Source: Verrucomicrobiota bacterium
GTDB lineage: Bacteria > Verrucomicrobiota > Verrucomicrobiia > Opitutales > Opitutaceae
Reading direction: 5' to 3'
NCBI GenBank assembly: GCA_016871595.1
Contig: VHCY01000004.1
Span: 1 to 58,888 of the forward strand
DNA length: 58,888 nt
Numbering within the stretch: position 1 is the stretch's first letter; every line of letters starts with the position of its first letter. The notes below the pieces were generated by a model, which had not been told where the DNA came from, made no database searches, and was given only the letters and a program-made list of their open reading frames with translations. Both the position numbers and the translations under genes were made by a program. Below are positions 1 to 58,888 of this stretch, piece after piece.

Positions 1-426
1 CTTCACCTCGATCTCATCGCCGGCCTGCACATTGTAGCTCGCGATGTCGACCTTGTGGCCGTTCACGCGGATGTGCCCGTGGTTGACGAACTGGCGGGCC
101 GCGGCGCGGCTCTTGGCTAGGCCGAGGAGGTAAACGGTGCTGTCGAGGCGGGTCTCGAGAAGCTGCAGGAAGCGCTCGCCGGTGACGCCGCGCTCGCGCT
201 TGGCGATCTCGAAGACGCGGCGGAATTGGCGCTCCAGCAGGCCGTAGATGTAGCGGAGCTTCTGCTTCTCATTGAGGCCGACGGCGTACTCGGAGACCTT
301 CCGGCGGAGCTTCGGGCCGTGCTGGCCGGGCGGATAGCCGCGGCGCTCGAGCGCCTTGCCGGAGCCGAGCAGGTGCTGGCCGAAGCGGCGGCTGATGCGG
401 GTGGTGGGGCCGGTGTAACGAGCCAT
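1..426 (-). CDS. rpsD: 30S ribosomal protein S4 (3' end truncated by window edge)
   Basis: Reverse-strand translation from CAT at 424-426 begins [37 protein letters not shown], typical S4; follows rpsM-rpsK as in alpha operons. Confidence 0.93.
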
Positions 427-468
427 GGTAAATCCTGGTGCGAAGGGTTGTGGAGGGGGCGCGCGGGC

Positions 469-1104
469 TTAGACGCGGCGGCGCTTGCGGGGACGGCACC
501 CGTTGTGCGGGATGGGCGTCACATCGACGATGGAGGTGATCTCCAGGCCGATGGCCTGGAGGGCGCGGATGGCCGAGTCGCGGCCGAGGCCGGGACCGGA
601 CACGCGGATCACGACATCCTTCAGGCCGTGAGACATCGCGTTGCGCGCGGCGTCCTGGGCCACCACCTGGGCGGCGTACGCGGTCGACTTGCGGGAGCCG
701 CGGAAGTTGCACTTGCCGGCGGAGGACCAGGCGATCACGGCGCCCTTTTGGTCGGTGATCGAGACGATCGTGTTGTTGAAGGAGGCGAGGACGTTGGCGA
801 CGCCGGAGATGACGTTCTTCGAGCCCTTGGCCTTACGGACCTTGATCGCGCCAAGCTCCTCCTTGAGGAGTTCCTCGGCCGTCGGCTGGCGCGCCACGCC
901 GTGGACCATCTCCTCGGGCTTGGCGGGCGCGGCGGCCTCGGCGGGCGCGGCGCCCTCGCCGCCCTCAGCACCGGGCTTCGCCGCCTTGTCAGCGACGGCC
1001 TTCGGGGCCTTAGCCTTCTTCTCGGCGGGGGCGGCAGCCGGGGCGCCTTCGGCGGCGGGCTTGGCGGGCTTCTCTTTCTTGGGGGCGGACTTTTCTTCGG
1101 CCAT
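469..1104 (-). CDS. rpsK: 30S ribosomal protein S11 with about 85 aa Ala/Lys/Pro/Glu-rich N-terminal extension
   Basis: C-terminal part [54 protein letters not shown]...[13 protein letters not shown] is canonical S11. Confidence 0.95.
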
Positions 1105-1116
1105 GACGATAAGGGA

Positions 1117-1497
1117 TTAGACTTCCTTGGCTTTCGTGACACCAACGGTCTTGCGCGGGCCCTTGCGGGTACGGGCGTTGGTGCTGGTGCGCTGACCGCG
1201 GACCGGGAGGCTGCGGCGGTGGCGGATGCCCCGGTAGCAGTTGATCGCCTGCAGGCGCTTCAGGTTCGCGGCGATCTCACGCCGCAGGTCACCCTCCAGC
1301 ACCCACTTGTGGTCGGTGATCAGGTGCAGGATCTTGTTCAGCTGCTCCTCGGTCAGGTCTTGCGCCCGCATATCGGGGTTCAGGCCCGCTTCCTTGACGA
1401 GCTGATCGGCCCGCGTGGGCCCGATCCCGTTGATGTAACGTAGGGAGTACGCGACTTTCTTCTTCGCGGGAATTTCAACGCCGAGGAGACGAGGCAT
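1117..1497 (-). CDS. rpsM: 30S ribosomal protein S13
   Basis: [30 protein letters not shown]...[20 protein letters not shown]. Confidence 0.97.
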
Positions 1498-1562
1498 ATG
1501 AGGAACGGATGGGTTAGGTGGAAACTGTGGAAGGGAAAAGGGAGGTGAATCTTGGAGCCGGA

Positions 1563-2342
1563 CTAGACACCGGGCGGGCGCGGGACGGTCAGGATCTCGG
1601 GACCCGCGTCCGTCGTCAGCACGGTATGCTCGAAGTGGGCGGAAGCCGAACCGTCGGCGGTGACGACCGTCCAGCCGTCCGCGAGGGTTTTGGTGCGGTA
1701 CCCGCCGGCGTTGACCATCGGCTCGATCGCCAGGGTCATCCCGGGACGGATGCGGTCGCCGGTGCCCCGGCGGCCGAAGTTCGGGATCTCCGGGGGCTCG
1801 TGCATCCGCACGCCCACCCCGTGCCCGACCATTTCCCGCACCACGTTGAAGCCCGCGGCCTCGACGTGCTGCTGGATCGCCGCCGAAATGTCGCCGATGC
1901 GCTGGCCCACCCGCGCCTGCTGGATGCCGCGGTCAAGGGCCTCCCGGCTCACCTGCAGCAACCGGGCGCGCTCCGGGGAGATCAACCCCACCGGTACGGT
2001 GCAGGCATTGTCCCCGACGTAGCCCTCGTGCCAGACCACGATGTCCAGCGAGACGATATCCCCGTCGCGCAACACCCGCCGCAGGGACGGGATGCCGTGC
2101 ACCACCTCCTCGTTGACCGAGATACAGGTGTGCGCCGGATAACGCCGGGATCCGTGCTGGTAGCCGTAACAGGCGCTGCGGGCGCCCAGGCGGGCGATCG
2201 CCGCCCGGCCCGCTTCTTCCAAGTCCTGGGTCGCGACGCCGGGCCGGACCAGCGGCTTGAGTTCCTCAAGCACGGTCGCGGCGATGGCGCACGCGGCACG
2301 CATCCGGGCGATCCCCTCGGCGTTCTTGAGCGGGATCGTCAC
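1563..2342 (-). CDS. map: Type I methionine aminopeptidase (GTG start)
   Basis: [43 protein letters not shown]...[19 protein letters not shown]...[17 protein letters not shown] at 2342-2340 overlaps the upstream stop. Confidence 0.92.
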
Positions 2343-2773
2343 GGTTGCGCGGGGACGGCCGGCTCCTGGAGGAGACCGAGCGTCCCGTAGTGTTCGACCA
2401 GCGCCGCAGGGGCGCCGGGGCCGGCGAGAACGGCGCTCAGCGCCTCCCCGCGGGTTTCCAACCATTCGTCGAACACCTTGGCTTGGAGCAGCGTAGCCGG
2501 GAAGTCCGTGAGGACAAAGCCCGCATCAGGTTTGCGCGCGAAGAACCACCGGCGCATCAGCGCCAGCAGGGCAACTTCATCCTTCCGGCCCGGAGAGGCC
2601 GCAAGGGGCGAAATCCCCCGCCCCTTCAGGAGAGCGGGAGAGACGTGCTCAAGATTCAAAGAACGAAAAGAGGAGAGAAACCCACCCTCCCCGGACGAAC
2701 CGAGGAGGACGACCTTGGTCTGGGCGGCGGGGCTGAAACCCACCGAGTGGGCAGCGATGCCAGCCTCGGCCAA
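2339..2773 (-). CDS. Degenerate adenylate-kinase-like protein (adk position, lacks P-loop Lys and LID)
   Basis: 144 aa; KVVLLGSSGEGGFLSS aligns to the Adk P-loop, AGFVLTDFPATLLQAKVFDEWL aligns to GFLLDGFPRTxxQAxxxDE; located secY-X-map. Confidence 0.75.
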   Translation of the reverse strand: MAEAGIAAHSVGFSPAAQTKVVLLGSSGEGGFLSSFRSLNLEHVSPALLKGRGISPLAASPGRKDEVALLALMRRWFFARKPDAGFVLTDFPATLLQAKVFDEWLETRGEALSAVLAGPGAPAALVEHYGTLGLLQEPAVPAQP

Positions 2774-2786
2774 GGAAGTAAAGGCC

Positions 2787-4292
2787 TTATTTCAAAAAGG
2801 CCTTGTAAGCCCAGATCGCGGTGCCGAGCAGCAGCAGGCCGAGCATCGGGAGGGCGAGCTTCATCACCGCCTCCTGGCTCAGGGCCTCGCCGGCTGAAGC
2901 CTGCTGCGGGCCCGCGCTGCGCGCCCGGATCCGGCCCTTCTTGAGGAAGCCGTCGTAGTGCCGCTGCAGGAGGAAGGTCTCGATCTGGCGCATCGTGTCG
3001 AGGATCACGCCCACCGTGATCAGCATCCCCGTGCCCCCGAAGAAATACGCGATGCGCGTCGGCACGTTCAGCTCGAAGAGCAGCACGTCCGGCATAATCG
3101 CGATCACGGTCAGGAAGATCGCGCCCGCCAGGGTCAGGCGCGTCATAATGTAGTCCAGGAACTGGGCCGTCGGCTCCCCCGGGCGCACACCTGGGACGTA
3201 GCCGCCGTACTTCTTCAGGTCGTCCGCGATCTGGATCGGCTTGAACATCACCGACACCCAGAAGTAGCTGAAGAACAGGATCAGGGTCGTGTAGAGCGCG
3301 TAGTAGGTCCAATGGCCGCGCAGCAGGTTCTGCGAGAACTCGGTGAGGAACTTCAGGTTGTAGGTCGCGCCGATCCACGAGAAGATCTGCTGCGGGAAGA
3401 GCAAAATGGCGCTGGCGAAGATGACGGGCATCACGCCCGAGTAGTTCACCTTGAGGGGCAGGAACGAGCTCTGGCCGCCCATCACCTTGTTGCCGACCAC
3501 GCGCTTCGCGTACTGCACCGGGATCTTCCGCTGGGCCTGCACCACAGCGATGATGCCCATCGTGACCACGATGAAGAGGGTCAGCATCACCACGGCCTGC
3601 GGGACGCCGAGGCTCGTGCCGGTGCCGACGGGCTTGAAGAAGAGGCTGTAGGTCTGCTGGGCGGCGCCGGGGATGTCCGCCAAAATGCCCACCGTAATCA
3701 GCAAAGAGACGCCATTACCGATGCCTCGCTGGGTGATCTGCTCACCCAACCACATCAGGAGCATCGTGCCCGCGGTCATAAAGATGACGGAGGTCAGGAT
3801 GAAGCTCCACTTGCTGATGATCACGATCGGCCCGTAGGTGGAGACGTCGTACCCGGGGAAGAGCTGGCCGGGGTTGTTCAGCGCCAGGATCAGCAGGGTG
3901 CCCTGGATGAGGCAGATGAGCACCGTCGCGTAGCGGGTGTACTGGGTCAGCTTCTGCCGGCCGACGTCACCCTCCTGCTGGAGGCGGCTGAGCGCCGGCA
4001 CCACCGCGGTCATCAGCTGGAAGATGATCGAGGCGCTGATGTACGGCATAATGCCCAGCGCGGCGATCGCGCCCTTGGTCAGGGCGCCGCCGGTGAACAT
4101 ATTGTACAACCCGATGAGGTTGCCCGCGCCCGTGGCCGCCTGCTCGGAGAAGAACTTCTGCAGCGGCGCCGGATCGATGCCCGGCAGCGGAATGATCGAG
4201 GCGACCCGCGAGACGAAGAGCAGCGAAAGGGTATAGAAGATGCGCGAGCGCAGCTCCGGAATCTTCAGGGAATTCGTAAAGGCGGAAAACAC
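2787..4292 (-). CDS. secY: Preprotein translocase subunit SecY (start estimated at GTG 4292)
   Basis: VFSAFTNSLKIPELRSRIFYTLSLLFVSRVASIIPLPGID...; GIGNGVSLLITVGI; QIETFLLQRHYDGFLKKGRIR. Confidence 0.95.
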   Translation of the reverse strand: MFSAFTNSLKIPELRSRIFYTLSLLFVSRVASIIPLPGIDPAPLQKFFSEQAATGAGNLIGLYNMFTGGALTKGAIAALGIMPYISASIIFQLMTAVVPALSRLQQEGDVGRQKLTQYTRYATVLICLIQGTLLILALNNPGQLFPGYDVSTYGPIVIISKWSFILTSVIFMTAGTMLLMWLGEQITQRGIGNGVSLLITVGILADIPGAAQQTYSLFFKPVGTGTSLGVPQAVVMLTLFIVVTMGIIAVVQAQRKIPVQYAKRVVGNKVMGGQSSFLPLKVNYSGVMPVIFASAILLFPQQIFSWIGATYNLKFLTEFSQNLLRGHWTYYALYTTLILFFSYFWVSVMFKPIQIADDLKKYGGYVPGVRPGEPTAQFLDYIMTRLTLAGAIFLTVIAIMPDVLLFELNVPTRIAYFFGGTGMLITVGVILDTMRQIETFLLQRHYDGFLKKGRIRARSAGPQQASAGEALSQEAVMKLALPMLGLLLLGTAIWAYKAFLK

Positions 4293-4392
4293 AGCGGGAG
4301 GGATTGCGAGGGAGGGCGCCGGGAGCCGCCCCACCCCGCCGCGACCACGGGGGCCGGGACGGGGGGAACGGGAAGGGGGACGATACGGGGGT

Positions 4393-4839
4393 TCAGGCCA
4401 CGATGGCCTGGCCACCGGCCTTTTCAATCTTGGCCTTGGCCGAGCCGGAGAACCGGGCCGCCGTGACCTTCAGGGCCCGGCCGAGCTCGCCGTCGCCGAG
4501 GATCTTGACGGAGGTCTCGCCCGCCCGGATCAGGCCGTGGGTCGCGAGCACGCCGGCGTCAACCTCGGTCACCGCGGCATCGAGGCCCGCGAGGGCACCG
4601 ATGTTGACCACGGCGGTCTCGACCCGGTGGTTGTAGTTGTTGAACCCGCGGTGCGGGAGCTTCCGGTAAAGGGGCATCTGACCGCCTTCAAAGCCGGGGC
4701 GGATGCTGCCGCCGGAGCGGGCCGTCTGGCCCTTGCCGCCCTTGGTGCTGGTCTTGCCGTGGCCGCCGCCTTCGCCGCAGCCGACGCGCTTCTTGCGGTG
4801 CACCGCACCGGGGACGTTCTTCAGTTCGTGGAGCTTCAT
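4393..4839 (-). CDS. rplO: 50S ribosomal protein L15
   Basis: MKLHELKNVPGAVHRKKRVGCGEGGGHGKTSTKGGKGQTARSGG. Confidence 0.96.
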   Translation of the reverse strand: MKLHELKNVPGAVHRKKRVGCGEGGGHGKTSTKGGKGQTARSGGSIRPGFEGGQMPLYRKLPHRGFNNYNHRVETAVVNIGALAGLDAAVTEVDAGVLATHGLIRAGETSVKILGDGELGRALKVTAARFSGSAKAKIEKAGGQAIVA

Positions 4840-4918
4840 GGGATTTCCTCAGGGCGCCGCCCGGGCGCTGGTGGGCCGGGGCGACTCGGATGGTGAATGG
4901 GACAGGGAGGGAACGGAC

Positions 4919-5575
4919 TCAGGCGGTCTGACGGACCTGGGCGACGTCCGCGGCGAGGCGGAGCTTCCGCAGGCCATCGAGGGTGGCGTGGACCACGGCG
5001 ATGTGGTTGGAGGAGCCCATCGACTTGGTGAGGATGTTCTTCACCCCCGCCGCCTCGAGGACCGCACGCACGCCGCCGCCGGCGATCAGGCCGGTGCCGG
5101 GCGAGGCCGGGCGCAGGAGCACCTTGCCGCCGTCGTACTGGCCGAACACATCGTGCGGGATCGTGTCGCCCTTGAGCTTCACGCTCACGAGGTGCTTGTG
5201 GGCGTTCGCGGTGCCCTTCTTGATGGCGTCCGGGACCTCGTTGGCCTTGCCGTAGCCGATGCCGACGCGGCCCTTGCCGTCGCCGACCACGGCGAGCGCC
5301 GCGAAGGAGAAGCGGCGACCGCCCTTCACGACCTTGGCGCAGCGGTTGATGAAGACGACCTTCTCGATCATCGAGGGACCCTCGCCCTCCTGGGGCTTGT
5401 CCCGCGAGTCACGGCGGCCGCCATCGCGGCGGGGACCGCGCCCGCCACCGGGTCCACGGAAGCCACCGCCACCCCCACGACCCTCGCGCGCGGGGCGCTC
5501 GGGCGCGGCAACCGGGGCAGCCGGGGCGGCCTCCACCGGGGTCACAACAGTCTCAAAAGAATTTTCGGTGCTCAT
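4919..5575 (-). CDS. rpsE: 30S ribosomal protein S5 with Gly/Arg-rich N-terminal extension
   Basis: [52 protein letters not shown]-term [29 protein letters not shown]. Confidence 0.95.
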
Positions 5576-5582
5576 GCGGTGC

Positions 5583-5945
5583 TTAGAATTGGAGCCCGCC
5601 CTCGCGCGCGGCGTCGGCGAACGTCTTGACCTTGCCGTGATAGGGGGCGCCGCTGCGGTCGAAGACCACCGCGGTGATGCCCGCCGCCTTGGCCTTGGCG
5701 GCGAAGGCCTGGCCCAGCGCCTTCGCGCCCGCCAGATTGGCCTTCAGCTTCTGCTCGCGCAGGGCGGAATCGAGGCTCGAGAGGAAGACCAGCGTCGCGC
5801 CGGCCTCGTCGTTGATCGCCTGGGCGTAGACGTGCTTGGAAGTGAAACGGACCGCGAGACGCGGACGGGCGGCCGTCCCGTTCACCTTCTTGCGGATGCG
5901 CCAGCGACGGTTCTGCAGCAGGCGGGCTTTGTTGATGGTTTTCAT
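5583..5945 (-). CDS. rplR: 50S ribosomal protein L18
   Basis: [40 protein letters not shown]...[26 protein letters not shown]. Confidence 0.95.
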
Positions 5946-5962
5946 TCTGGATTCTCCCGGCC

Positions 5963-6499
5963 TTAGGCCACGGTCTTGCCTTCCTTGCGGCGGACGCGTT
6001 CGCCCACGATGCGGACACCCTTGCCCTTGTAGGGCTCCGGCGGGTAGTAGCTGCGGATCTCCGCGGTCACCGCCCCCACCAGCTGCTTGTCCGCGCCCTC
6101 GACCTTCAGCTTCGTCTGGTCAGTCACGGTCACCTTGATCCCCTCCGGGATCGTCATCAGGATCGGGTGCGAGTAGCCCAGCGCGAGGTCCAGCTGGTTG
6201 CCCTTGAGGTTGGCCTTGAAGCCCACCCCCTGGATCTCCAGCTCCTTCGCGTAGCCCTCGGTGACGCCCTTGACCATGCCAGCGACCACGGAACGCGCGG
6301 TGCCGTACATCGCCCGGGCGAAACGGGTCTCCTCGGTCGGAGCGAAGGTGACATTCTTGTCGGCCACCGTCACCTTGACGGCGGGGGCGAAGGCCTTTTG
6401 TACCTTGCCCTTGGGGCCCTCGACCAGCACGGTCCCGCCGGTGACGGAGACCTTGACCTTGTCGGGGATGGAAACGGGTTGTTTGCCGATGCGGCTCAT
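5963..6499 (-). CDS. rplF: 50S ribosomal protein L6
   Basis: MSRIGKQPVSIPDKVKVSVTGGTVLVEGPKGK...YYPPEPYKGKGVRIVGERVRRKEGK. Confidence 0.96.
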   Translation of the reverse strand: MSRIGKQPVSIPDKVKVSVTGGTVLVEGPKGKVQKAFAPAVKVTVADKNVTFAPTEETRFARAMYGTARSVVAGMVKGVTEGYAKELEIQGVGFKANLKGNQLDLALGYSHPILMTIPEGIKVTVTDQTKLKVEGADKQLVGAVTAEIRSYYPPEPYKGKGVRIVGERVRRKEGKTVA

Positions 6500-6523
6500 G
6501 GATGGGATTGGGTCAGCAGCGGC

Positions 6524-6916
6524 TTACCAGACGTTGCAGAGGAGCTCCCCGCCGGCCTTCTGGCGGCGGCAGTCGGCGTCCTTCAACACGCCCTTAGAGG
6601 TGGACACGATCGCAATCCCAAGGCCGTTCACGACCCGGGGCACATCGGTGTAGGCGTAATACAGACGGCGGCCCGGCGCGGAGACGCGGGCCAGGCCGGT
6701 GATGGCGGGGGCGCCGGCCACGTACTTCATCTTCGCCACCAGCGTCGGGTGGCCCTGGGCATCCGTACCCTTGCTGAAGTCGGCCACGTAGCCCTCGGCC
6801 TTGAGGATGCCCAGGATGCTTTCCTTGAGCTTGGAATGCGGGATCACGCAGTCATCTAGACGCGCCTTGGAGGCGTTCCGGAGCCGGGTGAGGAAGTCGC
6901 TGATCGGATCGGTCAT
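6524..6916 (-). CDS. rpsH: 30S ribosomal protein S8
   Basis: MTDPISDFLTRLRNASKARLDDCVIPHSKLKESILGILKAEGYV; internal Met chosen as start. Confidence 0.95.
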   Translation of the reverse strand: MTDPISDFLTRLRNASKARLDDCVIPHSKLKESILGILKAEGYVADFSKGTDAQGHPTLVAKMKYVAGAPAITGLARVSAPGRRLYYAYTDVPRVVNGLGIAIVSTSKGVLKDADCRRQKAGGELLCNVW

Positions 6917-6997
6917 GTTGGATGGAGATCGAGAGGCGGTCGGCGGGTCATATCCGGGGGACCCGAAGGTCCCCACCCCCGCCGGCCAAGAGGGAAA

Positions 6998-7303
6998 TCA
7001 CCAGGAGGACTTGGTCACGCCGGGGATCTTGCCGGCAAGGGCGAGTTCGCGGAACTGGATACGGGACACGCCGAACTTGCGGTTGTAGGCGCGGGGGCGG
7101 CCGCTGAGGGAGCAGCGGTTGCGGACGCGCACGGGGGACGAGTTGCGCGGCAGCTTCTGCAGCTTCTTCTGCGCCGCGAAAAACTCCTCGTCGGTCGTGG
7201 CGGGATTGATCAGGGCGGCCTTCAGTTCGGCACGCTTCGCGGCGAACTTGGCGACGAGGCGGATGCGCTTCTGGTTGCGCTCGAGGGCGGAGGTCTTCGG
7301 CAT
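6998..7303 (-). CDS. rpsN: 30S ribosomal protein S14 (zinc-independent long type)
   Basis: [31 protein letters not shown]...[41 protein letters not shown]. Confidence 0.96.
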
Positions 7304-7319
7304 GACGAAAGGGGTCGGG

Positions 7320-7886
7320 TTAGGCGGCCTTGGCGGCGGATTCCACGCGGCGGAACGGCATCCCGAGCAGCCGCAGGAGCTCGCGCCCCTCGTCGTCCGT
7401 CTGGGCCGTGGTCACCAGCGTGAGGTCAAGACCGATGTGCTTCTTGACGTTCTCCACCGTGATCTCCGGGAAGATCGAGTGATCGGTGATGCCCAGGTTG
7501 TAGTTGCCCTGGCCGTCGAACTTGCTCGGTACGCCGCGGAAGTCGCGAATCGTCGGCAGCGCCACCGCCAGCAGGCGGCAGAGGAATTCCCACATCGCGT
7601 CGCCGCGCAGCGTCACGTGGCAGCCCACGACCTGACCCTGCTTCAGCTTGAAGTTGGCGATCGCCTTGCGCGAGCGGGCGAGCACGGGCTTCTGGCCGGC
7701 AATCTGGGCGATGTCGCGCTGGATGTCCGCGATCTGGTTCTTGTCGGCATCGGCATCAATGCCGGTGTTGATCGCGATCTTCACCAGACGCGGCACCTCG
7801 TGCCGATTCTTGTAGCCCCGGCTACGGGTGAGCTCGGGGATCACCTGCTCGAGGTAAAGCTTCTTCAGACTGGGAACGTAGCTCAT
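7320..7886 (-). CDS. rplE: 50S ribosomal protein L5
   Basis: [44 protein letters not shown]...[28 protein letters not shown]. Confidence 0.96.
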
Positions 7887-7995
7887 TGTAGGTGTCCGGG
7901 ATTACCGACCCCGGACGAAAGGATTGCGAAGGGAGGAGGGAAAAGGGCGAAGAATCGCGGGGAAGAACCGGGAATGGCAAGCGCCGTCTCGGCGA

Positions 7996-8268
7996 TCAGG
8001 CGGTGGCGGCGGCCGGCTTGCGGCGGCGGCTGGCGTCAAAGTCCTTTTGCAGCATCAGGTTGCTGATATGGATCGAGCCCTCGCGTTCGGCGATGGAGCC
8101 CTGCGGATGCTCCTGGGACTTCTTGAGGTGGCGCTTGATCATCGCCAGGCCCTCGACCCGCGCGCGCTCCTTGGCGGCGAGAATCTCGAGCACCTTGCCG
8201 GACTTGCCCTTCTGGGCCCCGGCGATGACGACCACCTGGTCGCCGCGTTTGACGTGGAACTTCTGCAT
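7996..8268 (-). CDS. rplX: 50S ribosomal protein L24
   Basis: MQKFHVKRGDQVVVIAGAQKGKSGKVLEILAAKERARVEGLAMIKRHLK. Confidence 0.94.
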   Translation of the reverse strand: MQKFHVKRGDQVVVIAGAQKGKSGKVLEILAAKERARVEGLAMIKRHLKKSQEHPQGSIAEREGSIHISNLMLQKDFDASRRRKPAAATA

Positions 8269-8269
8269 G

Positions 8270-8635
8270 TTAGAGGACCTCCGGGGCGAGCGAGATGATC
8301 TTCATGAAGTTCCGCGCGCGGAGCTCGCGGGCGACGGGGCCGAAGATACGGGTGCCCTTGGGGTTGTTGGTCGCGTCGATGATGACGATCGCGTTGCTGT
8401 CGAACCGCAGGTAGCTGCCGTCCGCGCGGCGGATCGGGGCCTTGGTGCGGACAACGACGGCCTTCGCCACCTCACCCTTCTTCACTGTGGCGTCGGTCGT
8501 GCTCTCCTTGATGTGCACGGTGACGACGTCTCCGACGTGGGCATAAGGGGTGTTTTGCCCCATCCGTTGGATGAGGGCGGCCTTGCGGGCGCCGGTATTG
8601 TCGGCGACCTCGAGAATGGAACGCAGTTGGATCAT
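8270..8635 (-). CDS. rplN: 50S ribosomal protein L14
   Basis: [26 protein letters not shown]...[29 protein letters not shown]; start CAT at 8633-8635. Confidence 0.96.
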
Positions 8636-8661
8636 GGCTCTTCCTTCGGGACGGGGCGGGT

Positions 8662-9036
8662 TCAGCCCTTCGTCGGGGCGGCGGGGGCGGCCTCGGCGGG
8701 CTTGGTGGTCTTGGTGGGCACGGCGGCGGCAACATCCGCCTCGCTGATCGCAGCACCCTCGGCCGAAACGGCCTTCTGGAGCACGGCAACCACGCGCCAG
8801 CGCTTCAGCCGGCTGAGGGGGCGGGTCTCCATCACCTCCACCTTGTCGCCCACGCGCGTCTCGTTCGCCTCGTCGTGGACGTGGAGAACGGTCTGGCGGT
8901 TGACGACCTTGTGGTACAGGGGATGGGGGGTCTTGTAGGCGACGGTGACCTTGATGGACTTGTCGCCCGAGCGGCTCGAAACGAAGCCGACCTGGGTCTT
9001 GCGCGTGCTGCGCGCGGCGGGAGCGGGAGAGGACAT
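8662..9036 (-). CDS. rpsQ: 30S ribosomal protein S17 with Ala/Pro/Lys-rich C-terminal extension
   Basis: [74 protein letters not shown]. Confidence 0.94.
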
Positions 9037-9059
9037 GGCGGGGGGGACGGGTAGGCGTC

Positions 9060-9266
9060 TCAGGCGGCCTTCGGCGCCTGGGCCTTCTTCTGGTTGAGGA
9101 TGGTCTCGAGGCGGGCGATGTCCTTGCGGAGGGCACGCAGCTCGTGGGTCTTCTCGACCTGGCCCGTCTGCTTGCGCAGGCGGAGCTGGAGCAGCTGACC
9201 GCGGATGTCGCGGAGCTTGGTCGAGATCTCGGCGGGCGCGAGTTCGCGGATTTCCTTGGAAGTCAT
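9060..9266 (-). CDS. rpmC: 50S ribosomal protein L29
   Basis: [57 protein letters not shown]. Confidence 0.95.
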
Positions 9267-9288
9267 AGCGGCGGAACGGGTTGTCGGC

Positions 9289-9711
9289 TTAGGCTTGGGC
9301 GGCCTCGCGCGAGATGAAACGACAGTGGAAGGGCAGCTTGGCGTCCGCCAGGCGGAACGCCTCGCGGGCGACCGTCAGGGGTACACCGGCGAGTTCGAAG
9401 AGCACCGCGCCGGGCTTGATCACCGCGACGTAGTACTCGACCGGGCCTTTGCCTTGGCCCATTCGAACCTCGGCGGGCTTCTTGGTCACCGGCTTGTGCG
9501 GGAAGACGCGGATCCAAAGCTTACCCTTGCGCTTCAGGTGGCGCGAGATCGCGACGCGGGCGGCCTCGATCTGCTGCCCGGTCATCGGGCCGCGGGTGAG
9601 GGACTGGAGACCAAACTCACCGAAAGCGAGGGTGTTGCCGCGCTTGGCGTTGCCGGCGCGGGATCCCTTCTGCGACTTGCGGTATTTGGTGCGGGCGGGG
9701 GCGAGAGCCAT
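9289..9711 (-). CDS. rplP: 50S ribosomal protein L16
   Basis: [32 protein letters not shown]...[40 protein letters not shown]. Confidence 0.97.
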
Positions 9712-9747
9712 AGGAGAATTCTCCGGTTAAGTGGTTGGGCGGGCGGC

Positions 9748-10380
9748 TCAGGAGTTGTCGGACTCCTGCTTGCAGATCCAGCACTTGACGCCGATCTTGC
9801 CGTAGACGGTGAGGGCCTCGGCGAACCCGTAATCGATGTTCTCGCGGAGGGTGTGCAGCGGCACGCGGCCCTTGCGCTGCCACTCGCGGCGGGCGATGTC
9901 GGCGCCGCCGAGGCGGCCCGAGCACTGGATCCGGATGCCTTCGGCACCGAGGGCCATCGCCATCTCGACGGCCTTCTTCATCGCGCGGCGGAAGGCGATG
10001 CGGCGCTCCAGCTGGAGGGCCACGTTCTCGGCCACCAAGGCGGCCTCGATCTCGGGCTTCTTGACCTCCTGGATGTCCAGCAGGATCTCCTTGCCGGTCA
10101 GCTTGGCGAGCTCCTCCTTGATCTTCTCGATCTCCTGGCCCTTGCGGCCGATGACGATGCCGGGCCGAGCGGTGTAGATCTTGACCCGCACCCGGTTCGA
10201 GGCGCGTTCGATGAAGATGCGCGGCACGGAGGCCTGCTTCAGCTTCTCCATCAGCTTGGTGCGGATCAGCTGGTCCTCGGCGAGCAACCGGCCGAATTCC
10301 TTCTTGCCCGCGTACCAGCGGGACTGCCAGTTGCGGCGGACGGCGAGGCGGAAACCAACGGGATTTGTCTTTTGGCCCAT
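9748..10380 (-). CDS. rpsC: 30S ribosomal protein S3
   Basis: [30 protein letters not shown]...[21 protein letters not shown]...[42 protein letters not shown]. Confidence 0.97.
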
Positions 10381-10392
10381 GGGAAAATGGAA

Positions 10393-10737
10393 TTACGAGT
10401 TGTCGGTGCCGTCCGAGAGGATGATACGAATGTGGGACATCTTCTTGCGCCGGGGCATCGCGGTGCCGCGGGCGCCCGCCTTGAAGCGCTTCAGCACGGG
10501 GCCGTTCTCGATGACCGCGCTGCGCACGGTCAGGGAATCGGCCGAGAGGTTGCGGTTGTTCTCGGCGTTCGCGATCGCGCTCTTGAGCGTCTTGGCGATC
10601 AGGCGCGCGGACTTGCGCGGCACGAGGCTCAGGAACTCGACCGCCTCCGCGGCCGGACGGCCTTGGATGGTGCGGGCGACCTCGCGCATCTTCTTGGGCG
10701 ACATGCGCGCGTAGCGAGTGAGGGCTTGGACTTCCAT
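10393..10737 (-). CDS. rplV: 50S ribosomal protein L22
   Basis: MEVQALTRYARMSPKKMREVARTIQGRPAAEAVEFLSLVPRKSARLIAKTLKSAIANAENN. Confidence 0.96.
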   Translation of the reverse strand: MEVQALTRYARMSPKKMREVARTIQGRPAAEAVEFLSLVPRKSARLIAKTLKSAIANAENNRNLSADSLTVRSAVIENGPVLKRFKAGARGTAMPRRKKMSHIRIILSDGTDNS

Positions 10738-10814
10738 GGTGGCTTGAGGATTCCGGCGGGAAAGGCCGGCGATAACGGCGCGGGGCGCCTTACCCTTTGG
10801 TTGGTCGATCTGGG

Positions 10815-11132
10815 TTAAGATTTGAGGAGCTTCAGGAGGGCGACGTCCCCGGGACGGACCGCTTGGTCCGCCGCCAGGCGGGTGATGAGGGCGGCGCTGA
10901 CCGCGGGCCGGAGCGCGACGAGGATGACCTCGCCGATCTCGCGACCATCGCGGACCAGCCGGCAGAGCATCCCCTGCCGCAGGCCGCCGTCGAACCCGGC
11001 ATCGAGGACCACGAGGTCCGCGACGCTTCCCGCTTCCACCGCCAGCACGGTGCCGGCACGGGGCGACGCCGCGGCCGCGGCCGCCGCGACCGGGAGCACA
11101 CCCGCCAGGAAGAGGGAAAGGAGACGACGCAT
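10815..11132 (-). CDS. Small secreted protein of unknown function inserted between rpsS and rplV
   Basis: 105 aa; MRRLLSLFLAGVLPVAAAAAAASPRAG signal-like N-terminus, then beta-rich VLDAGFDGGLRQGMLCRLVRDGREIGEVILVALRPAVSAALI...RPGDVALLKLLKS; no shadowing by a better ORF in the gap. Confidence 0.7.
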   Translation of the reverse strand: MRRLLSLFLAGVLPVAAAAAAASPRAGTVLAVEAGSVADLVVLDAGFDGGLRQGMLCRLVRDGREIGEVILVALRPAVSAALITRLAADQAVRPGDVALLKLLKS

Positions 11133-11140
11133 CGGTAAAA

Positions 11141-11416
11141 TCAGATTTCCTTGCGGGTCATCCCGCCGTGCGCCTTGAACACGCGGGTCGGGGCGAACTC
11201 CCCGAGCTTGTGCCCGACCATGTTCTCGGTGACGTACACCGCGACGAACGCCTTGCCGTTGTGCACGCTGAACGTGTGGCCGACGAAGTCGGGGGTGATG
11301 GTCGAACGGCGGGACCAGGTCTGGATCGGCTTCTTGGTGCCGGCCTTGACCGCCTTCTCGATCTTCTCGAGCAGGTGGTAGTCGACAAAGAAGCCCTTCT
11401 TGATGGAACGTGCCAT
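11141..11416 (-). CDS. rpsS: 30S ribosomal protein S19
   Basis: [24 protein letters not shown]...[57 protein letters not shown]. Confidence 0.97.
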
Positions 11417-11434
11417 GGTACGGAGGGGGCTGGA

Positions 11435-12304
11435 TTACTTCTGACCGCGCGGCTTGCGGCCGTTGTGGTGGACGATGATCTGGGCGTTCGACGGCTTGGA
11501 GCGGCGCCGGGTCGGGAAACCCTTGGCCAGCTGGCCCCACGGGGACACCAGCTGCTGGCGGCCGCCACCGCCCTTGGACTTGCCCTGACCGCCACCGTTG
11601 GGGTGATCGACCGGGTTCATCGCCATACCGCGGACCGTCGGGCGGATGCCGAGCCAGCGGGACCGGCCGGCCTTGCCGAGGGACTGCTGGTTGTGGTCGC
11701 CGTTGCCCACCTCACCGATCGTGGCGCGGCACTTGGCGTTCACGTGGCGCAGCTCGCCCGAGGGCATCTTGAGCGTCGCCTGACCCTCCTCGACGGCCAC
11801 CAGCTCCAGGCTGGCACCGGCGCTGCGGGCGATCTGCGCGCCGCGACCCGGCACGAGCTCGACGCAGTGCAGGCGCGTCGAAGGCGGGATGATCGCCAGG
11901 GGGAAGTTGTTGCCGACCGTGTAGTCGTTGGTCGTGGCCTTGTCGGAGGTCACGATCGTGTCGCCTACCTTGAGGCCCTTCGGGGCCAGGATATAGGCCT
12001 TCACGCCGTCGTTGTAAGCGATCAGGGCGAGGTTGGCCGAGCGATTGGGATCGTACTCGAGGGCCTGGACGCGGGCGGGCAGGTCGAGCCGGGACCGCTT
12101 GAAGTCCACGATCCGGTACAGCTGCTTGTGGCCGCCGCCACGATGGCGGGAAGTCACCCGGCCATAGACATTGCGGCCGCCGGACTTGTTCTTCGACTCG
12201 GTGAGGCCGCGCTCGGGGCGCTTGCGGGAGAGCTGGCCCGAGGTCTTGTTCAGGGCCGTGAAGCGGCCGGCGGGCGTCAGCGGACGAAAGGAATGGATAG
12301 GCAT
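11435..12304 (-). CDS. rplB: 50S ribosomal protein L2
   Basis: KNKSGGRNVYGRVTSRHRGGGHKQLYRIVDFKR...GMAMNPVDHPNGGGQGKSKGGGGRQQLVSPWGQLAKG. Confidence 0.97.
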   Translation of the reverse strand: MPIHSFRPLTPAGRFTALNKTSGQLSRKRPERGLTESKNKSGGRNVYGRVTSRHRGGGHKQLYRIVDFKRSRLDLPARVQALEYDPNRSANLALIAYNDGVKAYILAPKGLKVGDTIVTSDKATTNDYTVGNNFPLAIIPPSTRLHCVELVPGRGAQIARSAGASLELVAVEEGQATLKMPSGELRHVNAKCRATIGEVGNGDHNQQSLGKAGRSRWLGIRPTVRGMAMNPVDHPNGGGQGKSKGGGGRQQLVSPWGQLAKGFPTRRRSKPSNAQIIVHHNGRKPRGQK

Positions 12305-12332
12305 GGGGGGATCTCCGGAGGAGGGCGCGGGC

Positions 12333-12614
12333 TCAGACCAATTCGATCTTGTCGCCGGCCTTGAGGGTCACGATCGCCTTCTTGTAGTCGGAACCGACGC
12401 TGGGCCGGCCCTGGCGGCTGCGCTTGTTCTTGCCGCGGTAGGTCTGGGTGTTCACGCGGCGCACGGTGACCTTGAAGGTCTCCTCGACCGCGACCGCGAT
12501 CTGGTCCTTGGTGGCGTGGCCGTGCACCTCGAACGTATATTGGCCGAGCGTCGAGGAGAGCTTATTCGACTTCTCCGTGAGGCGGACGAGTTTGAGGATC
12601 TTGTCGGCTTGCAT
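12333..12614 (-). CDS. rplW: 50S ribosomal protein L23
   Basis: TEKSNKLSSTLGQYTFEVHGHATKDQIAVAVEETFKVTVRRVNTQTYRGKNKRSRQGRPSVGSDYKKAIVTLKAGDKIEL. Confidence 0.95.
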   Translation of the reverse strand: MQADKILKLVRLTEKSNKLSSTLGQYTFEVHGHATKDQIAVAVEETFKVTVRRVNTQTYRGKNKRSRQGRPSVGSDYKKAIVTLKAGDKIELV

Positions 12615-13249
12615 TAGTTCTTCCCTCCATTGGCGCGGGCCAAAATCGCCTCGAGCGCCTTCGTGCTGACGATGATCTTCGCGTACTGGGCGAGATCCAG
12701 GGTGTTGAGCTGGGCCGCGTCCTGGAGCGACACCCGCTCCAGATTGCGCGACGAGCGGGACGTCACCGCGTCGAAACCGGCGTCCACCAGCAGCACGCGG
12801 CCCTTGGGGGCGATGCGGGTGACGACCTCGTTCACCGCCTTGGTCTTGGCGACGCCGGCCTGGAAGGCCTCGATGACGGCGAGCTCGCCCGCGGTGCAGC
12901 GGTCGAAGAGGGCGCGGCTGAAGGCGAGGCGGCGGACGCGCGCGTTCACCTTCTTGGAATAGTCACGGGGCTTGGGCCCGAAGACGACGCCACCGCCGAC
13001 CCACAGGGGGGAGCGGATGGAACCGGCGCGGGCGCGGCCGGTGCCCTTCTGCCGCCACGGCTTCTTGCCGCCACCCCGGACCTCGCCGCGGGTCTTGGTC
13101 GAGTGCGTGCCCTGGCGGTTGTTCGCGTTGATCGCGACGATGACCTCCTTGACCGCCTGCAGGCCCTTGTCGCCCTCGAAGGTCGGCACGTTCGCGAAAT
13201 CGCGTTCGCTGCTGGTCTTGCCGTCGGAACTGAAGACTACGAGTTTCAT
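12614..13249 (-). CDS. rplD: 50S ribosomal protein L4
   Basis: NRQGTHSTKTRGEVRGGGKKPWRQKGTGRARAGSIRSPLWVGGGVVFGPKPRDYSKKVNARVRRLAFSRAL. Confidence 0.96.
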   Translation of the reverse strand: MKLVVFSSDGKTSSERDFANVPTFEGDKGLQAVKEVIVAINANNRQGTHSTKTRGEVRGGGKKPWRQKGTGRARAGSIRSPLWVGGGVVFGPKPRDYSKKVNARVRRLAFSRALFDRCTAGELAVIEAFQAGVAKTKAVNEVVTRIAPKGRVLLVDAGFDAVTSRSSRNLERVSLQDAAQLNTLDLAQYAKIIVSTKALEAILARANGGKN

Positions 13250-13263
13250 CTCAGGGTTCTCCT

Positions 13264-13983
13264 TTACTTCTTGGCTGCGGCCTTGGCTTCCTTCGCCGGC
13301 TTCGCTTCCTTGGCGGGAGCCGGGGCGGCCGCCGGGGCGACCACCGCACGCTGGCCCTTGATCGCCGTGCGCACCAGCACGTCGTCGCCGTTCGCGCCGG
13401 GAATGGCGCCCTTCACGAGGATCAGGTTGCGTTCCGCGATGACCCGCACCACGCGCAGGTTCTGCACCGTGCGGCGCTCCGAGCCCATATGCCCGGGCAT
13501 CGACTGGTTCTTCCAGGAACGGCCGGGCGTCTGGCGCATACCGATCGACCCGATGCGGCGGTGGAACATCGAGCCGTGGGAGGCCGGACCACCGGCGACC
13601 CGCCAGCGCTTGACCACGCCCTGGAAACCCTTGCCCTTGGTCACGCCGATCACGTCGACCAGCTGGCCCTCGGTGAAGGCCGCGGCGGTGACGACGTCAC
13701 CGACCTTCAGCTTGGCCTCCGCGTCGAGGCGGACCTCGGCGAGCACGCGGGGGGCGGCATCGAGACCGGCCTTCTTCGCGTGTCCGAGCTCACCGGCGGA
13801 GCTGTTCTTTTCCTTCTGACGGGCGAACCCGAGCTGCACGGCGTGATAGCCATCACGGGCGGCGGTCTTAACTTGGACGACGGCGCAGGGGCCGGCCTCG
13901 ACCACGGTGACCGGCACGAGCACATTCTGTGCGTCGTAAACCTGGGTCATCCCGAGTTTCTTTCCTAGAATTTCGGAGATCAT
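13264..13983 (-). CDS. rplC: 50S ribosomal protein L3 with Lys/Ala-rich C-terminal tail
   Basis: MISEILGKKLGMTQVYDAQNVLVPVTVVEAGPC...GKGFQGVVKRWRVAGGPASHGSMFHRRIGSIGMRQTPGRSWKNQSMPGHMG. Confidence 0.96.
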   Translation of the reverse strand: MISEILGKKLGMTQVYDAQNVLVPVTVVEAGPCAVVQVKTAARDGYHAVQLGFARQKEKNSSAGELGHAKKAGLDAAPRVLAEVRLDAEAKLKVGDVVTAAAFTEGQLVDVIGVTKGKGFQGVVKRWRVAGGPASHGSMFHRRIGSIGMRQTPGRSWKNQSMPGHMGSERRTVQNLRVVRVIAERNLILVKGAIPGANGDDVLVRTAIKGQRAVVAPAAAPAPAKEAKPAKEAKAAAKK

Positions 13984-14136
13984 TGGGCTAAGCGGTAGGT
14001 GGATTAGGTTCCGTTGGACGGACCTACTTTAGCGGGGCCGGGAGGTTCCCCGGGGGGAACATCGGCGTCTGCTAACTGTAGAGGGACGAATCCGGGTGGA
14101 GGGAAAAAGCGGGGTGGAGGGAGGCAGCCGGGCGAC

Positions 14137-14445
14137 TCAGACGTTGATGGTGATGTCCACGCCCGACGGCAAATTGAGCTTCTTCAGCTCGTCCACCGTC
14201 TGCGCGGTGGGCTCGATGATGTCGATCAGGCGCTTGTGCGTGCGGGTCTCAAACTGCTCCATCGACTTCTTGTCGACGTGCGGGGACCGGTTGACCGAGA
14301 GCTTCTCGATGCGCGTGGGCAGCGGGATCGGGCCGGAGACCCGGGCGCCCGACCGCTTGGCCGTCTCGACGATGTCCTGGGCTGACTGGTCGATGACGCG
14401 GTAGTCAAAGCCCTGGAGTTTGATGCGGATGCGCTGGCCTTTCAT
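14137..14445 (-). CDS. rpsJ: 30S ribosomal protein S10
   Basis: [76 protein letters not shown]. Confidence 0.97.
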
Positions 14446-14465
14446 AACGGGAGAGGGACTGGGGG

Positions 14466-16655
<2,190 letters not shown>

Positions 16656-16674
16656 TGGCGGGAGGAGCGGGCGG

Positions 16675-17148
16675 TTACCAGCGCAGGTGGGCGAAGGCGC
16701 GATTGGCCTGGGCCATCTTGTGCGTGTCTTCCTTCTTCTTCACCACCGAGCCCGTGTTGTTGTAGGCGTCGACGATCTCCGCGGCGAGGGCGTCGCGCAT
16801 CGGGATGCCCTTGCGGGCGCCGGCGGCGGCGACGATCCAACGAAGCGCGAGCGACTCCTGGCGCTCAAACGAAATCTCGATCGGCACCTGGTAAGTGGCG
16901 CCACCGACGCGGCGGCTCTTCACCTCGAGGCGGGGACGGGCGTTCTCGAGCGCGCCCAGCAGGAGGTCGACCGGGTCGCCCTTCTGCAACTTCTCGGAGA
17001 CCTTCTCAAAGGCCCCGTAAACGATGCGCTGGGCAAGGTTCTTCTTGCCCCCCTTCATGATCACATTGACAAGGTGCGCGACCAGGGGGCTCTGGTAGCG
17101 GAGATCGGGCTGAACCTGGCGCTTCTCTGCGCGGTGACGGCGGGACAT
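16675..17148 (-). CDS. rpsG: 30S ribosomal protein S7
   Basis: [50 protein letters not shown]. Confidence 0.97.
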
Positions 17149-17175
17149 GGCGGGAGTGGCGGGGGACGGAAGGGA

Positions 17176-17556
17176 TTACTTGGCGGCCTTCGGGCGCTTG
17201 ACGCCGTACTTGGAGCGGGAGCGGCGGCGCTTCTCGACGCCGGTGGCGTCCAGAGTGCCGCGGACGATGTGGTAACGGACGCCGGGGAGATCCTTCACGC
17301 GGCCGCCGCGGACGAGCACGATCGAGTGCTCCTGCAGATTGTGGCCCTCGTCCGGAATGTAAGAGATAACCTCATTGCCGTTCGTGAGTCGGACCTTGGC
17401 GACCTTGCGGATGGCCGAATTCGGCTTCTTCGGGGTGCGGGTCATCACCTGAACGCAAACGCCGCGGCGGAAGGGATTGCCCGCCAGGGCCGGGGACTTC
17501 GACTTGGCGGTCACCTGGCGGCGGCCTTTGCGCACGAGTTGGTTAATGGTCGGCAT
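17176..17556 (-). CDS. rpsL: 30S ribosomal protein S12
   Basis: [78 protein letters not shown]. Confidence 0.98.
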
Positions 17557-17656
17557 ACGCGGAGGTTATTCTTACGAGGGAAACAGGACGAAAAGGGGAA
17601 AACGCTACCGGCGGCGAAACCGCGGGCAAGCACAATCTCGATCAAACTGCGGGAAA

Positions 17657-17678
17657 CGTCGTCCGTGGTCGGACGACG
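17657..17678. promoter_or_regulatory. Perfect 9-bp inverted repeat in the divergent rpsL/exosortase intergenic region
   Basis: CGTCGTCCG-TGGT-CGGACGACG. Confidence 0.5.
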
Positions 17679-17766
17679 GAACCGGCAAGCGCGTCGACCC
17701 GCGTCGCCGCGGACAAGCGCAAAATCGCGCTCGCTTCCCCGAGGAAGCCGGTTTCCCTCCGCCCGA

Positions 17767-18777
17767 ATGCGCGCCGGCTGGATGAAAATCCGCTCCGACC
17801 TCCCGGGCTCCCTCGGGCTCGCGCTGCTGCTTGCCGGCGGCTTTATGCTCTTTACCGCTTGGGACCAGTCCCACTGGTGGCGGGTGAAGCAGGACTACTC
17901 CTTCGGCTGGCTCGTACCGCTCTTGGTCGCGTTCGTGGTGCACGACCGATGGCCTCGCATCCGCGCAGCCGCCGCGGCCTGCGCCCAGCCGCACAGCCCC
18001 CGCGCCGCCGGGTGGCAGGGCTGGCTCCTCGCGACTTTAACCGGCTCCGCGCTGCTGCTGGGCGCGGCGTTTTTTCTCCTCGGCTCCTTCTATCGCGCCG
18101 GAGCTGGCACCTCCCAGCCCGGCACGCTCGCCATCACGCTGGGCATGGCCGGAATTACCGCAGCTCTGCTGGTGCTGAACGCCCCGCCGACCCCCTCCCC
18201 TACCCCGGCTGGTCTGACCACGGACGCTCGGCTCCGCCTCGCCAGCCTCTTTCTGTTCCCCGTGCTGATCTGGCTCGTCTCCGCCCCGATGGTCTCGGCC
18301 GTGGAGTCTAAGCTGAACCTAGTCCTCCTTCGGCGCGTGGTGGCCGTGGTGGCGTTCGTCTTCGACGCGCTCGGCCTGCCGATCGAGCAACGCGGCAACG
18401 TGCTCGCCCTCCCGCCGGTCAACGGCCAAGCCAACCTAGTCGGCGTGGAGGACGCATGCTCCGGCATTCGTTCCCTCACCGCCTGTCTTTTCGCCGGTTC
18501 GTTCCTCGCGGCGGTATTCGTGCAGCAGGCGTGGAAGAAGGTTGCACTCGTCGTCGCTGCCCTGCTGCTGGCGTTTGTGACGAACCTCGCCCGCAGCTTA
18601 TTCCTCACCGCTTGGGCCTACCGCCATGGCCACGCCGCGATCGAGGGCACGGTCCACGATCTGGCGGGCTACGCAGTCCTTGGCGGCACCGTTCTCGGCC
18701 TGCTCGGGCTCCTCCCGCTGCTTAACCTCCGGCTGCTACCCGCGGGACGCCCGCCCCCGGCCGCCCCGAGCCCGTGA
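17767..18777 (+). CDS. Exosortase/archaeosortase family transpeptidase
   Basis: Multi-TM; catalytic signatures VEDACSGIRSLTACLFAG (Cys), VTNLARSLFLTAWAYRHG (Arg), GTVHDLAGYAVLG (His). Confidence 0.88.
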   Translation: MRAGWMKIRSDLPGSLGLALLLAGGFMLFTAWDQSHWWRVKQDYSFGWLVPLLVAFVVHDRWPRIRAAAAACAQPHSPRAAGWQGWLLATLTGSALLLGAAFFLLGSFYRAGAGTSQPGTLAITLGMAGITAALLVLNAPPTPSPTPAGLTTDARLRLASLFLFPVLIWLVSAPMVSAVESKLNLVLLRRVVAVVAFVFDALGLPIEQRGNVLALPPVNGQANLVGVEDACSGIRSLTACLFAGSFLAAVFVQQAWKKVALVVAALLLAFVTNLARSLFLTAWAYRHGHAAIEGTVHDLAGYAVLGGTVLGLLGLLPLLNLRLLPAGRPPPAAPSP

Positions 18778-20090
18778 CGTCCCCACTGCTCTGGCTCTAC
18801 CGGGCCCTGTTCACTCCGGCGCTCCTCGCGCTCGCCCCCCGGTACGGCCTCCGGATGATTCGGCGCGGCGGTTACGGCCCCGGATTTTCCCAGCGCCTCG
18901 GCTGGCTCGCTCCGCTCCCCCCGCCCACGCCCGGCCGCACCCGCGTTTGGGTGCAGGCGGTCAGCGTCGGCGAACTGCTCGCGCTTGGACCGGTACTCCG
19001 GGGGCTGCACGCGGCCGGCGCCGAGATCGTGCTCACGACGACCACCAGCACCGGCCGGCGCCTCGCCGCGGAACGCTACGGCTCGCTCGCTTCCACCCTC
19101 GCCTACTTTCCCCTCGACGCCTGGCCGTGCTCGGCCGCCGCGTGGCGAGCGCTGCAACCCCAGCTGGTGGTGCTGGCCGAAGGCGAACGGTGGCCGGAAC
19201 ACTTGCATCAGGCCGCACACCGCGGCGTGCCCGTGGTTTGCGTTAACGCGCGCCTCAGCGACCGTTCCTTCCGCCGGCTCAGCCGGGTGCCCGGGCTGGC
19301 GCCGCTGGTCCTCGGCCGCCGCACCCGCTTCCTCGCCGCCTCGGCTCTCGACGCCAACCGCCTCGTTCGTCTCGGTGTCAGCGAGGACCGGGTCAGCATC
19401 ACCGGCAACCTCAAGCTCGACGTGACGCCCAGCACCTGCCCGCCCGCGGAGCAGGTGCGGTTGCGCCGGGAACTGGGCTTGGGGGCGGGACCGCTGCTGC
19501 TCGGCGCCTCGACCTGGGCCGGGGAGGAGGCGGCGCTGCTCGCGGCTTGGCGCCAGGCCCGCGCCCAAGGCCTAGAGGCCCAATTGCTGCTGGTGCCCCG
19601 CCACGCCGAGCGTCGGGGGGAGGTGCAGCAGACTCTCCACACCGCGGGCGTGCGCGGCCACTTCCGCACCGACGGCCCCGCCCCGAGCCCGGTCGAGGTG
19701 GCGGTCGCCGACACCACGGGCGAACTGGCCCTGCTCACGCACCTCGCGGACGTCGTCTTTGTGGGCAAAAGCCTGCCCCCGCACACGGAGGGTCAGAGTC
19801 CGGTGGAAGCCGCGGCCCTTGGCAAAACCCTCCTGCTCGGTCCGGGGATGAGCAACTTCCGCACGGTCGCCGGGGAACTCCTCGCCGCCGGCGCCGCCGA
19901 GACGGTTGCCACGCCGGCCGCGCTCGCTGCCGCCGCGACCCGGCTACTGTCCGATCCCGCCACCCTCGCCGCCCGCGGCCAGGCCGCCGAAGCGTGGCAC
20001 GCCCGGAACCGCGGCGCCGCCGATCGCACCCTCGCCGCGCTCCAGCCGTTCCTCACCGCCCCCGCCGCGGCGGCGCGGCCGGGTTGCTAA
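18774..20090 (+). CDS. waaA: 3-deoxy-D-manno-octulosonic acid (Kdo) transferase
   Basis: GYGPGFSQRLGW...VWVQAVSVGELLALGPVLRGLH...EIVLTTTTSTGRRLA...YFPLDAW...VVCVNARLSDRSFRRL; GTG start overlaps exosortase stop (GTGA). Confidence 0.9.
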   Translation: MTSPLLWLYRALFTPALLALAPRYGLRMIRRGGYGPGFSQRLGWLAPLPPPTPGRTRVWVQAVSVGELLALGPVLRGLHAAGAEIVLTTTTSTGRRLAAERYGSLASTLAYFPLDAWPCSAAAWRALQPQLVVLAEGERWPEHLHQAAHRGVPVVCVNARLSDRSFRRLSRVPGLAPLVLGRRTRFLAASALDANRLVRLGVSEDRVSITGNLKLDVTPSTCPPAEQVRLRRELGLGAGPLLLGASTWAGEEAALLAAWRQARAQGLEAQLLLVPRHAERRGEVQQTLHTAGVRGHFRTDGPAPSPVEVAVADTTGELALLTHLADVVFVGKSLPPHTEGQSPVEAAALGKTLLLGPGMSNFRTVAGELLAAGAAETVATPAALAAAATRLLSDPATLAARGQAAEAWHARNRGAADRTLAALQPFLTAPAAAARPGC

Positions 20091-20152
20091 CGCGCACCAA
20101 CTTCAGGATTGCACCGGGCTCGCCCCCTCCTTCACGGTCGACGTTTCGATCG

Positions 20153-22774
20153 ATGCAGTCGCACGGTCCTAAGCGCGTCTACACCCCGGGATCCCTAGAG
20201 TTTTGGTTCGGCAAGCTCGAGGGTGATTGGGCGCCGGCGTTCTCCGCCGATCAGCTAGAGCGCGGTCGGCAGATCTACGTCGAGGGCCAGGTCCGCGAAC
20301 TGGAGCTGACGGACCACGACGCCATTGTCCACCGACGGGTAGAGAAGCGCGATGAGTACGCCGTGATCGAATGGAAAGAGCAGGGTATCAGCGTGCGCTC
20401 TTCCTCCACGGATCCGGAGGTCGCGCAGGCGCTCGCCGTGGCCGGGCTCCACGAGATTGAGGAACTGGTGGCGGATGAAATTTCTCCGTTGCCAGTTGAT
20501 TCGCGGACCCCTCTCCACGCGGGTCCGCGGTCGGCCCCGGCGCCAGGTTCCAACGGTTTAGAGACACGCCCCGCCCCCGCCGCACCGGCCCCACCCGCAG
20601 CGGCGAGCTTGGCGGTCGGCGCCCCAAGCCGCACGCTGGTGCTGGTCTTCAAGACCAAGACCGCCGGGCTAACTTTCCAGGCGATTTGGAACGAGGGCCC
20701 GGGCGGCAAACGGCTACCCGCGCTCGGACCCGAGGCGCAGGCCCCCGGTCATCCCCACCCCACCTCGGCCGAACGTGCGAAACTCATCGGCCTCGCCGCC
20801 TACGCGCGTAAGGCCCACTTCCACTACCAGCAGGACTCCGGCCTTTACCTGCTGGAGTCGCTGATCGAGATCCCCAACTTCCTCCGCACCGTCCTTCCGG
20901 CCTGGAAGCGCCTCTTCACGGTCGAGCTGGATGACAGGGCCGCCCACCTCCTCAAGGGTACCCGTTCCGTCGAGATTGAGGCTGTGGCGGAGGCGGTGCC
21001 CCGCACGGGCGGCGCGAACGGCGACGGCGTGGGCCTTAACCTGCGGTGGATCTTCCGTGCCGGCGAGCGGATGCTGACCGATGCCGAGGTCGCGGCGCTT
21101 CTCCGCAAGGAGGGCCAGCCCGTCATTCTGCCCAACCTTGGCATCGTCGCGGTCCCGCCCGAGAAATGGGCCACCTTCGCCACCTGGCAGCGCAGCCTGG
21201 GCGAGGCCTCCGGCGAAAACGACCACGCGCCGCTCTCGCCCTACCTGATCTTCTCGCTGTTCAACGACGACCGCCTGAAGCTCTCCCTCTCGCCGGAGAT
21301 CGCCGCCTGGCGGGAACGGGTCCTTGGCCCGCCCGCGACGCCCCCGGACCTGGCGCCCCTCCTCCGGCCCTACCAGCGCCGCGGCGTCGAATGGATGCTC
21401 CACCTCGGCCACGTGGGGTGCCACGGCCTCCTCGCGGACGAGATGGGCCTCGGCAAGACCCTCCAGATCCTCGCCCTGCTCTCCGCCCGGCCAGTGCCTG
21501 GCAAACCCTCCCTGATTGTCTGCCCGGCCAGCGTCGTCCCCGTCTGGCGCGAGGAGATGGCCCGCTTCTTCCCCGGGCTAACCTGCGAGATCCTCAAAGC
21601 CGGCCATACGTTCCAGCACCGACCCGGCACGATCCTTTGGATCGCCAGCTACACCCAGCTTCGCAAGCACCGCGCCCTGCTCGACGGGATCGATTTCGGC
21701 TACGCCGTCCTCGACGAGGGCCAGTTCATCAAGAACCCCGACGCCAAGGTCACCCGGACCTGCTTCGCGCTGCGGGCCGACCGCCGGATCGTCCTCACTG
21801 GCACTCCACTCGAGAACCGCCAACTCGACCTCTGGAGCATCTTCCGCTTCCTGCTCCCCGGCCTCCTCGGCTCCCGTGCCGCCTTCGAGGCCGCCCTCGT
21901 AGGCGACCGCGAGGGCACCCTCGCCCGCCTCCGCACCCAACTCGCTCCCTTCATCCTCCGCCGCACCAAGCGCGAGGTCGCGCAGGAACTCCCACCCAAG
22001 GTCGAGATGGAGCTCATCTGCCCGCTCACCGACGTCCAGCGGGCCGAGTACGCCCGGATCTGCAGCGAGGGCCTCGACCGCTTGGGCGACGACGTCGGCG
22101 CCGCAATGCGCGAGAAATCCTTCGGCTTCCTCGCCCTCCTCACCCGCCTCCGCCAGACCTGCTGCGACCCAGATATGCTGCCTTGGCGCAAGGCGCCCCT
22201 CAGCGACTCCGGCAAGATCAACCTTCTCCTTGAGAAGCTCACCGAGGTCATCGGCAGCGGCCACAAAGCGGTCATCTTCTCCCAGTTTGTGATGCTGCTG
22301 GATCGCGTCCGCGAGGCTCTGGCGGCCCAATTCCCGGATCTCGCCCGCTACGAGCTCACCGGGATGACGCTCGACCGCCAGAAGCCGGTGCAGGCCTTCC
22401 AGACCGCCTCCGGGGCCGCCGTGATGCTCGTTTCGCTCAAGGCCGCCGGCACCGGCATCACCCTTCACGCCGCGGATTACGTCTTCCTATTGGATCCTTG
22501 GTGGAACCCCGCCGTCGAGGCCCAGGCGGTTGACCGCGTCCACCGCATCGGCCAGACGAACACGGTCTTCGTGTACCGGATGATCACCGCCGGCACCATC
22601 GAGGAACGCATTCAGGCGCTGAAGGCCTCGAAGCGCGACCTGTTCGACAAGCTGATCGGTGGCCTCGGGGGCGACTTCGACCTCAGCCAGCACTTCACCT
22701 CGCTGCGCAGCCTCGTCACGCTCACCACCCCGGCCGAAGCCGAGGAGCTGCAGGAGCCCTACACGATCGACTGA
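20153..22774 (+). CDS. SNF2/SWI2-family DEAD-box helicase
   Basis: LLADEMGLGKTLQILALLSARP (motif I), VLDEGQFIKNPDAK (II), VLTGTPLENRQLDLWSIFRFL (III), AAGTGITLHAADYVFLLDPWWNPAVEAQAVDRVHRIGQTNTVFVYRMI (V/VI). Confidence 0.93.
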   Translation: MQSHGPKRVYTPGSLEFWFGKLEGDWAPAFSADQLERGRQIYVEGQVRELELTDHDAIVHRRVEKRDEYAVIEWKEQGISVRSSSTDPEVAQALAVAGLHEIEELVADEISPLPVDSRTPLHAGPRSAPAPGSNGLETRPAPAAPAPPAAASLAVGAPSRTLVLVFKTKTAGLTFQAIWNEGPGGKRLPALGPEAQAPGHPHPTSAERAKLIGLAAYARKAHFHYQQDSGLYLLESLIEIPNFLRTVLPAWKRLFTVELDDRAAHLLKGTRSVEIEAVAEAVPRTGGANGDGVGLNLRWIFRAGERMLTDAEVAALLRKEGQPVILPNLGIVAVPPEKWATFATWQRSLGEASGENDHAPLSPYLIFSLFNDDRLKLSLSPEIAAWRERVLGPPATPPDLAPLLRPYQRRGVEWMLHLGHVGCHGLLADEMGLGKTLQILALLSARPVPGKPSLIVCPASVVPVWREEMARFFPGLTCEILKAGHTFQHRPGTILWIASYTQLRKHRALLDGIDFGYAVLDEGQFIKNPDAKVTRTCFALRADRRIVLTGTPLENRQLDLWSIFRFLLPGLLGSRAAFEAALVGDREGTLARLRTQLAPFILRRTKREVAQELPPKVEMELICPLTDVQRAEYARICSEGLDRLGDDVGAAMREKSFGFLALLTRLRQTCCDPDMLPWRKAPLSDSGKINLLLEKLTEVIGSGHKAVIFSQFVMLLDRVREALAAQFPDLARYELTGMTLDRQKPVQAFQTASGAAVMLVSLKAAGTGITLHAADYVFLLDPWWNPAVEAQAVDRVHRIGQTNTVFVYRMITAGTIEERIQALKASKRDLFDKLIGGLGGDFDLSQHFTSLRSLVTLTTPAEAEELQEPYTID

Positions 22775-22801
22775 GCGGGCTCCCGCCGCCCCGCCGCGTG
22801 G

Positions 22802-24124
22802 CTACGGCCGCGCGACGACCAGCGAGGCGTTGGTCCCGCCGAAGCCGAAGCTGTTCGCCAAGGCCGCCCGCACCGGCTTCCGCACCGCCTCGCGCGGGGT
22901 GTAGTTGAGGCCCAAGGCGGCGCAAACCGGGTCCACCTGGTCAAGATTCAAGGTCGGGGGAATAATGCCCTGCTGGACGGCCAAGGTGGCCGCAAACACG
23001 CCCATCGCCCCGGCGCCGCCCAACAGGTGGCCCGTCATCGACTTGACCCCGCTGACGTGCAGCGAATCCCGGTGCGCCCCGAAGACGTCCGCGATGGCCG
23101 CCGCCTCCTCGCCGTCGCCCCCGGGGGTCGAGGTCGCGTGGGCGGACACATAGTCGATGTCCCCCGGCGCCAGCTCCGCCCGGCTTAACGCCAGGCGCAT
23201 CGCCCGGGCCGAACCTTCCGCCCCCGGCGCCAGCGAGGACAGGTGGTAGGCGTCCGCCGTGGCCCCGTAGCCCCGGAGTTCCGCGTAGATCCGGGCCCCG
23301 CGCCGCAGCGCCTGCTCCCGCTCTTCGAGCACGCAGACCACCGCGCCCTCCGCCAGCACGAAGCCATCGCGGTCTCGGTCGTACGGCCGCGAGGCGCGCG
23401 CGGGATCGTCGTTGCGGGTGGAGAGGGCCCGCATCTGGGCGAAGGCGCCCACCGCGAGGGGCGTCACCGTGGACTCGGCGCCGCCGGCCAGCATCACGTC
23501 GGCATCGCCCCGGGCGATAGCCGCGGCCGCCTCCCCGAGGGCGTGCCCGCTGGTCGCGCAGGCCGAGGCCACGCTCATATTGGGTCCACGGCAGTCCAGC
23601 AGCAGGCTGACCTGCCCGGCCAGCAGGTTCGGGGCGATCTGGATGATGAAGAAGGGGGAAATCTTGCGGAAGCCGCCGGCCTTCCAGACGTCGTGCATGG
23701 CTTCCATCTCAGGCAATCCGCCCAAGCCAACGCCCAAGCTAACGCCAAAGCGCTCGGGGGCGAGGGTCGCCCGGTGGGCATCCAGGCCGGAGTCGGCGTA
23801 GGCTTCGACCGCCGCCCCCACGCCCAGGTGCGTGAACCGGCCGAACTTCTTCAAATCCTTGGGCGTGAGCGCCTGCAGGACCACCTCGCCCGCCGCACCC
23901 CGCGGGCGCAAGGGCGCCGCCAGCGGACGGCAGGGGTCATAGTCCCGCACTTCCCCGGCGATCCGCGCCGTGCAACCCGCGGCGTCAAAACGCGTGATCG
24001 GCCCGATGCCGCTCCGCCCCGCCACCAAGGCCGCCCAGGTATCCGCCGCGGTCGTGCCGCAGGGCGTAACCGCCCCGAGACCAGTGATCACGACACGACG
24101 GGAAACGACGGGGGAGGAGGCCAT
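22802..24124 (-). CDS. fabF: Beta-ketoacyl-ACP synthase (FabF family)
   Basis: RRVVITGLGAVTPCGTTAADTWAALVAGRSGIGPITRFD; SVASACATSGHALG (Cys), DYVSAHATSTPGGD (His), KSMTGHLLGGAGAMG (His). Confidence 0.9.
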   Translation of the reverse strand: MASSPVVSRRVVITGLGAVTPCGTTAADTWAALVAGRSGIGPITRFDAAGCTARIAGEVRDYDPCRPLAAPLRPRGAAGEVVLQALTPKDLKKFGRFTHLGVGAAVEAYADSGLDAHRATLAPERFGVSLGVGLGGLPEMEAMHDVWKAGGFRKISPFFIIQIAPNLLAGQVSLLLDCRGPNMSVASACATSGHALGEAAAAIARGDADVMLAGGAESTVTPLAVGAFAQMRALSTRNDDPARASRPYDRDRDGFVLAEGAVVCVLEEREQALRRGARIYAELRGYGATADAYHLSSLAPGAEGSARAMRLALSRAELAPGDIDYVSAHATSTPGGDGEEAAAIADVFGAHRDSLHVSGVKSMTGHLLGGAGAMGVFAATLAVQQGIIPPTLNLDQVDPVCAALGLNYTPREAVRKPVRAALANSFGFGGTNASLVVARP

Positions 24125-24420
24125 GCTTGGACGAAGCTGAAGCGGCGGCCGGGCCGGCGTCAACCGCCCGTCGCCCCCCCGCTGCCGGACGGCAGACAAA
24201 TGGTTAGCCGGCAACCCGGAGCGGGCCGTGTCCGCCACGGAAACACTGGCGACGCAGCGGGCCCGCGCCGCGGGAGCCCGAGGACTGAGCCCACTTGCCC
24301 TTATCGCGGCGAGGAGGTGCGGCCCCTCACCCTTTTTTGCTCCCTACCAGCCCCGCCGCGACGCGCCGGCTTGACCCTGCCGCTGCGCCGCCCGCAGCTT
24401 TCCCTGCACCCCTTCCCCGA

Positions 24421-25845
24421 ATGTCCCTGCCCCGCCGCGAATTCCTCCGCCGCAGCGCCCACGCGGCCGCCGCCTTCACCATTTTGCCCGCCGCCGCCCG
24501 CGGGGCCAACAGCCGCATCCAGGTCGCCTGCATTGGCGTCACCGGCAAGGGTCACACCGATACCCTCGCGACCGCCGCGGCCGGCGGGGAGATTGTGGCG
24601 CTCTGCGACGTGGTGAACCCGCGCCGCCCCGAGCTGACGCGCAGGAAGAAGGCGAAAGCCGCCGGCGCCGGCGACACGATCCTTGACCGCTTTCCCGCCG
24701 CCAAGTTCTTCACGGATTACCGGGAGATGCTCGCCACGCACCCTGGGATCGACGCGGTGGTGGTCTCGACGCCCGATCATCACCACTTTCACGCCTCGCT
24801 GCTGGCCATGCGCGGCGGGAAGCATGTGTATTGCCAGAAGCCGATCGCGCACTCGGTCTGGGAGGCACGGCGGCTTGCCGAGGTCGCGGCGCAGACGCGG
24901 GTGCAGACTCAGATGGGCAACCAGGCTCACGCCGGCGAACCGATCCGCCGCGCCGTGGAATTGCTGCGGGCGGGCGTGCTGGGGCGCGTCACGGAGGTTC
25001 ACGCGTGGACCAACCGACCGATCTGGCCGCAGGGGATGAAGGCCTGGCCCACGCCGGAACCGGTGCCGGCGGGCCTCAATTGGGACCAATGGATCGGCCC
25101 CGCCCCCTTCCGTGAGTACAGCCGCGCCCTCGCGCCCTTCAATTGGCGCGGCTACTGGGATTTCGGGGCGGGCGCGCTCGGCGATATGGGCTGCCACATC
25201 CTCGATATGCCCTACTGGGCGCTGGGGCTCGGCGCGCCGACGAGCGTCGAGGCGGTGTCTGAGGGCACCACGGAGATCGCCGCGCCGAACTGGTCTAAGG
25301 TAACCTACCAGTTCCCGACGAGTCACCTCGGCGGGCCGGTGACGGTGGTCTGGTACGACGGGGTGTCGCCAAAGGAAGGGGTTTACCGGAACCCGCCGCC
25401 GGAGCGGCTGTGGAAGGCGGATTTCCCGACCGCGGACCACGTGTTCCGGCGCTTCGACCTGCTGGTGGTGGGCGATAAGGGGCGGATGTTCTTCGGCCGC
25501 TCGCGGCAGGACTGGGTCTTCAAGCCCGAGGGCCTGACGGCCGGCTTTGCGCAGCCCCCGAAGACCTTGCCGCGCGTGGCGGGCAGCGGGGAATCCGCGG
25601 AAGGGGCGATGGATCAGGGTGGTGGTCCTTACCGGGAATGGATCGAAGCGATCCGGGGCAAGGGACCGGCATTATCGGGGTTTGGCCAATCGGGTCCCTT
25701 CAGCGAGATGGTGCTGCTGGGCAATGTGGCGTTGCGGGCGGGGCGGAAGATCCTGTGGGACGGGAAGGCGCTGCGGGTGACGAACGTTCCGGAGGCAGCA
25801 CCCTTGGTGCGCCGCGCGTACCGCCGCGGCTGGGAGCTGGAGTGA
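24421..25845 (+). CDS. Gfo/Idh/MocA-family oxidoreductase with Tat-like signal
   Basis: MSLPRREFLRRSAHAAAAFTILPAAARGANSRIQVACIGVTGKGH...VVVSTPDHHHFHASLLAMRGGKHVYCQKPIAHSVWEARRLAEVA. Confidence 0.9.
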   Translation: MSLPRREFLRRSAHAAAAFTILPAAARGANSRIQVACIGVTGKGHTDTLATAAAGGEIVALCDVVNPRRPELTRRKKAKAAGAGDTILDRFPAAKFFTDYREMLATHPGIDAVVVSTPDHHHFHASLLAMRGGKHVYCQKPIAHSVWEARRLAEVAAQTRVQTQMGNQAHAGEPIRRAVELLRAGVLGRVTEVHAWTNRPIWPQGMKAWPTPEPVPAGLNWDQWIGPAPFREYSRALAPFNWRGYWDFGAGALGDMGCHILDMPYWALGLGAPTSVEAVSEGTTEIAAPNWSKVTYQFPTSHLGGPVTVVWYDGVSPKEGVYRNPPPERLWKADFPTADHVFRRFDLLVVGDKGRMFFGRSRQDWVFKPEGLTAGFAQPPKTLPRVAGSGESAEGAMDQGGGPYREWIEAIRGKGPALSGFGQSGPFSEMVLLGNVALRAGRKILWDGKALRVTNVPEAAPLVRRAYRRGWELE

Positions 25846-25940
25846 GAAGACGGGGACGGTAGCGGGGATCGAGGAGTGAGGAGTGAGGAGGTCGATCGCT
25901 GCGTCCCTCCGTCCTTCCCTCCCTCCTTCTCTGAGCCTGC

Positions 25941-27179
25941 TCACCCGCTCCGGGCGAATGGCGGTGGCGTCAGGCCGGAGCCCCGGCCACGGTACGCCAC
26001 CAGGAACACGGCCAACACCCCGGCCACGCTCACGGCCAACCCGAGCCAAAACGAGCTCCACTGGGTCTTGCCCGTCGCCGAGCACGCCGCGAACCACGCC
26101 CCCGTCCCCAGATACCCCAGCAGGTTCCCAAAACCGCCGTTCATCAGCGACAACAACGCCTGCGCGCGCCCCCGCCACGACGGTTCCACCCGCTGGTCCA
26201 GGTAGATCTGCGCGGTGATGTTCACCAGGGTGAACGAACACCCGTGCAGCACGATGCCCGCGATCAGCCCGGTCGGCGTGTCGAGCGCGCTCACCACAAA
26301 ACGAATCACGCCGAACCCCAGCCCCGCCGCGATGATCCACTTCAGCCGCCACCGCAGGATCAGCCCGCCCAACGCGAACATCGCGATCACCTCCGTGACC
26401 TGCCCCAGGCTCATCCACGCCGTCATCCGCTCCAAGCCCAGCTCCTTGAGGTGGGATGGCGCGTACGGGTAAAAGCCGGCGAGGGGGATCGTGAACAGGG
26501 TCGTCGTCAGGAACACCACGCGGTGGTCCCGGATCTTCAGCAGGGTCAGCGCATCGAGGCCCAGGCGCTGCACCCAGCTCCGCGCCTCCCCCGCCCGCGG
26601 GCTCTCCACCGCCGGCAACAGGAAGGTGAACGCCACCACCACCAGCCACAGCACCGCCCCACTGTAGCCGGACGCCGTCGAGCGGTCGGCGCCGATCAGG
26701 CTCACCCACAGGCAGCCGCCCATCCAGCCGAAGGTCGCCATCGCCCGCACCGGGCCGAACTCCCGCGGCGCATCGCGCAGCCGCGCCAGGATGATGGTCG
26801 AGGCGATGCTCCAGGTCGGGGACGAACACAGGGAGTGCAGCTGGATCAAAGCCAGCACCGGCAGCGGGCCCCAGCCTTCCCGGACGGCCGTCGTCGCCAG
26901 GGTGACGGTTATCGCCGTGGCCAGCGCGAGGCCCCGCAGGATCTTCACCGGCGAGGCGTGGCGGTCGGCCATCGCCCCGAACAGCAGCGGCGAGATGAAG
27001 GCCGCGACCCCCGACGAGGCGAACGCCACCGGCCGGATATGCCCCAACCCGTACGCCTCCAGCACCGCGCTCAGCGGCACGAACCACATCGCCAGCGCCG
27101 CCCCGATCAGGAAGAAGAGCCCGATCAGCTCGGCGTACTCGGCGCGACGCAAGGTGGTGAACACCCGACCAGCACACAC
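25941..27179 (-). CDS. MFS transporter (nucleoside/LacY-like permease type)
   Basis: 12-TM-like hydrophobic profile; AAFISPLLFGAMADRHASPVKILRGLALA; LKWIIAAGLGFGVIRFV...CSFTLVNITAQIYLDQRVEPSWRGRAQALLSLM. Confidence 0.8.
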   Translation of the reverse strand: MCAGRVFTTLRRAEYAELIGLFFLIGAALAMWFVPLSAVLEAYGLGHIRPVAFASSGVAAFISPLLFGAMADRHASPVKILRGLALATAITVTLATTAVREGWGPLPVLALIQLHSLCSSPTWSIASTIILARLRDAPREFGPVRAMATFGWMGGCLWVSLIGADRSTASGYSGAVLWLVVVAFTFLLPAVESPRAGEARSWVQRLGLDALTLLKIRDHRVVFLTTTLFTIPLAGFYPYAPSHLKELGLERMTAWMSLGQVTEVIAMFALGGLILRWRLKWIIAAGLGFGVIRFVVSALDTPTGLIAGIVLHGCSFTLVNITAQIYLDQRVEPSWRGRAQALLSLMNGGFGNLLGYLGTGAWFAACSATGKTQWSSFWLGLAVSVAGVLAVFLVAYRGRGSGLTPPPFARSG

Positions 27180-27337
27180 GAGCCCCCGCCAAGTTCAATC
27201 CCGCCGCGGCCACGGCCCCGACCGCAATTCAGGCCCAGCAGCGGGCAAGGAAGGCGCGGCAACCCGGCCGCTCCGGGACGATGTTCCCGCCCTTCGCCGG
27301 CCCCGGGCAATCCCGTCCGGACGGCGCTCCTTCCGTG

Positions 27338-28105
27338 ATGCCACGCACCGCCCTCCTCACCTGCCTCCTCGTGGCCGGCCTCGTCGCCGGCTGCTCCGGC
27401 CAGAAGTCCCTCCGCCGCTTCAAGTTGCCCGAGGGCGACCCCGCCCGCGGCCAAACCGCCTTCGTCTCCCTCCGCTGCCACACCTGCCACACCGTCTCCG
27501 GCATCGACCTGCCCGCCCCCACCGCGGCGCCGGCCGAGCAGCTGATGCTCGGGGGCGAGGTCGCCCGCCTCCGCACCCACGGCGACCTGCTCACGGCCAT
27601 CATCCACCCCAAGGCCGGAATCTCCGACAAGCTCCCCGGCCCGGAACGGAAAAAGATGAAGGAGTCCCCGATGCCTGGCGTGAACGATGTGATGACGGTC
27701 CAGGAGATGATCGATCTGGTCGCCTTCCTGCAGCCCCGTTACCGGGTCCTGGCTCCCCTCTACGAGGGCGATTACCGCCTCATTCCCTTAACCCACCACC
27801 GAAAAGAGATACGGATGCTCGCCAATTACGCGGTCGAATACGGCGCCCCAGCGCGCCAACACCCGGCCCCCCCGCCCGAAGTCTACTACACGGACGATCC
27901 CCTCGCCTGCGAATCCTTCGTCGAGGACGCCCTCGACCGGGGCCTCACCCTGCGCGAGATCCGCCACCAGGGCGTCGCCCTGCCCCGGGCGGAGTTCGAC
28001 CGGATCGTGAAGGTGGCCGCCCGCTCGCTGGTCGCGAAGCGGATCTGCGCCTCCCTCGGCCTGAAGCCGGAGGAGGAGCGCCACCGCTTCGGCTTCGCCG
28101 CCTAG
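27338..28105 (+). CDS. c-type cytochrome lipoprotein with extra uncharacterised C-terminal segment
   Basis: LLVAGLVAGCSGQ lipobox; GQTAFVSLRCHTCHTVSGID haem c motif CxxCH; C-terminal about 90 aa unlike cytochrome. Confidence 0.75.
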   Translation: MPRTALLTCLLVAGLVAGCSGQKSLRRFKLPEGDPARGQTAFVSLRCHTCHTVSGIDLPAPTAAPAEQLMLGGEVARLRTHGDLLTAIIHPKAGISDKLPGPERKKMKESPMPGVNDVMTVQEMIDLVAFLQPRYRVLAPLYEGDYRLIPLTHHRKEIRMLANYAVEYGAPARQHPAPPPEVYYTDDPLACESFVEDALDRGLTLREIRHQGVALPRAEFDRIVKVAARSLVAKRICASLGLKPEEERHRFGFAA

Positions 28106-28172
28106 CGGCGGCGCCACTTCCGCGGCGCGCCGGTGCTTGTGTCCGGGGCACCGCCGCCCCAAGTTCCCGGCG

Positions 28173-28745
28173 ATGCTCCTTGCCGTCGCCCTGATCGTCC
28201 TCGCCGCCGCGTGGCGCGTCGCCGGCGCCCACACGCCCGCGCTGGCCAACTTCGCCCCCCTGATGGCCCTCGCCTTCTGCGGGGCCGTCTACCTGCAGGA
28301 CCGCCGCCTCTGGGTCGTGCCCTTCGTGGCCCTCGCCGCCTCCGACCTGTACCTGGACCACTATTACGCGGCCACCTTCGGGGAGAGCTGGACCTGGCCC
28401 AGCGCCGTCCTCCGCCTCGTCTGCTTCGCGGCGGCCCTCCCGCTCGGCCGCGCCGTGGCCGCGCGCAAGTCGTGGCTCACCCTCGGCGCGGGCGCCCTCA
28501 CGGCTTCTCTGATATTTTACGTACTGACCAACACGGACGCCTGGCTGCGCGACCCCTATTATCCCGCGGGTATCGCCGGCTGGCTGCAGGCGCTGACCGT
28601 CGGCCGCCCGGAATTCCCGCCCACGTGGATGTTCTTCCGCAACACCCTCGCGAGCGACCTCCTCTTCACCGGCCTGTTCGCGCTGACCCTGGAATTGGCC
28701 GCCCGGCGCGCCGGCCGCCCGAGCCTCCTCGCGTCGCGGGCCTGA
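28173..28745 (+). CDS. Six-TM membrane protein resembling DUF6580 / ECF-type transport proteins
   Basis: RVAGAHTPALANFAPLMALAFCGAVYLQDRRLWVVPFVALAASDLYLDHYYA...; start uncertain. Confidence 0.65.
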   Translation: MLLAVALIVLAAAWRVAGAHTPALANFAPLMALAFCGAVYLQDRRLWVVPFVALAASDLYLDHYYAATFGESWTWPSAVLRLVCFAAALPLGRAVAARKSWLTLGAGALTASLIFYVLTNTDAWLRDPYYPAGIAGWLQALTVGRPEFPPTWMFFRNTLASDLLFTGLFALTLELAARRAGRPSLLASRA

Positions 28746-28794
28746 GCCGCGATTTGCCTCCCGGGCCGTGGGCGCTTCCCTTCCGACGCCGCCT

Positions 28795-29955
28795 ATGGCT
28801 CCCTTCGCCCCGCATCCGGTCCGCGCCACCCTGCTCGCGGCCGCCCTCCTCTGGCTCTCCCCCCGCGCCCTGCGGGCCGAGGAGGCCGTCCGCTACAAGT
28901 ACCAGGACTACCGCGAGGCCGCCGGCCGCATCGCCGTCCAGGTCCACGGGGCCACGGTGGAGAAGAACCTCGGCACCGACACCCGGCTGAAGGTCGAGGG
29001 CGTGCTGGACGCGATCGCGGGCGCCACGCCCACGGGCGAACCGGCCCCGGCCGGCAGCGACCAGGTGCCGCTCGCCAAGCTCACCGAGCGCCGCCGCGCC
29101 TGGAACGCCACCGTCGCCCGGCAATTCAGCGGAGGCTCGCTGACGCTCGGCGCCGGCCGCAGCCTCGAGAGCGATTACGATTCCGTCGGCTGGTCCGTGA
29201 ACGGCCTCGCCGAGTTCAACCAGAAGAACACCACCGTGCTGGCCGGCCTCGCCGGCACCGCCGACGAGGTCCGCGTGTTCTTCCAGAAACCCTGGGCGGA
29301 CAAACGCACCCGCGACGCCATCCTCGGGGTCACCCAACTGCTGGACCCGCGCACGTCCGTCACCCTGAACCTGACCTGGGGCCGCCAGCGCGGCTTTCTG
29401 GCCGATCCGTACAAGCTGGTCGCGCGCACGGTGGAGATCATCCCGGGCCTGTCGCTGCCGCTCACGTTCAGCGAGAACCGGCCGGACGTGCGCGACAAGC
29501 GCCTCGCCCTCGCCGCCCTTAACCGCGCCTTCCCGGCCCTGCGGGGCGCCCTGGACGCCAGCTACCGGCACCACCGGGACTCCTACGGGGTGCGCGCCCA
29601 CACGGTGGACCTCGCGTGGTTCCAGCAATGGGGCGAACGGGTCCTCTTCCGGCCGGGCTACCGCTTCCACGACCAGTCCGCCGCGCGCTTCTACCGCTAC
29701 CGGTTCGACGGCACCTCCGTGCTGCCCACCGAGGGCCCGCCGCGCCCGCAGGGCCCGTTCTATTCCTCGGATTACCGGCTCTCCGCCCTCCAGACGCATA
29801 CCTACGGGTTCAAGGTGATCTGGGACGTCACGACCGCGGTGCAGCTCGATGCGGCCTACGAACGGTATTCGATGCACGGCCGGGACGGCGTCACGCCGGC
29901 GAGCGCCTATTGCCGGGCGGACATCCTGACGGTGGGCGCGCGCTTCGCCTGGTGA
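28795..29955 (+). CDS. DUF3570-like outer-membrane beta-barrel protein
   Basis: Signal peptide; EEAVRYKYQDYREAAGRIAVQVHGATVEKNLGTDTRLKVEGVLDAIAGATPTGEP; alternating beta-strand pattern ending in aromatic GARFAW. Confidence 0.78.
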   Translation: MAPFAPHPVRATLLAAALLWLSPRALRAEEAVRYKYQDYREAAGRIAVQVHGATVEKNLGTDTRLKVEGVLDAIAGATPTGEPAPAGSDQVPLAKLTERRRAWNATVARQFSGGSLTLGAGRSLESDYDSVGWSVNGLAEFNQKNTTVLAGLAGTADEVRVFFQKPWADKRTRDAILGVTQLLDPRTSVTLNLTWGRQRGFLADPYKLVARTVEIIPGLSLPLTFSENRPDVRDKRLALAALNRAFPALRGALDASYRHHRDSYGVRAHTVDLAWFQQWGERVLFRPGYRFHDQSAARFYRYRFDGTSVLPTEGPPRPQGPFYSSDYRLSALQTHTYGFKVIWDVTTAVQLDAAYERYSMHGRDGVTPASAYCRADILTVGARFAW

Positions 29956-29965
29956 GGAGTCCCCG

Positions 29966-30958
29966 ATGGCACAGCTGGCCCAAGCCCATCGCCCCCCGCC
30001 CGCCGTCCCGGCGGGTCCGGTCGCGGCCGGACCCTTGCGGCGGCTGAGCTTTCACGCGCTGGGCACCCGCTGCGAGGTGCAGTACTATCTGGGCGCGGCG
30101 GACCCGCGGCCGGGCCAGTTATTCGAACAGGAGCTCGTCGCGTGGGTGCAGGCCTTCGAGGCCCGTTACACGCGCTTCCGGCCCGACAGCCTGATCGGCC
30201 GCATCAACGCCGCGGCCGGCCGCGAGTGGGTGGCGATCGATGCCGAGATGGAGGTGATGCTGAAGGTCTGCGACCAGTTGCACTTTATGACCCAGGGCGT
30301 GCTGGATCCGACCAGCCTGCCGCTGCAGCGCCTGTGGGATTACCAGGCCCCGGTGCCGCGCCTGCCGACCGAAGCGGAGGTCGCCCGCGCCCGCGCCTTG
30401 GTCGGCTGGAAGAAGGTGGCCCGGGCGCCCGGGCGCGTCTTCCTCCCGGAACCCGGGATGGCCCTCGACTTCGGCGGGTTCGGCAAGGAGTACGCGGTGG
30501 ACCGGGCGATCGAGATCGCGCGCGCCCACGGCGTGGCCCACGCGCTGGTGGATTTCGGGCACGACCTGCGGGCGCTCGGGCGCCCCCCGGACCGGCCGGC
30601 GTGGCATATCGGCCTGGAGGACCCGTCGCGGCCCGGCAGCACGGCAGGGAGCATCGCCGCCCTCGACCGGGCCGTCGCCTCCTCCGGCGACTACCTGCGC
30701 CACGTGGAGATCGCGGGGCGCCGCTACGGGCACATCGTCGATCCCCGGTCCGGACGCCCGGTGGCGCACGGCTGCCGGCAGGCCACCGTCGTGGCCGGCA
30801 CCTGCCTGCAGGCGGGCGTGCTCTCGACGACCGCGTTCGTCCTCGGCATTCCCCGGGGCGTGGAGTTCATCCAATCGTTCCCTGGCGCGGAGGGCCTGCT
30901 CGTGGGCGAACAGACCCGGGCGCAGACGCGGGGCTTTTTCAACTATGTCGCGACGTGA
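29966..30958 (+). CDS. ApbE-like FAD:protein FMN transferase family protein (atypical)
   Basis: FRPDSLIGRINAAAG...GVLDPTSLPLQRLWDY...LDFGGFGKEYAVDRAIEIARAHGVAHALVDFGHDLRALG...SSGDYLRHVEIAGRRYGHIVDPRSGRPV. Confidence 0.88.
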   Translation: MAQLAQAHRPPPAVPAGPVAAGPLRRLSFHALGTRCEVQYYLGAADPRPGQLFEQELVAWVQAFEARYTRFRPDSLIGRINAAAGREWVAIDAEMEVMLKVCDQLHFMTQGVLDPTSLPLQRLWDYQAPVPRLPTEAEVARARALVGWKKVARAPGRVFLPEPGMALDFGGFGKEYAVDRAIEIARAHGVAHALVDFGHDLRALGRPPDRPAWHIGLEDPSRPGSTAGSIAALDRAVASSGDYLRHVEIAGRRYGHIVDPRSGRPVAHGCRQATVVAGTCLQAGVLSTTAFVLGIPRGVEFIQSFPGAEGLLVGEQTRAQTRGFFNYVAT

Positions 30959-31451
30959 ACTGAGCCTGTTGGCCGCCGTGGTGGTGGCGGTCACCTCCCT
31001 GCGCGGGGCGATCCAGCCCGGCGACCGTTTTCCCGCGCTGACCGGGGACGACCTGCCGCGCCTGGCGGGGGAGGCGCTGCCGGAGCCGGCGGGCCGGATC
31101 GTGCTGGTGGACTTCTGGGCCTCGTGGTGCGGGCCGTGCAAGGCGTCCTTTCCCGTGCTGGACCAACTGCACCGCGATTACGGGGCCAAGGGCCTGGTCG
31201 TGGTGGGCGTGGGTGTGGATGAGAAGCCGGCGGCGGCGGCGGACTTCGTGCGCCGGCTGGCCCCGGGCTTCACCGTGGTGCACGACCGTGCCCAGCGGCT
31301 GGTGAAGGCCGTGGCGGTGCCGACGATGCCCACCAGTTACCTCCTCGGCCGCGACGGCCGGGTGCGTTTTGTCCACCGCGGGTTCCACGGTGAGCGCTCC
31401 GCGCGCGAGCTGCGGGCCCAGATCGAAACCCTCCTCGCCGAAAAGCCCTGA
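30945..31451 (+). CDS. TlpA-like thioredoxin-fold protein
   Basis: IVLVDFWASWCGPCKASFPVLDQLHRDYGAKGLVVVGVGVDE...VAVPTMPTSYLLGRDGRVRFVHRGF. Confidence 0.9.
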   Translation: MSRRELSLLAAVVVAVTSLRGAIQPGDRFPALTGDDLPRLAGEALPEPAGRIVLVDFWASWCGPCKASFPVLDQLHRDYGAKGLVVVGVGVDEKPAAAADFVRRLAPGFTVVHDRAQRLVKAVAVPTMPTSYLLGRDGRVRFVHRGFHGERSARELRAQIETLLAEKP

Positions 31452-31453
31452 TT

Positions 31454-31690
31454 ATGCGCCGCCTGTTCCGCCTCCTCCCGCTCCTCGCCGCCGTCGTCCT
31501 GCTCGGTTCCGGGTGCGCCGGCACCAATCTCGTGCGTGTCCAGCCGTGGGAGCGCGCCACCTTGACGTCCTACGCCCTGCGGCCTGACCGCGACGCGCTG
31601 CACACGGCGATGATGGAGCACACCTTCTTCTCCCGCGAGGCGGCGGCCGGTGGCCGGGGCGTGGGCGGCAATGGCTGCGGTTGCAATTAA
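31454..31690 (+). CDS. DUF4266-like small lipoprotein with Cys-rich C-terminus
   Basis: LLGSGCAGTNLVRVQPWERATLTSYALRPDRDALHTAMMEHTFFSREAAAGGRGVGGNGCGCN. Confidence 0.8.
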   Translation: MRRLFRLLPLLAAVVLLGSGCAGTNLVRVQPWERATLTSYALRPDRDALHTAMMEHTFFSREAAAGGRGVGGNGCGCN

Positions 31691-31714
31691 GCGGCGTCAG
31701 TTTTCCTTACCGAG

Positions 31715-33265
31715 ATGCTTCCCCTCCCCGCTTTCCTCGCCCGCCATCCGCTCTGCACCCTCCCCGGGTTGATGCTGATGACCCTGCTGCAGCGCGCCCC
31801 GGCCGTGCGGCCCGTGGTCGCGGCGGCGGAGAACCTCGTGATCAAGTCCCCCTTGGGCCAGCTGCTGCGCGGGGCGTTCACCGTGGCCGGCCTGGGCGCG
31901 ATGCATTCGCGGGCGGGGGCGACGACCTTCGTCCGTAATCCCGCGGCCAATCCCCTCCCGGGCAACGTCGGGGCGCCGCTGCAGATGACCTTCACCTATA
32001 CCGGCACGCCGAGCGCGCCGCAGTATTTCATCGTGACGGGATCCTTGCCTCCCGGGCTGAGGTTCACGCCCGCCCTCAGCGGCGGGAACGTGATTTCCCG
32101 CAACCCGGTGATCAGTGGCACGCCGACCGCGGCGGGAGAGTACACGATCTTTGTTCAGGGTGTGGGCTCAGGCGGGCGCGGCCCACAGGAGCCCATCCGG
32201 TTCAGCATCGTCGACACTTCGCCGCCGGTGCCGCCGACCCTCACGCTCCAGCCGGAGAGCCAGACCGTGCTGGCGGGCGGAAGCGTGACCTTCACCACGG
32301 CGGCCAGCGGCACGCCCACCCCGACGCTTCAGTGGCGGCGCGATGGTCAGGTGATCGCGGGGGCGACCAACGCCACCTTGACCGTGACCAATGTGCGGGC
32401 GACGGACGCGGGCGTCTACTCGGTCGTCGCGACCAATGCCGGAGGCAGCCAGCTGAGTGCCGCGGCCACCCTCACGGTGATCGCCCCGAACGCGAATGCC
32501 CGCCTGACCAACCTTTCCGTCCGCACCAACCTCGCGGCCAGCGCGACCCTCATCGTCGGGGTGGCGGTTGCCGATGGTGCCCGCGACGTGCTGTTCCGGG
32601 CGATCGGCCCCACCCTCGCGGCCTTCGGCGTGGGCGGGACCCTCGCGGATCCGCGGCTCGAGCTGTACCGCGGATCGACCAAGGTGAACGAGAACGACAA
32701 CTGGGCGCCGGCCCTCGCGCCGGTGTTCGCCGGCGTCGGGGCGTTCGCGCTGGGCAACGGGAGCCGCGATGCCGCGCTGGTCGCGCCGCTGGCGCCGGAC
32801 GCCTTCACCGCGCAGGTGCCGGGCTCGACGGGCGGGGTGGTGCTGGTCGAGGCCTACGACACCGGCCCGGCGACCGGGGGACGCCTAGTCAACGTTTCCG
32901 CCCGCAACCGCGTGGGCACCGGGGACGACATCCTGATCGCGGGCTTCACCATTTCCGGGAGCGGCAGCAAGCCGCTGTTGATCCGCGCGGTGGGTCCGAC
33001 CCTGGCCGCCTTCGGCGTGGGCGGCACCCTCGCGGATCCGAAGCTTGAGATCTACAATTCCCAGGGCGTGAAGGTGACGGAGAACGACACCTGGGCGGCC
33101 GGCTTGGCGACCACCTTTGCGAGCGTCGGCGCGTTCCCCCTCTCGGCGGGCAGCCGTGACGCCGCGCTGCTGACCTCCCTGCCCCCGGGCAGCTACACCG
33201 CGCAGATCCGCGGGTCCGACGGCGGCACCGGCGAGGCGCTGGTGGAGATTTACGAGTTGCGTTAA
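31715..33265 (+). CDS. Surface protein: Ig domains plus two copies of a about 125-aa C-terminal repeat domain
   Basis: SQTVLAGGSVTFTTAASGTPTPTLQWRRDGQVIAGATNATLTVTNVRATDAGVYSVVATNAGGS; two tandem RLxNxS...VGPTLAAFGVGGTLADPxLExY...ENDxWA...GAF.L..GSRDAAL...YTAQ blocks. Confidence 0.82.
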   Translation: MLPLPAFLARHPLCTLPGLMLMTLLQRAPAVRPVVAAAENLVIKSPLGQLLRGAFTVAGLGAMHSRAGATTFVRNPAANPLPGNVGAPLQMTFTYTGTPSAPQYFIVTGSLPPGLRFTPALSGGNVISRNPVISGTPTAAGEYTIFVQGVGSGGRGPQEPIRFSIVDTSPPVPPTLTLQPESQTVLAGGSVTFTTAASGTPTPTLQWRRDGQVIAGATNATLTVTNVRATDAGVYSVVATNAGGSQLSAAATLTVIAPNANARLTNLSVRTNLAASATLIVGVAVADGARDVLFRAIGPTLAAFGVGGTLADPRLELYRGSTKVNENDNWAPALAPVFAGVGAFALGNGSRDAALVAPLAPDAFTAQVPGSTGGVVLVEAYDTGPATGGRLVNVSARNRVGTGDDILIAGFTISGSGSKPLLIRAVGPTLAAFGVGGTLADPKLEIYNSQGVKVTENDTWAAGLATTFASVGAFPLSAGSRDAALLTSLPPGSYTAQIRGSDGGTGEALVEIYELR

Positions 33266-33331
33266 GCCGGACGCGGACGGGCCCCGCGAAAGGGGTTGGC
33301 GCGGGCGCCCCGGGCGGTTCCATTGCCCGGG

Positions 33332-35365
33332 ATGACGTCCGCCCGCCTCCTTGCCGTTCTCCTGACCGCGACCTTCAGCCGGCTTGCGGCCCAGATTCCA
33401 CAGCTCAGCGCGACCCTGGCTTTGCCCTCCCCGGCCCTCGCCCCGGGCGGCGGCGCCGTCTCGATCGAACTGCGCAATCACTTTGGTTTCCCCGGCGTGG
33501 GCGGACCGGTGGTGCAATTCGACACCTCCCTCGGCCGCTTCAACGTGGAGTTGCGGTCCGACGCCGCGCCGCGCCACGCGGCCAACTTCCTCGCGTACGT
33601 GCAGGCGGGCACCTACGCGGGCACCTTCATCCACCGCTCCGCGGCCCTCGAGGCGGGCGGCATCTCGATCGTGCAGGGCGGCGGCTTCCGCTCGACGGGC
33701 GGCAGCAACGTGGCGGCCGTGACGAGTCTCGCCCCGGTGGCCCTCGAATACGGCTTGCCCAACGCCCGCGGGACCCTCGCCGCGGCGCGCACCAGCGACC
33801 TCAACAGCGCCACGAGCCAGTGGTACTTCAACGTCCGGGACAACTCGACCGTCCTCGGCCCCGCCAACGGCGGCGGCTATTCCGTGTTCGGACGGGTGCT
33901 GGGCGGCGGAATGACCGTCGTCGACCGCATCGCGGCCCTGCCCGTGACCAACGCCGGCGGCGTCTTCTCGGACCTGCCCGTGCGGGACTTCACCGGCGGC
34001 ACGCCCACCGCGGCCAACTTCGTGCTCGTCAACGGGGTCACCCCCGCGACCGTCTACCCGGGCGGGAGCGGGCCCGCGGTGGTGGCGTTCACCGTCGCGA
34101 GCAGCAACCCGGCGGTGGCGGCGGCGACCGTGACCGGCACCATCCTGACCCTGGCGGCGGGCCTCCCGGGCACGGCGGAGATCACCGTGACGGCGAGCGA
34201 GACGAGCGGCGGAACCGTCACGCGGACCTTCACCGCGACCGTGGGGGGCGGGACGGGACGGCAGGCGCCGGTGCTCGCCACCCAGCCGCCGGCCGAGCTG
34301 AAGTTGGCGGCGGGGGCGCCGCAGCCGCTGATTTTGGCCGTCGCGGCCACCGCCAATCCCGCGCCGTCCTATCAGTGGCGGCGGAACCGCGTCGATCTGC
34401 CGGGCCAGCGCGGGCCGTTGCTGGTGTTGCCCGCGGCGGGGTCGGCGGAGGCGGGATCCTACACGTGCGTGGTGGCGAACGCGGAGGGGAGCGTCGAGAG
34501 CCGGGCCTGCGTCGTGACGTTGGTCGCGGCAACCCCGGCCGAGACCGGGCGCCTGATCAATCTTTCGATCCTGTCCCCGTTCGCGCGGAACGAGGTGCTG
34601 ACCATCGGGACCGTGGTGGGCGGCGCGGGCACGGGTGGGAGCAAGGCGCTGCTGGCCCGCGGGGGCGGCCCGGCCCTGGCGCAGCTTGGCGTGCCGGACG
34701 TGATGCCGGATCCGCGGCTCATCTGGCAGACGCAGGGCGGGGCGGCCGTGGCGAGCAACGACGATTGGGGCGGCGGCGCGGCGCTGTCGGCGGCCTTCGC
34801 GCAGGTGGGGGCGTTCCCGTTCGCGTCGGCCAGTTCGCGGGACGCGGCGATCCTGCAGCCGGCGCTGCCGGCGGGGAACTACATCCTGGAGGTGCGCGAT
34901 GCGACCGGCACGCCGGGCGTGGCGATCGCGGAGTTGTACGATGCCACCCCGGCGGCGGTGGTGACGGCGGCGTCGACGCGGCTGGTGAACGTGTCGGTGC
35001 GCCGCGACATCCCCGAGGGGGAGTCGCTGGTGGCGGGCTTCTTCCTGGGCGGGTCGACCGCGCGGACCGTGCTGGTGCGGGCGGTGGGCCCAGGGCTGGC
35101 GGCGTTCGGCGTGCCGGAGACGATGCCGGACCCGCAGCTGATCCTGTTTGGCGACCGCGGGGTCGTGGTGGGCGAGAACGACAACTGGGGGGGCGAGGTG
35201 GAGCTGGCAGCGTTCGCGGCGAGTGTGGGGGCGTTTCCGCTGGCGAATCCGGCCTCGAACGACGCGCTCCTGCTCCTGACCCTCGCCCCGGGTAAGTACA
35301 CCGTGCAACTCAAGGGCAAGCAGGCGGGCGGGGCGGCGCTGATCGAGGTCTACGAGGTCCGCTGA
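33332..35365 (+). CDS. Secreted cyclophilin-type peptidyl-prolyl isomerase with Ig domain and two C-terminal repeat domains
   Basis: VVQFDTSLGRFNVELRSDAAPRHAANFLAYVQAGTYAGTFIHRS...GGGFRS...WYFNVRDNSTVLGP...YSVFGRVLGGGMTVVDRIAALP; C-terminal tandem blocks as in the upstream gene. Confidence 0.85.
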   Translation: MTSARLLAVLLTATFSRLAAQIPQLSATLALPSPALAPGGGAVSIELRNHFGFPGVGGPVVQFDTSLGRFNVELRSDAAPRHAANFLAYVQAGTYAGTFIHRSAALEAGGISIVQGGGFRSTGGSNVAAVTSLAPVALEYGLPNARGTLAAARTSDLNSATSQWYFNVRDNSTVLGPANGGGYSVFGRVLGGGMTVVDRIAALPVTNAGGVFSDLPVRDFTGGTPTAANFVLVNGVTPATVYPGGSGPAVVAFTVASSNPAVAAATVTGTILTLAAGLPGTAEITVTASETSGGTVTRTFTATVGGGTGRQAPVLATQPPAELKLAAGAPQPLILAVAATANPAPSYQWRRNRVDLPGQRGPLLVLPAAGSAEAGSYTCVVANAEGSVESRACVVTLVAATPAETGRLINLSILSPFARNEVLTIGTVVGGAGTGGSKALLARGGGPALAQLGVPDVMPDPRLIWQTQGGAAVASNDDWGGGAALSAAFAQVGAFPFASASSRDAAILQPALPAGNYILEVRDATGTPGVAIAELYDATPAAVVTAASTRLVNVSVRRDIPEGESLVAGFFLGGSTARTVLVRAVGPGLAAFGVPETMPDPQLILFGDRGVVVGENDNWGGEVELAAFAASVGAFPLANPASNDALLLLTLAPGKYTVQLKGKQAGGAALIEVYEVR

Positions 35366-35389
35366 ACCGGGCCCCCGGGGCTGGTTCAG
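35362..35389. terminator. Stem-loop overlapping the stop codon of the cyclophilin gene
   Basis: CTGAACC...GGTTCAG with GC-rich inner stem; no T-tract. Confidence 0.35.
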
Positions 35390-35544
35390 GTGCGGGTTGC
35401 CGCCGAAGGGGCTGCACCCGGATTCGGCATCCGCCCTCACTGGTGGAAGCCACGCGCAACTCCGAACGCGGCTGGAGCCCTTCGCGCCTCTGGCTGCTCT
35501 CCTCCGCCACGGCTCTGGCTTGACCGGCCGCTCCCGAACCCGAT

Positions 35545-36222
35545 CTACCGCAGGCCCACCGGGGTGCCGAGTACCTCGCGCAACAGCACCGCGCGGCGCA
35601 ACGCGCCCGGATCGCGCAGCTCCTCGACGAGGCGAACCGACCCCCGCACCGCCATGCCGCGCGCCGGCACGGGCGCCGCGGCCTCCTCGGCCCGGCGCCG
35701 CACCGCCGCCCGCTCCGCCTCCAGCGCCGCCAACTGCTCCGCCAGCACGCGCTGCCGCTCCAATTCCTCGGACCGCACCCTCGCCGCCGCCGGCACCGGC
35801 GCCAAGGGCGGGGGCGGCGCCGCGGCCGCCGGCTCCTCGCCGGAGATCTTCCGCTCCATCTCGCGCGCCTGTTCCTCGAAATCCCGCATCATCCGCCGCA
35901 TCGGCTCGAACGGATCCGCCGCCGGCGCCTCCGGCGCGGGCGGGGCCCCCGGGGCCGCTTCCCGGGCCACCGGAGCCTCCGGGGCCGCCGCGGGCGCCGC
36001 GGGCGCCGCCCCACCCCGACGCTCCGCGATCCGCCGCCGGATCTCCGCCTGGATATCCTGCACCCTCCGCTCCTCCTCGAGGGCGTCCGGCTTGGACGTC
36101 GACGGCGGCGGCGCCGCCCGGCGCGCCTGCAGCAGACCGCGCAGGATCTGCACCAGGAAGACCACCACAAAGATGACCAGCCCGATGCGCTCGAGCAGCC
36201 AGTCCAGCAAATTAGCCTTCAC
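35545..36222 (-). CDS. Single-pass membrane protein with Ala/Pro-rich and coiled-coil segments, downstream of floA
   Basis: MKANLLDWLLERIGLVIFVVVFLVQILRGLLQARRAAPPP...EEERRVQDIQAEIRRRIAERRGG. Confidence 0.65.
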   Translation of the reverse strand: MKANLLDWLLERIGLVIFVVVFLVQILRGLLQARRAAPPPSTSKPDALEEERRVQDIQAEIRRRIAERRGGAAPAAPAAAPEAPVAREAAPGAPPAPEAPAADPFEPMRRMMRDFEEQAREMERKISGEEPAAAAPPPPLAPVPAAARVRSEELERQRVLAEQLAALEAERAAVRRRAEEAAAPVPARGMAVRGSVRLVEELRDPGALRRAVLLREVLGTPVGLR

Positions 36223-36246
36223 AGGGCGGCGGCGCGGGAGCCGGGA

Positions 36247-37248
36247 TTACTTCTTGCCCTCGGGGTGCGCGATGGAGGACCGCATCTGCGTGTCCGCCTG
36301 CACATTCTCCATCTTGTAGAAGTCCATCACACCCAGGCGGCCATTGCGGAAGGCCTCGGCCTGCGCCAGCGGCACCTGCGCCTGCGCCTCGACGACTTTC
36401 GCCTGCATCTCCTGCACGCGCGCCTTCATTTCCTGCTCCAGCGCCACGGCCGCCGCACGCCGGATTTCCGCCTGCGCCTGCGCCATATTCTTGTTCGCCT
36501 CGGCCTGCGCCTCCTGCAGCTTCGCGCCCACATTCTCCCCGACATCCACGTCGGCGATGTCGATCGAGAGAATCTCGAACGCCGAACCCACATCGAGGCC
36601 GCGCTTCAGCACGGTCTTCGAGATCGCGTCCGGCGACTCCAGCACGGACTTGTAGGACTCGGCCGAGCCGATGGTGGTCACGATGCCCTCGCCCACGCGG
36701 GCGATGATCGTCTCCTCCTTGGCGCCACCGACGAAGCGGTCGAGGTTGGTGCGCACGGTGACGCGGGCCTTCACCTTCACCTGAATGCCGTCCTTGGCCA
36801 CGCCGTCGATGGTGGTGCGGCCGCCCTCGGGATTCGGGCAATCGATGACCTTCGGATCGACGGAGGTCCGCACCGCCTCGACCACGCTCTTGCCGGAGCC
36901 CTTGGTCGCGAGGTCGATCGCGCACGCGCGGTCCCAGCCGAGTTCAATGCCCGCCTTCTGCGCGGCGATCAGCGCCTGCACCGTCGGCACCACGTTGCCG
37001 CCCGCCTGGAAGTGGGAGGCGATCTGGTCCGCATCGAGGTTGATACCGGCCCGCACCGCGGTGATGCGGGCGTCCACGATCAGCCCGTAGGGAATGCTCG
37101 CGAACTTGAGCGCGACCAGCTTCGACATCGGGATCGGGGCCCCGTTGAAGAGCGCCTTCACCCAGGCGCCGATCAGGCTGAAGACGATGGCGCCGATGAT
37201 GAGGACGAAGAGGCCGAGGATGGCGATGCCGACGAGGGTTAGGCTCAT
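36247..37248 (-). CDS. floA: Flotillin-like protein FloA
   Basis: [45 protein letters not shown]...[48 protein letters not shown]. Confidence 0.92.
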
Positions 37249-37730
37249 GAGGAAGAAGTGGTGGTTTGGGCAGGAATGACGAGGATACGGAAAGTTTCAA
37301 CCGCGGTGACCTCGACCGGCGCGCCGGCCGCGATCAGGCCGCTCCGGCTAAACGCCTCATAGCGCCGGCCCTCGCACTCCACGATGCCGGTCGGCGCCAG
37401 AGTCGTCACCGCGACACCGCTCTGCCCCTTGAGGCTCGCGTCAGCCACCGGGGGCTGGCTGCGCCCCTCGACGGTGGCGGTCAGGGAAAGCGCCTGCGCG
37501 AGGCGGCTGCGCGGCAACAACACGAACTCCAGGTAAAGGGCGATGGCCGTCACCAGCAGGCCCGCCGCGAGGGCCCACGCGCCCCCGCCCGGACCGAAGC
37601 GGTCGAAGGCCACCAGGACCCCGCCGAGCAGGGAAAGTCCGCCCACGATTCCAAGGACGCCCCCGGGGACGATCACCTCCAGGGCGAGCAGGAAAATCCC
37701 GATGGCAAAGAGAACGAGAATGAGGGTCAC
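37245..37730 (-). CDS. NfeD-family membrane protein, short form
   Basis: Three TM segments then OB-like [52 protein letters not shown]. Confidence 0.8.
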
Positions 37731-39235
37731 GAGGCGGGGCCCTCCAGCGCGTCAACCACGAGGCCGAAATCCGTGCGCCGCCGGACCACCACGCGCGTGC
37801 CCGGGGGGGCCGAACCCACCTCGAGGCGCGCCTCGTAGCGCCCGCCGTCCACCTCCACCTGGCCAGCCGGGAACAGGCCGGTCACCGCCACCCCCACGCG
37901 GCCCACTAGGCCGGCCGCGGTCGCGCCGGACTCCGGGGGCAGGCCCGCGACCTGCGCCGAACCGGCGATCGGATGGGCGACCGCCAGCCGGGAAAGGAAC
38001 CAACCGCGGGGCAGAAACCGCGCGAGGAGCACGGCCAGCACGACCGCGATCAGGAGGCCAAGGCCAACGTCCTGCAGCGGCCGCAGGAACAGGTCGTCGC
38101 TGATGGTCACGGGCTCGTTGGGCCAAATGTCAGCCATCGACCACACGAGGGAGCCCAGCATCAGGGCGAGTCCGCCGACCGCCAAAACCACGATGCCGGG
38201 GAAGAAGACCAGTTCCGTGAGCACCATTCCCAGCCCGAGGGCGAAGACGAGGATCGGCTCCTGGCCGGAGAGGCCGGCGACGTAATTGCTCAGGAACACT
38301 ACCGCGAGGCAGGCGATCCCCGTGATCCCGAACACCCCAAAGCCGGGCGTCTTGAACTCGATGTAGAGCGCCAGCAGGCCGAGCCCGAGCAGGATCGGGG
38401 AGAGGGAGCGGAGGAACACGGCGAAATGCTCGGACCACGTGATCTCGAGGCGGGTCACCTCGTAGCCGCCGGCCCCGAACTGCTGGCGCAGCAGGTCTTC
38501 GATATCGGGAGCGATGCCGGCGGCTAGCAGGGCTTGGGGCGGATCGCCGTGGGTTTCGGCCGCCTCCTTGGCGGTGAGGGAGAGGAGCTCACCCTTTCCC
38601 TTCAGCACCTTGTCCCCGACCTTCAGCTCATAATCAGCGTCGATCATCGCGGAGATGACCTGGCCGCGGTAGCCGCCCTTGCCCTCGCTGGTGGAGCGCA
38701 CCCGGGCCTTCAGGTAGCTCACGATCTTCTGGCGCATCGAGGCGTCGATCTCCTGCCCGGTGGCCATCACCGGGGCGGCGGCGCCGATGATACCCTCGGG
38801 GGAGAACCAGATCTCATCGGTCGTGGCGGAGATGAAGGCTCCGGCGGAAATCGCCTCGTTATTGACGAAGGTGATGGTGCGCCCCTTGAACTTACCGAGG
38901 GCCTCCATGATCGAGAAGGTCACGTCGAGGGCGCCGCCCGGCGTCTTCATATCGAGGATGACCACGTCCGCCTTCTGCTCGGTGGCCGCCTTCAGGCCGC
39001 GGCGGATGATGTAGAGCAGCGGGGAATCCACCTGCTCCCGCACGGGGATGACCAAGACCCGGCGCCGTTCGCCGGCTGGCGGCGGATTCAGCGGGACGGA
39101 CGGGGACTTCGCCGCGGGAAGCGCGGGAGTCGGGGCGGTGGGCGCCGGATCGTTCCGCACCAAGGCGGACTCGGCGGCCCGCCCCACCGGGAAAGCGGCG
39201 AGCAGCAGGCAGAGGCGAAGCAGCCAACGGGTCAT
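37727..39235 (-). CDS. NfeD-family ClpP-class membrane serine protease, long form
   Basis: VIPVREQVDSPLLYIIRRGLKAATEQKADVVILDMKTPGGALDVTFSIMEALGKFKGRTITFVNNEAISAGAFISATTDEIW. Confidence 0.9.
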   Translation of the reverse strand: MTRWLLRLCLLLAAFPVGRAAESALVRNDPAPTAPTPALPAAKSPSVPLNPPPAGERRRVLVIPVREQVDSPLLYIIRRGLKAATEQKADVVILDMKTPGGALDVTFSIMEALGKFKGRTITFVNNEAISAGAFISATTDEIWFSPEGIIGAAAPVMATGQEIDASMRQKIVSYLKARVRSTSEGKGGYRGQVISAMIDADYELKVGDKVLKGKGELLSLTAKEAAETHGDPPQALLAAGIAPDIEDLLRQQFGAGGYEVTRLEITWSEHFAVFLRSLSPILLGLGLLALYIEFKTPGFGVFGITGIACLAVVFLSNYVAGLSGQEPILVFALGLGMVLTELVFFPGIVVLAVGGLALMLGSLVWSMADIWPNEPVTISDDLFLRPLQDVGLGLLIAVVLAVLLARFLPRGWFLSRLAVAHPIAGSAQVAGLPPESGATAAGLVGRVGVAVTGLFPAGQVEVDGGRYEARLEVGSAPPGTRVVVRRRTDFGLVVDALEGPAS

Positions 39236-39327
39236 CGACGGACCCTAGCGAGGCGGATGCGCCGCGCAAGCGCCACCGGCCGGATAAGCCTTGGCGGCCG
39301 CCGGGCGGGGGCCACACTCGCGCCGCA

Positions 39328-40251
39328 ATGGAAAAGGTGGCCTATCAAGGACAGACCCTCACGCGGTGGCAGGTCGGCAACTCGACCTTCCTCGCCCTCC
39401 CCGAGCGGGGGGCGCGCCTGCTGAACTGGAACCTGACCCTGGGAGACGGCTCCGTCCGCGACGTCATCTACTGGCCCGAACAGGCGGACTTCGCGGACAT
39501 CGCGAAGGTCCGGGGCGGCAATCCGATCCTGTTTCCCTTCAACGGCCGCACCTTTGACGGGACGGACATCTTCCATTGGCGGGCGGCGGATGGCGTGCGG
39601 CGGCCGATGCCCCTGCACGGCATCGCGCGGCAGGGCGGGTTCGAGATCATCCGGCTGGACAGCCGCGGCTTCGTGGCGCGGTTCGTGCCCGGCGAGGAGG
39701 CGCGCGCCTGCTACCCGTTCGAGTACGAGTTCACGGTCACCTACCGCTTCGACCCGCTGGGCCTAGCCTGCGAGTTCGCGCTGACCAACCTCGGGCGCGA
39801 GCCGTTGCCCTGGTGCGCTGGACATCACTTTTACTTCAGCCTGCCGTGGAGCCCCGGGACGACCCGGGCGGACTACCTGATCCGAATCCCGGCCAGCCGC
39901 CGCCTGCGCCACGACATCGCCACCGGCAGGCTCGTACCCGGCCCCGAGCTGCAAGCGCAGGAGAGCTTCGCCAACCCGGCCCTGGTGGACACTTTCCACA
40001 CCGGCCTGCAGGGCTACGAGGCGGTCTTCGGCGAACGCGGGGGGCGGGGCGACGTGTGCGTGCGCCTAGGCACCGAGAAGGTGCCGCCACCGGACGCGAT
40101 GTTCGTCACCTGGACGCTCGCCCCGGATTCGCCATTCTACTGTGTGGAGCCGTGGATGGGTCCGCCGAACGCCCCCAGCCATCGCGCCGGTCTGCAACTG
40201 GTGCCGAAGGGGGAAACGCGTAAATTCGCGGTCAGCGTCAGTCTCCGCTAG
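39328..40251 (+). CDS. Aldose-1-epimerase/mutarotase family protein
   Basis: LALPERGARLLNWNLTLGDGSVRDVIYWPE...NPILFPFNGRTFDG...MPLHGIARQGGF...AGHHFYFSLPW. Confidence 0.85.
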   Translation: MEKVAYQGQTLTRWQVGNSTFLALPERGARLLNWNLTLGDGSVRDVIYWPEQADFADIAKVRGGNPILFPFNGRTFDGTDIFHWRAADGVRRPMPLHGIARQGGFEIIRLDSRGFVARFVPGEEARACYPFEYEFTVTYRFDPLGLACEFALTNLGREPLPWCAGHHFYFSLPWSPGTTRADYLIRIPASRRLRHDIATGRLVPGPELQAQESFANPALVDTFHTGLQGYEAVFGERGGRGDVCVRLGTEKVPPPDAMFVTWTLAPDSPFYCVEPWMGPPNAPSHRAGLQLVPKGETRKFAVSVSLR

Positions 40252-40287
40252 ACGAACGGGCCCGTTCGGGATTTTCTTTCCCTCCTT

Positions 40288-40773
40288 ATGGTCTCCGTCG
40301 CTGTCCTCGACTTTGCCCGGCTGCCCCTGGGCTTCATCGATGGGTTGGGTGGGATGGAGATGCTGCTGGTGTTCGCGGTGGCCCTGCTGCTTTTCGGCGG
40401 GGACAAGCTGCCGGAGTTCGCCCGCGGCATCGGCAAGGTGATGCGGGAGGTCAAGAAGGCCGCCTCGGGCGTCGAGGACGAGTTCCGCCGGGCGATGGAC
40501 GAAGACGAGCGCAAACGGCTGCAGGCCGCTCCGACGACGACGGGCGAACTGCCGACCGGGGTCGACACGCCCTCCACTCCGATTCCCTCCGGCGACGCCT
40601 ATCCCGATTACGCGGCCCATACCGCCGCCGGCGCGCCGCCCGCGGAGGGCGCCCCCGCCACGACTCCCGCCAGCGACGCGGCCCCCACGACCACCGAAGG
40701 TGGACCGGTGGCCGGCACGGAGCCGGCCAAGCCCGCGGCGAAGCCCGCGCCGGCGAGCGAGGACTATCCCTGA
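40288..40773 (+). CDS. tatA: Sec-independent translocase TatA/B-like protein with long acidic/Pro/Ala tail
   Basis: GGMEMLLVFAVALLLFGGDKLPEFARGIGKVMREVKKAASGVEDEFRRAMDED. Confidence 0.85.
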   Translation: MVSVAVLDFARLPLGFIDGLGGMEMLLVFAVALLLFGGDKLPEFARGIGKVMREVKKAASGVEDEFRRAMDEDERKRLQAAPTTTGELPTGVDTPSTPIPSGDAYPDYAAHTAAGAPPAEGAPATTPASDAAPTTTEGGPVAGTEPAKPAAKPAPASEDYP

Positions 40774-40810
40774 GCGGGGTTCGGCGGAACGCCGCTTCCC
40801 TGCCCTGCCG

Positions 40811-42037
40811 ATGATGCGGCTTGCCGTCTGGTTGCTCTGCGTGCTGGGGTGCGCCGCCCGGGGCGCGGAGACGCGCGGGCCGGTGCTCCTGATCTCGCTG
40901 GACGGGTTCCGCTGGGATTACCTCGACCGGCATCCGGAACGGACCCCGCACCTGCAGGCGCTGCGGCGCGAGGGGGTGAGCGCCCGCGGACTCATCCCGG
41001 TGTTTCCGACCAACACCTTTCCCAATCATTACACCCTGGTGACGGGCCGCTACCCGGCGCGGCACGGGATGGTGAACAACGAGTTCTTCGATCCCGTCGA
41101 CGGGCGTTACTTCCGCTACATCCACCCGCCCTCGAACCGGGACCCGCGCTGGTGGGGCGCGGAGCCGATCTGGATCACCGCCGTGCGCCAGGGCGTGCCG
41201 GCGGCCACCGCCCTGTGGGTCGGTTCCGAGGCGGAGATCGGCGGGCGGCGGGCGACCTATTGGAAGCCGTTTGATTACCGGATCCCGTTCGCGCAGCGCG
41301 TCGACGAGGTCGTGGGCTGGCTGGCGCGGCCGGCGGGGGAGCGGCCGGCCCTGGTCGCGTTTTACCTCGAGGAGACCAACGGGGCGGGACACCGCTTTGG
41401 ACCGGACTCGCCGGAGCTGGCCGCGGCGGTGGCGCTGCTGGACGGTCACGTGGGCACGCTGCTTGCCCGCGTGCGGGCGCTGGGGCGCGCGCCGGACGTG
41501 GTGATTGTGTCCGACCACGGGATGACCGCGACCCACCTAGACCGCACCCTGGCCTTGGAGGACTATCTGGATCTTTCGACCGTGCACGTGGACAGCGATG
41601 GCAGCGTGGTGACCCTGCGGCCGCGGGAGGGCGCGGACCGCGCGGCGATTATGCGGGCGTTGGCGGGGGTGCCGCACGCGCGGGCGTACCGGGCGGAGGA
41701 CTTGCCGGCGCGGTTCCAGTTGCGGGACAACCCGCGGATCGCGCCGTTGTGGCTGCTGCCGGAGCCGGGCTGGCACGTGGCCACGCGGGCGAATCTGGCG
41801 GGCCTGCGGAAGAAATATGTCGAGAAGGGCTTTCTCGCCGGCGACCACGGGTATGATCCGGCGCATCCGGAGATGCACGGGATTTTCATCGCCCACGGAC
41901 CTTCGTTCCATCGGGGCGTGACCTTACCGGCGACGGAGAACGTTCACGTGTACGCCCTACTATGCGCCCTCCTAGGAGTGAGGCCCGCGCCGAACGATGG
42001 CGATGACCGGCTGGTGCGGGGCGCGCTGACGCGTTGA
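40811..42037 (+). CDS. Alkaline phosphatase-superfamily ectonucleotide pyrophosphatase/phosphodiesterase
   Basis: VLLISLDGFRWDYLDRHPERTPHLQALRREGVSARGLIPVFPTNTFPNHYTLVTGRYPARHGMVNNEFFDP; VIVSDHGM. Confidence 0.9.
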   Translation: MMRLAVWLLCVLGCAARGAETRGPVLLISLDGFRWDYLDRHPERTPHLQALRREGVSARGLIPVFPTNTFPNHYTLVTGRYPARHGMVNNEFFDPVDGRYFRYIHPPSNRDPRWWGAEPIWITAVRQGVPAATALWVGSEAEIGGRRATYWKPFDYRIPFAQRVDEVVGWLARPAGERPALVAFYLEETNGAGHRFGPDSPELAAAVALLDGHVGTLLARVRALGRAPDVVIVSDHGMTATHLDRTLALEDYLDLSTVHVDSDGSVVTLRPREGADRAAIMRALAGVPHARAYRAEDLPARFQLRDNPRIAPLWLLPEPGWHVATRANLAGLRKKYVEKGFLAGDHGYDPAHPEMHGIFIAHGPSFHRGVTLPATENVHVYALLCALLGVRPAPNDGDDRLVRGALTR

Positions 42038-42089
42038 GCGGGGCGGGGGGGGGTGGAGCGGGAAATCGCTGCGCGGAAGGCGTTTTCGT

Positions 42090-42166
42090 CCCGCCGTCCG
42101 GGGCGTCGCGCCCGCCTTCGCTAAAGCTTCCGCCTTCGCCGAGGCTACGGCGGACAGGACGGCGGG
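42090..42166. repeat. Intergenic inverted-repeat element with internal imperfect repeats
   Basis: Outer arms CCCGCCGTCC (42090-42099) and GGACGGCGGG (42157-42166); interior CTTCGCTAAAGCTTCCGCCTTCGCCGAGGCTACGGCGGAC. Confidence 0.55.
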
Positions 42167-42276
42167 CAGGCTCCCAGCCACATCGAACCGCGTCCTCGCG
42201 TCTCTCCGTCCTTCAATCCCAGCCTGGCCCAAGTTCCGAAGGGCCATCCTCAGAGCGCTGCCCGGAAAAAGGAAAA

Positions 42277-42298
42277 GGGCCCGGATTGCTCCGGGCCC
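42277..42298 (-). terminator. Rho-independent terminator of the small membrane-protein gene
   Basis: GGGCCCGGA-TTGC-TCCGGGCCC perfect 9-bp stem; minus strand continues TTTTCCTTTTT. Confidence 0.8.
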
Positions 42299-42324
42299 CG
42301 TTTAACCCAACAACTGCGCCGCCT

Positions 42325-42510
42325 TCAGTTGCGGCCCAGCGGACGCCGGCCGGTGAAGCCGTAGTCGAGCGCCGCGACGGCCAGCAGCGCCAAGACGCTG
42401 CCATAACCGAACACGTGCTCCGTTCTCACCGGGGTGGCATCAGAAAGCAGCAGGGCGGTGACGGCCATCAGGCCGGAGGGGACCGCGATCAGGATCAGGT
42501 TCTTCTTCAT
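42325..42510 (-). CDS. Small two-TM membrane protein, divergent from LysR gene
   Basis: MKKNLILIAVPSGLMAVTALLLSDATPVRTEHVFGYGSVLALLAVAALDYGFTGRRPLGRN, followed by a terminator. Confidence 0.7.
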   Translation of the reverse strand: MKKNLILIAVPSGLMAVTALLLSDATPVRTEHVFGYGSVLALLAVAALDYGFTGRRPLGRN

Positions 42511-42590
42511 TTTGGTTTCTTTCTGCCGAACCCAACTGGTTCGACTCCCCCACTCTACCACCAATCCCGAATGAGTTGAAATCGATCCTT

Positions 42591-42617
42591 CCTATCCTAT
42601 TGATAGGTTCAGCTTAT
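42591..42617 (+). promoter_or_regulatory. Putative OxyR/LysR-type operator abutting the LysR start codon
   Basis: CCTATC-N5-GATAGG, i.e. CTAT-N7-ATAG, followed by ATAGGTTCAGCTTAT. Confidence 0.45.
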
Positions 42618-43530
42618 GGAGCTCCCCCAGTTGCGCTCGTTTGTCGCGGTGGTCGACACCGAGAGTTTCACGCGCGCCGCAGCCCAGGTTAATATCTCCC
42701 AGCCCGCTCTCAGTCAGCAGATTATGAATCTGGAGAAGGAGCTCGGCCACCGCCTGCTCCACCGCTTGGGCAAGCGCGCCGTCCCCACCGAGGCGGGCCA
42801 AGCCCTCCTCGAACGGGCCCGGCGCATCCTCCGCGAAATCGAGGACGCGGGCCGGGAATTGGGCGACCAGACGAGCCTCGACCGCCGGATCGCCGTGGGC
42901 GCAGTGCAGACCGTGATGCCGTTTCTGCTCACCGGCCTGATTGCGGACTGCCGGCGCACGCACCCGCACCTGCACATCGACGCCCGGGAGGATTTCCGGG
43001 CCGACCTGGTGACGGCCGTGGTGGAAGGCGAACTGGACCTGGCCGTGGTACCCAACCCCGTGCGCGAGCCGCGGGTGGCGACGGAGGTGCTGCTGCGGGA
43101 GCCCTTGCTGCTGGTGGTGGGCCGCGGCCATCCGTTCGCCGCACGAAAGGAGATCGAGGTCCGGGATCTGGCCGCGGAAACGTTCGTGTCCCTCGGGGAT
43201 GCCAGCGCCCTCGCGGCCCAGATCCGGGCCTTCTTCGGCGACCAGCACCTGCAGCCGCGGTTCGGCTACCGCTGCGCGCAGGTGGCCACGCTGAAGCGCT
43301 GGGTGGCCGCGGGAATGGGCATCTCCCTGCTCCCCCGCCTCGCCCGGCAACCCGAGGACGGCGACCAACTGGTCTACCTGCGGCTCGCAGGCAGCGACCT
43401 GCAGCGCGAGCTGGTCGTGATCCGCCACCTCCAACGCTACCGGAGCCGCGGGGCGGAGCAGTTCCTGGAAGCCCTGCGCCGGCACGTCGCGGACTACCAG
43501 ACCGGACTCGCGGCAGCGAACCCGGCCTGA
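42616..43530 (+). CDS. LysR-family transcriptional regulator
   Basis: MELPQLRSFVAVVDTESFTRAAAQVNISQPALSQQIMNLEKELGHRLLHRLGKRAVPTEAGQALLERARRIL. Confidence 0.93.
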   Translation: MELPQLRSFVAVVDTESFTRAAAQVNISQPALSQQIMNLEKELGHRLLHRLGKRAVPTEAGQALLERARRILREIEDAGRELGDQTSLDRRIAVGAVQTVMPFLLTGLIADCRRTHPHLHIDAREDFRADLVTAVVEGELDLAVVPNPVREPRVATEVLLREPLLLVVGRGHPFAARKEIEVRDLAAETFVSLGDASALAAQIRAFFGDQHLQPRFGYRCAQVATLKRWVAAGMGISLLPRLARQPEDGDQLVYLRLAGSDLQRELVVIRHLQRYRSRGAEQFLEALRRHVADYQTGLAAANPA

Positions 43531-43565
43531 TCACGGCGACCCGCCGCGGTCCGAAAAGGCCCGGC

Positions 43566-46500
43566 TCAGAATCGCTCGTCCAGCACGGTCTTCTGGTGCT
43601 GGTGCAAGGCGAGGCGCAGGCGCTCGCGGGCCGCCTCCTCAGTCCAGCCGAGCTTCTCGTACAGGGCGGCCCGCTGCTCGCGCAGCTTGCGGTCGCCCGG
43701 GGCGTCCTTGAGCCGCGCATTCAGCGCCTCCAAGGCCAGCCCGAGGTGCCCGGCCCCCTCGTGCAGCACGGCCTCGAGAGCGCGGGTCTGCCGATCGCCT
43801 GTCTCCGGGTGCCAGCGGCGGGCCTCCGCCAACGCGCGCCACGCCTCATCCCAGCGGCCCAAGGCGCGGAACACATCCGCCCGCAGCCGCTCCGCCCGCG
43901 CGAGGACCTCGCGGTGGGCGGTCAGCCGCTTCTTTTCGCGCTCCACCTTGGATCGCACCGCACCCTCCAGCTCCGCCGTCGCAGGCGGAGCGCCCAAGTG
44001 CCGCGCCACCGCATCGGGGTCCGCGCGCCGTACCACTTCGTCCAGCAGCGCCAAGACCGCCGCGCCCGGAGCTTCCGTCGGGACCGACGCCGTGCTGGCC
44101 GGAGCTTCGCCAGCAGCGGACGCCTCGGCCTTGGGGCGGGCCTTGCCCCAGAACTCACTCGCCCACCCGGCGGCCTGCGCCGCGTCGAGAGCCTCCTCCC
44201 ACACAGGCGCCGGATCCTCAGCCCGTTCGGTCCGGAGCGCCGCCAACAGCTCACCCCGCTGGCGCTGGACCTCCGCGCCCTTGGTCGCCCGCTGGTCCCG
44301 CACGAAGGCCAGCCGGGCTTCGTCCAGTGCATCCGCCAGCTTCTCCGCCTCGGTCCGGGCATCCGCCACCGGCTTCGGCTTCGCCTTCTGGTTGGTCACC
44401 TTGGCCGGCGACAGACCCGGCACGTAAAGCAGTTCCCGGCGTCCCAGCTCCCGGTTCTCGAGGTCGCGGAACACCGCCGTGCCCGCAAAATGCGCCGGGC
44501 GGGGCTCGTGCTTCGCGAGGTCGTCCGCCGACTTGTCCTGCAGGTAAACGGTCTCCTCCCGGCCCGCCTCCAGCCGCAGCTCGGTCGCATCTTTGCCGTT
44601 GAAGCGCTCGCGCAGGTTCGCGCGCACCGGCAGGGCCCGGCTGGTCTTGAGTGCCTCTGCCAGCCGCAGGGGCGCGTGGTTCAGGGAACGCAGCAAATCC
44701 ACCTCCGGCGCCGTGTAGTCGCGCACCGCGGTGACCTTGCCTTTCGGCAACCGCACCGCCGGGCGGCCGGCCGCGGAGTTCCCGCTGCCCATCCCGTCGA
44801 AAAGCACCTCCCCCGACTCCGCCTGCAGCGTCACGCGGCCGCCGCCCACCGCATCCCCGAGATCATAATCCTCGGCCGGCAGGACGTGCACCGACAGCGG
44901 CTCCTTCAAGTCCAGGACGAACCGCTGCCGCAGGAAGGACGGCCGGACCGGGCCCGGGGTCAGCGGCGAGGCCGGATGCTCCGCCCGCTCGTCCATCTTC
45001 CGCAGCTCCGTCGTGTCCGGCAGGAACACGTGCACCGCCCGCTCCAGCTTGGCCTCCACCTTCACCTCGCGGTCGGTGAGGGACAGGAGATCGAGGCCGG
45101 CCCACGTCACGCCCGCGGGCAGCACGAGCGGATCCGTCTCCAGGCCGAGGCCGAGCCATTCGAGGCGCACCTCAAGGGCCGCCGCGCCCACGGAGCTGAA
45201 GAGCAAAGTCGTCGCCACCTCGACCACCACGCCCGGCTTCACCCGCAGGTCGAAGGTCTTCTCCGCGCCGGGGTCGAGGGTCAGGTTCTGGTCCGTCTCC
45301 ATCGCCGCGATGTGGGTCTGCGCCGCATAGCCCACTGCCTGCACCACGAAGCGCCGCGAAAGGGTGTCCGCCGCGCGGTGGCGCACGGTGAGGCGCAGGC
45401 GCGAGGCACCCGCGGGGGCCGCGACAAACAGCCGCCGCGTCTCGGCCGGACGCAGCGGGACCACCGTGGCCAGCTTGTGGTCGCGGAAGGCCGAGGCCGG
45501 GGCAGGTTGGATGATCGTGACCGGCACCGAAAACACCGGCCCAAGCTCCGGCTGGTCCGCGAGGACCGCGTCCACGGTCTCGGCGTGGAAGGAGCCGAGG
45601 GCCCCCTCGGGCACGGGCGGGGCCGCGACGACCAGGCCAAAGGTACGCGCGCCGTTCGAGAGGTGCACATAGTCGGGCGCCTGAATCCAAGGCGCGCTGG
45701 GCTTCAGACGCAGGTCGGCGGCAAAGGCCACCCGGGCCCCGGGGGCGACGGATTCCGCCCACGCGGGGGTGACCTTCACGGTGACCCGGCGGCGAGGCTC
45801 AGTCAGCACCTCGCGGAGCTGCAGTCCCCGGCCGCGGCTGGTGAAGGTGCCCTGGTCGACCTCAAGGTCATAGAACCCGCCGAAGGCCGCGACCCCCTGC
45901 AGGGCCTGCAGGCGTTCCCAGGCCCGCGGGGCGTGGATCAACCCGGCGCCGCGCGTGGCCGCATCCTCGTCGGGTAACGGCTGGGCCCCGAGGATCAGGG
46001 CCGCCCGCAGGCGCGCCGGGGAAGCATCGATGCCCTTCTGCCGCGCCGCGCTCAGCACGAGCGCCGCCACGCCGGCCGCCGAGGGCGAGGCCATCGAGGT
46101 GCCATTCATCATCTCCGCGCCCTTGAGGCCCTCGGTCGAGACGCTCGCGAACGCGGCGCCGGGGGCCATCACATCCACCCCGAGGTCGCCATCCTTGGTC
46201 GGCCCGCGGCTGGTGAACTGTTGCGCCGTGCCCGGATGGCGCGACAGGGCCTGGTACAGGACCCGGCCCATCTCGGGCGAAAGGTAGGCGCCCACGCCAA
46301 GCACGCGGTTGGCCTCGGCCCCGGCGGAACCCGCCGTGCCTAAGGCCGGGCCATTGTTACCCGCCGAAAGGACCGCGAGGATGTCGTGCCGCTCCACCAG
46401 CAGGTCATAGGTGCGGCTATTGCGATTGCGGCCATCCTGGTAAAGCGAGCGGCCGCCCCAGCTGGCGTTGACGATGTCGACGCGATGTTTGGCCGCGAGG

Positions 46501-47522
46501 GCCGCCGCGCGCAGCTCGCTGGTGCCATAGGAACTGCCACCGGTGCGGATATCGCCGATCTTGATCGAAAGGATCCGGGCGCCGGGGGCGATGCCGTCGC
46601 GCGCGGGCTCGCCGGGGAAGTGGGCCGAGGCGATGGCGGCCACGTGGGTGCCGTGGTTGCCGCCGACCGTCACGAGGGAGAGCAGGTCCCCGCCCTCGTA
46701 GACCTGCACCCCGAAGGAGGCATTGGTCACGGGGCCGAAGGAGGCGTGCTCGCCGGCGACGCCAAAGGGCCGCAGGACCTTCTCATCGCGGAGGTCACCG
46801 TCCTCATCGGTATCGACGAGGACCCGCCAGTGCTCCCCGTCGTGCCAGACCAGGCAATCGTGCAGGGCGAGGGTCTCGTCGGCGGGCTTGGCGTTCTCGA
46901 GGGCCTCCAAAGCTTCGGCGCGGGCAAGGAGGTCGCGTTCGGCGCGGGTCCGGTCCTCGGGGGCGCGGGCCTGGGCGGCACGGCGGGCGGCGGCCTCCGG
47001 CCCCCGGTCGCGGGCGGCCTGGCGGCGGGAGGCGGCGGCGGCGCGTTCCCCGGCGCGCAGGTCCGCCAGCCGCTTGAGCACGGCCGCGGGGAACAGTTCC
47101 GCGGCGGGCTTCAGGCCCAGGCGGAACTCGCCCGTCGGGTTCACGAGGCCCTCGGGCAGGGTCAGGCGGCGGCCAGAGAGCCCCTTGAGCCCGCCTTCCG
47201 CGTCCGGGCGGCGGCGGGTGCTGGTGACGACGTCTCCCGAGCCGGAGGCATCCAGGATATCGACGAGCTTGCGTTGCCCATCAGAAGTGACGGCGAGGCC
47301 CGCGGCCGCGGGGTCGACCCCGGTGTCGAAGACCGCGATGACCACGCCCCGGCCGTCTGCTTGGGGGAGCGAGCGGAGGAAGGCATCGGCGGCCACCTCG
47401 CGCTTGGGGATCAGGGCGGAGCGGAGCGCGGCGAGATCGGCGGGCTCCGCCTCGGCGGGGGCGGCGGCGTTCAGGCGGAGCGTGAGGCCGAGGAGCGTGA
47501 CGGAAAGCAGGCGGAGGAACAT
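43566..47522 (-). CDS. S8 subtilisin-like peptidase, tripeptidyl-peptidase II-like, with signal peptide
   Basis: VIAVFDTGVDP (Asp), GNHGTHVAAIASAHFPG (His), MMNGTSMASPSAAGVAALVL (Ser); about 220-aa insertion between Asp and His; 1318 aa. Confidence 0.85.
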   Translation of the reverse strand: MFLRLLSVTLLGLTLRLNAAAPAEAEPADLAALRSALIPKREVAADAFLRSLPQADGRGVVIAVFDTGVDPAAAGLAVTSDGQRKLVDILDASGSGDVVTSTRRRPDAEGGLKGLSGRRLTLPEGLVNPTGEFRLGLKPAAELFPAAVLKRLADLRAGERAAAASRRQAARDRGPEAAARRAAQARAPEDRTRAERDLLARAEALEALENAKPADETLALHDCLVWHDGEHWRVLVDTDEDGDLRDEKVLRPFGVAGEHASFGPVTNASFGVQVYEGGDLLSLVTVGGNHGTHVAAIASAHFPGEPARDGIAPGARILSIKIGDIRTGGSSYGTSELRAAALAAKHRVDIVNASWGGRSLYQDGRNRNSRTYDLLVERHDILAVLSAGNNGPALGTAGSAGAEANRVLGVGAYLSPEMGRVLYQALSRHPGTAQQFTSRGPTKDGDLGVDVMAPGAAFASVSTEGLKGAEMMNGTSMASPSAAGVAALVLSAARQKGIDASPARLRAALILGAQPLPDEDAATRGAGLIHAPRAWERLQALQGVAAFGGFYDLEVDQGTFTSRGRGLQLREVLTEPRRRVTVKVTPAWAESVAPGARVAFAADLRLKPSAPWIQAPDYVHLSNGARTFGLVVAAPPVPEGALGSFHAETVDAVLADQPELGPVFSVPVTIIQPAPASAFRDHKLATVVPLRPAETRRLFVAAPAGASRLRLTVRHRAADTLSRRFVVQAVGYAAQTHIAAMETDQNLTLDPGAEKTFDLRVKPGVVVEVATTLLFSSVGAAALEVRLEWLGLGLETDPLVLPAGVTWAGLDLLSLTDREVKVEAKLERAVHVFLPDTTELRKMDERAEHPASPLTPGPVRPSFLRQRFVLDLKEPLSVHVLPAEDYDLGDAVGGGRVTLQAESGEVLFDGMGSGNSAAGRPAVRLPKGKVTAVRDYTAPEVDLLRSLNHAPLRLAEALKTSRALPVRANLRERFNGKDATELRLEAGREETVYLQDKSADDLAKHEPRPAHFAGTAVFRDLENRELGRRELLYVPGLSPAKVTNQKAKPKPVADARTEAEKLADALDEARLAFVRDQRATKGAEVQRQRGELLAALRTERAEDPAPVWEEALDAAQAAGWASEFWGKARPKAEASAAGEAPASTASVPTEAPGAAVLALLDEVVRRADPDAVARHLGAPPATAELEGAVRSKVEREKKRLTAHREVLARAERLRADVFRALGRWDEAWRALAEARRWHPETGDRQTRALEAVLHEGAGHLGLALEALNARLKDAPGDRKLREQRAALYEKLGWTEEAARERLRLALHQHQKTVLDERF

Positions 47523-47531
47523 CGGGGTGGT

Positions 47532-48803
47532 TCAGGAGCTGAGGTCGCGGATACTGCCGAAGCGGGGGTCGAAGAGGCGTTGGTGGGTGCGGACGATCAT
47601 CCCGTCGGTAAGTCCGGCCAGCCAGTCGCAGATGCGGCGCGCCTTGCCGGCGTCGGTGGTCTCGGCGGCGAGGAGGCGGCCCACCTGCGGGGGCAGCAGG
47701 CGGATGACGCGGGCGCCGGGGGCGACGTAGTTTTCCCAGCAGGAGTGCCAAAGATCGAACAGGACGCGGCGGGCCTTGTGCTCCATCTGCTGGAGCTGCG
47801 GGCTCTCAAAGATGATGTCGTTGGCGAGGCGCTTGTAGAAGGCGGCCTCGCGCTGGACGGCCGGGGTGACGACCAGTTCAAAGGCGTAGCGGTGGGTCTG
47901 CGCCGAGAGGAAGGCCCGGCGTTCGCGCAGGCGGCAGGCGGTGATGCAGGCCCCGATGCGCTGGCTGAACACCCGTTCCAGCCGGTCGCCACGGACGGCG
48001 GCGAAGATCGCCTCGAGCCAGCGCTGCTCCTCGGCGCCAATGCCCGTCTCGGCGGCCCAGCGCTCCATCCGCTCGAGCGTGAGGAAGCCGGCACCGACCC
48101 CGTCGATGATGTCATTGATCGAATAGGCCACGTCATCGGCCCAGTCCATAATCTGGCATTCGACGCTTTTGAGGGCGTTGAGGGCGTCGCCGGCCTGCAG
48201 TTCGGGCGGGAGGCCCTGTCCGCCGAAGACCCAGTCGCGGTGGCGTTCCTGCGGGTCGTAGAGGAAGTGGCGCGGGGGTGGCGCGGGGAATTCGCGGAAG
48301 AGCTTCTTGTATTTGAGGACCCCGTCGAGGAGGGCGCGGGTGGGGGCCATCCCGCTGATGCCGCCCTCGCGCTGGTACATCGTCTCGGTGAGGAGGTGGA
48401 GCGTCTGGGCGTTGCCCTCGAAGCCGCCCCAGTCGGCCATCAGTTCCTGGAGCGTGCGTTCGCCGGAATGGCCGAAGGGCGGGTGCCCGAGGTCGTGGGC
48501 GAGGCAGCAGGCCTCGACGAGGTCGCTATCGATGCGGAAGTCGGGGGCGAGGGGTTCGCCGCGGGACTCGAGGAAGGTGCAGATCGAGCGGCCGATCTGG
48601 GCGACTTCCATCGAGTGGGTGAGGCGGGTGCGGTAGAAGTCGTATTCGCCGGAGAGGAAGACCTGGGTCTTGGACTGGAGCTTGCGGAAGGCGTGGGCGT
48701 GGATGATGCGGTCGCGTTCGCGCTGGAAGGGGGTGCGGTAGTCGTGCTGCGCGTCGCCGCCGAGCGTTTCGCGGTCGAAGGCGTTGTAGAAGCGGTTCTC
48801 CAT
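47532..48803 (-). CDS. dgt: dGTPase-like deoxynucleoside triphosphate triphosphohydrolase (HD domain)
   Basis: DYRTPFQRERDRIIHAHAFRKLQSKTQVFLSGEYDFYRTRLTHSMEVAQIGRSI...CCLAHDLGHPPFGHSGE...DWADDVAYSINDIIDG. Confidence 0.93.
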   Translation of the reverse strand: MENRFYNAFDRETLGGDAQHDYRTPFQRERDRIIHAHAFRKLQSKTQVFLSGEYDFYRTRLTHSMEVAQIGRSICTFLESRGEPLAPDFRIDSDLVEACCLAHDLGHPPFGHSGERTLQELMADWGGFEGNAQTLHLLTETMYQREGGISGMAPTRALLDGVLKYKKLFREFPAPPPRHFLYDPQERHRDWVFGGQGLPPELQAGDALNALKSVECQIMDWADDVAYSINDIIDGVGAGFLTLERMERWAAETGIGAEEQRWLEAIFAAVRGDRLERVFSQRIGACITACRLRERRAFLSAQTHRYAFELVVTPAVQREAAFYKRLANDIIFESPQLQQMEHKARRVLFDLWHSCWENYVAPGARVIRLLPPQVGRLLAAETTDAGKARRICDWLAGLTDGMIVRTHQRLFDPRFGSIRDLSS

Positions 48804-49276
48804 CGTCGTGGGGGTGAGCGCAGCGCCCCCGCCCGCCGAAGGGAAGAGCGAAACGCGGGGTGGGCCCTCCGTGCAGTCTGCCTCCAATGTCCCTCCAGTG
48901 CTGCTGCCTTCGACCGCGAGTCCCTCCCGGCGTGCCCTTGGAGGAGACTGGAGCCGGATTGCAGCCGTGAGCCCGCCGCGAAGGTAGCCGCAGCCAGGGT
49001 ACCGCTGCAGGGCCGAGGAACCCTGCGGAGTGTCAGGACATCGTATCCATCCGCCCTCCGTCATCCGCCCTCCGCCCTCCCCACTCCTCACTCCTTTCTG
49101 TAAAGTCCCCCCTCTCAAACGACGGTAGAATTTACACTTACGCCCCGGTCCGCCTAGCGCCGAAAACGTGCCGTATGTCGGAACTCGTTGATAATTGGCC
49201 CAAACAAGGCCCGACCGGGGTGGAATTACGCAGTTGGCCCTCCATTTACTACCACCCAGGCGAAAACTTACCACCA

Positions 49277-49432
49277 ATGAAAACTCGTCTCCTTCTCGCC
49301 GCCCTCGCCGCCCTCGCCACCACCGCCTCCGCGGCCGTTGGCGGGCCCGTGCCCGAAACCTCCAGCACCTTCCCGCTGCTGGCCGTGGGCGTGGTCGCGC
49401 TGGGCTTCCTAGCGCGCCGCCTGCGGAAGTAA
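49277..49432 (+). CDS. 51-aa mini-protein: signal peptide plus VPDSG-like exosortase sorting signal
   Basis: MKTRLLLAALAALATTASAAVGGPVPETSSTFPLLAVGVVALGFLARRLRK. Confidence 0.75.
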   Translation: MKTRLLLAALAALATTASAAVGGPVPETSSTFPLLAVGVVALGFLARRLRK

Positions 49433-49468
49433 GGCCTCGGACAGGCGCGGGACCATCCCGCTTCGTCC

Positions 49469-49490
49469 CGCGGGGCCTGAAGGCCCCGCG
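49469..49490. repeat. Perfect palindromic stem downstream of mini-protein 1
   Basis: CGCGGGGCCT-GA-AGGCCCCGCG. Confidence 0.6.
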
Positions 49491-49576
49491 TTGATGGATT
49501 TTGGTCTTCCCATTTGGGCGGGCCGCAGACGGACTGCGCGTGCACTCGCGCGGAAACCTTCTTCGTCCTGACCCTA

Positions 49577-49729
49577 ATGAAGACTCGCCTCGCCCTCGCC
49601 GCCCTCGCCGCGACCCTGCCGGTCGCCGCCACCCCGCCGGTCCACGTGCCGGAGTTGTCCAGCACCCTGCCGCTGCTGGCCGGCGGGCTGATTCTGCTGG
49701 GGGTCCTGGCGAGCCGGTTGAAGAAGTAA
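49577..49729 (+). CDS. 50-aa mini-protein, paralogue of the preceding one
   Basis: MKTRLALAALAATLPVAATPPVHVPELSSTLPLLAGGLILLGVLASRLKK. Confidence 0.75.
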   Translation: MKTRLALAALAATLPVAATPPVHVPELSSTLPLLAGGLILLGVLASRLKK

Positions 49730-49766
49730 GGAGGGCAGCGCCCTCCGAAGCCTTGGCGAAGGAGGG
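49730..49766. repeat. Overlapping alternative hairpins directly after mini-protein 2 stop codon
   Basis: GGAGGGC-AGC-GCCCTCC and CCCTCC-GAAGCCTTGGCGAA-GGAGGG. Confidence 0.5.
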
Positions 49767-49913
49767 ACGGCGCGGGCAACCCGCTCAGCGATTCAGGGTT
49801 TTGACCTTCGACCTCGCTCTGCGGGAATTGGTTTTTTACGCCCGGACCGGGGCGCCGCGTCCCAGCTACACGGAGCCGCGGTTCTTCCGACCGCGAAGTC
49901 GTGCCTTGTGGCT

Positions 49914-49941
49914 GGGGAAGGATTCCCCGGCTTCAAGCCGG
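49914..49941. repeat. Intergenic hairpin repeat (divergent member)
   Basis: GGGGAAGGATTCCCCGGCTTCAAGCCGG. Confidence 0.4.
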
Positions 49942-49988
49942 CCCTCCCTCCCTCCCGCCCGCCATCGCACCCTCTCTCCGGCACGCCC

Positions 49989-51140
49989 TCAACCACCGCC
50001 CGCGACGAGATTGCACCGCTCCTCCGGATCGCGCTCCAGGTCGAAATTCAGCCAGGGCCGCCCATCCGCTAGGAACACCTCCTTGCGCGTGCGCGAGCGC
50101 CGGCCCGACCACACGCGATCGCACTGCCACGGTAGCGCCACCACCGCGGGCATCGAGATCGCCACCGGAGCCCCCGTCGGCCGCGGACGCCGCCCCTCTG
50201 CCCACGCCTCGGTCCAGGCGCCCAACTCCACCAGCGACACCGGCTCGGGTTCGATTCCCCTCCCCTCCCCGCCGGGCCAGCGCACGATCAACGGCACCCG
50301 CACGCTCTCCTCATACGGCCAGCCTTTCCGGAAACAGCCCTGCGAACCCAGCATATCCCCGTGCACGGAGGTGAAGGCGACCACGGTGCGCGCCCCATCG
50401 AGCCGCGCCAGCAACCGGCCCAAGGCGCGGTCGGTCGCCTCCAGGTGGGCGTGGTAGCCCGCCAGTTCGGCCCGCGCCTGTGCCGCCGCGGCCGCGGGGA
50501 CGTTCGCCCGCAGGCGCAAGGACGCCGGGTCGCGCGGCGCCACGCCCGCGGCCGGGGCCGCATAGGGCGGGTGCGGGGGCTCGAGGCTCAGCACCCCGAA
50601 CCACGGGCCCGCCCGCGGGAGCCACGCCGCCATTCGGTCCACCAGGACGTCGCTCTGGTAGCCCGGAAACCGCCGCGGCTCCGGCACGCCCGTGCCGTGC
50701 AGCCACGGGTCGTTCAGCAGGAAGCCGCTCTCGAAGCCCTCCCAATGCTCGAAGCCGCCCCGCCGCTCCGGCGGCACCACGGTCCGCGCGTGGGCCTCCC
50801 CGACCAGCGGCGCCGCGCGGTCCCGCTCGCCCAAGTGCCACTTGCCGAAGAACGCGGTCGCATAACCCCGCCGCCGCATCCGATGGGCAATGGTCTCCCG
50901 GTCCGCCGGCAAGGCATCCCAATAGTCGCGCACGCCGTTGGCCGGCGATGGCACCCCCGTCAGCAACGCCGCGCGGGCGAAGGGACCGAACGGATGCGGC
51001 GTCACCGCGGCGGTGTGGACGACTCCTTCCGCCGCCAACCGATCCAAGTGGGGCGTCCGCGCGTCTGGATCACCGACGAAGCCGCCCGCCTGCGCGCGCC
51101 ACTGGGTGGTGACGATCCAGAGGATGTTCGGCGCCGGCAT
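49989..51140 (-). CDS. Sulfatase-fold protein lacking canonical catalytic residues (pseudo-sulfatase)
   Basis: MPAPNILWIVTTQWRAQAGGFVGDPDARTPHLDRLAAEGVV...GKWHLGE...; nucleophile region PHPFGPFARAALLTG; FTSVHGDMLGSQGCFRKGWPYEESVRVPLIVRWPG. Confidence 0.85.
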   Translation of the reverse strand: MPAPNILWIVTTQWRAQAGGFVGDPDARTPHLDRLAAEGVVHTAAVTPHPFGPFARAALLTGVPSPANGVRDYWDALPADRETIAHRMRRRGYATAFFGKWHLGERDRAAPLVGEAHARTVVPPERRGGFEHWEGFESGFLLNDPWLHGTGVPEPRRFPGYQSDVLVDRMAAWLPRAGPWFGVLSLEPPHPPYAAPAAGVAPRDPASLRLRANVPAAAAAQARAELAGYHAHLEATDRALGRLLARLDGARTVVAFTSVHGDMLGSQGCFRKGWPYEESVRVPLIVRWPGGEGRGIEPEPVSLVELGAWTEAWAEGRRPRPTGAPVAISMPAVVALPWQCDRVWSGRRSRTRKEVFLADGRPWLNFDLERDPEERCNLVAGGG

Positions 51141-51150
51141 CCCCGGAGCC

Positions 51151-51447
51151 TCACCCAACCCCGCGCACACGTCCACCGCATTGCGGCGGGGGCCGACGGG
51201 GAAGCTGCCCTTTCGAAACTCCGAAGTCATCCGCGATCCGTTTGCTCAAACGCGGGTCATCAAACCCGTCGCCGTAGCGGAAAGGCCGGCCAGCTAAACG
51301 ACCGCATCGGCGCGGACGGGCAGGCTTGCACGGGAGAAGGCAAGCCACCGGAAGCCCATAGCGCGTGATCACGATATGCTGACCTTTTTCGGCCGCAGCC
51401 ACCAGCCGCGAAAAGTGAGCTTGGGCCTCTGAAATGCTCACGCGCAT
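51151..51447 (-). CDS. Phd/YefM-family antitoxin-like protein, apparently orphan
   Basis: MRVSISEAQAHFSRLVAAAEKGQHIVITRYGLPVACLLPC...LSKRIADDFG; no adjacent toxin ORF. Confidence 0.7.
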   Translation of the reverse strand: MRVSISEAQAHFSRLVAAAEKGQHIVITRYGLPVACLLPCKPARPRRCGRLAGRPFRYGDGFDDPRLSKRIADDFGVSKGQLPRRPPPQCGGRVRGVG

Positions 51448-51577
51448 CAAGCGATGAACATCCGCCGAGACCAATTCGTCAATCACCCCGAACTTGCACG
51501 GTGGCATTACCCCCCCGCCCCGGAATATTGGTTTGCCCGCCGCGGCCCGCGACGCACGGTACCTCCTCCCGCGACCA

Positions 51578-52159
51578 ATGACCCTGCGCATTGTCCACTT
51601 CGACGAGCCCGTCCTCCGCACCAAGGGGGAAAAGGTCACGCGCTTCGACGCCGACCTCCGCCGCCTCGTCCAGGAGATGGTCGCGACGATGCACGCCGCC
51701 CCCGGCATCGGCCTCGCCGCCCAGCAGATCGGGCGCGCCCTCCAGCTCTGCGTGGTCGATGTGCGCGAGGAACACGATGACTTCAACTGGACCCTCGACG
51801 GCGTCCGTATCCCCCTCTCGCTGGTGATGCCCCTGGCCCTGGTCAACCCCGTCGTCACCGTCACGCCCGGCACCCGCGAGGCCGTGGCCGAGGAAGGCTG
51901 CCTCTCCTTCCCCGAGCTGCGCGGCGACGTCACCCGGCCGGAGGCGATCCGCGTGGCCTTCCAGGACGTCCACGGCCTCGGGCACGAGCTGGCCTGCGAC
52001 GGCCTCCTCGCCCGCTGCGTCCAGCACGAGTTCGATCACCTGCAGGGGGTCCTGTTCATCGACCGGATGAAGCGCCGGTCCCGGGCGGCCCTCGAGCCGG
52101 ACCTGGTCGCCCTCGCCAAGGCGACCCGCGCCGCGGCCCGGACCTCCCCTTCCCCATGA
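51578..52159 (+). CDS. def: Peptide deformylase
   Basis: GIGLAAQQIG, EEGCLSFPE, QHEFDHLQGVLFIDR. Confidence 0.95.
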   Translation: MTLRIVHFDEPVLRTKGEKVTRFDADLRRLVQEMVATMHAAPGIGLAAQQIGRALQLCVVDVREEHDDFNWTLDGVRIPLSLVMPLALVNPVVTVTPGTREAVAEEGCLSFPELRGDVTRPEAIRVAFQDVHGLGHELACDGLLARCVQHEFDHLQGVLFIDRMKRRSRAALEPDLVALAKATRAAARTSPSP

Positions 52160-53238
52160 GCACGACCCAGAAATCGGACGGGATGAACTACGCCCCGCAG
52201 GGCAAACCGCGCCCGGTGGTCGGCCCCGGCGAGTTTGTCTTCGCCGCCGCCCACCTCGAGCACGGCCACATCTACGGCCAATGCAACGGGCTGCTCGAGG
52301 CCGGCGGGGAACTGAAGTGGGTTTACGACCCGGACCCGAAAAAGGTCGAGGCCTTCCGCGCCAAGTACCCGCAGGCCCGCGTGGCCCGCGACCTCGACGA
52401 GATCCTCCAGGATCCCGCCGTCCACCTGGTCACCGCGGCGGCCGTCCCCTGCGACCGCGGCCCGCTCGGCCTGCGGGTGATGGCGGCGGGCAAGGACTAC
52501 TTCACGGACAAGACCCCGTTCACCTCGCTCGCCCAGCTGGACGACGCCAAGGCGGCCGTGGCCCGCACCGGGCGCAAGTACATGGTCTACTTCTCGGAGC
52601 GCCTCCACGTGGAGTCGGCGATGTACGCCACGGACCTCGTCGCCGCGGGCGCGATCGGGCGCGTGATCCAGGTGATCGGCCTCGGGCCGCACCGCCTGAA
52701 CAAGGCCAGCCGGCCCGCCTGGTTCTTCGAACGCGCCAAGTACGGCGGCATCCTCACGGATATCGGCAGCCACCAGTTCGAGCAGTTCCTCACCTACACC
52801 GGCGCGACGGACGCCACCGTCACCCAGTCCGCGGTGGGCAACTTCGCCAATCCCGACCGCCCCGAGTTCGAGGACTTCGGCGAAGCCTCCCTCCTGGGGG
52901 ACAACGGCGCCTCCAACTACATCCGCGTCGACTGGTTCACGCCGGACGGCCTGTCCACCTGGGGCGACGGCCGCACCGTGATCCTCGGCACCAAGGGCTA
53001 CATTGAGCTGCGCAAGTACCTCGATGTCGCCCGCGACAAGGCCGGGGACCAGGTCTACCTCGTCGACCAGGCCGGCGAGCGCCACCTGAGCGTGGCGGGC
53101 CAGGTGGGCTTCCGCTTCTTCGGCGAACTGATCCTCGATTGCCTGCGCCGGACGGACCAGGCGATGACCCAGGCGCACGTTTTCAAGGCGGCGGAACTCT
53201 GCCTGCGGGCGCAACTCGCCGCGCGGCGGATCGCCTGA
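52156..53238 (+). CDS. Gfo/Idh/MocA-family oxidoreductase
   Basis: ELKWVYDPDPKKVEAFRAKYPQARVARDLDEILQDPAVHLVTAAAVPCDRGPLGLRVMAAGKDYFTDKTPFTSLAQL; ATGA overlap with def. Confidence 0.88.
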   Translation: MSTTQKSDGMNYAPQGKPRPVVGPGEFVFAAAHLEHGHIYGQCNGLLEAGGELKWVYDPDPKKVEAFRAKYPQARVARDLDEILQDPAVHLVTAAAVPCDRGPLGLRVMAAGKDYFTDKTPFTSLAQLDDAKAAVARTGRKYMVYFSERLHVESAMYATDLVAAGAIGRVIQVIGLGPHRLNKASRPAWFFERAKYGGILTDIGSHQFEQFLTYTGATDATVTQSAVGNFANPDRPEFEDFGEASLLGDNGASNYIRVDWFTPDGLSTWGDGRTVILGTKGYIELRKYLDVARDKAGDQVYLVDQAGERHLSVAGQVGFRFFGELILDCLRRTDQAMTQAHVFKAAELCLRAQLAARRIA

Positions 53239-53240
53239 CG

Positions 53241-53783
53241 ATGGCCCGCTCCATCGCGACCCGCACCGGCGACGACGGCACGACCGGCCTGCTGTACGGG
53301 CAAAGGGTGCCGAAGGACCATCCTCAGATCGAGGCCGTCGGGGCCTGCGATGAGCTGAACGCGGCCCTCGGGGCCGCCAAGGCCCTGCTGCCGGCGACGC
53401 CGCGCGGCGCGGAGGTGCACGCCTCCCTCACCCGGATCCAGCGGCAATTGGTCGCCCTGATGGGCGAGGTCGCCTGCGCCGAGACGGATGCGGCCCGGTA
53501 TGCCGCCTCGACCTTCGAGAAGGTCACGGCGGAGGACGTCCGCCTCCTGGACACCGAATTGGCGGCCCTGGAGGCGCGCGGGCTGCGTTTCGACGGCTGG
53601 GCCACGCCGGGCGCGAATCCCGGGGCGGCGGCGCTCGACGTGGCACGGACGGCGGCGCGGCGGGCGGAGCGGCGCCTGACGGCTTTGGCGGGGCAAGGAC
53701 GCCACTTGCGGGCCGACGTGGGCCGGTTCATCAACCGCCTTTCGGACCTGCTTTGGCTGCTGGCGCGCGAAGCCGAGCAATAG
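53241..53783 (+). CDS. PduO-type cob(I)alamin adenosyltransferase
   Basis: MARSIATRTGDDGTTGLLYGQRVPKDHPQIEAVGACDELNAALG...ARTAARRAERRL...FINRLSDLLWLLAREAE. Confidence 0.9.
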   Translation: MARSIATRTGDDGTTGLLYGQRVPKDHPQIEAVGACDELNAALGAAKALLPATPRGAEVHASLTRIQRQLVALMGEVACAETDAARYAASTFEKVTAEDVRLLDTELAALEARGLRFDGWATPGANPGAAALDVARTAARRAERRLTALAGQGRHLRADVGRFINRLSDLLWLLAREAEQ

Positions 53784-53849
53784 AGTGCGTCCGGGCGGGG
53801 TCGGTCTTTCCGCTTCCCGCCCGGGGTGGCGTTCGCCAAGCTGCGCGGA

Positions 53850-55370
53850 ATGTCCGCCCCCCGCCGCCCCGTCGTCCCGGTTTCGATTGAGACCGAGGCC
53901 GTCCTGCCCGCGCATCCGCAGCTCCTCGGCCATCCGCGGCCGCTGTACACCCTGTTCTTCGCGGAGCTCTGGGAACGGTTCTCCTATTACGGGATGCGGG
54001 CGCTGCTCACCTTGTATATGGTGGCGCCGGCGGCCGCGGGCGGCTTGGGCCTGCCGATCGGGCAGGCGACCCTGATCTACGGCACCTACACGATGTCCGT
54101 GTATATGCTCTCCATTCCCGGCGGGACGCTGGCGGACGGCATCCTCGGGTCGCGGTTGGCGGTGCTGCTGGGGGGCATCATTATCGCAGCGGGGCACTTC
54201 TCGATGGCGGTACCCGGGGAGGCGACGTTCTACTTGGGTCTGGCCCTGATCGTGATCGGGACGGGGCTCTTGAAGCCAAACATCAGCGCGATGGTCGGCC
54301 AGCTGTACGCGCCGGGGGATGCGCGGCGCGACGCGGGGTTCTCGATCTTCTATATGGGCATCAATGCCGGGGCGTTCATCGCGCCGCTGGTGACGGGCTT
54401 CCTGGCGCAACACAGCGCGTTCAAGGCGGTCCTGACCAGCTGGGGCTTTGATCCGGCGCATTCCTGGCATTGGGGCTTCGGCGCCGCGGGCGTCGGGATG
54501 CTGCTAGGCCTGCTGGTGTTTGTCTTCTTCGGCCAGGGCCTGCGCGAGGTGGGTCCGCCCCCGCCGCGGCGCGCCGGGGCGTGGCGGCAGCCGGTGTTCA
54601 CCCTGTTGGGCACGCTGGGCCTGTGGGGATTGGTCAAGCTGTCGGACGCGCCGGGCTTCGAGTGGCTGCGGGCGCTGTTCCTGTTGGTGCCGATCGGGCT
54701 CATGATCTGGTTCGGCCGTTCGCCGCACCGGGAGACGCGGCAGCTAGGGGCGATCTTCTACTTCTTCATCGGAGCGTTCATCTTCTGGGCCTTGTTCGAG
54801 CAGGCGGGCACCTCGCTGACCCTGTTCGCGGAGCGCCACACCGCGACCCACGTGGGCGGGCTCGAGGTGCCATCCTCGTGGTACCAATCGGCCAACCCGA
54901 TCTTCGTCATCGCCCTGGCGCCACTCTTCGCGCTGCTCTGGACGCGCCTGGGCGACCGGCAACCCTCGAGCCCGATGAAGTTCACGTTGGGTCTGGTTTG
55001 TCTGGCGCTGGCGTTCGGCCTGATGGTGCCGGCGGCGCAGCTGGCAATGCAGGGGCGAGTGAGCCCCCTATGGCTGCTCGGCCTGTATTTCCTGCAGACC
55101 ATCGGGGAAATGCTGCTGAGCCCGGTCGGGTTGAGCACGTTCACCAAGATCGCGCCGCGGCACCTGGTGGGTGCAATGCTGGGCATCTGGTTCCTCGGGG
55201 CCGCGTTCGGCAACAAGTTCGCCGGCGTGCTGGCGGCGCAGTTCGGCGAGGGCGAGGCCGGGCAGCTGGACCGCTTCTTCGGGCAACAGGCGCTCGCGGT
55301 CCTCGCGGCCGCGGGGGTATTTCTTGCGCTTGTCCCGTGGGTCCGCCGCCGGATGGGCGGGGTCCGCTGA
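53850..55370 (+). CDS. POT/PTR-family peptide MFS transporter
   Basis: LYTLFFAELWERFSYYGMRALLTLYMV...GGTLADGILGSRLAVLLGG...FSIFYMGINAGAFIAPLVTGFLAQ; start may be upstream at 53826. Confidence 0.92.
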   Translation: MSAPRRPVVPVSIETEAVLPAHPQLLGHPRPLYTLFFAELWERFSYYGMRALLTLYMVAPAAAGGLGLPIGQATLIYGTYTMSVYMLSIPGGTLADGILGSRLAVLLGGIIIAAGHFSMAVPGEATFYLGLALIVIGTGLLKPNISAMVGQLYAPGDARRDAGFSIFYMGINAGAFIAPLVTGFLAQHSAFKAVLTSWGFDPAHSWHWGFGAAGVGMLLGLLVFVFFGQGLREVGPPPPRRAGAWRQPVFTLLGTLGLWGLVKLSDAPGFEWLRALFLLVPIGLMIWFGRSPHRETRQLGAIFYFFIGAFIFWALFEQAGTSLTLFAERHTATHVGGLEVPSSWYQSANPIFVIALAPLFALLWTRLGDRQPSSPMKFTLGLVCLALAFGLMVPAAQLAMQGRVSPLWLLGLYFLQTIGEMLLSPVGLSTFTKIAPRHLVGAMLGIWFLGAAFGNKFAGVLAAQFGEGEAGQLDRFFGQQALAVLAAAGVFLALVPWVRRRMGGVR

Positions 55371-55389
55371 AGCCCCCTGCCCCGCCGCG

Positions 55390-56007
55390 ATGACCCTGCG
55401 CTCCTGGTTCGCCACCCCGATCTATGCCGCCCCGCTGCAGCCCCGCGGCGGGGAGCGGTTGCGTGCCGATCTGGAGGACGAGTGCCGCCGGCTGCGGGAC
55501 TTTGATGCCGCGGGCCGGCGCTGGTCCGCGCGGCATTATCCAGGCGGCTACACCAGCTACGCCTCGATGAACGAGCTGCACCGCTTCTCGAGCACGTTCG
55601 CGACCCTGGAGCGACGCCTGCGGCCGCACGTCCGCCGCTTTGCCCGGGAGCTGGCCTTCGATCTGGGCGGCCGCCAGCTCCGACTCACCGATCTGTGGGT
55701 CAACATCATGCCGCCGACGGCGGCCCATTCGCTGCACCTGCACCCGCTGTCGTGCATCAGCGGGACGTATTATGTGGCGACGCCGTCGGGCTGCCCGGGG
55801 CTCAAGTTCGAGGACCCGCGGCTGGACCGGTTTATGGCGGCGCCGCCACGAAAGGCGTCCGCCCCCGCGGCGCGGCGCACGCACGTGACTTATCCGGCGA
55901 CGGCGGGCTCGGTGATCCTGTTCGAGAGCTGGCTGCGCCACGAGGTGGTGACGAACCGGGTCGACGCCGAGCGGATCAGCATCAGCTTCAACTTCAACTG
56001 GGCGTAG
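55390..56007 (+). CDS. Putative 2OG-Fe(II) oxygenase
   Basis: FATPIYAAPL...GGYTSYASMNELHRFS...LTDLWVNIMPPTAAHSLHLHPLSCISGTYYVATPSGCPGLKFEDPR...LFESWLRHEVVTNRVDAERISISFNFNW. Confidence 0.82.
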   Translation: MTLRSWFATPIYAAPLQPRGGERLRADLEDECRRLRDFDAAGRRWSARHYPGGYTSYASMNELHRFSSTFATLERRLRPHVRRFARELAFDLGGRQLRLTDLWVNIMPPTAAHSLHLHPLSCISGTYYVATPSGCPGLKFEDPRLDRFMAAPPRKASAPAARRTHVTYPATAGSVILFESWLRHEVVTNRVDAERISISFNFNWA

Positions 56008-56146
56008 GTGGGTACTAGGGCCGGCGCACCGCCGGAGCGCTTCGCAATCGGTGTCCCGTTGGTTGCGTGCAGGCTTATCCTCCTTGGGGGCCGGGAATCC
56101 CGGCAACGTCGGCAAGCTCCCGACCGGCGTTTCGTTCCCCTCCTCT

Positions 56147-56169
56147 GGGGCAAAATGCCCCGGCTACAT
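56147..56169. repeat. Intergenic hairpin repeat copy
   Basis: GGGGCAAAATGCCCCGGCTACAT. Confidence 0.55.
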
Positions 56170-56182
56170 CGAATCCCGCCGG

Positions 56183-58216
56183 CTAGCGCCCGCGGCGCCG
56201 CGCGCCCCTCGCCGCCGCCGGCCGCGCCGGGCGCAGCGCCGGAGCCGCTCCCCGCGTGTGGCGCCCCGACTTGAGGGCATCAATCTGGTCCCGCAACACC
56301 GCCGCCCGTTCGAACTCCAGCCGGTTGGCCGCCTCTTGCATCTCCTCCTCCAACTCGGCGATCACCGCGGCCGCGTCGTCCACCGTCTCCGCGACCACCG
56401 GCTCCGCCTCGCGGCGCCCGGAGCCGTCCAGCACGTGGAGGCTCGCCTGCGCGGCCCGGCGCACGCTTCGCGGCGTGATCCCGTGCTCCTCGTTGAAGGC
56501 CAGCTGCTTCTCCCGCCGGTACGCCACGGCCGCCAAGGTCCGCCGGATCGAATCGGTCTGCTGGTCCGCGTAGAAGATCACCCGCCCCTTCTCGTGCCGC
56601 GCCGCTCGGCCGGCCGTCTGGATCAGCGACGTCTCGCTGCGGAGGAACCCCTCCTTGTCGGCATCCAGCACCACTACCAGCGCCACCTCGGGGAGGTCGA
56701 GGCCCTCGCGCAGGAGATTGATGCCGATTAGGACGTCGAAGTTGCCCAGTCGCAGGTTGCGCAGGATCTCGACCCGCTCGATCGCGTCGATGTCCGCGTG
56801 CAGGTACTCCACCTTGATGCCCGCCTCCCGCAGGTGGCTGGTGAGGTCCTCGGCGAGGCGCTTGGTCAGGGTGGTCACCAGCACCCGCTCCCCGGCGGCC
56901 GCGGCGGCGCGCGCCTCGGCAATCAGGTCCTCCACCTGGCCGCGCGTCGGGCGCAGGGTAATCTCCGGGTCAAGGAGGCCCGTCGGGCGGACCAATTGCT
57001 CCGCGACCACGGAGGAATGCTTCAGCTCATAGGGCCCGGGGGTGGCCGAGACGTAGACCAGCTGGCCGGAGGCGGACTCGAACTCGGCGAAGTTCTGGGG
57101 CCGGTTGTCGAGGGCCGACGGTAGGCGGAAACCGAAGTCGACCAAGGTGGTCTTCCGGGCTCGGTCGCCATTGTACATCCCGCCGATCTGGGGGAGCGTC
57201 ACGTGGCTCTCGTCGACCACCAGCAGGAAGTCGCGGGGGAAGAAATCGAGCAGGCAGAAGGGCCGTTCGCCCGGCGGCCGGCCGGTGAGGTGGCGCGAAT
57301 AGTTCTCGATGCCGTTGCAGAAGCCCATCTCCTGCAGGAGCTCGAGGTCGTACTCGGTGCGCATCCGGATGCGCTGCGCCTCCAGCAGCTTCCCGGTGCG
57401 CTCGAACTCCGCCACCCGCTCGTCCAGCTCGCGCCGGATGCCGGCGATCGCGGGCTCCAGCTTGCCGCGGCTGGTCACGTACTGGTTCGCCGGGTAAAGG
57501 TCGAACTGCTCCAGGCTCCGCCGGATCTGGCCCGTCAGGGGGTCAAACTCCTGCAGGCCCTCGATCTCGTCTCCGAAGAATTCCACCCGGAGCCCGTACT
57601 CCAGGTAGGCGGGCATAATGTCGACCACGTCACCCCGCACGCGGAAGCGGCCCGGCTTGAGCTCGAGGTCGTGGCGCTCGTAGAGGTTCTCCACCAGCCG
57701 CTCCAGGAGCCGCTGGCGCTCCAGGCCGGCGCCGCGGCGCAGCGGGATCATCAGCGAGCTGAACTCCTGGGGCGAACCGAGGCCGTAGATGCAGGAAACG
57801 CTCGCCACCACGATCACGTCGCGGCGCGAGACCAGCGAGCTCGTGGCCGCCATCCGCAGCCGCTCGATCTCCTCGTTGATCGCCGAGTCCTTCTCGATGA
57901 ACGTGTCGCTGGAGGGGATGTAGGCCTCCGGCTGGTAGTAGTCGTAGTAGCTGACGAAGTACTCGACCGCGTTGTGGGGGAAAAAGTGCTTGAACTCGGA
58001 GTAGAGCTGGGCGGCGAGGGTCTTGTTGTGGGACAGGATCAGCGCCGGCCGCTCGAGGCGGGCGATGACGTTGGCCATCGTGAAGGTCTTGCCGGAGCCG
58101 GTGACGCCGAGGAGCGTCTGGTGGCGGTTCCCCGCGCGGAGGGAGTCCACCAGCCGCTGGATGGCCTGGGGCTGGTCGCCGCGGGGCTCGTACTCGGACT
58201 GGAGTTGGAACAGCAT
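56183..58216 (-). CDS. uvrB: Excinuclease ABC subunit B
   Basis: [52 protein letters not shown]...[38 protein letters not shown]. Confidence 0.98.
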
Positions 58217-58317
58217 CGCCGGGCGGTCAATCAGGCCGGTTCCGGGTGGGAGGCAAGCGGGTGAATTGCGGGTTGACAGGTCGGGGCCCGGGTTCAGGGT
58301 CTCCCTTCCTCCTTTCA

Positions 58318-58512
58318 ATGAGCACCACCGAGCAGAAGCAGCAGACTCCCACCCCGGCCGAGATCCCCTTCACCCAGCCGCAGGCGATGGTCCGTTACGT
58401 CACCGACACGGGCAAGATCCTGCCCCGCAAGTACACCGGCCTGTGCGCCAAGCACCAGCGGGCGGTGACCAAGACGATCAAGCAGTCGCGCAACATGCTG
58501 CTGGCGCAGTAA
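58318..58512 (+). CDS. rpsR: 30S ribosomal protein S18
   Basis: [40 protein letters not shown]. Confidence 0.93.
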
Positions 58513-58550
58513 GCGCCGACCCGGAGCGGGCGCGTCCCGCATCCTCCTGA

Positions 58551-58588
58551 CAAGCCGGAGCTCCCTGGGAGCCCGGCTTGTTGTGTTT
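58551..58588 (+). terminator. Rho-independent terminator downstream of rpsR
   Basis: CAAGCCGG...CCGGCTTG stem with additional inner pairing, then TTGTGTTT. Confidence 0.75.
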
Positions 58589-58692
58589 CCGGAGGGGGTG
58601 TTACGGGTTGCGCCCGCGCCGATTGCCCACCCCGCAGACGGCGGTCTGGCACGCGAAGGATCATAGCGTCCTGCCCGCGGTATTGTCGGACC

Positions 58693-58716
58693 GGGGCAAG
58701 ATGCCCCGGCTACACC
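58693..58716. repeat. Intergenic hairpin repeat copy
   Basis: GGGGCAAGATGCCCCGGCTACACC; near-identical to 56147-56169. Confidence 0.55.
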
Positions 58717-58775
58717 AATCCGTTGCATTTTGATCCGCCTCAAGCGGAGCCATCGTCTGGTTGTAGATGACATGA

Positions 58776-58812
58776 AGCCGACAGGCTGGCGCAGGGCGCT
58801 AACCTGTCGGCT
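58776..58812. promoter_or_regulatory. Perfect 10-bp inverted repeat immediately upstream of an ATG at 58815
   Basis: AGCCGACAGG (58776-58785) and CCTGTCGGCT (58803-58812). Confidence 0.45.
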
Positions 58813-58814
58813 GT

Positions 58815-58888
58815 ATGCTCACAACTAACACTGACAAGCTAGAGGCTAATTCCACGACGGCCAAGGTCGGAGTGGTCAAAATCGGGCA
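58815..58888 (+). CDS. Possible 5' end of a CDS running off the window
   Basis: Open frame MLTTNTDKLEANSTTAKVGVVKIG to the edge; too short to identify. Confidence 0.35.
   Translation, partial: MLTTNTDKLEANSTTAKVGVVKIG

Follow-up and report, generated by a model that had tools for sequence, protein, structure and literature searches.

The window analyzed here, a stretch of 58,888 nucleotides corresponding to contig C4 of a 3.6-Mb MAG (444 contigs, 89.7% complete; hereafter G000), carries two tiny genes in tandem on its forward strand. The first, mini 1 (copy 1 or type 1; 49277..49432), encodes 51 aa, MKTRLLLAALAALATTASA-AVGGP-VPETSST-PLL...ARRLRK, and the second, mini 2 (copy 2 or type 2; 49577..49729), encodes 50 aa, MKTRLALAALAATLPVAA-TPPVH-VPELSST-PLL...ASRLKK; the two are paralogues with 67% identity. 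By inspection, their N-termini show a basic start, a hydrophobic core and an A-x-A-like site, and their C-termini are tripartite, with a motif, a transmembrane (TM) helix and a basic cluster at the extreme end. In mini 1 the Sec-like signal is followed by a spacer of 4-5 residues and then by the sorting tail; across the minis, the passenger between signal and tag amounts to about 4-9 residues, and there is no passenger domain. A preliminary description of this DNA had reported such a pair of paralogous ORFs, each with a motif/TM/basic C-terminus, and our analysis bears it out on both points; the consensus it gave, VPE-x-SST-[FL]-PLL, fits the window pair but is looser in relatives, [VA][PS]E-x-S[SN]T-[FL]-PLL. 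The syntenic flanks of the pair, both on the reverse strand, are an HD-domain dGTPase-like gene (47532..48803, 423 aa) and a sulfatase (49989..51230).

Two other ways of reading these frames were considered. An in-frame ATG at 49175 would give copy 1 a length of 85 aa, but the extension is absent from the related genomes G009 and G014; homology with copy 1 begins at MKTR in both, and translation probably starts there. An antisense ORF of 176 aa overlaps the two minis, yet the substitutions in copy 2 track the sense frame: the differences between G000 and G009 are distributed 5/1/14 by codon position (14 of 20 at third positions), giving an uncorrected ratio of 0.11 in the sense frame against 0.31 in one antisense frame and at least 1.1 in the remaining frames. 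A search of positions 48780-49990 against Rfam returned no match.

When 57 genomes were searched with copy 1 as a single-sequence query, orthologues were found in two Opitutaceae species of the same genus, three copies in G014 and two in G009, and the E-values of the matches (3e-14 in G014 and 1e-13 in G009) indicate that the conservation of copy 1 is not due to chance. The minis of G014 lie in the same place as those of the window, flanked by the HD/dGTPase-like gene on one side and by the sulfatase on the other. Those of G009 are located where a contig ends, next to the dGTPase-like gene; relatives retrieved via this gene are mostly MAGs named Opitutaceae, Opitutae or Verrucomicrobia. Copy 2 is 96% identical at the amino acid level between G000 and G009, with 16 synonymous and 4 nonsynonymous differences (dN/dS 0.08), and pairwise dN/dS for copy 1 among G000, G009 and G014 ranges from 0.13 to 0.28 (0.28 and 0.22 for mini 1 vs. 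its orthologues in G009 and G014, respectively). In the tail, differences are almost exclusively synonymous: 10 vs. 0 nonsynonymous for copy 1 between G009 and G014, and 12 vs. 1 for copy 2 between G000 and G009. Judged from these substitution patterns, the window pair is confirmed as real genes under strong purifying selection, which is strongest on the sorting tail. The preliminary description had itself raised the doubts that the ORFs might lack conservation in relatives or be truncated remnants of longer CTERM proteins; the first fails in view of the orthologues with dN/dS of 0.08-0.28, and the same values, together with conservation in several species, argue against the second.

The stretch of copy 1 running from the signal core to the motif differs in every species (LATTASAAVGGP, TACVSASPLVA and TASVFAVPVN), and the alignments thus point to selection that keeps the sorting tail of copy 1 and not its would-be passenger. 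This bears on the possibility that the minis are pheromone-like precursors, from which cuts by signal peptidase and exosortase would release or anchor about 4-9 residues as a signal or a cap. In many minis the predicted cuts do flank a short peptide rich in P and V, and the middle stretch of copy 2, TLPVAATPPVH, is unchanged between G000 and G009, in the one closest comparison. However, the spacers of copy 1 (AVGGP, SPLVA, VPVN) vary freely, both in length and in sequence, beside a nearly frozen tail, which disfavours a sequence-specific pheromone for this copy; moreover, spacers differ widely between mini families, and the genes adjoining the locus include no recognised receptor or maturation gene. 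We consider such a function unlikely.

The preliminary description had likened the tails to PEP-CTERM/VPDSG-CTERM signals, a comparison that holds for the layout but not for the curated cut-offs, which the window pair misses. Copy 1 scores 14.7 bits with TIGR02595 (cut-off 16), 13.6 with PF18205 (cut-off 25) and 8.4 with TIGR03778 (cut-off 22), and copy 2 has no match to any of these three models. The minis share with proteins of these families the short motif, the TM helix and the basic end, along with a predicted signal peptide, an exosortase in the same genome and a putative promoter of CTERM type, but differ from them in having a passenger of about 4-9 residues only and a motif, [VA][PS]E.S[SN]T, that is neither VPDSG nor PEP. 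The substrates of sortases with LPXTG have an analogous tripartite C-terminal signal, the enzyme and the cell envelope being unrelated. A tail profile (A3) applied to G000 retrieves mini 1 (E=5.9e-14) and mini 2 (E=9e-13), scores that are not independent because both tails are part of the profile; the next match genome-wide stands at only 0.24, with no further tail of VPD/VPE type. With the PEP-CTERM model, two more proteins of G000 are retrieved, both of full size (C90 and C172). Matches to TIGR03778 in the same genome were set aside as due to chance (13 of the 14 control genomes match too). A 76-aa frame with a sub-threshold PEP-CTERM match in G000, G009 and G014 was rejected because its translation shows no sorting signal.

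Upstream of mini 1 lies a conserved element, CAAACGACGGTAGAATTTACACTTA (49116..49140, forward strand), a candidate activator site that belongs to an inverted repeat, TGTAAA (49099-49104) ... TTTACA (49131-49136). G000, G009 and G014 have in common, upstream of copy 1, the sequence CAAACGACGGTAG..TTTACACTTA with the inverted TGTAAA 26 nt before TTTACA; one site of this element occurs in G000, one in G009 and two in G014, all at the mini locus, and none was found in G006. At 49234..49250 (forward strand), 43 nt before mini 1, there is a sigma-54-like -24/-12 site, TTGGCCCTCCATTTACT, in which the -12 is AC where GC is expected; G009 and G014 have GC. Such sites recur about 44 nt before the starts of a full-size gene of G014 (TTGGCACCCCGTTTGCT), of its mini_b (TTGGCACCACAACTGCT) and of the G009 mini (TTGGCCCTCCATTCGCT). 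The occurrence of a TTTACA motif with a sigma-54 site before PEP-CTERM genes has been described as limited to proteobacteria, with a spacing of 32-92 nt between the two (Haft et al. 2006, PMC1569441), and RpoN dependence has been demonstrated for pepA of Aquincola (PMC9850573). The mini locus resembles these promoters in having TTTACA upstream of -24/-12, and the site of G014 mini_b, TTGGCAC...CTGCT, is close to the mapped TGGCAC/CTGCTT of pepA (PMC9850573); it differs in belonging to Verrucomicrobiota and in the gap of 97 nt in the window, beyond the proteobacterial range, and its regulation by sigma-54 is putative. With a 13-position score of at least 9 including GG and GC, sigma-54-like sites are present, at loci across the family, before 22 of the 54 full-size CTERM genes and 5 of the 11 minis, against 21 of 628 control ORFs unmatched for base composition (Fisher p about 2e-15 and 3e-5, respectively, several rows being homologous and not independent). 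Of 26 such sites, 13 have TTTACA or TGTAAA upstream, vs. 15 of 460 controls, in a comparison with unmatched composition and sites picked after viewing. Before mini 2 there is a GGATTTTGGTCTTCCCATTTGGG-type element (49495..49518, forward strand), related sequence being present before the other minis of the locus; the element CTTCCCANTTGGG was rejected as a regulon marker, its genomic sites being too few and without pattern.

G014 has the upstream element at two sites, one before mini_b and one before a DUF4082-CTERM gene of full size (L080 4513-5148), which lies between the same flanking genes as the minis and encodes a protein of 211 aa with a VPDAG-type tail and a similar signal peptide. The arrangement looks like two units; in each, the promoter element is followed by a first gene, either a full-size CTERM gene or a type 1 mini, and by a type 2 mini. 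G000 and G009 would then have one unit of two minis each. Since the place held by the type 1 mini in the second unit is occupied in the other by the full-size gene, whose promoter element is the same and whose signal peptide is similar, the minis might be taken for vestiges of full-size CTERM genes after deletion of the passenger, or for spare sorting cassettes. An origin by deletion is possible, but present uselessness finds no support in orthologues that evolve with dN/dS of 0.08-0.28 in three species and are kept in two or three copies, and we deem this explanation very unlikely.

The exosortase that the preliminary description had placed at 17767-18777 is corroborated by its matches to PF09721 (E=4e-39) and TIGR04178 (58 bits, cut-off 23). 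The gene (17767..18777, forward strand) encodes 336 aa with all three catalytic motifs intact, Cys-x-Gly (CSG), Asn-x-x-Arg (NLAR) and His-x-x-x-Gly (HDLAG), and no other exosortase was found in the assembly. It resembles the EpsH/Xrt family (PF09721) in its Cys, Arg and His motifs, but falls below the cut-off of every named NCBIfam exosortase subfamily and lies outside any recognised EPS locus, adjoining fusA and kdtA; a search of the PDB by sequence gave no solved relative. Its dN/dS vs. the orthologues of G009, G014 and G019 is 0.06-0.07. Both G009 and G014 possess a second, divergent exosortase besides this orthologue, and G019 has an intact exosortase with no mini found in its 70% complete assembly.

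The closest relative compared, G007 (VHCI01000077.1; 95% complete), shows a dS of 0.217 at both kdtA and the exosortase. On its contig the dGTPase-like gene lies directly beside the sulfatase, the minis and the upstream element being absent. Its exosortase orthologue (L255 2977-3981) is still an open frame, but only 77% identical vs. 93-94% for the others, and its dN/dS with respect to the window gene is 0.57, against 0.06-0.07 among the others. The motifs have changed from NLAR to SRAH and from HDLAG to RDVAR, with loss of the catalytic Arg and His, and kdtA next door is constrained at the same dS of 0.217 (dN/dS 0.18). The G007 exosortase is evolving nearly without constraint, as a pseudogene in progress among intact neighbours. 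Furthermore, the G007 orthologue of the PEP-CTERM gene C90 is a decayed 3' piece, and neither CTERM profile retrieves a credible CTERM tail anywhere in this 95% complete genome. The whole exosortase/CTERM system thus appears to have been lost in G007, and the minis along with it; this joint loss is suggestive in tying the minis to the exosortase, but it is one event in one lineage, which may have shed the whole system for some other reason.

The joint loss also bears on whether the minis could be small hairpin proteins of the membrane whose role is unrelated and whose motif-TM-basic tail only resembles a sorting signal. As their two ends are basic and hydrophobic, an uncleaved hairpin is possible, and some minis of other genomes (G222, G226) have no good signal peptide. 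The loss of both minis and exosortase in G007 speaks against such proteins, as do the CTERM-type promoter common to the minis and a full-size substrate and the tail-specific constraint; we find this quite unlikely. From tail similarity, tail-specific selection, the CTERM-type promoter and the joint loss in G007, which together give good support to the exosortase link proposed in the preliminary description, we conclude that the minis are genuine members of the exosortase system reduced to signal plus tag. The roles which that description offered for them (decoy or regulator, pheromone-like peptide, small membrane peptide) are candidates only.

Passenger-less CTERM proteins are present in at least 8 of the 27 genomes of the genus, including G000, G009 and G014; the other cases are in G001 and G012 and, next to a DUF418-type gene, in G006, G008 and G023. 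In the wider family they occur in G155, G185, G222 (a tandem pair), G226, G265 and G266. The minis of G222 (L058/L074) and G226 (L075) show no clear signal peptide, and in both genomes they adjoin an apparent three-gene cluster for an ABC-2 type exporter. Constraint outside the window locus is uneven, with dN/dS of 0.10 for the G222 pair, 0.18 for G222/G226 (at saturated dS) and 0.44 for G265/G266; the DUF418-linked pair of G006 and G008, with 3 synonymous and 9 nonsynonymous differences (dS 0.07), is too close to show constraint. Other short frames (G225, several of G216, G020, G012:C354, G005, G006:C75) were dropped, either because they are parts of longer CTERM genes (fragments, or pieces at contig ends) or because they have no signal. 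The statement of the preliminary description that no passenger-less exosortase substrates have been described agrees with the open-licence literature, in which we found no description of them, but needs a reservation: the G006 mini reaches the cut-off of TIGR03778 (VPDSG_CTERM; 22.0 bits vs. 22), and automatic annotation therefore probably labels some such ORFs already.

CTERM proteins turn over fast, most having no homology beyond the tag (PMC1569441), and the minis could be the ordinary short extreme of this fast-evolving length distribution, normally processed and with no special role for their shortness. The recurrent tandem layout and the conserved neighbourhoods of separate mini families hint instead at selection for the short form, and we regard the ordinary-extreme explanation as rather doubtful. 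The best explanation of the whole, which we hold to be fairly probable, is that the minis are minimal 'stub' substrates that engage the exosortase rather than deliver cargo, a role preferred because what selection preserves in copy 1 is the tail, not the residues preceding it. Both minis would probably be co-transcribed from the CTERM-type sigma-54-like promoter and exported by Sec, with signal peptidase cutting near the A-x-A site; the remaining one-helix stub would expose its [VA]PE.SST motif on the outer side of the inner membrane, open to binding and cleavage by the exosortase. That the exosortase actually processes the minis seems to us likely. Their role would be that of a dummy or tuning substrate, or the occupation of the acceptor; this part we put forward tentatively, as somewhat short of probable, and we infer that a dummy or tuning substrate is to be favoured over a pheromone. 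More tentative still is the extension to a recurrent class of passenger-less stubs, acting as dummy substrates or membrane regulators of Opitutaceae exosortases under sigma-54-type co-regulation with the real substrates. Against stub substrates we counted the verdict of the curated signal models, the finding of G019 without a mini, the deviant -12 of the window and the long TTTACA spacing; in addition, the two full-size PEP-CTERM proteins of G000 could be the real substrates of its exosortase. If processed, the minis would be natural substrates of ~50 residues (roughly 30 once mature), handy for mass spectrometry and reconstitution of an enzyme whose chemistry and acceptor are poorly known, and for which G007 offers a natural control, enzyme and minis having been lost together. 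The promoter evidence suggests, besides, that the sigma-54-type CTERM regulon, described in 2006 for proteobacteria only, extends to Verrucomicrobiota.

Two further features of the intergenic sequence were observed. Between the minis, at window positions 49468-49490, lies a GC-rich hairpin, GCGGGGCC-TGAA-GGCCCCGC, with related hairpin sequence in G009; folding of the window sequence gives z=-2.6, and a terminator or attenuator is possible. Short GC-rich intergenic repeats of REP-like appearance, CCGGGC..GGCCCGGCTACA and GGGGCG..CCCAGCTACAC, are found at about 4230-4255, 5490-5520 and 5755-5795 of L080 and at about 49840-49880 of the window.
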